DNA of 43,416 nucleotides from Actinomycetota bacterium (GTDB lineage Bacteria > Actinomycetota > Thermoleophilia > Gaiellales > F1-60-MAGs149), in the NCBI GenBank assembly GCA_947478745.1, contig CANJXE010000004.1, forward strand, positions 1-43,416, in the 5' to 3' direction. The position numbers were made by a program, and so were the translations under genes. The notes beneath the pieces were generated by a model. It was not told where the DNA came from. It saw only the letters and a program-made list of their open reading frames with translations, and searched no databases. Below, piece by piece: positions 1-43,416 of the stretch (position 1 is the first letter of the stretch; every line of letters starts with the position of its first letter).

Positions 1-1
1 C

Positions 2-910
2 GGCGGAGCCGAGGTCTGCGGCCACCTGCTGGAGTTCGATTCGGTGCACGGACGCTGGCATCGCGAGATCCGCGCCGAGGACGCTGCCATCACCGTCGAT
101 GGGACGCGGATCAGCGTCTCCTCGGAGGCCGATCCCGGCGCCGTCCCGTGGGGCGAGCTGGGCGTCGACCTAGTCCTCGAGGCCACGGGCCGCTTCAAGA
201 CGCTCGCCGCACTGCAGCCCCACTTCGACCGCGGCGCGCGCAAGGTGGTCGTCGCAGCGCCCGTCAAGGATCCGGCGGCCCTCAACGTCGTGATCGGCAT
301 CAACTGCGATCGCTACGAGCCGGACGTCCACGACGTCGTCACGGCCGCATCGTGCACCACGAACTGCCTCGCACCGATCGTCAAGGTCCTGCACGAGGGA
401 CTCGGCATCCGCCACGGCATGATCACGACGCTGCACGACATGACCAACACCCAGACGCTCGTCGATGCGCCGCACCGGGATCTGCGCCGGGCGCGCGCGG
501 CGAGCATGTCGCTGATTCCGACCACCACCGGCTCGGCGACGGCGATCGGGCTGATCTTCCCGGAGCTGCAGGGCCGCCTCAACGGCCTCGCCGTGCGCGT
601 GCCGCTGCTCAACGCCTCGCTGACGGACTGCGTCTTCGAGGTCGAGCGCGAGACGACCGCCGATGAGGTCAACGCGCTCCTGCAGGCCGCCGCCGACGGT
701 CCCTTGGGGCACATCCTCGGCTACGAGCAGCGGCCGCTGGTGTCCATCGACTACCGGGATGATCCGCGCTCGGGCATCGTCGACGCGCTCTCCACTATGG
801 TCGTCGGCGGCACGCAGGTGAAGGTCCTCGCCTGGTACGACAACGAGTGGGGCTACGCGAACCGCTACGCCGAGCTGGCTCGCATCGTCGGTCTGCGGCT
901 CCCCCGATAG
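2..910 (+). CDS. ArsJ-associated glyceraldehyde-3-phosphate dehydrogenase (GapArs), 5' truncated by window edge
   Basis: GAPDH-family enzyme; the visible 302 residues lack roughly the first 35, which include the start of the NAD-binding Rossmann fold. The catalytic motif [10 protein letters not shown] is present with the active-site Cys codon at 353-355, followed by [18 protein letters not shown] and the C-terminal [11 protein letters not shown] motif. Several positions differ from glycolytic GAPDH ([14 protein letters not shown] where glycolytic enzymes usually have [13 protein letters not shown] for TPNVSVVD). The next gene, 10 bp downstream, is an arsJ homologue. In known gapdh-arsJ pairs the enzyme uses arsenate in place of phosphate to form unstable 1-arseno-3-phosphoglycerate, which ArsJ exports. 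I therefore call it the arsenate-resistance paralogue rather than the central glycolytic enzyme. GAPDH family is near certain; the arsenical role rests on context and variant motifs. Confidence 0.88.
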
Positions 911-920
911 CCGTCGCCGG

Positions 921-2150
921 ATGAGCGCCACCTCTCCTCACGCCGGCGACCGCCGCGCCTATGCGCTGGTGACGGCCGCCTACTGGGCGGAGACGATCAC
1001 CGATGGCGCGATCCGGATCCTCGTCCTCTTCTTCTTCTACGACCTGGGCTACAGCCCGCTCGAGGTCGCATCCCTGTTCGTGCTCTACGAGGCGTTCGGC
1101 ATCGTCACCAACCTGTTCGGTGGCTGGCTGGCGGCGCGCTTCGGGCTCAAGTCGACGCTCGTGGCGGGACTGACGCTGCAGCTCGGCGCCCTGTTGATGC
1201 TGGCGCTCGCGCCCGATCCGTGGCTCGTCGTGCCGTACGTGATGGCCTCGCAGGCGGTCAGCGGCGTCGCCAAGGACCTCACCAAGATGAGTGCCAAGAG
1301 CGCGGTGCGCCTCGTCGTGCCGACGGGCGCCACCGACGCGCTGTTTCGCTGGGTCGCGCTCCTGACCGGCTCGAAGAACGCCCTCAAGGGGTTGGGATTC
1401 TTCATCGGCGGCGCGCTGCTCACGCTGGTCGGCTTCCAGCCCGCGCTCGGCCTGCTCGCCGTGCTGGTCGGCGCCGGGCTGCTGCTCGTCCTGCTCGCCG
1501 TCCACGGGGAGCTGGGGCATCCCGACGCGAAGGCGCGCTTCCGGCACATGCTGTCGAGCAACCGCTCCGTCAACCTGCTGGCAGCGGCGCGGGTGTTCCT
1601 GTTCGCCTCGCGCGACGTCTGGTTCGTCGTCGGCCTGCCCGTCTTCCTGCGCAGCGTGCTCGACTGGAGCTTCTGGGCCGTCGGGGCGTTCATGGCGGTG
1701 TGGGTGATCGGCTACGGGATCGTCCAGGCGTTCGCCCCGCGCCTCCTGCGCCGGGCGGGCGAGCCGACGGGGTTCACCGCCGCCTGGCTGGCGTTCGTCC
1801 TCGCCCTGCTGCCGGCCGGCATCGCCGTGGCACTGGCTGCCGGCCTCGATCCGACGCTGAGCCTCGTCGTCGGGCTGCTCGCCTTCGGCGTCGTGTTCGC
1901 GCTCAACTCCGCCGTCCACTCGTTCCTGATCCTGCACTACGCCGACGGCGATCGCGTCGCGATGAACGTCGGGTTCTACTACATGGCCAATGCCTTCGGC
2001 CGGCTGGCGGGCACGATCCTGTCGGGGCTGCTCTACGAGTGGCAGGGCCTCGAGGCGTGCCTCTGGGCCTCGGCGGCGATGGTGCTCGCCGCCGGCGCGA
2101 TCTCGCTGCTCCTGCCGCGCCTACGCAGCGTTGCCACGTCCACCGCCTAG
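921..2150 (+). CDS. arsJ: ArsJ organoarsenical efflux permease (MFS)
   Basis: 409-residue major facilitator superfamily membrane protein with about 12 hydrophobic segments. The ArsJ family signature is clear: AYWAETITDGAIRILVL near the N-terminus, FGIVTNLFGGWLAARFGL, SGVAKDLTKMSAKSAVRL, LTGSKNALKGLGFFIGG and SRDVWFVVGLPVFLRSVL. Its known role is extrusion of 1-arseno-3-phosphoglycerate made by the partner GAPDH, which then hydrolyses outside the cell and releases arsenate. It starts 10 bp after the GAPDH stop on the same strand, so the two are probably one transcript. No arsR or arsC is visible in the window, but the upstream side is cut off. Confidence 0.9.
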   Translation: MSATSPHAGDRRAYALVTAAYWAETITDGAIRILVLFFFYDLGYSPLEVASLFVLYEAFGIVTNLFGGWLAARFGLKSTLVAGLTLQLGALLMLALAPDPWLVVPYVMASQAVSGVAKDLTKMSAKSAVRLVVPTGATDALFRWVALLTGSKNALKGLGFFIGGALLTLVGFQPALGLLAVLVGAGLLLVLLAVHGELGHPDAKARFRHMLSSNRSVNLLAAARVFLFASRDVWFVVGLPVFLRSVLDWSFWAVGAFMAVWVIGYGIVQAFAPRLLRRAGEPTGFTAAWLAFVLALLPAGIAVALAAGLDPTLSLVVGLLAFGVVFALNSAVHSFLILHYADGDRVAMNVGFYYMANAFGRLAGTILSGLLYEWQGLEACLWASAAMVLAAGAISLLLPRLRSVATSTA

Positions 2151-2200
2151 GTGGTCTGCCTATGAGCCTGCGAGATGCCCGCCGTCGTCGATCGGGGGTG

Positions 2201-2302
2201 GATGTCACAAAGGGGTCAGACCCCTATGTGACATCAGGGCCGTTATCGGTCTGCCGAGAACGATCGGTATGTCACATCAGGATCTGACCCCTTTGTGACA
2301 TC
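2201..2302. repeat. REP-like composite palindrome between arsJ and etfA
   Basis: Left arm 2201-2220 (gatgtcacaaaggggtcaga) is an exact inverted copy of 2283-2302. The left arm is itself palindromic: gatgtcaca 2201-2209 pairs with tgtgacatc 2227-2235, and aggggt/acccct form a smaller inner dyad at 2211-2225. Another partial copy (atgtcacatc) lies at 2269-2278. The whole could form one long cruciform or two smaller hairpins. It sits in a non-coding gap between convergent genes, as REP elements often do. A degenerate related motif may occur near 26070-26124. Confidence 0.7.
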
Positions 2303-2328
2303 CGCCCCGGCAGGACACCTGGGCCCGG

Positions 2329-2378
2329 ACGTGCAAACGGGCGGCCCAGCCGTCTCCGGCCGGACCGCCCGTGCACGT
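2329..2378 (-). terminator. hairpin terminator of etfBA
   Basis: Inverted repeat ACGTGC-aa-ACGGGCGG (2329-2344) against CCGCCCGT-GCACGT (2365-2378), 14 bp with a two-base bulge and a 20-nt loop. It lies 8 bp beyond the etfA stop codon. No clear U-run follows, as is common in high-GC actinobacteria. Confidence 0.6.
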
Positions 2379-2386
2379 TCCTGCTG

Positions 2387-3364
2387 CTAGCTGCGCGCCT
2401 TGATCAGCTCGGTCAGCTGCGGCACGATCGTGTTCAGATCGCCGACGACGCCGAAGTCGGCGTAGTCGAAGATCGGGGCGTTCTTGTCCTTGTTGATCGC
2501 GACGATCGTGCCGGAGCCCTGCATGCCGACCTTGTGCTGGATCGCGCCGGAGATGCCGCACGCGATGTACAGCTTGGGCGAGACGGTCTTGCCCGTCTGG
2601 CCGACCTGTGCGCTGTACGGGTACCAGCCGGCGTCCACCACCGCGCGCGTCGCTGCAACCGCGCCGCCGAAGGCGGAGGCGCAGGCCTCGATCGCGGCGA
2701 AGCCCGCCGCCTCGCCGAGGCCACGGCCACCGGCCACGAGCACGTCGGCGGCGCCGATGTCCGGTCCGGTGTCCACGACGTCCTCGTGGCCGACCAGCTG
2801 GACGGCCTGCGAGTGCGCCTTGAAGCTCGGGGCGAAGCGCTCGACCGGAGCCGAGCCGCCGTTGCCCTCCGTCGCCGCGAAGGCGTTGGAGCGCGTCACC
2901 ACGATGCCGACAGGCGTCGTGAAGCCGCAGTGCGCCAGCACGGAGTCGCCGAGGCCGGAGCGGCGGGTGACGAGCGCGCCGCCCTCCGCGTGGAGCTCGA
3001 CCGCGTCGATCACGATGCCGGCGCCGAGCCGGGCCGCGAGGCCCGCCATGGCGTCCGCCGACATGACCGAGGCGACGGCCAGCCAGTAGCGGTACTGGCC
3101 GCTCTCCTGCGCCGTGGCGCAGGCGTCAACCACGGGCTGCGCGATGCCGTTGGCCAGCATGGCGTCGTCGGCGACGCGGACCTTCGACGCGCCGAAGCCG
3201 CCGAGGGCGCCCATCGCCGCGTCGTCCAGGCCGGAGCCGCAGACGATCGCCTCGACCGGCTCGCCGAGGGCCGCGCCGAGACGGGCCGCCTCCTCGAGGA
3301 CGCCGAGGGAACCGCGGGCGATCTCGCCGCCCTGGACCTCACAGAGAACTGCGATGCCGGCCAT
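2387..3364 (-). CDS. etfA: electron transfer flavoprotein subunit alpha
   Basis: 325-residue FAD-binding subunit of the ETF heterodimer, which passes electrons from acyl-CoA and other flavin dehydrogenases to ETF:quinone oxidoreductase. The N-terminal domain begins [10 protein letters not shown]. The C-terminal FAD domain carries [62 protein letters not shown]. The chosen ATG at 3364 shares one base with the etfB stop (TAATG on the coding strand), a translational-coupling arrangement. A longer in-frame extension is open upstream but lies wholly inside etfB and resembles no ETF sequence. Length and motifs match the family. Confidence 0.95.
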
Positions 3365-4149
3365 TATGCGACCACCTTCTTCTCGACGAGGAACGCGAGG
3401 ATCTGCGCGGCGGCACTGCCGTCGTCCTCGATGACGATCGTGTCGCCACGACCCTCGGGCTTCGACAGAGCGGCGACGGACGTGGCCGCCCCGGCTGCGC
3501 CGACCGTGCTGGCATCGATACCGAGATCGGCCAGCGTCAGCACCTCGTGCGGCTTGCGCTTGGCACCCATGATCGCGGGCAGCGGCGGGTAGCGCGGGTC
3601 GTTGATCGCGTCGGAGACCGACACGACGCACGGCGTCGTGGCCTTGACGGTGTCGTACCCCGACTCGACCTGGCGCTTGACGGTGACGGACCCGTCGCCC
3701 AGCTCGATCGAGGCGGCCTGTGTGACGCAAGGCAGCTCGAGCAGCTCTGCGACCAGACCGGCCATGACGTACGACTCGGAATCCGCGGCCTGCTGGCCGA
3801 GCAGGATCAGGTCGTAGCCGCCGCGCTTGAGCGCTGCGGCGAGGATGCGCGCGGTGCCGAGCAGATCGCTGCCGGCAGCCGCATCGTCGGCGACGTGGAC
3901 GGACTGATCGCCGCCCTGGGCCAGCGCGCGGTCGACTGAGCGGGTCGCGGTTGCGGGGCCGACGGTGACGATGGTGATCTCGGTGTCGGGCGCGGGGCCC
4001 TCCTTGATCCGCACAGCCGCCTCGATCGCATGGCGATCGTAGGGGTTGAGCGTGTTCTCGCCGCTGCGGACCAGCCGCTTGGTGCCCTCGTCGATCCGCT
4101 TCTCAGCGGTCGGGTCCGGGACTTCCTTGACGCAGATCGCGATGCGCAC
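3364..4149 (-). CDS. etfB: electron transfer flavoprotein subunit beta
   Basis: 261-residue AMP-binding subunit, beginning VRIAICVKEVPDPTAEK, with the family signature VKRQVESGYDTVKATTPCVVSVSDAINDPRYP and GQQAADSESYVMAGLVAELLELP. I place the start at GTG 4149 because AGGAGG lies 7 nt upstream; a TTG start at 4179 would add ten residues that are not family-like. First gene of the etfB-etfA operon. A perfect dyad (GTTGCC-act-GGCAAC, 4166-4180) overlaps the likely promoter, suggesting repressor control. Confidence 0.94.
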   Translation of the reverse strand: MRIAICVKEVPDPTAEKRIDEGTKRLVRSGENTLNPYDRHAIEAAVRIKEGPAPDTEITIVTVGPATATRSVDRALAQGGDQSVHVADDAAAGSDLLGTARILAAALKRGGYDLILLGQQAADSESYVMAGLVAELLELPCVTQAASIELGDGSVTVKRQVESGYDTVKATTPCVVSVSDAINDPRYPPLPAIMGAKRKPHEVLTLADLGIDASTVGAAGAATSVAALSKPEGRGDTIVIEDDGSAAAQILAFLVEKKVVA

Positions 4150-4165
4150 TCGCTTGCCTCCTGAA

Positions 4166-4184
4166 GTTGCCACTGGCAACGATA
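4166..4184 (-). promoter_or_regulatory. etfBA promoter -10 with overlapping dyad operator
   Basis: Reading the minus strand, TATCGT (4184-4179) fits a TANNNT -10 box and is immediately followed by the 15-bp dyad GTTGCC-N3-GGCAAC (4180-4166). The dyad covers the expected transcription start, a typical repressor site. The regulator is not identified. Confidence 0.4.
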
Positions 4185-4211
4185 CCTAACAGTGCAAGGT
4201 GATTCGCCTGC

Positions 4212-4487
4212 TCAGGCGGCGCGGCTGAACGGTCCGCGCACGCGAACCCAGCGCCGGCGCGCGATCGTGGCCTCCTCCGGCACGTCGGCACCGCGGGCCG
4301 CCGCGATGCCGGCGGCGGCGATCGCCTCGTCGAGATACCCGGCGCGCCGCAGGATCGTGCTGGCCAACGCGATCTCGTCGGCGGGCGAGCAATCGTCCTC
4401 GACGATGCCGCGCGCCAGCTCGACCGCGACCTCGCGACGGTGCGTGCCCTGATCCATCAGGTAGCAGGCTGCTCGGGCTGCGCTCAT
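4212..4487 (-). CDS. small conserved-looking protein of unknown function
   Basis: 91 residues beginning MSAARAACYLMDQGTHRREV, predicted mainly alpha-helical with a helix-pair pattern (ADEIALASTILRRAGYLDEAIAAAGIA) that looks tetratricopeptide-like, and a basic tail (RRRWVRVRGPF). No signal peptide or membrane segment. I do not recognise the family. The ATG at 4487 is supported by a TAGGTT -10 box (4500-4495) only 7 nt upstream, so the mRNA is probably leaderless; the longer in-frame extension to 4697 would cross the divergent promoter region and looks non-coding. It is separated from etfB by 62 bp on the same strand. Confidence 0.6.
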   Translation of the reverse strand: MSAARAACYLMDQGTHRREVAVELARGIVEDDCSPADEIALASTILRRAGYLDEAIAAAGIAAARGADVPEEATIARRRWVRVRGPFSRAA

Positions 4488-4494
4488 GGGCCCC

Positions 4495-4500
4495 AACCTA
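4495..4500 (-). promoter_or_regulatory. -10 box, leaderless start of the 91-residue gene
   Basis: TAGGTT on the minus strand, 7 nt before the ATG at 4487; this places the transcription start at or next to the start codon. Confidence 0.5.
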
Positions 4501-4646
4501 CCCCGCGATCCGCGCCCACGGGGTGCAGTCCCGGATTCCTGCCGGATTCCCAACACAATCCCAACATCCTCGTTCACCGCGTCGAGGCCCCTGCCGCAGC
4601 CGGAACATCGTCGTCCACAGCCCCAAATGTGAAGCAGAACGGCGGA

Positions 4647-4690
4647 GTTCACCAATCCGGAACGGCTCCTCCCCAATCGCTTCACCCATC
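4647..4690 (+). promoter_or_regulatory. putative PHO-box array upstream of the phosphate block
   Basis: Four consecutive 11-nt units can be read from 4647; the first (GTTCACCAATC) and fourth (CTTCACCCATC, from 4680) agree at 9 of 11 positions. The GTTCACC half-site is the known actinobacterial PhoP consensus. A further GTTCACC lies at 4572-4578 but out of 11-nt phase. The first 13 nt recur with one mismatch before pstC (6455-6467). PhoP control is inferred from motif and gene content. Confidence 0.5.
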
Positions 4691-4755
4691 GGGCCACGGC
4701 GCGTGTCTACCTTGGAACACGTCCGCGAACCGCGCGGGGTTTCCCAGGAGGAACG

Positions 4756-5499
4756 TTGAACACCAAGAGTCGTCTCATCGCACTCGGCACCTGCGCGGCA
4801 ATTGGCGCCGCGCTCGCCATCCCGTCGATCGGCGGCGCCGACGCGCCGGTCCCGCTCGCCCGCAACTCCTACGCCGTCAGCGGCTACAAGGTCTCGCCGA
4901 CCGGCAAGCAGGCCAGCTCGATCGTCCCGACGAAGGCCAACGGCAAGCTGCCGGACCGCATCATCGACATCTCGACGGTCCAGCCGGGCCGCTCGATCTA
5001 CGGCGCCATCGGCGTCCAGTGGCTGGCCACGGTCGGCGCGGTCACGCCGGGCTCCGGCTTCAAGGACACCTGCTCCGCCAACCCGGGGCCGGGCAAGTCC
5101 TACCAGCCCTGCATGGGCGCTGCCGCGTCCTTCCCCCTGCCGCTGCCCAAGCGCATCGGCCTGACCAACTTCGGCATCGTCGGCGGCGCGATCGAGGATC
5201 CGGAGTGCAGCGGCAGCTACGAGAAGCCGACCGCTCCGGCAGGTCATCTCTGCATCTACCCCGGCCATGAGAAGGGCTACTACAGCGAGGACGAGGCCGA
5301 GGTCCAGAACATCGCCAAGAACGGCGAGGGCAACTACGACGTCACCGCCTTCCTGCTGAGCGGCGTCGCCGGCCGCTACGGGTTCCGCATCGAGGCCAAG
5401 GCCAAGATCAATGCCGCAGCCAAGTTCTACGCATCGTGGGCCTACACGGCACCGACCGGCGCCGCGGATGCCGCGACGACCGACACGACCACCTCGTAA
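4756..5499 (+). CDS. secreted protein of unknown function, probable Pho regulon member
   Basis: 247 residues starting at TTG 4756, with AGGAGG at 4746-4751 (4 nt spacing). The N-terminus is a typical signal peptide (basic NTKSR, hydrophobic LIALGTCAAIGAALAIP, cleavage near GGADA). The mature part is neutral, has four or so cysteines (DTCSAN, QPCMGA, DPECSG, HLCIYP) that could make disulfides, and ends in a Thr-rich tail. No enzyme motif is recognised. It lies between putative PHO boxes and pstS, 35 bp before pstS, so it is probably induced with phosphate starvation and may be a surface or periplasmic accessory protein. That role is inference. Confidence 0.75.
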   Translation: MNTKSRLIALGTCAAIGAALAIPSIGGADAPVPLARNSYAVSGYKVSPTGKQASSIVPTKANGKLPDRIIDISTVQPGRSIYGAIGVQWLATVGAVTPGSGFKDTCSANPGPGKSYQPCMGAAASFPLPLPKRIGLTNFGIVGGAIEDPECSGSYEKPTAPAGHLCIYPGHEKGYYSEDEAEVQNIAKNGEGNYDVTAFLLSGVAGRYGFRIEAKAKINAAAKFYASWAYTAPTGAADAATTDTTTS

Positions 5500-5534
5500 C
5501 TGACACCCCTGAACTGCAAGGAGCACATCACATA

Positions 5535-6368
5535 ATGCGACTCTCTCCCAAGACCCTGATCGCCGGCACGGTTGCCGCCGCGGTCTTCGCGATCGTGCCG
5601 GCTGCCGGCGCGACCACGTACTCGACCGGTGGCTCGACCGGCATGCAGGTCGTCGCCTCGGCGCTGGCCCAGGCCTACACCAAGAAGACGGGCGGCAAGG
5701 CCCGCTTCACCGTGGCGGGCGGCGGCTCGGGTGCCGGCATCAAGGGCGCTGCCGGCGGCACGTTCGTGATCGGCGACTCCTCCCGCGCGCCCGCCAAGGG
5801 CGATGCGAAGGGCCTGGTCTTCACGCCCGTCACGGTTGAGCCGTTCCTGGTCATCGTGAACACGGCCAACAAGGTCTCGAGCCTGACGCAGGATCAGATC
5901 GCCGGGATCTTCAAGGGCACGATCACCAACTGGAGCCAGGTCGGCGGCGAGAACTGCGCCATCAAGGGCTACACGCGCATCACCGGGTCGGGCACGCTCG
6001 ACACGTTCAAGGCGCTGTACCTCGGCGGTGCAGCGATCTCCGGCGCCTTCGCGGCGCAGGGCTCGAACGGCCTCGTCCGCTCCGGCGTGGCCGGCAACAA
6101 GTGCGGCGTCGGCTTCGTGACCTACGCGTACACGGTCGGCACCACCCTGCCGGTCAAGGCCCTCGCAGTCGGCGGCGTCGCCGGCTCGCTGGCCAACGTG
6201 AAGGCCGGCAAGTTCCCGTACGCGGGCTACCAGTACTTCGTGACCAAGGGCTCCCCGCCGGCCGGTGACATCGGCAACTACGTCGAGTGGGTCCGCGGCC
6301 CCGAGGGTGCCAAGATCATCTCGAAGTACGCCCTGCCCACCACGGCTGAGCCGATCTACAACAACTAG
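5535..6368 (+). CDS. pstS: phosphate ABC transporter substrate-binding protein
   Basis: 277-residue secreted phosphate-binding protein. Signal peptide MRLSPKTLIAGTVAAAVFAI ending near AGA. Typical PstS features: YSTGGSTGMQVVASALAQAY, AGGGSGAGIKGAAGGTFVIGDSSR (phosphate-binding loops with Ser/Thr), TPVTVEPFLVIVN, LTQDQIAGIFKGTITNWSQVGG and RITGSGTLDTFKALYL. AAGGAG at 5519-5524 precedes the ATG at 5535 by 10 nt. It is shorter than the usual 320-370 residues and lacks a lipobox cysteine, so it may be released or held by other means. First transporter gene of the pst cluster; a strong hairpin follows it. Confidence 0.93.
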   Translation: MRLSPKTLIAGTVAAAVFAIVPAAGATTYSTGGSTGMQVVASALAQAYTKKTGGKARFTVAGGGSGAGIKGAAGGTFVIGDSSRAPAKGDAKGLVFTPVTVEPFLVIVNTANKVSSLTQDQIAGIFKGTITNWSQVGGENCAIKGYTRITGSGTLDTFKALYLGGAAISGAFAAQGSNGLVRSGVAGNKCGVGFVTYAYTVGTTLPVKALAVGGVAGSLANVKAGKFPYAGYQYFVTKGSPPAGDIGNYVEWVRGPEGAKIISKYALPTTAEPIYNN

Positions 6369-6408
6369 CACCACCGCGCTGTGGCGCTCGCGCCGCAGCA
6401 AGCTCGAC

Positions 6409-6448
6409 CCGAAGGGCCCTCCCGGCACCCGCCGCGAGGGCCCTTCGG
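6409..6448 (+). terminator. hairpin between pstS and pstC
   Basis: Perfect 13-bp stem (ccgaagggccctc 6409-6421 with 6436-6448) and 14-nt loop. It probably ends most pstS transcripts, which would give the high PstS-to-permease ratio seen in many pst operons; the pstC gene has its own promoter just downstream. Confidence 0.7.
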
Positions 6449-6454
6449 CGTTGT

Positions 6455-6467
6455 GTTCACCATTCCG
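6455..6467 (+). promoter_or_regulatory. second PHO-box-like site, upstream of pstC
   Basis: GTTCACCATTCCG matches GTTCACCAATCCG at 4647-4659 in 12 of 13 positions. It lies 49 bp upstream of a TAGCCT -10 box at 6516-6521, in an activator position. Confidence 0.45.
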
Positions 6468-6515
6468 TAGCCGAATCGGCTCCGTTTCGGCTCCCACGGG
6501 CATGGGCAGCCTTTC

Positions 6516-6521
6516 TAGCCT
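6516..6521 (+). promoter_or_regulatory. -10 box, leaderless start of pstC
   Basis: TAGCCT ends 6 nt before the GTG at 6528. No Shine-Dalgarno sequence is present between them, which supports a leaderless transcript. Confidence 0.55.
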
Positions 6522-6527
6522 GCATCC

Positions 6528-7562
6528 GTGTCCTCGATCACCAACGTCCCCCCGCCGCTCGGCATCCGTCCGGACCGCGCCTCGGCCGCCAAGTCGGCCA
6601 ATCGTCAGGATCGGATCTTCATCCTCGCGATCCAGCTCGTGGCGCTGCTGACGCTGGTGGTCATCGCCAGCGTCGCGATCTTCGTGTTCGTGGCGGGCTG
6701 GCCCTCGTTCCGCGAGAACGGCTTCGGCTGGTTCACCTCGGGGCCCGTGCCGCTCGACCAGCAGCTCGGCCTGTCCTTCACGGGCAATCCGGATGGCTCG
6801 TCCTACACGAAGCTGAACGCCTGGCCCGCGATCGCCGGCACCATCCTGACCACCGGCGGCGCCCTGCTGATCGCCTTCCCGATCTCGCTGCTGACCGCGA
6901 TCTTCCTGGCGGAGCTGGCGCCCAAGCGCGTCGCGGACTTCCTCAGCCCGATCGTGACGATGCTGGCCGCCACGCCGTCCGTGATCTTCGGGCTGTTCGC
7001 CATCCTCGTGCTGGGGCCGTGGATCTCCGAGCACCTCATCCCGTCCTCGGTCGCCAACGAGCTCGCGATCATCGTCCCGATCGGCGGTCCCAGCGTCCTG
7101 CTGGCCACGATCGTGCTCGCGGTGATGATCGCCCCGCTGATGACGGCGATCTTCACGGACGCGCTGCGCGCCGTGCCGACGCGCTGGAAGGAGGGCGCCA
7201 TCGCCTTGGGCTGCGACCCCTGGCGCATGAGCCGCCGCGTCTCGGTCACCGCCATCCGCCCTGCGCTGGTGGCCGGTGCATCGCTCGCCATCGGGCGCGC
7301 CGTCGGTGAGGCCATCGCGGTCTCGATGGCCGGCGGCGGTATCGCCTTCGTCCCCAACCCGATGGACGGCATCTGGTTCTTCTTCCAGCCCGTCCGCCCG
7401 CTCGCCGCCACGGTCGTCGACTACTCCGAGGGCTTCGACGGCGACGTCCTGCGCGCCAACCTCTTCGCCATCGGCGTCGTCCTGTTCATCACCACCGCCG
7501 CGCTGACGATCGGGGCCAAGATCGCCTCCGCCAGCGCCGCCAAGCGCCTCGGAGGCAGCTGA
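6528..7562 (+). CDS. pstC: phosphate ABC transporter permease PstC
   Basis: 344-residue inner-membrane permease of the PstSCAB transporter. It has a hydrophilic N-terminus, then six or so membrane segments. PstC signatures include WPAIAGTILTTGGALLIAFPISLLTAIFLAELAP, AATPSVIFGLFAILVLGPW and the EAA loop region ALGCDPWRMSRRVSVTAIRPALVAGASLAIGRAVGEAIAV that contacts PstB. GTG start at 6528 has a -10 box 6 nt upstream and no Shine-Dalgarno, so it is likely leaderless. pstA follows 1 bp after the stop. Confidence 0.94.
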   Translation: MSSITNVPPPLGIRPDRASAAKSANRQDRIFILAIQLVALLTLVVIASVAIFVFVAGWPSFRENGFGWFTSGPVPLDQQLGLSFTGNPDGSSYTKLNAWPAIAGTILTTGGALLIAFPISLLTAIFLAELAPKRVADFLSPIVTMLAATPSVIFGLFAILVLGPWISEHLIPSSVANELAIIVPIGGPSVLLATIVLAVMIAPLMTAIFTDALRAVPTRWKEGAIALGCDPWRMSRRVSVTAIRPALVAGASLAIGRAVGEAIAVSMAGGGIAFVPNPMDGIWFFFQPVRPLAATVVDYSEGFDGDVLRANLFAIGVVLFITTAALTIGAKIASASAAKRLGGS

Positions 7563-7563
7563 C

Positions 7564-8484
7564 ATGCCCACCCGCATCAGCGATCGCGCCGGCTACTACG
7601 GCGCCTGGGCCTCCGGCCTCTTCCTGACCGGCGTCGTCTTCGCCATCGTCGCCTGGCTGCTCGTCAACGGCCTGCGCAACGTCGACTGGACGTTCCTGAC
7701 GACCAACCCCGCGCCCGGATCGGTCGAGATCGGCGTGGCCGGCGGCATCGTGGCACCGCTGCTCGGCACGCTGATCATCACCGCGATGGGCACGCTGATC
7801 GCCCTGCCTCTGGGCCTCGCCACCGCCGTCTTCCTCGGCGAGTACGGCAAGCCGCGCCTCCTCAAGCAGCTGACGGACACGTCGATCGACCTGATCTTCG
7901 GCGTGCCCAGCATCGTCTTCGCCCTGTTCGGCCTGGCGATCTTCTCGAATCCGTCGCTGATCTTCCTGTCCGAGGAGGTCCAGACGTCGGGCAAGGCAAC
8001 CGCCAAGTCGTTCTTCTGCGCCTCGATCATGATGGCGCTGATCGCCCTGCCGCCGATCGTCCGCTCGACGCAGGCGGCAATCGCCAGCGTGCCGAACGTG
8101 CAGCGCGAGGCCGCCTACGCGCTCGGCAAGACGCGCTTCGCGATGATCCGCAAGGTCGTGCTTCCCTCGATCCGGCCGGGCATCGCCACCGGCACGATCC
8201 TCGGCATGGGCCGCATCGCCGGTGACACCGCGATCGTGTGGATCCTGCTCGGCGGGGCCGTGCTGGAGCCGCCCGTGGCCGGCTGGTGGGAGCCGCAGAA
8301 CCTGCTCGGCTTCCTGCACGGCACCGGCGCCACGCTGACCACGTACGTCTACTTCGCATCGCCCGCCGGCGAGGGCAACGCGGAGGGCAAGGCCTACGGC
8401 GCCGCGCTCGTCCTCTTCGCCCTCGTCTTCATCGTCAACATCGTGCTCGGCCGTGCCGGCCAGCGCCGCATCGGAAGGCAGTGA
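7564..8484 (+). CDS. pstA: phosphate ABC transporter permease PstA
   Basis: 306-residue membrane permease, partner of PstC. Characteristic segments: GGIVAPLLGTLIITAMGTLIALPLGLATAVFLGEYG, FGVPSIVFALFGLAIF, and the cytoplasmic EAA loop AAYALGKTRFAMIRKVVLPSIRPGIATGTILGMGRIAGDTA. About six hydrophobic spans. It begins one base after the pstC stop and its own stop overlaps the pstB start (TGATG), so the three genes are translationally coupled. Confidence 0.94.
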   Translation: MPTRISDRAGYYGAWASGLFLTGVVFAIVAWLLVNGLRNVDWTFLTTNPAPGSVEIGVAGGIVAPLLGTLIITAMGTLIALPLGLATAVFLGEYGKPRLLKQLTDTSIDLIFGVPSIVFALFGLAIFSNPSLIFLSEEVQTSGKATAKSFFCASIMMALIALPPIVRSTQAAIASVPNVQREAAYALGKTRFAMIRKVVLPSIRPGIATGTILGMGRIAGDTAIVWILLGGAVLEPPVAGWWEPQNLLGFLHGTGATLTTYVYFASPAGEGNAEGKAYGAALVLFALVFIVNIVLGRAGQRRIGRQ

Positions 8485-9488
8485 TGGAACCCCTCGACGA
8501 AACCCCGCAGAGCGATGAGCTCTACCAGCAGGCCCGTCGGCAGGAGTGGCGTCACGCGCTCGACACCACCAGCGACCGCCGTGCCGCCGGCATTCCGACC
8601 GATCCCACTGCGATCGCCGCCGTTCCCCCCGCCGCACCGGTGACGGTTGCGCCGGCCGTACCGGTCCTTCCCATCGCCTCGCAGGTCCCGGTTTCCTCCG
8701 TGCGTCGTGCCCACATCGCCGACGCCAACGACCTCGCGCTCGCCACGCGCGGCCTGCGCGTGGCCTTCAGCGGCAACGAGATCCTCCACGGCGTCGACAT
8801 CAACGCGCCGCGCGGCGGCGTCGTCGCCCTCGTCGGCCCCTCGGGCTGCGGCAAGACCACCCTCCTGCGCAGCCTCAACCGCCTTACCGAGCTCGCGCCG
8901 ACCGCGCAGATCAAAGGCCAGGTCCTGCTCGACGGCAACGACGTCTATGGGGCCAAGGTCGATCTCAACCTGCTGCGCCGCCGCGTCGGCATGGTCTTCC
9001 AGCAGCCGAACCCCTTCCCGATGTCGATCTTCGACAACGTCGCCTTCGCCATTCGCGAGCAGGCGCGCAAGCGCCCGACGCGCGGCTCGCTGATGCCCGC
9101 CGTCGAGCAGGCCCTGCAGCGTGCCGGCCTGTGGGACGAGATCAAGGACAACCTCGATCGCAGCGCCCTCTCGCTGTCGGGTGGCCAGCAGCAGCGCCTC
9201 TGCATCGCGCGCACGCTCGCCGCCGACCCCGAGGTGCTGCTGATGGACGAGCCGTGCTCGGCGCTCGACCCGCGCTCGACGGCGCGCATCGAGGAATTGA
9301 TCGTGCAGCTGGCCGGCTCGCTGACCGTCGTGATCGTCACCCACAACCTCGCCCAGGCTCGCCGTATCGCCGACTACGCCGCCTTCCTGCTCAACGGCGA
9401 CGTGATCGAGCAGGGCTTCGCCGAGCAGGTCTTCGAGACCCCGACCCAGCAGCAGACGGCGGACTTCGTCGCCGGCATCTTCGGCTAG
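8484..9488 (+). CDS. pstB: phosphate ABC transporter ATPase with unusual N-terminal extension
   Basis: 334-residue ATPase that powers phosphate import. Walker A GPSGCGKTT at residues 118-126, Q-loop QQPNPFPMSI, ABC signature LSGGQQQR at 231-238, Walker B VLLMDEP at 251-257 and switch His287 are all intact. PstB proteins are usually about 250-260 residues; here some 80 extra residues precede the fold, consisting of an acidic, glutamine-containing start and an Ala/Pro/Val-rich linker (about 42-70). The ATG overlaps the pstA stop by one base. A start at a later in-frame codon cannot be excluded, but no ATG with a good Shine-Dalgarno is seen near the domain boundary. Confidence 0.93.
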   Translation: MEPLDETPQSDELYQQARRQEWRHALDTTSDRRAAGIPTDPTAIAAVPPAAPVTVAPAVPVLPIASQVPVSSVRRAHIADANDLALATRGLRVAFSGNEILHGVDINAPRGGVVALVGPSGCGKTTLLRSLNRLTELAPTAQIKGQVLLDGNDVYGAKVDLNLLRRRVGMVFQQPNPFPMSIFDNVAFAIREQARKRPTRGSLMPAVEQALQRAGLWDEIKDNLDRSALSLSGGQQQRLCIARTLAADPEVLLMDEPCSALDPRSTARIEELIVQLAGSLTVVIVTHNLAQARRIADYAAFLLNGDVIEQGFAEQVFETPTQQQTADFVAGIFG

Positions 9489-9497
9489 GAGCCCACC

Positions 9498-10340
9498 GTG
9501 CGCGCGATCCTCCTCCTGCTCGCCCTCGCCGCCTGCGCAGCCCTGTTCGCGGGCTGCGAGAGCACCTTCGACAAGGCGGCCAAGGCGCGCGCCGCAGCGG
9601 GCGACGTGGAGCAGGTCGTGGCAGTCGACATGACCCAGCTGGGCGGCATCACGGCCGAGCCTCTGGCCGTGATCCCCTCCGCCGACGGCCTGACGGCCGC
9701 TGTCGTCGTCAAGGTCACCGCCGCTCCGGGCACCTCCGTGCTGTGGGCGCCGATCGAGGTGACCGTCCTCGACGCCGCCGGCCAGGAGGTCGGGACCAAC
9801 AACATCCCCGGCGCGCTGCCGATCCTGATCCACCTCGCCTCGACCGCGGGCGGCACCACCGCCTACTACGTCAACGACCAGATCCTGCTCAGCGGCGAGC
9901 CCGCCAGCGCGACGGCCCTCGTGGGCGGGAAGGCATTCGCCGGCACGCTGCTCGGCGACCTCTCGACCACGCCGGTCGCGGTCGCCGCCGATTCGGACTA
10001 CGGCGACTCCTGGACGACCACGGTCACCAACACCACGAGCGTCCGTCAGGAGCAGATCGTCGTGCAGGTGATCGTGCGCGACGGCGACACGATCGTCGGC
10101 GCCGGCACTGCCAACATCGACGGCCTCGATCCGGGCGCCTCTGCAGACGTCACCGGCTACTTCATCGGGTCGAGCAAGGGCACGATCGAGCTCTTCGCAC
10201 CGTCCTCGAACGCGGCCAATGGCGCAGGCGCGCCCGCCCCGGCCGCGGCGGGTGGCGTGGCGTCAACGGAGAGCTCCACCGTCGACGCCACGACGGACTC
10301 CTCCTCCGAGGTGCCGACGATGACGCTGCAGATCAACTGA
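9498..10340 (+). CDS. secreted lipoprotein of unknown function linked to pst genes
   Basis: 280 residues from GTG 9498 (AGGAG about 7 nt upstream, overlapping the pstB end). Signal sequence MRAILLLLALAACAALF leads to the lipobox FAGC with the lipidated Cys at residue 20. The mature part appears to hold two beta-rich modules: one around APGTSVLWAPIEVTVLDAAGQEVGTNN and one around SWTTTVTNTTSVRQEQIVVQVIVRDGDTIVGAGTANIDGLDPGASADV. Both look like FxLYD-type or related immunoglobulin-like modules that describe extracytoplasmic binding domains. The tail is low-complexity Ala/Ser/Thr. It follows pstB by 9 bp, so it is probably in the same operon. The function is unknown. Confidence 0.75.
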   Translation: MRAILLLLALAACAALFAGCESTFDKAAKARAAAGDVEQVVAVDMTQLGGITAEPLAVIPSADGLTAAVVVKVTAAPGTSVLWAPIEVTVLDAAGQEVGTNNIPGALPILIHLASTAGGTTAYYVNDQILLSGEPASATALVGGKAFAGTLLGDLSTTPVAVAADSDYGDSWTTTVTNTTSVRQEQIVVQVIVRDGDTIVGAGTANIDGLDPGASADVTGYFIGSSKGTIELFAPSSNAANGAGAPAPAAAGGVASTESSTVDATTDSSSEVPTMTLQIN

Positions 10341-10374
10341 GCGCCGGCACCCGAACGCCGCCGCGCGCCGCTGA

Positions 10375-10380
10375 TAGCCT
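10375..10380 (+). promoter_or_regulatory. -10 box, leaderless start of the epimerase-like gene
   Basis: TAGCCT ends 7 nt before GTG 10388. Confidence 0.5.
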
Positions 10381-10387
10381 GAGGCAC

Positions 10388-11710
10388 GTGCGCATCCGTC
10401 TCCCGCTCCTGCTCTGCGCCCTGCTCGGCGCGCTCATCCTCGCCTCCGCAGCCCCTGCGGCCTCGCTCGCGCAGAACCTGACGCGCAGCGGTGTGCCAGC
10501 GGCGGAACGTCAAGCCGATCTGGCCGCCGTGGCGCGCGCCAAGGCGCTCGCCAAGAAGCTCGGCGGCTCGCGCGCTCAGGCGCTCAACGCCGTCGTCAAG
10601 AGCGCCAACCAGATCGCCGCCCGCCCCGATCTCACGCCCGATCTCGCCCGCGTCGTCTTCCTCGAACTCGACGCCAACACGACCTACCTCGCGACGCATG
10701 CCCTGCCCTCCTCCGGCACGCGCATCCGCATCGATGGCGTCGTCTACGAGAGCTACACGGGACAGGGCCTGCGGATCCAGCCGCTCGGCACGTACTTCGC
10801 GATCCTCGAGCCGGGTCAGGGCATCGTCGCCGAGGGCGGCGTCGGCGCGGCGATGACGAGCGCGCAGAAGATCGTGCTGGCGGTCGGCGACACCTATCAG
10901 CTGCCCTACCTCTTCCCGTACGCCGGCACGAACCCGCCGTGGTACAGCGCAATGGCCGAGGGCGTCGCGGCATCCGCTGGGATCAGCGTCTGGAACCGCA
11001 ACGGCGAGGACCAGTATCTGGACTGGGCGATCCGCTTCGGCAACGCCGCCCTCGCCTTCGGCATCCCGGTCGAGAACAACGGCCTCTGGTTCCCCCTCTA
11101 CGTGTCCAAGCCCGGCTATCGCGTGCTCAACGGCCACCTGCAGACCGTGCAGGCCATGAGCGACCTCGCCGATGCCACCGGTGACGACGCCTTCGCCGAC
11201 GCCTTCAGCCGCAGCGTGGCCACCACCAAGGCCGTGCTGCCCAAGTACAACACCGGCGGCTGGGGCCGCTACGCGCCGGGCGAGGATGCCCCCGTCAAGT
11301 ACATGAGCCTGATGGCCACGCAGCTGACCGATCTCGGTGCCATCACCGGCGACCCCGCCTTCACCACCATGGGTCAGGCCTTCGCCAAGGATCTCAAGAC
11401 GCCGCCCGTCCTGACCGGCCCGACCAAGCCGGTCAAGCCCCTCAGCACCCGCCGCTTCAAGGCCAAGCCGTTCGTCAAGCTCCTGATCAAGCGCGACAAG
11501 CCCGTCAAGCTCACCATCCGCGTCACGACCAAGCGCGGCGGCCCGTCCGGCATCGGCCCCTTCTCCGTCAGCGTCTCCTCCGGCTCCGGCCGCATCAAGG
11601 TGACGCTCCCGCGCAAGCCCGGCATGTACACCGTGCGCGCGGATGCAAAGGACTGGGCCGGCAATCGCGTCAAGAACGTGCTGCTGGCCACCGTGCGCGT
11701 CAAGCGCTAG
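10388..11710 (+). CDS. secreted D-glucuronyl C5-epimerase-like protein
   Basis: 440 residues from GTG 10388. Signal peptide (RIRLPLLLCALLGALILASAAPAA). A helical N-terminal part leads into a region resembling the D-glucuronyl C5-epimerase C-terminal (GLCE) alpha/alpha fold, approximately residues 180-360: PPWYSAMAEGVAASAGISVW, GLWFPLYVSKPGYRVLNGHL, and VLPKYNTGGWGRYAP. The last 75 residues look like a beta-sandwich with Lys-rich strands. GLCE enzymes epimerise glucuronyl residues in polysaccharides; the bacterial homologues are poorly characterised, so substrate and activity are unknown. The TAGCCT box 7 nt before the start supports a promoter of its own, even though it follows the pst block by 47 bp. 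A longer open frame upstream only overlaps pstB and the lipoprotein and is not coding. Confidence 0.75.
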   Translation: MRIRLPLLLCALLGALILASAAPAASLAQNLTRSGVPAAERQADLAAVARAKALAKKLGGSRAQALNAVVKSANQIAARPDLTPDLARVVFLELDANTTYLATHALPSSGTRIRIDGVVYESYTGQGLRIQPLGTYFAILEPGQGIVAEGGVGAAMTSAQKIVLAVGDTYQLPYLFPYAGTNPPWYSAMAEGVAASAGISVWNRNGEDQYLDWAIRFGNAALAFGIPVENNGLWFPLYVSKPGYRVLNGHLQTVQAMSDLADATGDDAFADAFSRSVATTKAVLPKYNTGGWGRYAPGEDAPVKYMSLMATQLTDLGAITGDPAFTTMGQAFAKDLKTPPVLTGPTKPVKPLSTRRFKAKPFVKLLIKRDKPVKLTIRVTTKRGGPSGIGPFSVSVSSGSGRIKVTLPRKPGMYTVRADAKDWAGNRVKNVLLATVRVKR

Positions 11711-11778
11711 AGGGCGACCCCGAGAAAGCTGCCGCGCACGGTGGCCGGCAGCACGTTCTCGACGCGAGCGTCACACCG

Positions 11779-11860
11779 GGATCCGGATCCATGTCCGGGG
11801 GTGTCCTCGGAGGCATCAGCGTCGATTGCCTCAGCAACCCCGTGGGGATCCGGATCCACC
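11779..11860 (+). repeat. array unit A (direct)
   Basis: 82 bp bounded by GGATCCGGATCC at 11779-11790 and 11846-11857. Its first 34 nt are identical to the inverted unit C; its second half (gcatcagcgtcgattgcctc) is identical to the inverted unit D over 20 nt. Confidence 0.85.
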
Positions 11861-11894
11861 GAAGCTGATCCCAGCGGACCTTGATCCCACCACA

Positions 11895-11977
11895 GGATCC
11901 GGATCCATGTCCGGCGTCCCACGGCGAAGACATCAGCGGCGATGGCCTCTCCAGCGACGTGGGGATCCGGATCCACC
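11895..11977 (+). repeat. array unit B (direct)
   Basis: 83 bp bounded by GGATCCGGATCC at 11895-11906 and 11963-11974. Its second half matches the inverted unit C over 49 nt with one mismatch, and its first half matches unit D in 16 of 19 nt after the shared start (ccggcgtcccacggcgaag against ccggagtctcacggcgaag). Confidence 0.85.
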
Positions 11978-11988
11978 GAGTTGGCTGT

Positions 11989-12031
11989 GGGTGGGTTGGG
12001 TGTGGGTGGGTTGGGTGTGAAGGCGGGTGGG
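11989..12031 (+). repeat. G-quadruplex-prone core with a 15-bp tandem repeat
   Basis: Six GGG runs separated by 1-3 nt lie in 11989-12015, made by two tandem copies of tgtgggtgggttggg, and two more runs follow at 12025-12031. This fits the parallel G-quadruplex pattern on the plus strand. It is next to a near-perfect palindrome (CGGGTGG...CCACCCG, about 12024-12045) and lies between the direct and inverted units. Confidence 0.7.
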
Positions 12032-12106
12032 TCCGGATCCACCCGCGTTGGCTCTGGGTGGATCCAGCGTGTGGACGGCCGACCCTGATCCAACAATTCC
12101 AAGGCG

Positions 12107-12188
12107 GGTGGATCCGGATCCCCACGTCGCTGGAGAGGCCATCGCCCCTGATGTCTCCGAGGACACCCCCGGACATGGATCCGGATCC
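12107..12188 (-). repeat. array unit C (inverted)
   Basis: 82 bp, inverted relative to A and B, bounded by GGATCCGGATCC at 12110-12121 and 12177-12188. It combines the first half of A with the second half of B, the junction falling near the catcag motif. Confidence 0.85.
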
Positions 12189-12224
12189 TTTGCGTGATCA
12201 AGCCCCACCCGGATCAGGGTCGAT

Positions 12225-12304
12225 GGATCCGGGTCCCCACGTGGTCGGGGAGGCAATCGACGCTGATGCCTTCGCCGTGAGACTCCGGACATGGACCCGG
12301 ATCC
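12225..12304 (-). repeat. array unit D (inverted)
   Basis: 80 bp, inverted, with diverged borders (GGATCCGGGTCC and GGACCCGGATCC). It combines a B-like first half with an A-like second half, so it is the reciprocal of unit C. The spacer between C and D is also an inverted, diverged copy of the spacer between A and B. Confidence 0.8.
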
Positions 12305-12334
12305 TTGGGGAATCCAACTCTGACGCATCAGCTT

Positions 12335-12405
12335 CGATAGCGATGGTGCTGTGCGTATCGGGCAGCGCTGCGCGCTACCCGATACGCACAGCACCGTCGA
12401 TATCG
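12335..12405 (-). terminator. snap-back hairpin at the 3' end of the first NlpC gene
   Basis: 28-nt arms (12335-12362 and 12378-12405) pair at 26 positions, with a perfect 18-bp inner stem and a 15-nt loop containing the stop codon region (12375-12377). The right arm is coding sequence for the last residues of the hydrolase (DIDGAVRIG), so the left arm is an inverted copy of the gene's own end. It can act as a terminator for the minus-strand gene. Confidence 0.7.
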
Positions 12406-13508
12406 CCGCGATCTCCGAGGCTGGAGACCTTAACCACGTCGCCGGTCTGCGGGGAGTGCACGTACTGGCCACCGCCGATGTAGATGCCGATGTGGCCGGA
12501 GCCGTGGAACGAGACGAGGTCGCCGGGCTCGAGCGCCTCCATCGGCACGGGCGTGCCCATGGCGTACTGCGCGGCGGCGTAGTGCGGTAGCGAGACGCCG
12601 GCCTGGGCGTAGGCCCAGGCGACGAGGCCGGAGCAGTCGAAGCCGCTGGTTGACTCGCCGCCCCAGACGTACGGGATGCCGAGGGCGCCGAGGGCGATGG
12701 AGGCGGCCGAGCCGCCAGTGCTGGAGGACGGCGGCGGCTGGATGTACGTCCCCGTGTCGGCGCTGCCGGCGACGGAGCCGCCGAGCGTCAGGTCCTGATT
12801 GGTGGCGGCGGCGGATGCGTCGGCGAGGATGCCGGTGGCGCTGGCGGCGCGCTGGGCGTCGGCTGCCTGCTGCGCGGCCATGCGCTGGGCGAGGATGCGC
12901 TGGATCTCGCCGCTGAGCGAGTCGAGCAGGCGCTGGCGGGCAGCGAGCGTGCCCCGGATCGAGTCCTCCTCGGCCTTGCGCTGGGCGAGCGCCGATTCGC
13001 GCGTCGCACGCTCGCTCTCGAGCGCACGCTCGCGCTGCTTCACGTCGTGGGAGTAGGTGCGGACGTCGGTGACGACCTGCGCGGCGTGCGAGGTGGCGCG
13101 CTGGACGAAGCGGGACTGGTCGACGAGCTGGTCGATCGAACCGGCGTTCAACAGCATGGCGACGAGGTCTGGATTGCCCTGCCGATAGGCATCGACGAGC
13201 ATCGCGGAGAGCTCCTGCCGCGAGACGCGGAGGTTGATCCTCGAAGCGTCGAGCAGCTTCTTGTTCTCGGAGATCTTCGTGTTCGTGCGATCGAGCTCGA
13301 CCTGCGCGGCGTTGTACTGCTCGGCCGCAGCGGCCACCTGGCTGTTGAGCGACTCGAGCTCGACCTGCGCCTTGTCGGCCTGCGCACGCGCATCGGCGAG
13401 CCGATCGGCGCGAGCCGCGCCGGGCGCGAATCCAGCTGTGACGGCCACGACGAGCAGCGCGAAGAGCGCTGCAGCGGGCCGGAGGCGAGGTCTCCGAGGG
13501 TGCCGCAT
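12375..13508 (-). CDS. NlpC/P60 peptidoglycan hydrolase with coiled-coil domain (RipA-like)
   Basis: 377-residue secreted cell-wall endopeptidase. A basic signal peptide (MRHPRRPRLRPAAALFALLV... ending near ARA) is followed by a long alpha-helical coiled coil of about 200 residues, an Ala/Ser and Pro-rich linker, and a C-terminal NlpC/P60 domain. The catalytic Cys292 is in GFDCSGLV; His339 (GSGHIGIY) and His351 (YVHS) complete the active site. Such proteins cut the D-Glu-mDAP stem-peptide bond during division, with the coiled coil as an autoinhibitory or partner-binding arm. ATG 13508 is favoured; GTG 13517 or 13514 is in frame, and a TACCCT -10 box lies 9 nt upstream. The adjacent upstream gene is a paralogue. 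Confidence 0.9.
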   Translation of the reverse strand: MRHPRRPRLRPAAALFALLVVAVTAGFAPGAARADRLADARAQADKAQVELESLNSQVAAAAEQYNAAQVELDRTNTKISENKKLLDASRINLRVSRQELSAMLVDAYRQGNPDLVAMLLNAGSIDQLVDQSRFVQRATSHAAQVVTDVRTYSHDVKQRERALESERATRESALAQRKAEEDSIRGTLAARQRLLDSLSGEIQRILAQRMAAQQAADAQRAASATGILADASAAATNQDLTLGGSVAGSADTGTYIQPPPSSSTGGSAASIALGALGIPYVWGGESTSGFDCSGLVAWAYAQAGVSLPHYAAAQYAMGTPVPMEALEPGDLVSFHGSGHIGIYIGGGQYVHSPQTGDVVKVSSLGDRGDIDGAVRIG

Positions 13509-13564
13509 ATGCACCACAGGGTAGCAGCGGCCTGCCGATCCAACGCGGTCGCGGACGAGGCGCA

Positions 13565-14551
13565 TCATCCGAGTCGCACGAATCCGTCGAGATCGGCGCG
13601 GTCGGCGAGCGAGTGCACCCGCACCACGTCGCCCGACTTCGTCGAGTGCACGTACAGGCCGTCGCCGAGGTAGATGCCCACGTGGCCCTGGCCGTGGAAG
13701 GAGATGATGTCGCCCGGCTGTGCCGTTGCGCGCGTCACGCGCTGCCCCGCATCCCAGATCTGCCACGACGAGCGTTGGATCGGCAGTCCGGCTTGGGCGA
13801 ATGCCCAGTAGAGGAGCCCCGAGCAGTCGAAGCCGGTCTTGGGCGAGAAGCCGGCGGAGCGATAGGGCGCACCGAGCTGGGTGAGCGCGTAGGCCGCGGC
13901 GATCGCCCCGGTACCGGATGCCGCCGGAGGCGCCGGTGGGCCATCGAACTGCAGCGCCAGGTCCGTGCCGTTGTCGCCGGCCGCACGCGTCGGCGAGAGC
14001 GGCGTGTCGGCCAGCAGGACGCGGTCCCGAGCCGCACCTCGGCGTACCTGTGCCTGCCGCTGCCGCCTGTGATCCGCCCGGAGCACGCGCTGACGCATCT
14101 CGAGCGAGAGCCCGCCGAGCACGACGGCTCGACGCTGCGACGCCTTCGCGACCAGCGTGCGTGCGTAGGCGCGGTCCCGCGTGAGGCTCGGCAACGAGCG
14201 CTGCAGCTCGATGCGCCGCTTGGCGACGTCGAGGTAGGCCGTGGCAGCGCCGCCCACCCCGGCCGTGGGCGCGCTCTCGAGCGTGCCGCGCACGATGCGC
14301 TCCAGAGTCGCGGCCCGATTGAGGCGCCGATCGGCTCCGTGCAGGCGGCGCTCGGCGCCCGTCAGCAGCCGCTGGGCCGCGATCGCCTGCAGATCGGTCT
14401 CGTGCAGGGCGATGACGGCACGCTTGAACGCCGGGGCGCGATGCGTGCGCCAAGCGGCGGACGCGGGCGCGACGATGACCATGGATGCAACGACCAACAG
14501 CGCGAGAAGCGAGACCACCGGCCGGAGCTGCGTGCTCCGTGTGTTCGACAT
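13565..14551 (-). CDS. NlpC/P60 family peptidoglycan hydrolase, paralogue
   Basis: 328-residue secreted hydrolase. Start at ATG 14551 gives MSNTRSTQLRPVVSLLALLVVASMVIV..., a good signal peptide ending near ASA. A basic helical region (Arg-rich; not as regular a coiled coil as the neighbour) precedes the NlpC/P60 domain: Cys243 (GFDCSGLL), His290 (GQGHVGIY) and His302 (YVHS). The last 88 residues align with the downstream gene without gaps, so the pair arose by tandem duplication while the N-terminal arms diverged. The gap between the two genes is 56 bp, and a TAGGTT -10 box lies 10 nt before the start. Confidence 0.88.
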   Translation of the reverse strand: MSNTRSTQLRPVVSLLALLVVASMVIVAPASAAWRTHRAPAFKRAVIALHETDLQAIAAQRLLTGAERRLHGADRRLNRAATLERIVRGTLESAPTAGVGGAATAYLDVAKRRIELQRSLPSLTRDRAYARTLVAKASQRRAVVLGGLSLEMRQRVLRADHRRQRQAQVRRGAARDRVLLADTPLSPTRAAGDNGTDLALQFDGPPAPPAASGTGAIAAAYALTQLGAPYRSAGFSPKTGFDCSGLLYWAFAQAGLPIQRSSWQIWDAGQRVTRATAQPGDIISFHGQGHVGIYLGDGLYVHSTKSGDVVRVHSLADRADLDGFVRLG

Positions 14552-14752
14552 TCGAGCCCCGAACCTAGCATCGATTCGTCGCCGCGTGGGGAAAAAGTCC
14601 TGCAAACTGGTGGCGATTGCCACATGATCGTGACGGGTTTACCGCTCCCGCCCCCGTTCCCGAGCAGCCGGATCACGCCGCTTTGACACCGCCCACGGAC
14701 GTCTGCGCGAGGCCGGGCCGCCCGTTGGCGACCCGGCCCGCACCCGTGCGCA

Positions 14753-16057
14753 TCAGCGACCGGCGAAAGCGTCCACGAGCGACTCCTCGAGGATGGCGAA
14801 GCCCTCGTCGAGGTCCTGCTCGGTGGCGACGAGCGGCACGAGCACGCGCACCGCGTTTGCGTACAGCCCGGAGCCCATCAGGATCAGGCCACGCTCGCGC
14901 GCCAGCGTGACGATGCGCCCGACCTCCTCGGCCGCCGGCTCCTTCGTGGCGCGATCCTTGACGAGCTCGATCGCGAGCATCGCACCCAGCCCACGCACCT
15001 CGCCGACGCACTCGTGCCGCGAGGCGATCGCGTCGAGCCGTGCGCGCAGGTCGTCGCCGAAGGCCCTGGCGTGGGCCTGAAAGTCGGGGTCGAGCACCTG
15101 ATCGAGCGCGACGATCGCCGCCGCGCAGGCGACGGGGTTGCCGCCGAAGGTGCCACCGAGGCCGCCCGGATGGACCGCGTCGAGCAGATCGGCACGGCCG
15201 GTCACGCCGGAGATCGGCATGCCGCCGCCCATCGACTTGGCCCACGTGGCGAGATCGGGCGAGATGCCGTGGTGCTCGATCGCCGATGGCGTGCCGGTGC
15301 GTCCCATGCCCGACTGCACCTCGTCGCTGATGTAGAGGATGCCGTGCTCCTGGCAGATCGCATGGATGCCATGGATGAACTCGGTCGGCATCGCCAGGAA
15401 GCCGCCCTCGCCCTGCACGGGCTCGAGGATGACCGCGGCGACCTGCGACGGATCGATCTGGCTCTTGAGCACCTTGCGGAAGCCGTCGAGCGCCTGCTCG
15501 GTCGAGATCCCGCGGTACAGGTACGGCGCCGGGGCCCGGTAGATCTCCGGCGCGTACGGCCCCATGCCCTTCTTGTACGGCATCGGCTTGGACGTCAGCG
15601 TCATGCCCATCAGCGTGCGTCCGTGGAAGCCCTGATCGAAGCAGATGATCGCATCGCGGCCCGTGGCGTAGCGCGCGATCTTGATCGCGTTCTCAACGGC
15701 CTCGGCGCCGGAGTTGAGCAGCAGGCCCTTGAACGGGCCGTCGCCGGGATGGCACGCAACCATGCGCTTGACGGTCTCGATGTAGCCCTCGTACTGCACC
15801 ACCGAGTACATCTGGTGCATGTAGCGCGCGGCCTGCTCCTGCACGGCGGCGACGACCGCCTCCGGCGTGTGGCCGCAGTTGAGCGAGCCGATGCCGCCGA
15901 CGAAGTCGATGTACTCGCGCCCCTCGACGTCCGTGATCCGCGCGCCGTGCGCGTGGTCGGCGAACAGCGGCTGCGTGAAGACGGATGCCGACACCCAGCG
16001 CTCGCGCTCTGCCTGCAGCGCGGCGGTCTTCGTTCCGGTTCCCTGGTCGATCGCCAT
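14753..16057 (-). CDS. class-III PLP aminotransferase, 4-aminobutyrate transaminase-like
   Basis: 434 residues, fold type I PLP enzyme. Motifs: RITDVEGREYIDFVGGIGSLNCGHTPEAVV, LNSGAEAVENAIKIAR (cofactor phosphate), GFHGRT, LEPVQGEGGF, ISDEVQSGMGRTG (Asp contacting the pyridine nitrogen), and the Schiff-base Lys in WAKSMGGGMPISG. The pattern closely follows GabT/5-aminovalerate transaminases, which move the amino group of omega-amino acids to 2-oxoglutarate. GGAGG lies about 6-7 nt before the ATG at 16057. It is divergent from another class-III aminotransferase 118 bp away. The exact substrate is not deducible. Confidence 0.88.
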   Translation of the reverse strand: MAIDQGTGTKTAALQAERERWVSASVFTQPLFADHAHGARITDVEGREYIDFVGGIGSLNCGHTPEAVVAAVQEQAARYMHQMYSVVQYEGYIETVKRMVACHPGDGPFKGLLLNSGAEAVENAIKIARYATGRDAIICFDQGFHGRTLMGMTLTSKPMPYKKGMGPYAPEIYRAPAPYLYRGISTEQALDGFRKVLKSQIDPSQVAAVILEPVQGEGGFLAMPTEFIHGIHAICQEHGILYISDEVQSGMGRTGTPSAIEHHGISPDLATWAKSMGGGMPISGVTGRADLLDAVHPGGLGGTFGGNPVACAAAIVALDQVLDPDFQAHARAFGDDLRARLDAIASRHECVGEVRGLGAMLAIELVKDRATKEPAAEEVGRIVTLARERGLILMGSGLYANAVRVLVPLVATEQDLDEGFAILEESLVDAFAGR

Positions 16058-16175
16058 TGATGGCCTCCATGCCGCGTTCGGCGGCGCTCGCGATGCGCAG
16101 CAGCATAGCCGCGCGCCCGTGCCGCGAGCGAGTCCCCGTGGCGTCCCGTACCATGCGCGCAGGAGGCGATACCCA

Positions 16176-17564
16176 ATGGCGACACTCGATACCGCAAAGT
16201 TGCAGGAGCAGGCGATCAAGCACCTGTGGCTGCATTTCACGCAGATGGCCGGCTACGACCCCGACAAGCACCCGGTGATGGTGCGCGGTGAGGGCATCCA
16301 TCTGGTCGATTCCAACGGCAACCGCTACATGGACTTCCTCAGCGGCCTGTTCACCGTCCAGATCGGCTACTCGTACGGCGAGGAGATCGGCCGGGCCATG
16401 CTCGAGCAGGCCATGGAGCTCCCGTACTACACGAACTGGACCTACTCGCATCCGCGCGCGATCGAGCTCGCGACGAAGATGGCCGAGATCACGCCGGACA
16501 GCATCAACCGCTCGTTCTTCGTGTCGGGCGGTTCCGAGGGCGTCGAGGGTGCCATCAAGCTGTCGCGCGAGTACCACCACGCCAACGGCGAGCCCATGCG
16601 CCGCAAGGTCATCGCCCGCAAGATCGCGTACCACGGCACCACCTACGGCGCGCTCTCGCTGACCGGGATCACCAGCATCCGCACGCCCTTCGAGCCGCTG
16701 ATGTCCGGCGTGCGCCACGTAGAGCCGACGAACCCGTACCGCTGCAAGTACTGCGCCGATCAGGGCGGCTGCAACCTCAAGTGCGCCGACGAGGTCGCCG
16801 AGGTGATCGAGTTCGAGGGCCCGGAGACGGTCGGCATGGTGATCATGGAGCCGGTGCAGAACGCCGGCGGCTGCTTCACCCCGCACGAGGACTACCACCG
16901 TCGCGTCGGCGAGATCTGCCGCGAGTACGGCGTCCTGCACGCCGCCGACGAGACGATCTGCGGCTTCGGCCGCGTCGGGGAGTGGTTCGGCTCGCAGCGC
17001 TACAACTACGAGCCCGACATCATCACGTGCGCCAAGGGCCTGACCTCCGGCTACCAGCCGATGGGCGCCGTGATGTTCGGCGATCGCATCGCGAACAAGT
17101 TGCTCGAGACCGAGAGCATGTACCTCCACGGGATCACGTTCGGCGGTCATCCGATCGTCGCAGCCGCTGCGCTGAAGAACCTCGAGATCATGGAGCGCGA
17201 GGGCGTCATCGAGAACGTCCGCAACAACCAGGACTACCTCCGCGACCAGCTGCTCGGCCTCATGGAGCGCTACGAGATCATCGGCGACGTCCGCGGTGCC
17301 GGCTACTTCTGGGCCATGGAGCTCGTCAAGGATCCGGCCACGAAGGAGACCTTCAACGAGGAGGAGTGCAACATCCTGCTGCGCGACTTCCTCTCGCCGA
17401 CGCTGCTCAAGGAGGGCCTGCTCTGCCGCGCGGACGATCGCGGCGACCCGGCCATCCAGATCTCGCCGCCGCTGATCACCACGCGCGCGCAGATCGACGA
17501 GGCCATCGCGGTCTTCGATCGCGTGCTGCCCGAGGCGCAGAACCGGATGGCGAAGCTGCGCTGA
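16176..17564 (+). CDS. class-III aminotransferase with cysteine-rich insert
   Basis: 462 residues, omega-amino-acid/diamine aminotransferase type. Motifs: GNRYMDFLSGLFTVQIGYSYG, FVSGGSEGVEGAIKLSR, YHGTTYGALS, ADETICGFGRVGEWF and the PLP Lys in ITCAKGLTSGYQPMG. A four-cysteine segment, RCKYCADQGGCNLKCADEV, lies in the middle; class-III enzymes of this branch often have a shorter Cys pair there. ATG 16176 has AGGAGG at 16161-16166. Divergent from the GabT-like gene, so both may respond to the same amine. Substrates such as putrescine, beta-alanine or taurine are possible; I cannot choose. Confidence 0.85.
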   Translation: MATLDTAKLQEQAIKHLWLHFTQMAGYDPDKHPVMVRGEGIHLVDSNGNRYMDFLSGLFTVQIGYSYGEEIGRAMLEQAMELPYYTNWTYSHPRAIELATKMAEITPDSINRSFFVSGGSEGVEGAIKLSREYHHANGEPMRRKVIARKIAYHGTTYGALSLTGITSIRTPFEPLMSGVRHVEPTNPYRCKYCADQGGCNLKCADEVAEVIEFEGPETVGMVIMEPVQNAGGCFTPHEDYHRRVGEICREYGVLHAADETICGFGRVGEWFGSQRYNYEPDIITCAKGLTSGYQPMGAVMFGDRIANKLLETESMYLHGITFGGHPIVAAAALKNLEIMEREGVIENVRNNQDYLRDQLLGLMERYEIIGDVRGAGYFWAMELVKDPATKETFNEEECNILLRDFLSPTLLKEGLLCRADDRGDPAIQISPPLITTRAQIDEAIAVFDRVLPEAQNRMAKLR

Positions 17565-17572
17565 TGCTTCCG

Positions 17573-18742
17573 TCAGGCGGGCTCGGCCGTCGTGCGTCCC
17601 GCGCTCCCGCGCATGGACAGCACGAGCCCGAGCCCGCCGATGGCGAAGATCGTGCCGAACAGGTAGACCGCCCCGTACCCGGAGGCATTCGAGATGTAGC
17701 CGAGCGAGGCGCCCCCCACGAGCGTGCCGAGATCGAAGCCGGCGGTGTACACGGCGAGGGCGGAGTTGCGCTGTGCCCGGCTCGTGCGATCCACGGCCAT
17801 CAGCCCGAGGGATGGGAACAGGAGCGACCAGGCGATGCCGCACACGGCGCCGCCGACGGCACCTGCCGGCCAGCTCGGGGCGATCGCGATGATCGTGACG
17901 CCGACGGCGGCCAGCGCAAACGAGATCAGCCCCGAGCGGAACGCGCCGATGCGATCGGGCAGGTGTCCAATCACGATCCGCCCGAGGAACGTCGCCGCGC
18001 CGTAGGCGGCGATCACGTACGCCCCACCGCCGCCGCCGCGCTGGTCGAAGGTGAGCACGGCGAAGCCCGTGATGGTGGCCATCACGACGGCGCCGAACAT
18101 CAGACCGATGCTCGGCCGCATCGCGGCGCGCGGCACCGAGAAGCCGACCTGCACGCTATGCGGCGCGGGCGCGGCGACGCCGATCATGGCCAGCAGGGCG
18201 AAGGCGGGCGCGACGGTCATCACGAGGATCGCGGCTCGCTCGCCGACGTGGTCAAGCAGCACCTGGGCCAGGATCGGCCCGATCGTCAGTCCCGCCCAGA
18301 CGCACAATCCGAACAGCGACATCGCCTGCCCGCGACGATTGTCGGGCGCGAGGTTCACCGCCCAGGCCAGGCCGGCGGTGAACATGCAGGCCTGGCCCAG
18401 CCCCTGCACGATGCGGGCGAGGAAGAGCAGCCATTCCGTGTTCGCGTTGACGAACAGGAAGAGGACGCCAGCCAGCAGGAGCAGCGCGAAGCCGATCATG
18501 AACACGGACCGCACGCCGCGCCGGTCCATGCCATACCCGGCGAAGAAGCGGCAGATCAGCGCGCTGGCGGCGAACACGGTCAGCGTCCAGCCGACGACCA
18601 CATCCGTCTGGTGCATATCGGTCCGGACGATCTCCGGAACGATGGCGTAGGCGGCGCCGAGCGCGATGAATCCCCCGAGCCCGGCGAGCACGATGCGGGC
18701 GAAGGCGATGCGGTTGGGGGATCGCAGGTGCCAGTCGCGCAT
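17573..18742 (-). CDS. MFS transporter
   Basis: 389-residue permease with about 12 hydrophobic segments. The conserved loop between helices 2 and 3 is FFAGYGMDRRGVRSVFMIG, and the second-half equivalent is GRIVIGHLPDRIGAFRSG. No substrate-specific motif is recognised. It ends 8 bp from the end of the convergent aminotransferase. The start at ATG 18742 is supported by a TATCCT -10 box ending 6 nt upstream (18754-18749), implying a leaderless mRNA. Its neighbours suggest export or uptake of amino acids or amines, as inference. Confidence 0.82.
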   Translation of the reverse strand: MRDWHLRSPNRIAFARIVLAGLGGFIALGAAYAIVPEIVRTDMHQTDVVVGWTLTVFAASALICRFFAGYGMDRRGVRSVFMIGFALLLLAGVLFLFVNANTEWLLFLARIVQGLGQACMFTAGLAWAVNLAPDNRRGQAMSLFGLCVWAGLTIGPILAQVLLDHVGERAAILVMTVAPAFALLAMIGVAAPAPHSVQVGFSVPRAAMRPSIGLMFGAVVMATITGFAVLTFDQRGGGGGAYVIAAYGAATFLGRIVIGHLPDRIGAFRSGLISFALAAVGVTIIAIAPSWPAGAVGGAVCGIAWSLLFPSLGLMAVDRTSRAQRNSALAVYTAGFDLGTLVGGASLGYISNASGYGAVYLFGTIFAIGGLGLVLSMRGSAGRTTAEPA

Positions 18743-18748
18743 GGCGTC

Positions 18749-18754
18749 AGGATA
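18749..18754 (-). promoter_or_regulatory. -10 box, leaderless start of the MFS gene
   Basis: TATCCT on the minus strand, 6 nt before ATG 18742. Confidence 0.5.
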
Positions 18755-18772
18755 CGGGCAGCCACCTACCCG

Positions 18773-18802
18773 TTGCGCGAGAGCGCCTATTGGGGATACA
18801 CT
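18773..18802 (+). promoter_or_regulatory. promoter of the leucine leader and BCAA operon
   Basis: TTGCGC (18773-18778), 18-nt spacer, TACACT (18797-18802). The expected start of transcription is at about 18809, right before the leader ATG at 18811. Confidence 0.6.
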
Positions 18803-18810
18803 TGGCGGCG

Positions 18811-18939
18811 ATGCGCACGACGTCGCACATGCTTGAAGGGACTCCCGGCCGCTCGGCATTCGCCAGCGGCCATGGGGTCGTGGCGTCTTGCCCACAGTCC
18901 TCGTTCCTCCTCCTCGTCAGCCTCCTCCTTCCCCGTTAA
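18811..18939 (+). CDS. leucine-rich leader peptide (transcription attenuator) of the leu-ilv operon
   Basis: 42-codon frame from ATG 18811 (8 nt after the -10 box, so probably leaderless) to TAA 18937-18939. An internal in-frame GTG at 18880 would give the 19-residue form MASCPQSSFLLLVSLLLPR. Codons 18907-18930 hold six Leu and one Val in eight positions (CTC CTC CTC GTC AGC CTC CTC CTT), the hallmark of a leader peptide that measures charged tRNA-Leu. It ends 99 bp before leuA, the first enzyme of leucine synthesis. The stop codon sits in the loop of a small hairpin (TTCCCC 18929-18934 with GGGGAA 18940-18945). The alternative start sites leave the exact length open. Confidence 0.72.
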   Translation: MRTTSHMLEGTPGRSAFASGHGVVASCPQSSFLLLVSLLLPR

Positions 18940-18976
18940 GGGGAATGCATTGGCCTACGCGCCGCCTGTCCGGCGC
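18929..18976 (+). promoter_or_regulatory. attenuator hairpins downstream of the leader peptide
   Basis: Two hairpins: TTCCCC/GGGGAA (18929-18945, loop with the leader stop codon) and GCGCCG/CGGCGC (18959-18976). The TTCCCC arm could instead pair with GGGGAA in the leuA ribosome-binding site (19031-19036), giving mutually exclusive folds. No U-run follows, so termination could be Rho-dependent or control could be at translation. Confidence 0.5.
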
Positions 18977-19038
18977 ATGAAACGACGAGACAACAGGACC
19001 GGTACGTGCAAGCGCACCGCATTTCAGAAGGGGGAACG

Positions 19039-20583
<1,545 letters not shown>

Positions 20584-20609
20584 CCTGTAGCACGAGAACG
20601 GAGCATCAC

Positions 20610-21653
20610 GTGAAGATCGCAGTCCTCCCCGGTGACGGCATCGGCCCCGAGACCACGCGCGTCGCGCTGGCCGTCCTCGCGGCCGCCGGCGAGGCCCACG
20701 GTTTCACGGCCGACTGCACCGAGTATCCCTTCGGCGGCAACGCGATCGACTCGCACGGGGACCCGTTCCCCGCCGAGACGCGAGCAGCGCTGCCGCAGGC
20801 CGATGCCGTCCTGAAGGGCGCCGTCGGCGGGCCGAAGTGGGACGTCGGCGAGGTCCGCCCCGAGCAGGGCCTGCTCGCGCTGCGGGCCGAGCTGAAGGCC
20901 TTCGCCAACATCCGCCCGATCAAGATGTGGACGAGCAAGCTGCAGTCTCCCCTGCGCCCCGAGCTGGTCGAGGGGCTCGACATGATCATCATCCGCGAGC
21001 TCACCGGCGGCCTCTACTTCGGCCCCAAGGAGCTCACGGCCGAGACCGGCATGGACACCTGCCGCTACTCGGTCGAGGAGGTCGAGCGCGTGGCCCGCTT
21101 CGCCTTCGACCTGGCGCGCACGCGCCGCGGCAAGGTGTGCTCCGTCGACAAGCAGAACGTCCTGTCCAGCTCGAAGCTGTGGCGCCAGGTCGTGCTCGAG
21201 CGCGTGGCGCCGGACTACCCGGACATCGAGCTCTCCCACCAGCTCGTCGACTCGATGGCGATGAAGCTGGTCGAGCAGCCGCTGGCCTACGACGTGATCG
21301 TCACCGAGAACATGTTCGGCGACATCCTGTCCGATCTCGCCGCGAGCATCTCGGGCGGGATCGGCCTGGCTCCGAGCTCCTCGCTCGGCGCCGCTCGCCC
21401 CGGGCTCTACGAGGCGATTCACGGCTCGGCACCGGACATCGCCGGGCGGGGCATCGCGAACCCGACCGCCATGGTGTTGACCGTCGCGATGATGCTCCGC
21501 GATCTCGACCAGCGCGCAGCTGCCGATGCGATCGAGGCCGCAGCGATTCACTGCCTCGAGCACGGACCGACCACGCCGGACCTCGGCGGTTCGGCAACGA
21601 CCGACGAGGTCGGTGCGGCGATTGCCGCACTGATCGCAAAGGGGAACGCATGA
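20610..21653 (+). CDS. leuB: 3-isopropylmalate dehydrogenase
   Basis: 347-residue NAD-dependent beta-decarboxylating dehydrogenase. Features: [36 protein letters not shown] (catalytic Tyr), [13 protein letters not shown] (catalytic Lys), [28 protein letters not shown] (metal Asp) and [24 protein letters not shown] start at 20610 with GGAG about 7 nt upstream. leuCD are not in this window, so the isomerase is encoded elsewhere. The last four bases overlap the start of ilvB (ATGA). Confidence 0.95.
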
Positions 21654-23422
21654 GCTCCACGACAATCGAGCAGGCGCGCCAGCGCACCGGGCGCATGCTC
21701 GGGTCCGAGGCGATCATCCGCTCCCTCGAGGCGGAGGGCGTCGAGATCTGCTGGGGCATTCCCGGCGGCGCGATCCTCCCGCTCTACGACGCCTTCATGG
21801 CGATCGACCACTCCATCGAGCACGTCCTCGTGCGGCATGAGCAGGGCGCTGGCCACATGGCGCAGGGCTACGCGCGTGCCACGGGCAACGTCGGCGTCTG
21901 CATCGCCACCTCCGGTCCCGGTGCCACGAACCTCGTCACGCCGATCGCCGATGCGTTCCTCGACTCTACGCCCCTGGTCGCGATCACCGGCCAGGTGCCC
22001 ACGCATCTGATCGGCACCGATGCCTTCCAGGAGGCCGACATCACGGGCATCGTGATGCCCATCGTCAAGCACTCGTTCCTCGTGCAGCGCGCCGAGGACA
22101 TCCCGAAGGCGATCCACGAGGCGTTCCACATCGCCTCCACCGGCCGTCCCGGCCCCGTGCTGGTCGACATCCCCAAGGACCTCCAGCTGACGGAGATCGA
22201 TTTCGCCTACGTCGAGGCGGTCGACCTGCCCGGCTACAGCGCCGAGTTCCCGCGTCAGCTGGACGGCGTCGATGCGGCCGCCGAGCTGATCGCCCAGGCG
22301 CGCAAGCCGGTACTGTACGTCGGCGGCGGCGTCATCAACGGCGAGGGCTCCGACGACCTGATCCTGCTCGCCGAGGCGCTGCAGGTGCCCGTCACGACGA
22401 CGCTGCTGGCCAAGGGTGCCTTCCCCGACTCGCATCCCCTGTCGGTGCAGATGCCGGGCATGCACGGCTCGAAGTACGCCAACTGGACGATCCATCGCTC
22501 CGACCTGCTGATCACGGTCGGCGCGCGCTTCGATGACCGCGTGACGGGCAAGCTCGATGCGTTCGCCCCGGGCGCCAAGATCATCCACTTCGACATCGAC
22601 CCCGCCGAGATCTCCAAGAACCGCACGGCCGACGTCGCGCTGATCGGCGAGCTGCGCACCACGCTCCCGGCGCTGCGCGATGCCGTCCTCGCCCGCGCCG
22701 ACAATGCCGAGCGGCAGGAGCAGCAGGGCGATTGGCTGCGCGACGTCCAGGGCTGGCGCCGCGACAATCCCTTCCGCTACAAGAAGGGCGAGAAGCTCAA
22801 GCCGCAGTACGTCATCGAGGCCTTCGGCAAGGCCCTCAAGGGCAAGGACGCGATCTGGGTGACGGGCGTCGGCCAGCACCAGATGTGGGCCGCGCAGTTC
22901 CTCTCGATCGACGGCCCGCGCCGCTGGCTCACCTCGGGTGGCCTCGGCACGATGGGCTTCGGCGTTCCCGCCGCAATCGGTGCGCAGCAGGGCTGCCCCG
23001 ACGCGTACGTCGTCAACTTCGACGGCGACGGCTGCTTCCAGATGACGCTGCAGGAGCTGGCCACGGCCGTCTGCTACGACGTGCCCGTCATCCACGCGGT
23101 GATGAACAACGGCTGGCTCGGCATGGTCCGCCAGTGGCAGGAGCTGTTCCACGGCGAGCGCTACTCCGAGACGAACCTGTTCGGCACGATCCCGGACTTC
23201 GTCAAGCTCGCGGACGCCTACGGCTGCCTCGCGTTGCGCGCGGAGACCGAGGCGGAGGTCGATGCCGTCGTCGCCGAGGCGATCGCCGCTCGCAGGCCGA
23301 CCGTGATCGACTTCCGGATCGACCATGAGGAGAAGGTCTACCCGATGGTCCCGTCCGGCGCCGCGTCGCACGAGATGATCGATCAGGCCTGGGACAACGA
23401 CTGGATTGAGGAGGGCGTCTGA
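21650..23422 (+). CDS. ilvB: acetolactate synthase large subunit
   Basis: 590-residue thiamine-diphosphate/FAD enzyme that makes acetolactate or acetohydroxybutyrate for valine, leucine and isoleucine. N-terminal PYR domain has the activating Glu in VRHEQGAGHMAQGYAR and SGPGATNLVTPIADA; a central FAD domain contains GGGVINGEG and VGARFDDRVTGK; the C-terminal PP domain has the TPP motif GDGCFQMTLQELATAV...NN. Overlaps leuB by four bases and ilvN by one, so synthesis of the two subunits is coupled. Confidence 0.96.
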   Translation: MSSTTIEQARQRTGRMLGSEAIIRSLEAEGVEICWGIPGGAILPLYDAFMAIDHSIEHVLVRHEQGAGHMAQGYARATGNVGVCIATSGPGATNLVTPIADAFLDSTPLVAITGQVPTHLIGTDAFQEADITGIVMPIVKHSFLVQRAEDIPKAIHEAFHIASTGRPGPVLVDIPKDLQLTEIDFAYVEAVDLPGYSAEFPRQLDGVDAAAELIAQARKPVLYVGGGVINGEGSDDLILLAEALQVPVTTTLLAKGAFPDSHPLSVQMPGMHGSKYANWTIHRSDLLITVGARFDDRVTGKLDAFAPGAKIIHFDIDPAEISKNRTADVALIGELRTTLPALRDAVLARADNAERQEQQGDWLRDVQGWRRDNPFRYKKGEKLKPQYVIEAFGKALKGKDAIWVTGVGQHQMWAAQFLSIDGPRRWLTSGGLGTMGFGVPAAIGAQQGCPDAYVVNFDGDGCFQMTLQELATAVCYDVPVIHAVMNNGWLGMVRQWQELFHGERYSETNLFGTIPDFVKLADAYGCLALRAETEAEVDAVVAEAIAARRPTVIDFRIDHEEKVYPMVPSGAASHEMIDQAWDNDWIEEGV

Positions 23423-23952
23423 TGGCCACACCCGGACATCACACACTGAGCGTGCTCGTCGAGAACCGTCCGGGCGTGCTGTCGCGCGTCTCGGGCCTGT
23501 TCTCGCGTCGCGGCTTCAACATCGAGAGCCTGGCCGTCGGCCCGACGGAGCGGCACGATCGCTCCGTCATCACGATCCGCGTCGACTGCACCCGGCACTC
23601 CGTCGAGCAGGTCGTCAAGCAGCTCGACAAGCTGATCGACGTCATCCACGTCCTCGAGGTCCTGCCGGACATGGCGATCGAGCGCGAGCTCCTGCTGGTC
23701 AAGGTGCAGGCCGACGCTGCGCACCGTCTGGAGATCATGCGCATGGCAGAGGTCTTCAACGCCCGCGTCGTCGATGCCGGCGCCGAGTCCCTCCTGCTGG
23801 AGTGCGTGGAGCATCCCGACCGCCTCGCGGCACTCGAGGAACTGCTGTCCCCGTACACGATCGTGGAGGCCGTTCGCACGGGCCGCGTCGCGATGACGCG
23901 GGCCTCGATCGCCAACGGCGAGTCCCGTCCGCCGCTGCGAATCGTCGGGTAA
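23422..23952 (+). CDS. ilvN: acetolactate synthase small (regulatory) subunit
   Basis: 176 residues. An N-terminal ACT domain (HTLSVLVENRPGVLSRVSGLFSRRGFNIESLAVGPTE) binds valine and transmits feedback inhibition to IlvB; the C-terminal half (ERELLLVKV...) is the second ALS small-subunit domain. Starts inside the ilvB stop (TGATG). Usual length for the actinobacterial form. Confidence 0.95.
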   Translation: MATPGHHTLSVLVENRPGVLSRVSGLFSRRGFNIESLAVGPTERHDRSVITIRVDCTRHSVEQVVKQLDKLIDVIHVLEVLPDMAIERELLLVKVQADAAHRLEIMRMAEVFNARVVDAGAESLLLECVEHPDRLAALEELLSPYTIVEAVRTGRVAMTRASIANGESRPPLRIVG

Positions 23953-24033
23953 ACGCGCCACCGATCGCGAACCGCACGTACATTTCACCTCTGGCGCCTA
24001 GCGCCACCACCTGACACGAGAAGGAAGAACCGC

Positions 24034-25050
24034 ATGGCCACCCTCTACTACGAGTCCGACGGCGATTTCGGCGCCCTCCAGGGCAAGAAGATCGTCGTCG
24101 TCGGCTATGGCTCGCAGGGCCATGCTCACGCACTCAACCTGCGCGACTCCGGCGCTGACGTCACCGTCGCCGTCCGCCCCAACTCCGCCGGCTGGACGCG
24201 TGCCGAGAGCCACGGCTGGACGCCGCAGGCGCCGGTCGACGCGGTCAAGGACGCCGATGTCGTCGCCATCATGGTCCCGGACCAGGTGCAGGGCGAGCTG
24301 TGGAACGGCTCCCTCAAGGACGCCGTCAAGCCCGGTGCCACGATTCTGTTCACGCACGGCTTCTCGGTCCACTTCGGCATCATCGAGCCGCCTGCTGGCT
24401 CCAACGTGATCATGTGCGCCCCCAAGGGCCCCGGACATCTCGTTCGCCGCGTCTACACCGAGGGCGGCGGCGTGCCCGCGCTCATCGCCATCGAGAAGGA
24501 CGACGCCGGCTCCGCTCGCGACATCGCGATGGCCTGGGCCATCGGCATCGGCTCGGCTCGTGCCGGCGTCATCGAGACGACGTTCCGCGAGGAGACCGAG
24601 AGCGACCTCTTCGGCGAGCAGGCCGTGCTCTGCGGCGGCGCCACCGCGCTGATCCAGGCCGGCTTCGAGACGCTGGTCGAGGGTGGCTACGCCCCCGAGA
24701 TCGCGTACTTCGAGGTGCTGCACGAGCTCAAGCTGATCGTCGACCTGCTCTACGAAGGCGGCATGGACTGGATGCGCTACTCCATCTCCGACACCGCCGA
24801 GTACGGCGACCTCACGCGCGGTCCGCGCGTGATCGGCCCGGAGAGCAAGGCCGCCATGAAGGAGATCCTCAAGGAGATCCAGACGGGGCAGTTCGCACGG
24901 GAGTTCATCGAGGAGAACCAGAGCGGCCGCGTGACGATGCGCATGCTCCGCAAGCGCGCCGCCGAGAGCCAGCTCGAGGAAGTCGGCGCCGAGCTCCGCT
25001 CGATGATGCCGTTTGTGTCCCAGGCCCGTAACAAGGCCGAGCAGGCATAG
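24034..25050 (+). CDS. ilvC: ketol-acid reductoisomerase
   Basis: 338 residues, class I. NADPH-binding motif VVGYGSQGHAHALNLRDSG at about 23-41, then APKGPGHLVRR, and the C-terminal knotted domain with metal ligands in ETTFREETESDLFGEQAVLCGG and EVLHELKLIVDLLYEGG. Isomerises and reduces acetolactate and acetohydroxybutyrate. A clear AGAAGGAAG ribosome-binding site precedes ATG 24034. Last visible gene of the operon; ilvD is not present here. Confidence 0.96.
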   Translation: MATLYYESDGDFGALQGKKIVVVGYGSQGHAHALNLRDSGADVTVAVRPNSAGWTRAESHGWTPQAPVDAVKDADVVAIMVPDQVQGELWNGSLKDAVKPGATILFTHGFSVHFGIIEPPAGSNVIMCAPKGPGHLVRRVYTEGGGVPALIAIEKDDAGSARDIAMAWAIGIGSARAGVIETTFREETESDLFGEQAVLCGGATALIQAGFETLVEGGYAPEIAYFEVLHELKLIVDLLYEGGMDWMRYSISDTAEYGDLTRGPRVIGPESKAAMKEILKEIQTGQFAREFIEENQSGRVTMRMLRKRAAESQLEEVGAELRSMMPFVSQARNKAEQA

Positions 25051-25058
25051 TCGGGACG

Positions 25059-25094
25059 CGACCCGGGGTACGCTGCGAAGCGTGTCCCGGGTCG
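25059..25094 (+). promoter_or_regulatory. hairpin covering the promoter and start codon of the lipoprotein gene
   Basis: CGACCCGGG (25059-25067) pairs with 25086-25094; an inner ACGCT (25070-25074) pairs with AGCGT (25079-25083) around a GCGA tetraloop, with a symmetric gt/gt internal loop between. It starts 9 bp after the ilvC stop. It includes the TACGCT -10 box (25069-25074) and the GTG start at 25082. It may terminate ilv transcripts; in RNA reading through from ilvC it would bury the GTG start. Confidence 0.6.
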
Positions 25095-26038
25095 TCGTCC
25101 TCCTGCTCTCCACCGTCTGCGCGCTCGCGCTGGCGGCCTGTGGAGGCTCCTCCGCTCCGACCCCGTCGTCGTCGAGCAGTGGCACTGGCCCCACCCTCGC
25201 GTCGATCATCGGCACGCCGGATAGCGCGACGCTGGTGACGCCGAACCTGATCGTGATGGGCGGGACCGACTTCCCTGCCGGCCAGACCGTCCGCATCCCC
25301 TTCCAGGTCTTCCGCAAGGACGGCCAGGTCCTCAAGCCGGATGACGGCCGGGCCCAGCTCTATCTGGGCGCCACCGCCACGAGCCCGGCGCTCGGCCCGT
25401 ACCCCGTCCGCGAGCTGTCGCTGAAGGGCAAGGGCGTCACCTTCGACCGCGAGGGGTCCGACGCAATCATGGTCGCCGCCGCCGTGCCGCTGCCGGCGGC
25501 CGGCATCTGGAACGCCGTCGTGACGCTGACCGCGGACGGGAAGGCCGAGACGGCCACCAACGCCTTCACGGTCCTCTCGAAGGAGGCGACGCCGGCGGTC
25601 GGGGACGCCGCACCCGCCGCACGCACGCCCACGCTGCAGGACGTCGGCGGGAATGCCGCCAAGATCAGCAGCGCCGTTCCCGCCGACACCGCGTTGCTGC
25701 AGGACTCCGTTCCCGATCTGCTGGCAGCCCACCGACCCTTCGTCGTAGCCTTCGCGACGCCGAAGTTCTGCACCAGCCGCATCTGCGGACCGATCGTGAA
25801 GATCGTCGAGAACGTCCAGCAGGCCATGCAGGGCACGCCGATGGCGTTCGTCCATGCGGAGATCTACAAGCAGCTCGATCCGACCAAGGGCACCGCACCC
25901 TGGGTCGATGCCTGGCGCCTGCCGACGGAGCCGTGGGTGTTCGTCGTTGACGCCAGGGGCCGCATCACCGCCAAGTTCGAAGGTGCGGTCACTGAGCAGG
26001 AGCTCGAGACGGCCGCCCGTGCGGCCCTGAAGCCCTGA
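25082..26038 (+). CDS. lipoprotein with thioredoxin-like C-terminal domain
   Basis: 318 residues from GTG 25082, 7 nt after a TACGCT -10 box, so probably leaderless. Signal sequence with lipobox LAAC (lipidated Cys20), a Ser/Pro linker, a beta-rich middle domain (about 40-185, PNLIVMGGTDFPAGQTVRIPFQVFRKDG), then a thioredoxin-like domain around ATPKFCTSRICGPIVKIVENVQQ with a CX4C pair rather than CXXC, and the cis-Pro-like LPTEPWVFVVDARGRITAKFEG. Resembles the SCO/TlpA superfamily loosely. Likely an extracytoplasmic redox or metal-handling protein; the partner is unknown. Confidence 0.78.
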   Translation: MSRVVVLLLSTVCALALAACGGSSAPTPSSSSSGTGPTLASIIGTPDSATLVTPNLIVMGGTDFPAGQTVRIPFQVFRKDGQVLKPDDGRAQLYLGATATSPALGPYPVRELSLKGKGVTFDREGSDAIMVAAAVPLPAAGIWNAVVTLTADGKAETATNAFTVLSKEATPAVGDAAPAARTPTLQDVGGNAAKISSAVPADTALLQDSVPDLLAAHRPFVVAFATPKFCTSRICGPIVKIVENVQQAMQGTPMAFVHAEIYKQLDPTKGTAPWVDAWRLPTEPWVFVVDARGRITAKFEGAVTEQELETAARAALKP

Positions 26039-26069
26039 GGTTCCGCCCCGGGGCCCCGGGACGGGCGGC

Positions 26070-26124
26070 GGGGTCCGACCAAGGCGCGTCCAAGCATGGA
26101 CGTCGCACAGAGGATCCGACCCCT
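26070..26124. repeat. degenerate REP-like remnant
   Basis: ggggtccgacc near 26070 and gatccgacccctgcgtgacctcc from about 26112 resemble the REP-like element at 2201-2302 (gatctgaccccTTTGTGACATC type core) with several substitutions. Non-coding gap between convergent genes. Weak similarity. Confidence 0.3.
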
Positions 26125-26188
26125 GCGTGACCTCCGTGCAGGATCACGTACGCGCAACCGCGCCGTGCAACGGGATGGCCCAGACGGA

Positions 26189-26581
26189 CTAGGCCGCGTT
26201 GACGACGCGCCACGCAGCCGGTGCGTCGAGCGTGCTCAGGCGCTGCTGCAGCGCCGTGACGACGTCAGCCGACAGCTCGGCGGCCTCAATGCGTCCCTCG
26301 CCGGTCAGCGCCGTCAGCCCCGTGCGATCGCGGCGCGTGACGAGACCGCGCACCTGCAGCGCCAGCGCGAGCTGCTTGGCCTGGCTCGAGGATGCCGCGA
26401 TGCGCGAGGCGATGTGCGCCGTGCTGACCGCGTCGCTCTCGTCGAGCAGGATCAGGAGGAGGTACGCCTCCATCGGACGCAGCCGACGGGTGCGCGCAAC
26501 GTCGAGGAGCGCCCGGTCGGCAACGCGAACCGATTCGAGGAACTCGGGGAGTGCGTTCTGTGCCAGATCAGGGGAGCCCAT
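26189..26581 (-). CDS. MarR-like winged-helix regulator
   Basis: 130 residues, MGSPDLAQNALPEFLESVRV... The central part (PMEAYLLLILLDESDAVSTAHIASRIAASSSQAKQLALALQVRGLVTRRDRTGLTALTGEGRIEAAEL) fits a MarR-type helix-turn-helix plus a wing, in which the recognition helix would be SSSQAKQLALALQVRGLV. It lacks the extended N-terminal dimer helix of full MarR proteins (about 140-150 residues). The upstream gap has a 10-bp palindrome (TACCGCGGTA, 26633-26642) that could be its own operator. Ligand unknown. Confidence 0.65.
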   Translation of the reverse strand: MGSPDLAQNALPEFLESVRVADRALLDVARTRRLRPMEAYLLLILLDESDAVSTAHIASRIAASSSQAKQLALALQVRGLVTRRDRTGLTALTGEGRIEAAELSADVVTALQQRLSTLDAPAAWRVVNAA

Positions 26582-26632
26582 TGCCGCCGCCGTTCCTTGT
26601 CGTAGGGGGGGGTGCGATCTGACGTTGTGTCA

Positions 26633-26642
26633 TACCGCGGTA
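26633..26642. promoter_or_regulatory. palindrome upstream of the MarR-like gene
   Basis: TACCGCGGTA, perfect 10-bp palindrome in the 188-bp gap between the FIST gene end and the regulator start; an imperfect outer pair (gttgtgtcat 26624 and atcatacaac 26649) flanks it. A candidate autoregulatory operator only. Confidence 0.3.
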
Positions 26643-26769
26643 CGCCGAATCATACAACTTGTGGCGGAATGACAAGATGCGGTCACCGCCGCCAACATCG
26701 CGCGGATTGTAGCGGAGGGATTGGCTGTATACCGCGCATGCATCCGCACATGCCCCGCAGCCTGCGCGT

Positions 26770-27876
26770 TCAGGCCGGGAGGGTGATCATGGTCGCCGTG
26801 AAGGCATGCACATGATTGGCGCCGGCCACCGGTCCGAGCTCGCCCTGGCAGAAGCCGCCGACGAGCGGGACGTCCAGCAGCTCGCCGATCACGTTGGCAT
26901 CGTGGTGCGGGGCCTCGAACATCCGTCGTCCGCGTCCGTTGCAGGCGAAGACCATCGCCGCGCCCGCCACGCCGTCGAGCTTGCCGAGCACGCGTCGGAG
27001 ATCAGCGTCGGCGCCGTCGCCGTCACGCACGTGGAAGCGGAAGGTCTGCCCCACCCGCGGCTCGGCCGCGACGGCCAGCCCGCCCGAGTCGGCGGCCACT
27101 CCGAGCAGCCCGCGCACGAGGAAGTCGCCGACGTCGTACTCCGGCCGGTTCTCGTCGATCACGATGCCAGCCATCAGCCCGCTTCGCGCGAGCTGCAGGT
27201 CCGCCGGCGCCAGCGCACCGAGCACGGTGTGAAGCTGCTCGGCTGCCGGCTTGCCCGCCAGCTCGAGGATCACGTTCCCCTCGGCTGCGGTGATCACCAG
27301 ATCGCTGCCGATCGGCCGTGCACCCTGTGAGACATGCGTCGCGACGCCCGGCAGGTCGAAGCGGATCGCGACCGCACCCGCCGTGCGCACGCCCGCGGCA
27401 GTCAGCAGGCGGGCACTGCCGATCCCGTACCCGCCGGTGAACCCGCCGACGATGTCGATGCCGAGGCGGTCCGCCCGATCGAGCAGACGCTCGGCCTGCA
27501 GCGTGTAGGGATCGGCGAAGACAACGAGCGTATCGGCGTCGGCGGGCATGTCGGCCGCGTCGTCGAGCTCGATCACCGTGGCCGCGCCGGCCGGCAGCAC
27601 CGCGGCCAGCAGGCTGATCGCCGGCTGCTGCTCGGTCTCCTCGCGAATGCCGATCACGCCGCCGGGGATCACTGCACCGGCGAGCTCTGCCGTCGGAAAG
27701 CGACGGAGAACCGCGCGCCGCACCGCATCGGCCTCGTCGCGGAAGGCATCCGACGCCGCGACGACGATCAGGGTCGGCACCGCGCCCGCCAGCTCCAGTT
27801 CGAGGTGGTCCGCGGCGACGTCGACTGCGGTGTCGGCATCGGCGTGGTGCACGAGGTGGGAGGCGTAGCGCGGCAT
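26770..27876 (-). CDS. FIST N/C domain sensory protein
   Basis: 368 residues with the FIST N-terminal domain (TLIVVAASDAFRDEADAVRRAV, GAVIPGGVIGI) and the FIST C-terminal domain (RMFEAPHHDANVIGELLDVPLVGGFCQGELGPVAGANHVHAFTATMITL). FIST domains are found in signal-transduction proteins and are thought to bind small ligands such as amino acids. No histidine kinase or GGDEF output is fused, so this is a stand-alone form. The ATG at 27876 is chosen; GTG 27909 is in frame and would add 11 residues. It lies upstream of the MarR-like gene on the same strand. Confidence 0.82.
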   Translation of the reverse strand: MPRYASHLVHHADADTAVDVAADHLELELAGAVPTLIVVAASDAFRDEADAVRRAVLRRFPTAELAGAVIPGGVIGIREETEQQPAISLLAAVLPAGAATVIELDDAADMPADADTLVVFADPYTLQAERLLDRADRLGIDIVGGFTGGYGIGSARLLTAAGVRTAGAVAIRFDLPGVATHVSQGARPIGSDLVITAAEGNVILELAGKPAAEQLHTVLGALAPADLQLARSGLMAGIVIDENRPEYDVGDFLVRGLLGVAADSGGLAVAAEPRVGQTFRFHVRDGDGADADLRRVLGKLDGVAGAAMVFACNGRGRRMFEAPHHDANVIGELLDVPLVGGFCQGELGPVAGANHVHAFTATMITLPA

Positions 27877-27964
27877 GGATCCCCAAGCATGACCGTTCAG
27901 CCGCCACACCGCGAGCCGGACCGCACTAGGCTTCGACCCTCACCTTCTACCGAAAGGCGCACCT

Positions 27965-28426
27965 GTGGCGACCAAGGCCAACATGGAGACCAGCATGGGC
28001 ATGATCGTGCTCGAGCTGTTCCCCGATGACGCTCCCAAGACCGTTGAGAACTTCACCAAGCTCACGAATGACGGCTATTACGACGGCCTGAACTTCCATC
28101 GCGTCATCCCCGACTTCATGATCCAGGGCGGCTGCCCGCAGGGCACCGGCACCGGTGGCCCGGGCTACACCTTCGAGGACGAGCAGAACAGCCACAACGT
28201 CGATCGCGGCAAGCTCGCCATGGCGAATGCCGGTCCGAACACGAACGGCTCGCAGTTCTTCATCGTCACGGCTGAGGACTGCAACTGGCTCAAGGGCAAG
28301 CACACGGTCTTCGGCAACGTCATCGAGGGCATGGACGTCATCGACGCCATCTCCGCGGTCGAGCGCGACGGCCGCGACATGCCGTCCGAGCCGATCACCA
28401 TGACGATCACGATCGTCGAGGACTAG
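27965..28426 (+). CDS. cyclophilin-type peptidyl-prolyl cis-trans isomerase
   Basis: 153 residues from GTG 27965 with AAAGG about 9 nt upstream. Cytoplasmic single-domain cyclophilin: MGMIVLELFPDDAPKTVENFTKL, FHRVIPDFMIQGGCPQGTGTGGPGYTFEDE (catalytic Arg in FHR), LAMANAGPNTNGSQFFIV and HTVFGNVIEGMDVID. The Trp of the cyclosporin-binding site is replaced by His in the WLKGKHTVFG segment, as in many bacterial forms. Accelerates proline isomerisation during folding. Confidence 0.94.
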   Translation: MATKANMETSMGMIVLELFPDDAPKTVENFTKLTNDGYYDGLNFHRVIPDFMIQGGCPQGTGTGGPGYTFEDEQNSHNVDRGKLAMANAGPNTNGSQFFIVTAEDCNWLKGKHTVFGNVIEGMDVIDAISAVERDGRDMPSEPITMTITIVED

Positions 28427-28438
28427 AGCGATCTGGCA

Positions 28439-28477
28439 GCGGTGCTGCCTCGGGGCCCCACCCTGAGGCAGCACCGC
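28439..28477. terminator. bidirectional terminator hairpin
   Basis: Perfect 13-bp stem (gcggtgctgcctc 28439-28451 with 28465-28477), 13-nt loop, placed between the ends of two convergent genes (cyclophilin stop 28426 and kinase-like stop 28487). Confidence 0.72.
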
Positions 28478-28486
28478 AGCCGACGC

Positions 28487-28996
28487 TCACCACCCCGCGA
28501 CGGCGAGCACGTCGCGGGCCACCTGCACCGGGGTGCGATCGTCGATCTCGACGACCGCATCGGCCAGCAGGTACCGCTCACCGCGCTCGTAGGCGTCGAG
28601 CATCGCAAGGTGCTCCGCCAGCTCCACCCCGGCGTCCCGGCGTTGCACCCGCTCCCGCAACAGCGCAACGTCGCCGACCAGATCGACCACGAGCGTCTCG
28701 CAGCCGCTCAGAGCTGCGCGCACCGCCTGCACCTCGCCATCGTCGTGCAGCGCGCGGGCCAGCGCGATGCGCCGGATGCCGGCCGCCTGGAAGTTGCGCC
28801 AGACGTCTGCGAGGTTGCGTATGAGCAGGTCGTGAGCGGTCAATCCGGTGACCGGAGCCGGCGCCGCCCAGGCCAACCAGTCGAGGTCGAGGATCGCGTG
28901 CGGCTCACCGCGCGCGGCGAGGATCGCCTCGAGCTCGTGGAGCGTCGTCGTCTTGCCGGAACCGACGGGACCGATCAGGAGAATCGCCCGTGCCAT
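28487..28996 (-). CDS. P-loop kinase-like protein of unknown substrate
   Basis: 169 residues. Walker A GPVGSGKTT lies directly at the N-terminus (MARAILLIGPVGSGKTT), followed by ILDLDWLAWAAP and TLVVDLVGDVALLRERVQRRDAG, a pattern like small nucleotide or shikimate-type kinases and the chloramphenicol phosphotransferase-like group. No lid motif that would name the substrate is clear. Start at ATG 28996 has TACCCT 6 nt upstream (29008-29003), a leaderless arrangement. Its promoter is divergent from that of rnpB. Confidence 0.72.
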   Translation of the reverse strand: MARAILLIGPVGSGKTTTLHELEAILAARGEPHAILDLDWLAWAAPAPVTGLTAHDLLIRNLADVWRNFQAAGIRRIALARALHDDGEVQAVRAALSGCETLVVDLVGDVALLRERVQRRDAGVELAEHLAMLDAYERGERYLLADAVVEIDDRTPVQVARDVLAVAGW

Positions 28997-29002
28997 GGCG
29001 TC

Positions 29003-29008
29003 AGGGTA
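29003..29008 (-). promoter_or_regulatory. -10 box, leaderless start of the kinase-like gene
   Basis: TACCCT on the minus strand, 6 nt before ATG 28996. Confidence 0.5.
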
Positions 29009-29040
29009 CCCGCTGCCGGGGCCGCGCTCCGAACAACGGG

Positions 29041-29046
29041 TACGCT
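29041..29046 (+). promoter_or_regulatory. -10 box of rnpB
   Basis: TACGCT followed by 7 nt to the predicted RNA 5' end at 29054. No canonical -35 is evident. Confidence 0.5.
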
Positions 29047-29053
29047 TCCGTCT

Positions 29054-29388
<335 letters not shown>

Positions 29389-29393
29389 ACCCT

Positions 29394-29423
29394 CGATGCC
29401 CCCGCCGCAAGGCGGGGGCATCG
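29394..29423 (+). terminator. rnpB terminator
   Basis: Perfect 13-bp GC-rich stem (cgatgcccccgcc 29394-29406 with 29411-29423) closed by a GCAA tetraloop, 5 bp beyond the rnpB end. Only a weak U tract follows. Confidence 0.8.
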
Positions 29424-29461
29424 TTCATCTTCGGGCAGGCCGCCCGCACCCGTCTGCGCGA

Positions 29462-29467
29462 TAGCCT
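29462..29467 (+). promoter_or_regulatory. -10 box, leaderless start of the CrtA-like gene
   Basis: TAGCCT ends 6 nt before ATG 29474. Confidence 0.5.
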
Positions 29468-29473
29468 TCAGGC

Positions 29474-30181
29474 ATGATCGCGTCGATCTCGCTCATCACC
29501 TACCCGCGCGACGAGCTCCGCTGGGCGTTCGGCCGCATGGGCCTCGACCGGCCGGATCTGGCGAAGACCCCCGGCCTCGACTTCAAGCGCATGGTGGGCA
29601 CCGCCAAGGGCCGATCGTTCGCGTGGAAGCCCGACCTGCTGCGCTGGGGGCTGGTCGCGGGCTGGGCCTCCGAGGCGCACCTCGATGCGTTCCTCGCCGA
29701 GTCGCCGATCGTGCAGCGCTGGCGCGAGCACGCCGCCGAGGTGTGGACGATGCGCATGGTCCCCGTCAAGTCCGCGGGTGCCTGGGGCGGATCGAACCCC
29801 TTCCCCGCACAGCCCGCACCCGCCGGCGAAGGACCGTATGCGGTGATCACCCGCGCCACCTTGCGCCTGAGCAAGGTGCGCAGCTTCTACGCCGCCGTCC
29901 CGGCCATCGACCTCGATCTGGAACGCGATGACGGGCTCGTCGCGAGCGTGGGCTTCGGCGAGTCCCCGCTGGGGCGCCAGGGAACGCTGTCGGTCTGGGC
30001 CTCGGAGCAGGCCATGAAGGACTTCGCCTACGGCACCGACGCCCACCGAGACGCCATCCGGCGTCGCACGCGAGAGCACTGGTACTCGGAGGAGCTGTTC
30101 GCGCGCTTCCGGCCAACCGCGAGCGAGGGCACCTGGGCCGGCCGCGATCCGCTCGCCGCCCTGCTGGCGCCTCGCCCATGA
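29474..30181 (+). CDS. spheroidene monooxygenase (CrtA)-like carotenoid oxygenase
   Basis: 235 residues, the usual CrtA length. Family hallmarks: LRWAFGRMGLDRPDLAKTPGL, WREHAAEVWTMRMVPVKSAGAWGGSNPF, YAVITRATLRLSKVRSFYAAVP, VASVGFGESPLGRQGTLSVWASEQAMKDFAY and AIRRRTREHWYSEELFARF. CrtA enzymes introduce keto groups at C-2 of acyclic carotenoids or related positions. The gene overlaps the following glycosyltransferase by 4 bp (ATGA), so keto-carotenoid formation followed by glycosylation is plausible. No desaturase or phytoene synthase is in the window, so the actual pigment is unknown. -10 box 6 nt before ATG supports the start. Confidence 0.78.
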   Translation: MIASISLITYPRDELRWAFGRMGLDRPDLAKTPGLDFKRMVGTAKGRSFAWKPDLLRWGLVAGWASEAHLDAFLAESPIVQRWREHAAEVWTMRMVPVKSAGAWGGSNPFPAQPAPAGEGPYAVITRATLRLSKVRSFYAAVPAIDLDLERDDGLVASVGFGESPLGRQGTLSVWASEQAMKDFAYGTDAHRDAIRRRTREHWYSEELFARFRPTASEGTWAGRDPLAALLAPRP

Positions 30182-31302
30182 TCATCCTCTGGCTGCTCGT
30201 CGGGCTCCAGATCGCCGCCGGAGCCGTGGTGCTCGTCCGGCTGGCCCGTGGACGCGACCGCGGGCGGCCCCTGCAGGCGGGCCCCGCCGCACGCGCCGGC
30301 TCGATCTCGATCGTGATCCCCGCGCGCGACGAGGCTCTGCGCATCGGGCCGCTGCTCGAGGCGCTGGCCCGAACGGGGCCGTCGGTGCGCGAGATCATCG
30401 TGGTCGATGATCGCTCCAAGGACGGGACGCGCGCCATCGTGAAGGGCTTCGCCGCGACCGATCAGCGCATCCGCCTCGTCAAGGGAGCAAAGCGCGCGAA
30501 GGGCTGGGTCGGCAAGCAGCACGCCCTGCAGCAGGGCCTCGCCCTCGCCGCCGCGCCGTGGACCCTGTGCCTCGATGCCGACGCGCGACCCGACCCCGCC
30601 CTGCCCGACGCACTGCTGGCGGCGGCGGAGACCCGAGGGTACGACGCGCTCACCGCCGGCCCCCGCTTCGCGGTCGATACGGTTGGCGAGACGATCCTGC
30701 ATCCCGCACTGCTCGCCACGCTGGTCTACCGCTTCGGCCCGCCGACCATCGCCCCCGTCAAGTCGGTGCGCACCGTGGCCAACGGCCAGTGCCTGCTGGT
30801 GCCGACGACGCGGTTCCGCCTCGCCGGCGGCTGGGAGCCCGTGGCGGCGAACATGACGGAGGACGTGGCGCTGGCCCGTCACCTCGTCCGCAGCGGCTGG
30901 AACCTCGGCCTGGTCGATGCAGCACCCCTCCTCGTCGTCGACATGCACGCCTCAGCCGGCGAAGCCTGGCGCGAATGGGGTCGTTCGCTGGCGCTGCCCG
31001 GCGTTGCATCGGGAACTGAGCAGGTGCTCGACGTGATCACCCTCACGCTGACGATGGCCCTGCCGATCCCGCTGGTGATCGCAGCCCTGTGGATGGGCAG
31101 CCCGCTCCTGGCGATCCCGTCGGTGATCCTGCTGGCCGTCCGTCTCGTGTTCCACGCCGCCCTGCGCCCGACCTACGCCGACCCGGGTCGCGCCTACTGG
31201 CTCGCTCCCCTTGCCGACCCGCTCGCCGTCGTGCGCGTCGCATGGTCGGCGCTGCGGCCCAACCGCAGCTGGCGCGGTCGAACCTACGCCCGGTCGGGCT
31301 GA
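30178..31302 (+). CDS. family 2 glycosyltransferase, CrtQ-like
   Basis: 374-residue membrane-associated GT-A enzyme. An N-terminal hydrophobic anchor precedes the catalytic domain SIVIPARDEALRIGPLLEAL, IIVVDDRSKDGT, then KGWVGKQHALQQGL, the metal-binding CLDADARPD and TEDVALARHL; three C-terminal membrane segments follow (MALPIPLVIAALWMGSPLLAIPSVILLAVRL). The GWVGK segment and layout resemble CrtQ, the glycosyltransferase of staphyloxanthin synthesis, and hopanoid/carotenoid GT2 enzymes. Start overlaps the CrtA-like stop, which supports a carotenoid acceptor. Substrate is inferred. Confidence 0.8.
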   Translation: MIILWLLVGLQIAAGAVVLVRLARGRDRGRPLQAGPAARAGSISIVIPARDEALRIGPLLEALARTGPSVREIIVVDDRSKDGTRAIVKGFAATDQRIRLVKGAKRAKGWVGKQHALQQGLALAAAPWTLCLDADARPDPALPDALLAAAETRGYDALTAGPRFAVDTVGETILHPALLATLVYRFGPPTIAPVKSVRTVANGQCLLVPTTRFRLAGGWEPVAANMTEDVALARHLVRSGWNLGLVDAAPLLVVDMHASAGEAWREWGRSLALPGVASGTEQVLDVITLTLTMALPIPLVIAALWMGSPLLAIPSVILLAVRLVFHAALRPTYADPGRAYWLAPLADPLAVVRVAWSALRPNRSWRGRTYARSG

Positions 31303-31304
31303 GC

Positions 31305-31895
31305 TCAGACGGGACTGCTCTTGTCGATGCCGGCCCGCTTGAGCGCCCGGTCGGCCAGCGCCGACCGGAGACCGACGACGGAGAGCAGCACGACGATTGC
31401 GTACAGCTCCACGCCGGCGCCGTAGATGATCCACACGGCGAACGGCGTGATGATCAGCGCAGCCTGCGCCCCACGTGCGAAGTCCCAGCGCCAGCGGATG
31501 ATCAGCAGCGCGATGGCGGCGGGAATGCAGGCCAGCGGAACGACCACCAGAGCACCGCCGACGAGACAGAGCACGCCGCGCCCGCCGCGAAAGCGCATCG
31601 TCACCGGGAACATGTGGCCGAGGATCACGGTGGTCCAGGCGATCACGCCGCCCCAGACCCCGGCGAGCATGATGCCCACGCCCGCCGCTGCAGCGGCCTT
31701 CGCAGCATCCAGGAGCAGGATCGGCACCGACGAGCGAATCCCGATGCGGTCGCGGGCGTTCCAGTAGCCGGGATTGCGGTCGCCGACGGCCCGCAGGTCA
31801 TCGACGCCGTGGCGCCGGGCGATCAGGTTGGCAAACGGAACGCAGCCGAACGCGTAGCCGACGACGGCCGCCAACAGCAGCAGTTGGATCGTCAT
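31305..31895 (-). CDS. PlsY-like glycerol-3-phosphate/acyltransferase family membrane protein
   Basis: 196 residues with about five to six membrane spans. PlsY motif 1 is altered: GDRNPGYWNARDRIG instead of the usual GSGNPGATNVLR. Motif 2 is kept as GHMFPVTMRFRGGRGVLCLVGG (usual FPVFLKFKGGKGVATxxG). The differences suggest a PlsY paralogue with another acyl acceptor rather than the main phospholipid enzyme. It starts within the end of the upstream 118-residue gene (ATGA overlap) and ends 2 bp from the convergent glycosyltransferase. A role in acylating a carotenoid glycoside is a guess from this neighbourhood. Confidence 0.72.
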   Translation of the reverse strand: MTIQLLLLAAVVGYAFGCVPFANLIARRHGVDDLRAVGDRNPGYWNARDRIGIRSSVPILLLDAAKAAAAAGVGIMLAGVWGGVIAWTTVILGHMFPVTMRFRGGRGVLCLVGGALVVVPLACIPAAIALLIIRWRWDFARGAQAALIITPFAVWIIYGAGVELYAIVVLLSVVGLRSALADRALKRAGIDKSSPV

Positions 31896-32248
31896 GCGGG
31901 CTGCCGCGCCAGCTCGTCGATGATCGCGCCGGCCACCACGAGCCGGTCGATGGCCCCGTGGGCCCCCGGTCCCCAAGGCCAGCGCGTCAGCCACTCGACC
32001 AGACTCCAGACCGCTGCACGTGCCGCATCGGAGCGCGGGTCCTCGGCGACCAGGTCATGCGCACGCTCCGCCTGCTCCAACGTCGTCGTCGGCTCCCGGC
32101 CGTTGACGCAGCGATGTCGCACGAGGATCACCACGCGGGCGAGGAGACGCTCCGCAAAGCGCTCGAGATCGGCGACCGTGTCGCCGTTGAGCTCCCAGTA
32201 CAGGTCGCGCTGGGCGCGTGTCAGCAGGAGGTCATCGGTCGAGAGCAC
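31892..32248 (-). CDS. small protein of unknown function, coupled to the PlsY-like gene
   Basis: 118 residues, acidic, helical, no membrane segment: MLSTDDLLLTRAQRDLYWELNGDTVADLERFAERLLARVVILVRHR. No family recognised. GTG 32248 is preceded by TATCCT (32260-32255) at 6 nt, so the transcript is probably leaderless. Its stop overlaps the next start by four bases, so it is translated with the acyltransferase-like protein. Confidence 0.65.
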   Translation of the reverse strand: MLSTDDLLLTRAQRDLYWELNGDTVADLERFAERLLARVVILVRHRCVNGREPTTTLEQAERAHDLVAEDPRSDAARAAVWSLVEWLTRWPWGPGAHGAIDRLVVAGAIIDELARQPA

Positions 32249-32254
32249 GCCGTG

Positions 32255-32260
32255 AGGATA
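32255..32260 (-). promoter_or_regulatory. -10 box, leaderless start of the 118-residue gene
   Basis: TATCCT on the minus strand, 6 nt before GTG 32248. Confidence 0.5.
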
Positions 32261-32299
32261 CCGCCGCCGGCTGTCGTACCACCAGTGCGTTTCCGTTGT

Positions 32300-32722
32300 T
32301 CAGCGAAACGGGAACCCGACGGGGATCGCCTTGGTCAGCCTTCCCTGCGACGAGACGAAGCGGAAGACCGGGTGCGACACGACGCCGAAGGCCTTGCCGA
32401 TGCGACCCGTCCGGTCCACGTAGACCCGCACGGGAGCGCTGCCGAAGCGCCGGACCACGAACGCCTGCGTATCCGCCCTCGTCCCCGCTGACACGGCGAT
32501 CACGCGAACCCCGGGATGCGTCGACGCAAACTGCGCGACCTCAGGCGCCTCGGCCTGGCACTGGGTTCAGAACGGGTGGAGGAACATGACGATGGTCGAC
32601 GAGCCCGTCAGCTTCGCCGGGGCGATCGTGCCACCGACGATCTGCGCTGCGCCCGCCGGCCCAGCGCCGAGCGCGAGAATCGCGGCAGCGGCGAGGGCGA
32701 TCAGAAATCGACGGGGCGACAT
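32300..32722 (-). CDS. secreted TlpA/thioredoxin-like protein with in-frame UGA, probable selenoprotein (UxxC)
   Basis: 140 residues if one in-frame TGA (32569-32567) is read as selenocysteine at position 52. Start ATG 32722 gives a signal peptide (MSPRRFLIALAAAAILAL... cleavage near AGA); ATG 32740 is in frame and would add six residues. Before the TGA the frame reads SSTIVMFLHPF, the beta-strand that precedes the active site in TlpA-type redoxins; after it T-Q-C-QAEAPEVAQF, so the UGA takes the place of the nucleophilic Cys in CxxC. The remainder is standard fold: VRVIAVSAG, APVRVYVDRTGRIGKAFGV, and the cis-Pro loop SHPVFRFV. No other stop interrupts the frame. A hairpin (CAGGC/GCCTG around CGAGGC) begins 9 nt after the UGA and could be a SECIS element. 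Alternatives: a nonsense mutation or sequence error. Conventional gene callers would split it at the TGA. Confidence 0.7.
32541..32566 (-). promoter_or_regulatory. candidate bacterial SECIS hairpin
   Basis: Immediately after the UGA, minus-strand RNA can pair CAGGC with GCCUG (positions 10-14 and 21-25 after UGA), loop CGAGGC with G as its second base, and ACC at the base may pair with GGU across an internal loop. Bacterial SECIS elements have a loop at about 16-37 nt from UGA; here it begins at 15. Marginal but compatible. Confidence 0.35.
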
Positions 32723-32754
32723 GAGCCAATTCCAGCACATGTCGCCCGCGTATG

Positions 32755-32973
32755 TCAGGCCGTGACGGGTGCGGGCTCGTCCTCGAGGACGGAGCCGCAC
32801 TCGCGACAGGCGTGGGCAGTCCGTCCACCGCGCAGCTCGACCCGGAAGGTCTCGCCTTCGCAGACGACGCAGACGCCGTCGACGGCGCTGCGATCGTGTG
32901 GCGCCCAGGCGTCGAGGAGCTCCTGGAGCGTGCCGGTGGTCGGGACGGTTGCCTGCATTTCGACGGTAAGCAT
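32755..32973 (-). CDS. small zinc-ribbon protein downstream of lexA
   Basis: 72 residues. Two CxxC knuckles (CVVCEG and CRECGS) about 23 residues apart predict one zinc ribbon; the N-terminal half, TLQELLDAWAPHDRSAVDGV, is helical, the end is acidic. No function is assigned. ATG 32973 lies 3 bp after the lexA stop, with GGAGG inside the end of lexA, so it is cotranscribed and is probably under SOS control with lexA. Confidence 0.65.
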   Translation of the reverse strand: MLTVEMQATVPTTGTLQELLDAWAPHDRSAVDGVCVVCEGETFRVELRGGRTAHACRECGSVLEDEPAPVTA

Positions 32974-32976
32974 TGC

Positions 32977-33615
32977 TCAGATCCTCCGGAAGACGCCCAC
33001 CACGACGCCCATGACGACGACGTGGTCGGGGAAGAAGGGCTCGAGATGATCGTTCTCGGGGTCGAGGCGCACCCGGCCGTCGATCCGACGAAGGCGCTTG
33101 ACCGTGGCCTCATCGCCATCGACCAGACACGCTGCGATCTCGCCATCGGAGCAGTCCTCCTGCCGGCGGATGACCACGGTATCGCCGTCGAGGATGCCGG
33201 CGTTGATCATCGAATCGCCGCGGACCTTGAGGAGGAAGTTCTCGCCACTGCCCGTGATCTGCTCCGGCACGGCGATGTGCTCGGTGACGTTCTCCTCGGC
33301 GAGGATCGGCGCACCGGCTGCGATGCTGCCGACCAGCGGCAGCAGCCGCACCCCGGGCATCTCAGCCAGCTCGACACGCTGGGCCCGCGCGGCGCGGGCA
33401 TCGCGACGGTCGGCCAGATCGATCGCGCGCGGCTTGGTGGCGTCCCGCGTGAGCGCCCCCTGCTGCTCGAGCGCCTTGAGGTGCGCATGCACCGTGGACG
33501 GGGAGTTGAGTCCCACAGCCTCGCCGATCTCGCGAACGGTTGGCGGGTACCCCTTCTGCTCCATGTGCTCCTGGACCACGTCCAGAATCTCCTGCTGTCG
33601 CTTCGTGAGTGCCAC
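32977..33615 (-). CDS. lexA: LexA repressor
   Basis: 212 residues. SOS master repressor. N-terminal winged helix (residues 1-65; recognition helix in PPTVREIGEAVGLNSPSTVHAHLKALEQQG), cleavage site Ala100-Gly101 in SIAAGAP, and the self-cleaving serine protease domain with Ser135 (GDSMI) and Lys173 (EATVKRL). GTG start at 33615 with GGAGGT about 6 nt upstream. Two LexA operators lie at 33629-33644 and 33661-33676 directly before the gene, so it is autoregulated. The downstream zinc-ribbon gene is probably in the same transcript. Confidence 0.96.
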   Translation of the reverse strand: MALTKRQQEILDVVQEHMEQKGYPPTVREIGEAVGLNSPSTVHAHLKALEQQGALTRDATKPRAIDLADRRDARAARAQRVELAEMPGVRLLPLVGSIAAGAPILAEENVTEHIAVPEQITGSGENFLLKVRGDSMINAGILDGDTVVIRRQEDCSDGEIAACLVDGDEATVKRLRRIDGRVRLDPENDHLEPFFPDHVVVMGVVVGVFRRI

Positions 33616-33628
33616 AATCCACCTCCAG

Positions 33629-33644
33629 TCGAACGGGTGTTCGT
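33629..33644. promoter_or_regulatory. SOS box 1 upstream of lexA
   Basis: TCGAACGGGTGTTCGT fits TCGAAC-N4-GTTCGA with one end mismatch; 14 bp from the lexA start codon, within the promoter/leader. Confidence 0.85.
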
Positions 33645-33660
33645 GTCACACTCTGCCACA

Positions 33661-33676
33661 TCGAACACGTGTTCGC
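33661..33676. promoter_or_regulatory. SOS box 2 upstream of lexA
   Basis: TCGAACACGTGTTCGC, 32 bp (about three helix turns) from box 1, so two LexA dimers could bind the same face of DNA. Confidence 0.85.
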
Positions 33677-33738
33677 AAGTGCCGCCTCCAGATACCTCCC
33701 CCGGGGACGGGGCCGCGCCACCGGCGGCCGGGTTCGTC

Positions 33739-33744
33739 TACGAT
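33739..33744 (+). promoter_or_regulatory. -10 box of the tRNA-Leu gene
   Basis: TACGAT, 11 nt before the mature tRNA 5' end, leaving a short leader to be removed by RNase P. Confidence 0.4.
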
Positions 33745-33755
33745 CCGCTGCGCAC

Positions 33756-33839
<84 letters not shown>

Positions 33840-33845
33840 TCGTGC

Positions 33846-33875
33846 AAACGGCCCCCGGTTACCCGGGGGCCGTTT
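33846..33875 (+). terminator. tRNA-Leu terminator
   Basis: Perfect 13-bp stem (aaacggcccccgg 33846-33858 with 33863-33875), TTAC loop, followed by T-rich sequence; a strong intrinsic terminator 6 bp beyond the tRNA. Confidence 0.92.
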
Positions 33876-33938
33876 TCGTGCTGCAGGACGTCGTGCCCGG
33901 GCGCGATTGTCGGGGCGCCCATCCCGGTTGGTTGCCGA

Positions 33939-34529
33939 TCAGCTGGCGTTGGTCTCACCGGAGGTCGAGCCGGCCGGTGCCGCGGCCGGGGGCGGGCCCG
34001 CGGGGCGGTACTCGTCCATCAGCGCGTTGAGCTGGGTGCGCGTGATGCCGAGAGCCGAGGCGAGCGAGTCCTTCTGGGCATCGGTCGGCTTGACGCCGGG
34101 CGCCGGCCGATTGGCCTCAAAGGCCGCCTTCACCGTGGACGTGCTGAGGCCGAGCTCCTTGGCGATCTGGGCGATCGGGAGCTTGGGCCCGCGCTGCCCG
34201 CCCTGCGGTGCGTACTCCTGCATGATCGCGTCGAGCTTCTCGACGGTCGTGCCGAGCGCGGTGGCCACAGCCTGGCGCTGCTCCGTGGTCGGGCGCTGGC
34301 CCTCGGCGGGACGATTGGCCTTGAAGGCCGCCTCGACCGTCGCGACGTCGAGACCAAGGTCCTTGGCGATGGCCTCGAACGGCGGATGATGGTGTCCCTT
34401 GGCGGCGCTCGGTGCGGCCGTCGTCACAGCCGACGGCGTCGTCGTCGTCGTTGAGGACTGGGCGAAGGCCCCGATCGGGAGCGCGAGGCTCGCCGTGAGG
34501 GCGGTGAGGGCGATGAGCTTGCGGTGCAT
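33939..34529 (-). CDS. secreted protein with two tandem helical repeats
   Basis: 196 residues. Signal peptide MHRKLIALTALTASLALPIG ending near AFA, a Ser/Thr linker, then two similar segments of about 60 residues: first FEAIAKDLGLDVATVEAAFKANRPAEGQRPT, second IAQIAKELGLSTSTVKAAFEANRPAPGVKPT, each followed by a helix of the form LGxTxxxLxALMxEY. The D-L-G-L-x-x-x-T-V pattern resembles helix-turn-helix-like repeats seen in secreted actinobacterial proteins. Pro/Ala tail. GAGGA about 7 nt before ATG 34529. Function unknown. Confidence 0.72.
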   Translation of the reverse strand: MHRKLIALTALTASLALPIGAFAQSSTTTTTPSAVTTAAPSAAKGHHHPPFEAIAKDLGLDVATVEAAFKANRPAEGQRPTTEQRQAVATALGTTVEKLDAIMQEYAPQGGQRGPKLPIAQIAKELGLSTSTVKAAFEANRPAPGVKPTDAQKDSLASALGITRTQLNALMDEYRPAGPPPAAAPAGSTSGETNAS

Positions 34530-34637
34530 GAGGTGTTCCTCTGTCGTTGCGGTTGGGCGGGATCGCTCCCGCCAACGGAGGATGCCCAAGCGGCCTGAGA
34601 GGAACCTGAGGGTCTGAGAGGAGCCTGAGAGCAGCCG

Positions 34638-35480
34638 CTAGACGCGGTGCTTCTTCGGGCGGAAAACGAGCGCGAGGTCGTCGGCCGGGAAGCCCTCGGG
34701 CGCGAGGCCCTCGGTGGCGAAGCGATAGACGACGACCGTGAAGACCGCCCGGAGCACGGAGCCCACGGTGATCGCTGCGATCAGGAGGATCAGGCCGATC
34801 ACGATCAGCGGCACGCCGGCCGCCCACGTCGAGTTGGACCCGGCGAGGACGCCGAGGACCGCCAAGCCGACGCCCGCGAGGGCGATCAAGGCCGGAATCA
34901 GGCCGACGGCGGCACCGCCGACGAGCGACTCGCCCCAGCGGGCGCGGATGACCGACAGCGACTTCTTGAGGGCGTCGAACGGGCCCAGCCCCTCGAGCGC
35001 GAGGATCGGGAGGACGAAGAAGCTGGCGATGCTCCACGCCGCGCCGCCGATCGCCTGGATCAGCACGCCGCCGATGCCACCGGCGCGGTCCGCAACCATC
35101 TGCAGCACGAGGCCGACGGTGGCCGACACGAGCCCCCACTTGACGATCACGCCGAGGCGCGAGCGGGCCACGGTGATGCCGCTGCCGAGCGACGGATCCT
35201 TGCCGTCGAGCACCTGCGACGCGTTGGAGGCCGCAGCCACGCCGAAGAACGTCGCGCCGATGTTCATGCCGAACAGCCCGATCGCCAGCAGGACCCAGCC
35301 GACGATCGCGTTGTCGTTGAGCACCACGAACCCGATCAGCCCGAGTGGCAGCATCACCAGCAGGGCATAGGCGATGCCGAAGGCCGCAGACAGCAGCGGG
35401 AAGGCGATCAGGCTCTTCTCCTTGCGCACGACGCGCCAGGAGGCGCCAGCCATGCGAAGTCCGAGGCGAAAGCGGCTCAT
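34638..35480 (-). CDS. DUF6159-like integral membrane protein
   Basis: 280 residues with about six hydrophobic spans: FPLLSAAFGIAYALLVMLPLGLIGFVVL, VGWVLLAIGLFGMNIGATFFGVAAASNASQVLDGKDPSLGSGITVARSR, then SIASFFVLPILALEGLGPFDALKKSLSVIRARWGESLVGGAAVGLIPALIAL. The LDGKDPSLxxGxxxAxxRxGxIxxW and PDALKxSxxxxRxxWGE patterns are those of the DUF6159 family; the role is unknown. Start ATG 35480 is preceded by TACACT (35492-35487) at 6 nt, so probably leaderless. Confidence 0.78.
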   Translation of the reverse strand: MSRFRLGLRMAGASWRVVRKEKSLIAFPLLSAAFGIAYALLVMLPLGLIGFVVLNDNAIVGWVLLAIGLFGMNIGATFFGVAAASNASQVLDGKDPSLGSGITVARSRLGVIVKWGLVSATVGLVLQMVADRAGGIGGVLIQAIGGAAWSIASFFVLPILALEGLGPFDALKKSLSVIRARWGESLVGGAAVGLIPALIALAGVGLAVLGVLAGSNSTWAAGVPLIVIGLILLIAAITVGSVLRAVFTVVVYRFATEGLAPEGFPADDLALVFRPKKHRV

Positions 35481-35486
35481 GACAAG

Positions 35487-35492
35487 AGTGTA
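35487..35492 (-). promoter_or_regulatory. -10 box, leaderless start of the DUF6159-like gene
   Basis: TACACT on the minus strand, 6 nt before ATG 35480. Confidence 0.5.
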
Positions 35493-35603
35493 CGGGATCG
35501 CCCTGCGGCAATTCCACCTCACCACTGCGTCAGATCCGCAGCGGTCGCGCGTCAGCACTGTCAGATGGGCGTTGCCCGTCGCGATCCAACTCGGAGGTTC
35601 AGC

Positions 35604-36623
35604 ATGTCCACTGCACGAAAGCGCGTCCGCGGAGCGGTCATCGGCGCTGCAGTCCTGGCGTCCCTGGCCGGGGCCTCCGGCGCCCAGGCCTACTCGGGCG
35701 ACTGGACCATCGGCGGCGAGTTCGCGCGCGGCACGAACCCCAGCTTCTACGGTGGCTTCAACCCCAATGACGTCGACGCCGTCTCGGCGACCTTCGACAA
35801 CCGGGCCAAGACCGTCGCGCTGGAGCTCGACTTCTTCCAGGCCCCCGAGCGTGGGAATATCTACGTCTCCTTCGGCACGGGCCAGGCCGACGGCAGCTGC
35901 ACGACCGGCACGATGGACGTCGCCGTCACAGCACGCGACATCGTCGGCCCGTCGCGCCTCGAGTACGCCACCACCACGTCGCGCTTCACGGCGCCGGCGG
36001 GCGACGGCTGGACCTACGTCGGCCGCGACGAGTTCCACGAGCACTACCGCTACCAGTGGTCGCGCGTCGTCTCCGGGCTCGACTCGACCAACCACGAGCG
36101 CGTCGCCGCGCTGTCGCTCGATGGCGTCGATGGCACGCTGACCTCGGTCAGCCGCATCGCCAACTCCGCGACCGCCATGAACTGGTCGTTCGGATGGCCG
36201 CTGCTGAACAACATCCAGGCCGACTGCCTGGAGATCGAGGTGCCCGGACATCGTGCGCCGTACGTGATCGCGCCGCCGGCAACGCCGACGCCCGCTCCGG
36301 ACCCGACCCCGGCACCCGACCCGACCCCGGCACCTGCCCCGGATCCGACCCCAGCGCCGACGCTCGCTCCGACCGGCGCGACGCTGGCGGACATCACCCT
36401 CGATGACATCGTCACGACGGCGACACGCAAGGGCTCCCGCGTGGTCCTGCAGATGAACGGCTCGGCCGATCAGGTGCAGGTGCGCATCCGCAAGGCGTCG
36501 AAGACGCTCAACTTCGCCAGCACGGTGGCAGTTCGCAATGCCCCCGCAGACGCGCGCTTCGTCCAGGTCCGCTTCTCCGACGGGACCGACTGGTCGACCT
36601 GGGACCGCATCGCGATCCGCTGA
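35604..36623 (+). CDS. secreted protein of unknown function with Pro-rich linker
   Basis: 339 residues. GGAGG at about 7 nt before ATG 35604. Signal peptide (MSTARKRVRGAVIGAAVLAS..., cleavage near AQA). The first globular part, about residues 30-225, is beta-rich and aromatic (YSGDWTIGGEFARGTNPSFYGGF, NIYVSFGTGQADGSC, DGWTYVGRDEFHEHYRYQW). A linker of DPTPAP repeats (about 230-260) leads to a beta-sandwich at the C-terminus (VVLQMNGSADQVQVRIRKASKTL). Possibly a surface-exposed carbohydrate-related protein, but no family is recognised. A hairpin follows the stop. Confidence 0.72.
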   Translation: MSTARKRVRGAVIGAAVLASLAGASGAQAYSGDWTIGGEFARGTNPSFYGGFNPNDVDAVSATFDNRAKTVALELDFFQAPERGNIYVSFGTGQADGSCTTGTMDVAVTARDIVGPSRLEYATTTSRFTAPAGDGWTYVGRDEFHEHYRYQWSRVVSGLDSTNHERVAALSLDGVDGTLTSVSRIANSATAMNWSFGWPLLNNIQADCLEIEVPGHRAPYVIAPPATPTPAPDPTPAPDPTPAPAPDPTPAPTLAPTGATLADITLDDIVTTATRKGSRVVLQMNGSADQVQVRIRKASKTLNFASTVAVRNAPADARFVQVRFSDGTDWSTWDRIAIR

Positions 36624-36632
36624 TCCACTCCG

Positions 36633-36666
36633 CCGCGTCCGACGTGCCTCGTGCCGTCGGACGCGG
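36633..36666 (+). terminator. terminator hairpin after the secreted protein gene
   Basis: Perfect 11-bp stem (ccgcgtccgac 36633-36643 with 36656-36666), 12-nt loop, 9 bp after the stop; no U-run. Confidence 0.65.
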
Positions 36667-36912
36667 CCCGTGGGCGGTCAGCGAAGGGTCTGCGCCGGCT
36701 CGTGATGAGCGCGGAGAACCCTCGCACCATCGCCGTTCCACCCACGGGTGGTCCTCCGCCACCAGCTCCCCCGCACCCCCACGGTGCAGGTGCGGCTCTT
36801 CGACGAGCCGGTGGCCCCGGGGGAGCGCATCCCCGTGCGCTGAGCGGTCGCCGATCCGGTGCGAATCCGGTTTCGATGCGGAGATGCCCGGGGAATCACC
36901 GCAACGAGCGCG

Positions 36913-36918
36913 TACGTT
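36913..36918 (+). promoter_or_regulatory. -10 box, leaderless start of mgsA
   Basis: TACGTT ends 6 nt before ATG 36925. Confidence 0.5.
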
Positions 36919-36924
36919 GGGGGC

Positions 36925-37344
36925 ATGACACGCAGAAGCCCTCACCGCATCGCGCTCGTCGCCCACGACGGTGCCAAGACCGCGATGCTCGAGCTCGTCG
37001 AGCGCCACATCGACACCCTGCGCAGCAGCCGACTGGTCGCGACCGCGACCACCGGCGGCCTGCTCAACGAGCACTTCGAGCTCGGCGTCCACTGCCTGAT
37101 GTCGGGTCCGCTCGGCGGCGATCTGCAGATCGGAGCTCTCGTCGCCGAGCAGCAGCTCGACCTCGTCGTCTTCCTACGCGACCCGCTGACCGCGCATCCG
37201 CACGATCCCGACATCCAGGCGCTGATGAAGGTCTGCGACGTGCACGACATCCCGCTCGCCACGAACCCGGCAACCGCCGAACTCTGCCTGAGCGCCTGCA
37301 CCGCCGCCGATCATGAGCGCCCCCGCCTCGCGATCGGCCGCTGA
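36925..37344 (+). CDS. mgsA: methylglyoxal synthase
   Basis: 139 residues; converts dihydroxyacetone phosphate to methylglyoxal, a bypass of lower glycolysis under phosphate limitation. Conserved parts: IALVAHDGAKTAMLELV, ATATTGGLL, the catalytic Asp in SGPLGGDLQIGALV, and FLRDPLTAHPHDPDIQALMKVCDVHDIPLATNPATAELCL. The TACGTT box 6 nt upstream of ATG suggests a leaderless mRNA. Phosphate inhibits known MgsA enzymes, which fits loosely with the phosphate genes elsewhere in the window. Confidence 0.93.
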   Translation: MTRRSPHRIALVAHDGAKTAMLELVERHIDTLRSSRLVATATTGGLLNEHFELGVHCLMSGPLGGDLQIGALVAEQQLDLVVFLRDPLTAHPHDPDIQALMKVCDVHDIPLATNPATAELCLSACTAADHERPRLAIGR

Positions 37345-37351
37345 GAGGGCC

Positions 37352-37855
37352 TCAGCTCGGCGCGTTGAAGTTGCCGTACGAGATCAGCGTCCAGCTGCCC
37401 GTATCGAATCGGAACGTCGCGATGCGCGGGGCCGGCGTCTTCCTGTAGACAACGCCGTCGATCGTCTCCTTGGCCGCAATGCTGAAGGAGGCGACGATGA
37501 TCGTGCCGCCGCGCGTGACGCGATAGCCCGAGACCTCGAAGTCGCCGAACCGGGCGGGGTTCGCGAGGTAGGAGGCCTTGTCCTCGCGGGAACCGTTGGC
37601 GCGCTGGATCTGGAAGGCCGGATCGAGGAACGTCGTCAGGGCCGGCACCGGGTCGTCCCTCTGCAGGATCGTCAGGAACTCGACGACGAGATGGCGGCCC
37701 CACGCCGCGGCCGAGACCTGCTTGCCCTCGATCTTCATCGAGGCCGTGGCCTGCTTGGTGGTATCGGCAGCGGCAACGGTCGGCACGGCGAGCGCGACGG
37801 CCGCCGCTCCGAGGACGATGAGGCTGCGCAGCATGCTGGGAAGGCTGTTCATCAT
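37352..37855 (-). CDS. secreted NTF2-like protein of unknown function
   Basis: 167 residues. Signal peptide MMNSLPSMLRSLIVLGAAAVALAVPTVAAA. The mature part (AAAWGRHLVVEFLTILQRDDPVPALTTFLDPAFQIQRANGSREDKASYLANPARFGDFEVSGYRVTRGGTIIVASFSIAAKETIDG... RFDTGSWTLISYGNFNAP) has the helix-then-sheet order of SnoaL/NTF2-like ligand-binding folds. No catalytic residues recognised. It starts 9 bp after the speB-like stop. ATG 37855 has TAATCT 6 nt upstream, but also an AGGAG 12 nt upstream, so both leaderless and coupled starts are possible. Convergent with mgsA. Confidence 0.7.
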   Translation of the reverse strand: MMNSLPSMLRSLIVLGAAAVALAVPTVAAADTTKQATASMKIEGKQVSAAAWGRHLVVEFLTILQRDDPVPALTTFLDPAFQIQRANGSREDKASYLANPARFGDFEVSGYRVTRGGTIIVASFSIAAKETIDGVVYRKTPAPRIATFRFDTGSWTLISYGNFNAPS

Positions 37856-37864
37856 CGCCACAGA

Positions 37865-38860
37865 TTACTCCTGAGCGCCGATGAGGCGATCGGCGATCAG
37901 CGACACCTGCTCGGCGGCGATGTGCCCGGCGACCATCGCGGTCTGCTGGCTCGGCAGGTCCTTGGTCGGCATCAGGCAGACCACATCGGCGCCGACGATG
38001 TCAAGGCCCCGCAGCGAGCGCAGCATCAGGTTCGCCTCGTCGATCGTGAAGCCGCCCTCGCCCACCTCGAGGTTCGAGACGGCGGGCGCGATCGACGGGT
38101 CGAGGCTGTCGAGGTCGAAGGTGATGTAGACGGGTCCAGCGCCGGCACGGGCGACGGCGGCGTCGATCATCGTCTGGAGCCCGATGGCGCGGCACTCCTC
38201 CATCGTCTTGACGTCGTAGCCGAGCTCGCGGCTGGTATCCAGCCACGTGGTGGTGCGCGGCGCCCCGCGCATGCCGATCTGCGTGCTGCGCAGCGGATCG
38301 ATGCAGCCCGACTCGACGAGGTACGCGGCCCAGTGCGCGGCCGAGCGCTTGGCGCCGAGCCAGTGCGGGATCTGCGAGTACGAGTCGACGTGCGCGTCGA
38401 AGTGGATCAGCGCGACGGGCTCGCCGCCGGTCACCTTGGAACCGGGTCCGGCCAGGCCGAGCAGCACGCCGCCGGTGATGGCGTGATCGCCGCCGATCGA
38501 GACGAGGCGGGTGTTCGCATCGGCCGCAGCTCGAGCACAGGCCGCAATGCGGTCGATGCAGGCCTCGTTGTCCATCGCCTCGGGCAGCGGCACATCGCCG
38601 AGGTCGTTGACGCGGACGTCCTCGAAGGCGTGGATGCCGTAGGTGCGATGGGGCCGGCGGTTGTGCGAGCTGACCCCGCGCACGGCACGCGGCCCGAGAT
38701 GCTGGTCGCGCTCGGTCGAGCCGTTGCCGGACGAGTGCGGGATGCCGAGCACGCCGATATCGCAGTTGCCGGGGTCCTCGTCGTGCGCACAGCGGAAGAA
38801 CGTCGGAATTCCCCACCAGTACAGGGTTTCGAGCTGCTCGCGAATCGCATCCTCGGCCAT
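37865..38860 (-). CDS. speB: ureohydrolase family enzyme (agmatinase-like)
   Basis: 331 residues. Dinuclear manganese hydrolase of the arginase superfamily. All metal-ligand motifs are present: SIGGDHAITGG, HFDAHVDSY, and TFDLDSLDPSIAPAVS; substrate loop residues SQIPHWLGAKRSAAHW and the C-terminal PAVSNLEVGEGGF...TIDEANLMLRSL. The family includes agmatinase, guanidinobutyrase, guanidinopropionase and related enzymes; the DAHxD form and length fit these rather than arginase. GGAG lies about 7 nt before ATG 38860. Hydrolysis would release urea and an amine that could feed the aminotransferases at 14.7-17.6 kb. The symbol is a family label, not a proven activity. Confidence 0.85.
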   Translation of the reverse strand: MAEDAIREQLETLYWWGIPTFFRCAHDEDPGNCDIGVLGIPHSSGNGSTERDQHLGPRAVRGVSSHNRRPHRTYGIHAFEDVRVNDLGDVPLPEAMDNEACIDRIAACARAAADANTRLVSIGGDHAITGGVLLGLAGPGSKVTGGEPVALIHFDAHVDSYSQIPHWLGAKRSAAHWAAYLVESGCIDPLRSTQIGMRGAPRTTTWLDTSRELGYDVKTMEECRAIGLQTMIDAAVARAGAGPVYITFDLDSLDPSIAPAVSNLEVGEGGFTIDEANLMLRSLRGLDIVGADVVCLMPTKDLPSQQTAMVAGHIAAEQVSLIADRLIGAQE

Positions 38861-38971
38861 TGCCGTCTCCTGTCGTCACGGATATCCTAGTCTCGGATTG
38901 ACGTTCGAACTTGCGCCATCGTGCGACTTCTCGGATGATGTAAGCACTTTGACGCTAGTGGCGACCGTACG

Positions 38972-39490
38972 GTGCCCGCGCGTCTCTCGGAGCCACCTCT
39001 GCCATCCCGTCACCCGATCCTCGATAACCCCACGCTGAATGCCGCTGCCGACGAGGGCGACGGCGATGCCATGGCCCTGCTCGGATTGGCTGCGCTGCGC
39101 GTCGACGAGCAGGCCGCCGCACGTGCCCGCTTCGATGCCTGCCTGACCGTGCGGCACCCCACGGGCCTGCATGGGCTGGCGGCCCTGACCGAGGAACACG
39201 ATCCGGTGGCGAGCTGGAAGCTGATGGAGCAGGCGATCGCCAACGGCGCCATTCCCGCCATCACCCGCTTGGCGCGGATCGCCCGGCTGCGTGGCGCCGC
39301 GGCCTTCAGCAGCGACCTGATGCTGCGTGCCGCCAGGCTCGGCGATGCCGATGCCATGTACGACGTGGCGCACGAGGCGACAGATGCCGGCGATGACGAG
39401 ACCTCGCGCCGCTGGTACGCGGCTGCGGTCGAGCGCGAGGCCGGCCTGGACTGGCCGACGCCGCGCGGCGTCGGCTACCTCCTGCTCTGA
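38972..39490 (+). CDS. Sel1-like/TPR-type repeat protein
   Basis: 172 residues. Helical repeats of Sel1-type: NAAADEGDGDAMALLGLAALRVDEQAAARARF, LHGLAALTEEHDPVASWKLMEQAIANGAIPAITRLARIARLRG, MLRAARLGDADAMYDVAHEATDAGDDETSRRWYAAA. These mediate protein-protein contact; partner unknown. No signal peptide is seen. The GTG start at 38972 is uncertain because no Shine-Dalgarno is apparent; the conserved part starts some 15 residues later. Divergent from the ureohydrolase, convergent with the beta-propeller gene that ends 4 bp away. Confidence 0.65.
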   Translation: MPARLSEPPLPSRHPILDNPTLNAAADEGDGDAMALLGLAALRVDEQAAARARFDACLTVRHPTGLHGLAALTEEHDPVASWKLMEQAIANGAIPAITRLARIARLRGAAAFSSDLMLRAARLGDADAMYDVAHEATDAGDDETSRRWYAAAVEREAGLDWPTPRGVGYLLL

Positions 39491-39494
39491 CCGG

Positions 39495-40565
39495 TCAGGG
39501 CCGCCAGGTCGGCGGAACGCTGATCTCGTAGACGCCCTTCTTGAAGAGCCGCATGGAGCCGCCTGCGGCTGGCATCAGCTGCAGCGCGTCGTTGCCCTCG
39601 ATCACGCCGGTGCGCATCAGCAGCGTCGCCCCGTCGGCCGAGATCGCGGCCGGAAACGCGTCGCGCAGCTTGCGCCCCTTCGCATCCCGGTAGTACGCGA
39701 CCCCTCCGCTGCTGGCGTTGAAGCGCGCCGGCTCCGACATGTCCTCGCCGCCGATGTCGCCGTAGAGCCTGCGCCCATCGGGAGCCCAGAAGGCGGCGTA
39801 CGGTCCGAAGACCAGTCCCGTGCTCGCGACGTGCGTCAACTGCCGGGTGGCCGTGGTGCCCGTCGGGTCGGCCAGCCAGAGCTGCGCGTGCCAGACGCGC
39901 ATGCCTTGCCAGCGCTCGCTCGTATACCGATGCAGCGCGATCGATGCCGGCCCCCACGTCGGGCTGCCACCCCTGCCGAGCGTCCGCACCGCTGTGCCAT
40001 CGCTGGCGGCGATGCGCGTCACCTCCGAGAACAGCGGCCCTACCCAGCGCTGCACCGCGTAGGCGAACTGCGGCGTGGTCGGCGACCAGGTGTAGCTCGT
40101 GACCTCGTTGCCGAGCGGCGGCACGACGACCGTCACCGCACCGGTCGCGGCATCGACGACGTTGAGCCCCGCTCCGGTGACGATGCCGTCGGGCTTCGAC
40201 GAGTCGGTCGAGGCCAGCACATGCGCCGAGTCGGACGACCACTCCGGTCCGTTGCCGGCGGACGCGCCGAAGACCATGGCGGCCCTCACCTCAGCACCGG
40301 TCGCGATCGTGCGGATCCGCAGCGAGATCCCCTCACCCGCCGGGCCGGCGACGTAGGCGATCCTCGTGCCGTCGGGAGAGATCGCAATCGAGCTCCCGCG
40401 GATGCCGAGCGGTACGACGCCGTTGCCGTTGTCGTTGGCGATCACGATCGGCGCGCCGGCGGCGTTCATGCCTTTCGCCGTCGTGTAGGCGATGCGCGCC
40501 GAGGCTGCCGGTGCCAGGAGCAGCAGGGCGACGAGCGTCGTGAGTGCGAGTCGGGTGGGCGACAT
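39495..40565 (-). CDS. secreted TolB/PD40-type beta-propeller protein
   Basis: 356 residues. Signal peptide MSPTRLALTTLVALLLLAPAASA. Repeated blade motifs of the PD40 type: IAISPDGTRIAYVAGPAG, PEWSSDSAHVLASTDSS, YTWSPTTPQFAYAVQ, FWAPDGRRLYGDIGG, AISADGATLLMRTG, giving about six to seven blades. AGGAGG lies about 8 nt before ATG 40565. A paralogue lies directly upstream on the same strand. Probable extracytoplasmic binding protein; ligand unknown. Confidence 0.78.
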   Translation of the reverse strand: MSPTRLALTTLVALLLLAPAASARIAYTTAKGMNAAGAPIVIANDNGNGVVPLGIRGSSIAISPDGTRIAYVAGPAGEGISLRIRTIATGAEVRAAMVFGASAGNGPEWSSDSAHVLASTDSSKPDGIVTGAGLNVVDAATGAVTVVVPPLGNEVTSYTWSPTTPQFAYAVQRWVGPLFSEVTRIAASDGTAVRTLGRGGSPTWGPASIALHRYTSERWQGMRVWHAQLWLADPTGTTATRQLTHVASTGLVFGPYAAFWAPDGRRLYGDIGGEDMSEPARFNASSGGVAYYRDAKGRKLRDAFPAAISADGATLLMRTGVIEGNDALQLMPAAGGSMRLFKKGVYEISVPPTWRP

Positions 40566-40621
40566 GGCGGATCCTCCTGCGGGGACCCTCAGCCTACGTC
40601 CGTCCGGGTGGCGGTGCAATG

Positions 40622-40653
40622 GCGGGGAGCCGACCCGTGGGCCGGCTCCCCGC
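40622..40653 (-). terminator. terminator after the upstream beta-propeller gene
   Basis: 11-bp stem (gcggggagccg 40622-40632 with 40643-40653) 9 bp beyond the stop codon of the 41763-40663 gene, with a 10-nt loop. Confidence 0.65.
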
Positions 40654-40662
40654 GACGTGCGA

Positions 40663-41763
40663 CTACGGCTGCCAGTTGGCGGTCGCCGAGGGCTCCCACG
40701 CGTCCTTGATCAGGAGCGAGCTCGCCATCTTGGCGAGCGGCGAGGCGTAGACGGGCTGCTTGCCGCCGCCCATCAGGTTCCCCACGACGAGAGCCTGTGT
40801 GCCATCCGCCGAGACGCCGTACACGCCGGCGTTGCTCGGACCGAACTCGTGGATCTTGCCGTTCATCGTGATGGAGATCGGCTGGCTGTAGTCCTCGCCG
40901 TCCAGCTGACCGACGACCTTCGTGCCGTCAGGCGTCCAGCGCAGCGGCGCCGGACCGGCGATGAACCCCTTGGCCTGGTACGCCGTCAGCGCCTTGGCCG
41001 ACGATGCGCCGACCGCCGGGTCGACGGTCCAGACCTGCGTGCGCACCACGAGCGTGCCGGCGACGGACGCGTGGGTCGAGCGGACGAAGGCGATCTTGCT
41101 CGCGCCCCAGATCGGCCCGGCGCCATTGCCGAGCTTGCCGACGGTGCCCGAGCCATCGGCCGGCAGCCACCGCAGCTTCGAGTCCGCGTTCCACTTGCCA
41201 AACGGCGTCTGGCCCCAGACGATCGTGGAGCTGTCCGGCGACCAGCTGTAGCCGTTGACCATCATGCCGACGGACGGGACGATGATCGTGGCCACGCCGG
41301 CAGTCGTGATGGTGTTGAGTCCGAACCCCTTGATGTCGCCGGTCGTCTGCGTCGTTGAGCACGCGACGGCCGACGAGTTCGGCGCCCAGATCGGTCCACC
41401 GCACGAGGTGCCGGTGTTGAAGTCGGCACCCGTGGCGACGGTCAGGAAGTGCAGCTGCGACGCGCCGGTCTTGGAGTTCGTGACCTTCTGGTACGCGACC
41501 ACCGCGCCATTGGGCGAGACCACCGGGAACTGCCCCGTAATCGGCAGCGTCACCCGATTGCCGCCGTCGTCATCGGCCATGTAGATCGCGCGGTTGCCGC
41601 TGGCGGACACGTCCGCACTGTTGGCGTCGCTCTCGTCGTTCGAAACCTCCCACTTGACCGCAGTGGCTGAGGCCGCCTGGTACACGATCGAGGCACTTGC
41701 GAGCGCCGGCAGTGCGAGCAGCGCGCCGAGCGCCGTGAGTGTGAGGAGCAGACGTCTGCTCAT
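40663..41763 (-). CDS. secreted beta-propeller protein, paralogue
   Basis: 366 residues. Signal peptide MSRRLLLTLTALGALLALPALASA. Blade motifs: FPVVSPNGAVVAYQKV, PIWAPNSSAVACSTTQ, YSWSPDSSTIVWGQT, LRWTPDGTKVVGQLDGEDYSQP, YGVSADGTQALVVGNLMGG. The order GEDxSxP followed by VYGVSADG matches the neighbouring gene (GGEDMSEP, FPAAISADG), so the two are diverged tandem duplicates. GGAGG precedes ATG 41763 by about 9 nt. Confidence 0.78.
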   Translation of the reverse strand: MSRRLLLTLTALGALLALPALASASIVYQAASATAVKWEVSNDESDANSADVSASGNRAIYMADDDGGNRVTLPITGQFPVVSPNGAVVAYQKVTNSKTGASQLHFLTVATGADFNTGTSCGGPIWAPNSSAVACSTTQTTGDIKGFGLNTITTAGVATIIVPSVGMMVNGYSWSPDSSTIVWGQTPFGKWNADSKLRWLPADGSGTVGKLGNGAGPIWGASKIAFVRSTHASVAGTLVVRTQVWTVDPAVGASSAKALTAYQAKGFIAGPAPLRWTPDGTKVVGQLDGEDYSQPISITMNGKIHEFGPSNAGVYGVSADGTQALVVGNLMGGGKQPVYASPLAKMASSLLIKDAWEPSATANWQP

Positions 41764-41884
41764 GGGGACAGCCTCCTGAGGGTGGTTCCAAAGAGCCAGT
41801 TTAGCCAGCCGAACGCACCGCGATGCTCTGCGTCGGCCGACGGCGGGGCTGCCCCCCTTCCCGTGGCGCAGCGGGATCCGCGCG

Positions 41885-42565
41885 CTACTCGTCGCCGGGC
41901 ACGCCGAAGGACGGCGCCGCACCGGGCTGCAACGCGCGCGTGACGTAGCCCTCGAGCTCCGGCTGCCACCGCTCCCACAGGGCGTTCAGCTGGCCGACCG
42001 GGTCCTCGTCGGCCCAGTCGACCCGCAGGTCGGTGACGGCCCACGCCACATCGCGTGCCACGAGCAGCCCCGCCGAGTGCACGGGACCGGCCTCCCCGCC
42101 CGCTGCGATACCCGCATTGAGACCGGCCAAGAGGCGCGCGGCGAGCGGTCCCCGGGCGGACTCGCACGCCGCGGCGGCGATCATCGGCACCGTGGCGGCG
42201 GCCAGCAGGTTGCCCGCCGCCACGACGGCAGTGCCCTGATGCTCGCCCACCACGCCGAGGGCGTGGTCGCCGGAGAAGATCGCGGTGCGGCCGTCGGGGG
42301 CAACCACTGTCAGCTGACGGAAGGCCATCAGCGCGGGCGGCTGGTCCCCGATCAGCGCGCGCAGCGCCGCCTCGGGCGAGACGCCGGCCGCGAGCCGATC
42401 GAGCAGGTCCGGTCCGAGCCGGGGGTCGGTGACGTTCTGCGTGGCGACCGCACCCACTCCGGCGCGCACGTGCGCGCAGCGGGCGGCCACGGCCGGGCTC
42501 GACGACGTGATCGCAACTCCCACCTCGCCGGTCGCGGGGTCTGCCGCGACCAGGGACAGCGTCAC
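41885..42565 (-). CDS. DUF1028 family protein (Ntn-hydrolase-like fold)
   Basis: 226 residues from GTG 42565, whose frame overlaps the Rid gene stop (GTGA). Family features: VTLSLVAADPATGEVGVAITSSSPAVAARCAHVRAGVGAVATQNVTDPRLGPDLLDRLAAGVSPEAALRALI, then HQGTAVVAAGNLLA and VHSAGLLVARDVAWAVTDLRVDW. The family is predicted to be an Ntn-type amidohydrolase, often beside Rid proteins and amine or amino-acid degradation genes, as here. Activity is not known. Confidence 0.82.
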   Translation of the reverse strand: MTLSLVAADPATGEVGVAITSSSPAVAARCAHVRAGVGAVATQNVTDPRLGPDLLDRLAAGVSPEAALRALIGDQPPALMAFRQLTVVAPDGRTAIFSGDHALGVVGEHQGTAVVAAGNLLAAATVPMIAAAACESARGPLAARLLAGLNAGIAAGGEAGPVHSAGLLVARDVAWAVTDLRVDWADEDPVGQLNALWERWQPELEGYVTRALQPGAAPSFGVPGDE

Positions 42566-42987
42566 GCGTCGCGCCCATCGGGAATGACCGCCGTGATGTC
42601 GACCTCGACGAGCCACGCCGGTCGCGCCAGCGCGACGACCACGAGGCCGGTGAAGACCGGGAAGACGCCGGGCATGCGCTCGCCGAGCACGCGGTAGACG
42701 GGCTCGCGGTGGCGGATGTCGGTCAGGTAGATCACGCACTTGACGATGTGCGAGAGCTCCGAACCGGACTCCGCGAGGAGCAGCTCGATGTTGTCCATCA
42801 CACGGTGCGCCTGGGCCGCGGGGTCGCCGATGCCGACGTCCTCGCGCGTCTCGAGGTCCTGCGCGACCTGGCCGCGCAGGTACACGACGCCGTTGGCGAC
42901 GACGGCCTGGCAGAGATCGTTCGAGAGGTTCTGCTCCGGATAGGTCTCCTTCGTGTTGAAGGGCCGGATGCGCCTGTGCGTGGTCAT
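42562..42987 (-). CDS. Rid (YjgF/YER057c/UK114) family protein, lacking the usual active-site Arg
   Basis: 141 residues. Rid fold motifs: VYLRGQVAQDLE, AQAHRVMDNIELLLAESGSELSHIVKCVIYLTD, PVYRVLGERM, LVEVDITAVI. RidA deaminates reactive enamines and imines with a conserved Arg in the PARxxV segment; here that place reads FPVFTGLVVVALARP, so the Arg is apparently absent and this is probably not an archetypal RidA deaminase. ATG 42987. Coupled to DUF1028 and near an amine oxidase, where imines would be made. Confidence 0.82.
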   Translation of the reverse strand: MTTHRRIRPFNTKETYPEQNLSNDLCQAVVANGVVYLRGQVAQDLETREDVGIGDPAAQAHRVMDNIELLLAESGSELSHIVKCVIYLTDIRHREPVYRVLGERMPGVFPVFTGLVVVALARPAWLVEVDITAVIPDGRDA

Positions 42988-43068
42988 CAGCTGCCTGTCG
43001 CCTTCGCACCGCCGCGGGTGCCGTCGGGGGATTCGATCAACGAGCGTACGTCATGGGCCGTGCGCGCA

Positions 43069-43416
43069 TCAGTGCGCACAGCCGCCCCCGCCCTCGGTCG
43101 TGTGCCCCTGCGACGAGCAGCAGGCGGCGTCCGACGGCGGCACGTCAAGTGCCGGGTTGCGATCGAAGAACCCGGCGGGCTCGAGGCGGAAGCCGGCGCG
43201 CGCGACGGGCATCACCGGCCAGTCCTCGGTGCGGACGAAGTGCGTGACGCCGACCGTGTACCAGCAGACGACGTCCGTGTTCTCGATCGGGCGGTCGGCC
43301 TCCGTCCACTGCGGCAGGCCGGGCTGGCCGATCGTGCCGTAGGGGAACGTGCCGGCGGCGTGGCGCTCGTCCTCGCGGTAGGGCGTGACCCAGAGGATGT
43401 TGCGGCCGAAGCCCGC
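43069..43416 (-). CDS. copper-containing primary-amine oxidase, C-terminal fragment (window edge)
   Basis: Last 115 residues of a long enzyme that runs off the window. Family motifs: GRNILWVTPYREDERHAAGTFPYG, ADRPIENTDVVCWYTVGVTHFVRTEDWPVMPV (the His in GVTH is the third copper ligand) and PAGFFDRNPALDVP. The topaquinone Tyr and the first two copper His residues would lie outside. The last 22 residues are unusual for the family: a Cys/His-rich tail with CCSSQGH and CAH. Oxidises primary amines to aldehyde, ammonia and peroxide. Upstream of the Rid-DUF1028 pair on the same strand. Confidence 0.9.
   Translation of the reverse strand, partial: AGFGRNILWVTPYREDERHAAGTFPYGTIGQPGLPQWTEADRPIENTDVVCWYTVGVTHFVRTEDWPVMPVARAGFRLEPAGFFDRNPALDVPPSDAACCSSQGHTTEGGGGCAH

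Follow-up and report, generated by a model that had tools for sequence, protein, structure and literature searches.

The window (that is, the whole stretch of 43,416 nucleotides that was analysed) carries on its minus strand a TlpA/AhpC-TSA-like redoxin gene (32300-32722; 140 aa plus a terminal TGA) whose reading frame is interrupted by a UGA, which raises the question of whether this codon is read as selenocysteine (Sec) or marks a damaged gene. The frame starts with an ATG at 32722, ends with a TGA at 32302-32300 and harbours one internal UGA only, at codon 52 (32569-32567), which is followed by Thr-Gln-Cys and falls where Cys homologues have the first Cys of CxxC. The original prediction had placed a minus-strand in-frame TGA at the first Cys of a TlpA-type CxxC and had read the codons that follow as completing UxxC; on both points, sequence and translation agree with it. 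With Sec at position 52 the product reads HPF-U-TQ-C (full frame: MSPRRFLIALAAAAILALGAGPAGA-AQIV...MFLHPF-U-TQCQAEAPEV...SHPVFRF...GFPFR), and the read-through protein was matched by the Pfam models AhpC-TSA (4e-10, above cut-off) and Redoxin (1e-6), both matches spanning the UGA. By itself, a UGA inside an open frame has little weight in this GC-rich window, where about 30 other stretches feature a UGA near a Cys with long open flanks; it is homology and conservation that place the redoxin UGA above chance. An evident N-terminal signal peptide (32645-32722, minus strand; MSPRRFLIALAAAAILALGAGPAGA-AQ, with an AxA-type site) was recognized by inspection, its boundary being approximate, and the corresponding sites of homologues read AAPANA-AQ (also by inspection), suggesting that the redoxin is exported.

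Structure prediction gives a thioredoxin fold with confidence (pLDDT 88) and places Sec52 just before the active-site helix. By sequence as well as by fold (Foldseek), the best solved matches are the Mycobacterium tuberculosis proteins DsbF (3ios) and DsbE/MPT53 (1lu4), followed by CcmG and ResA. Features typical of TlpA/DsbE-like proteins were found: the thioredoxin fold, a (C/U)xxC motif where the active-site helix starts, and an invariant Pro118 that is probably the cis-Pro. DsbF and DsbE/MPT53 share the actinobacterial thioredoxin fold, yet they carry Cys at the nucleophile position where the present redoxin would carry Sec. No NCBIfam model among those for StoA, ResA, DsbE and selenoproteins scored above its cut-off, the best being StoA at 27.1 of 210 bits. 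Taken together, the DsbF/DsbE matches, the signal peptide and the lipobox of the paralogues (below) make an extracytoplasmic thiol-disulfide oxidoreductase with a selenolate nucleophile the most likely reading of sequence and model, although export, redox direction and substrate are points that we infer. A selenoprotein that acts mainly as a peroxiredoxin-like thiol peroxidase is the principal alternative: AhpC-TSA is Pfam's top match and UxxC Prx-like selenoproteins are known (PMC2398784). However, the nearest solved sequences and folds are DsbF, DsbE/MPT53, CcmG and ResA, and both the CxxC spacing and the conserved Pro are typical of thiol-disulfide oxidoreductases, so that a mainly peroxidatic role is possible, if rather unlikely.

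Across 60 related genomes, UGA homologues of the redoxin were found in six genus-mates (69-52% protein identity) and in one genome of another genus of the family (39% identity), with a second UGA copy, a paralogue, in three of the genus-mates; every family homologue and paralogue harbours exactly one internal TGA, at the UGA site. The records of these relatives include Gaiellales and Actinomycetota metagenome assemblies, several of them bearing lake names. By inspection, the paralogue of the three genus-mates (L037, L038 and L039) shows a lipobox (for example, LTVAAC) and the motif HPLULSCG. When 399 genomes of the class were searched with a profile, five more UGA homologues, more distant and from the order and the class, came to light, together with a set of homologues that have no internal stop and in which Cys aligns exactly at the UGA position. 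Among the aligned homologues, Cys55, Pro118 and Gly127 are invariant and position 52 is either Sec or Cys. Downstream of the UGA, dN/dS is 0.16-0.33 in all six pairs compared and the frames are intact with no frameshift; the frame 3′ of the UGA is, by these ratios, under purifying selection. An alignment of homologues, which the original prediction had proposed as a check, thus shows UGA or Cys at this position and no decay.

These comparisons bear directly on whether an ordinary TlpA gene has here acquired a nonsense mutation or suffered a miscalled base. That the stop is single and comes from a metagenome assembly could be read that way, as could the failure to find tRNA-Sec in that assembly (below); yet the same UGA recurs, at 39-70% protein identity, in genomes that come from different sources and were assembled independently, the sequence beyond it retains the low dN/dS, and the redoxin locus in the genus carries either the UGA or no gene, never Cys. 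Moreover, the homologous UGA genes also use TGA as their true stop. Given UGA conservation, dN/dS, intact frames and TGA as a true stop, neither a pseudogene, nor a sequencing error, nor a genome-wide reassignment of UGA can explain the locus, and decay or miscalling is regarded as very improbable.

A SECIS-like hairpin (32539-32520, minus strand) lies downstream of the UGA, with an inner stem of CGCA/UGCG, an outer stem of GUCG/CGAC with a bulged U, and a GUU loop at 32531-32529 that begins 36 nt after the UGA. In 16 of 16 UGA genes a hairpin is found at the same place, its loop reading G-U-(U/A); its inner stem reads CGC(A/G) among Gaiellales, and the more distant clade has AUAG, the 3′ sides matching in each case. 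Pairing was found in 96.9% of the inner-stem cells over the 16 UGA genes and is lowered when the partner is shifted, while double-sided changes at all four inner pairs amount to 13 cells versus 3.1 when shuffled; as the UGA-gene rows are related, these statistics are indicative. Three of the four inner pairs change jointly within one clade, so the independent events may be few. The fourth pair is A-U with TTT and G-C with TTC or TAC (P value=0.008; Fisher test), with two unpaired exceptions. When hairpins that fit the published bacterial SECIS (bSECIS) model (PMC13188914) were compared with those of synonymous recodings, they were stronger in the UGA genes (z −5.2) but not in the Cys homologues (z 0.07), from which the conserved hairpin is absent. 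No Rfam family matched the hairpin. The original prediction had pointed to a hairpin starting 9 nt after the UGA, and such a hairpin does exist (32557-32542, minus strand; CAGGC/GCCUG with loop CGAGGC); related versions occur in many homologues, yet their register shifts, and this nearer hairpin was rejected as the sole SECIS. It is the hairpin at 32539-32520 that is taken as the main element, because its place and loop are kept in all 16 genes; a SECIS-like element, which the prediction had proposed to look for, is conserved and in keeping with the bacterial model, albeit further downstream. Elsewhere in the class, three UGA TlpA-like genes (L092, L094 and L098) carry ASWUxxC and a perfect 8-bp hairpin, equally far from the UGA, whose loop is GUA or GUU.

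Of the machinery for Sec insertion that had been predicted for this lineage, three proteins are encoded in the genome: SelA (493 bits) and SelB (301 bits) are encoded by adjacent genes on contig 31, and SelD (324 bits) on contig 24, all above curated cut-offs. In the source assembly (1.65 Mb; 87.65% complete), tRNA-Sec was not found, either with the Rfam model or with the tRNA-Sec sequence of a genus-mate as query, these searches giving only ordinary tRNAs or short matches, and no tRNA gene lies beside selB in this genome. The SDR gene that adjoins tRNA-Sec in the genus likewise has no close match in the source assembly (best, 38%), as would be expected of an assembly gap, which is the likely explanation for the missing tRNA. 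In the family, all seven relatives that hold the UGA redoxin have tRNA-Sec (57.9-64.7 bits), with anticodon TCA in the sequences that were read, so that the predicted tRNA-Sec, though not found in the incomplete assembly itself, accompanies the gene in every such relative. Co-occurrence of the UGA redoxin in the family is weak with SelB (P value=0.066; Fisher test) and closer with tRNA-Sec (P value=0.005; Fisher test, uncorrected for kinship). That an altered genetic code or an atypical tRNA makes the UGA stand for another amino acid, such as Cys or Trp, is scarcely credible. The undetected tRNA-Sec and the alignment of the UGA with Cys might point that way, but TGA is the true stop of the same genes (so there is no general reassignment of UGA), the genome encodes SelA, SelB and SelD, the hairpin goes with the UGA genes and is missing in Cys homologues, and the relatives have a canonical tRNA-Sec.

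The same genome harbours a second UGA redoxin, related to SelL (G000:C6:28442-28768, L110; contig 6), with the sequence RHPGUPVCQRHLRRA, which is conserved in the genus-mates G001, G003, G004 and G009. It represents a family separate from the present redoxin, with a match to the SelL-related model NF040769 that is below cut-off (67.9 of 120 bits) and the motif HPGUPVC. Four more AhpC-TSA family genes, each interrupted by a single TGA, lie in other genera of the order (G016:C2:4696-5067, G019:C26:10051-10425, G017:C3:24151-24522 and G017:C5:21069-21527) and are likely further selenoproteins.

We thus assign a probability of roughly 95% to the reading that the redoxin gene encodes an exported selenoprotein, a TlpA-like thiol-disulfide oxidoreductase with Sec52 as nucleophile. 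The conserved UGA/Cys site, selection on the frame, the SECIS-like hairpin and selA, selB and selD uphold the original prediction of a true selenoprotein, Sec insertion being deduced from them. In the proposed mechanism, ribosomes would read the UGA at 32569-32567 as Sec via SelB and tRNA-Sec, with the hairpin at 32539-32520 serving as SECIS element; the mature protein, located outside the cytoplasm, would be a TlpA-like thiol-disulfide oxidoreductase of thioredoxin fold, in which Sec52 would act as a selenolate nucleophile and Cys55 as the resolving residue.

The redoxin gene occupies a fixed place in the genus, where the order lexA, a zinc-ribbon-like small gene, redoxin, a 118-aa gene and plsY is kept. 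In the window, all on the minus strand, these conserved neighbours are lexA (32977-33615) upstream, also conserved in another genus of the family, the 72-aa zinc-ribbon-like small protein (32755-32973), and, downstream, a 118-aa protein with no family assigned (31892-32248) and a PlsY-like glycerol-3-phosphate acyltransferase (31305-31994). In four genus-mates the redoxin is missing from between otherwise intact lexA, small and 118-aa genes (L133, L134, L135 and L136). Neither SelB nor tRNA-Sec scored above cut-off in three of the four (G005, G008 and G010), whose assemblies are incomplete, and such absence is no proof of machinery loss; G009, the remaining genome, encodes SelB and carries the SelL-related UGA gene. 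A phage origin was considered and met no match. CcdA was rejected as a partner, as a CcdA-like gene lies beside a Cys TlpA paralogue on contig C61 and hence shows no specific link.

UxxC selenoproteins of the Trx-like, Prx-like and redoxin-family kinds are well known from metagenome surveys (PMC2398784; PMC13188914). The Trx-like 1 (COG0526) and thiol-disulfide isomerase-like (cd02966) selenoproteins resemble the present redoxin in their thioredoxin fold, UxxC, Sec nucleophile and common Cys homologues (PMC2398784; PMC13188914). By the descriptions of those families, the present clade is set apart by its His-Pro-x before Sec (where the Cys homologues and distant UGA homologues analysed here usually have Trp), by having both a signal-peptide form and a lipoprotein form, and by its place beside lexA in the genus. 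The Prx-like 1 and Prx-like 3/redoxin family proteins (PF00578 and PF08534) share the same Pfam matches and the UxxC motif, whereas the nearest solved relatives of the present redoxin are DsbE/DsbF rather than peroxiredoxins. A literature search for selenoproteins of Gaiellales or Thermoleophilia found no paper. The redoxin is a new HP-x-U-x-x-C subfamily of the known UxxC kind in a little-studied lineage, and introduces no new principle.

The locus is Cys-free in the genus, and the gene is absent at an intact lexA locus where the Sec machinery is mostly undetected, which might point to a role that Cys cannot fill; an obligate Sec subfamily HPxUxxC of Gaiellales in which Cys would be unable to substitute, with a possible lexA-linked role in DNA damage or oxidative stress, is put forward as a tentative and rather improbable proposal. 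Since such genes are truncated at the UGA or dropped by gene finders, and no NCBI family model reaches its cut-off on this one, annotations probably lack an enzyme family of lake actinobacteria. A natural test of what retains selenocysteine would be offered by genus-mates that share one locus but differ in having the Sec trait.
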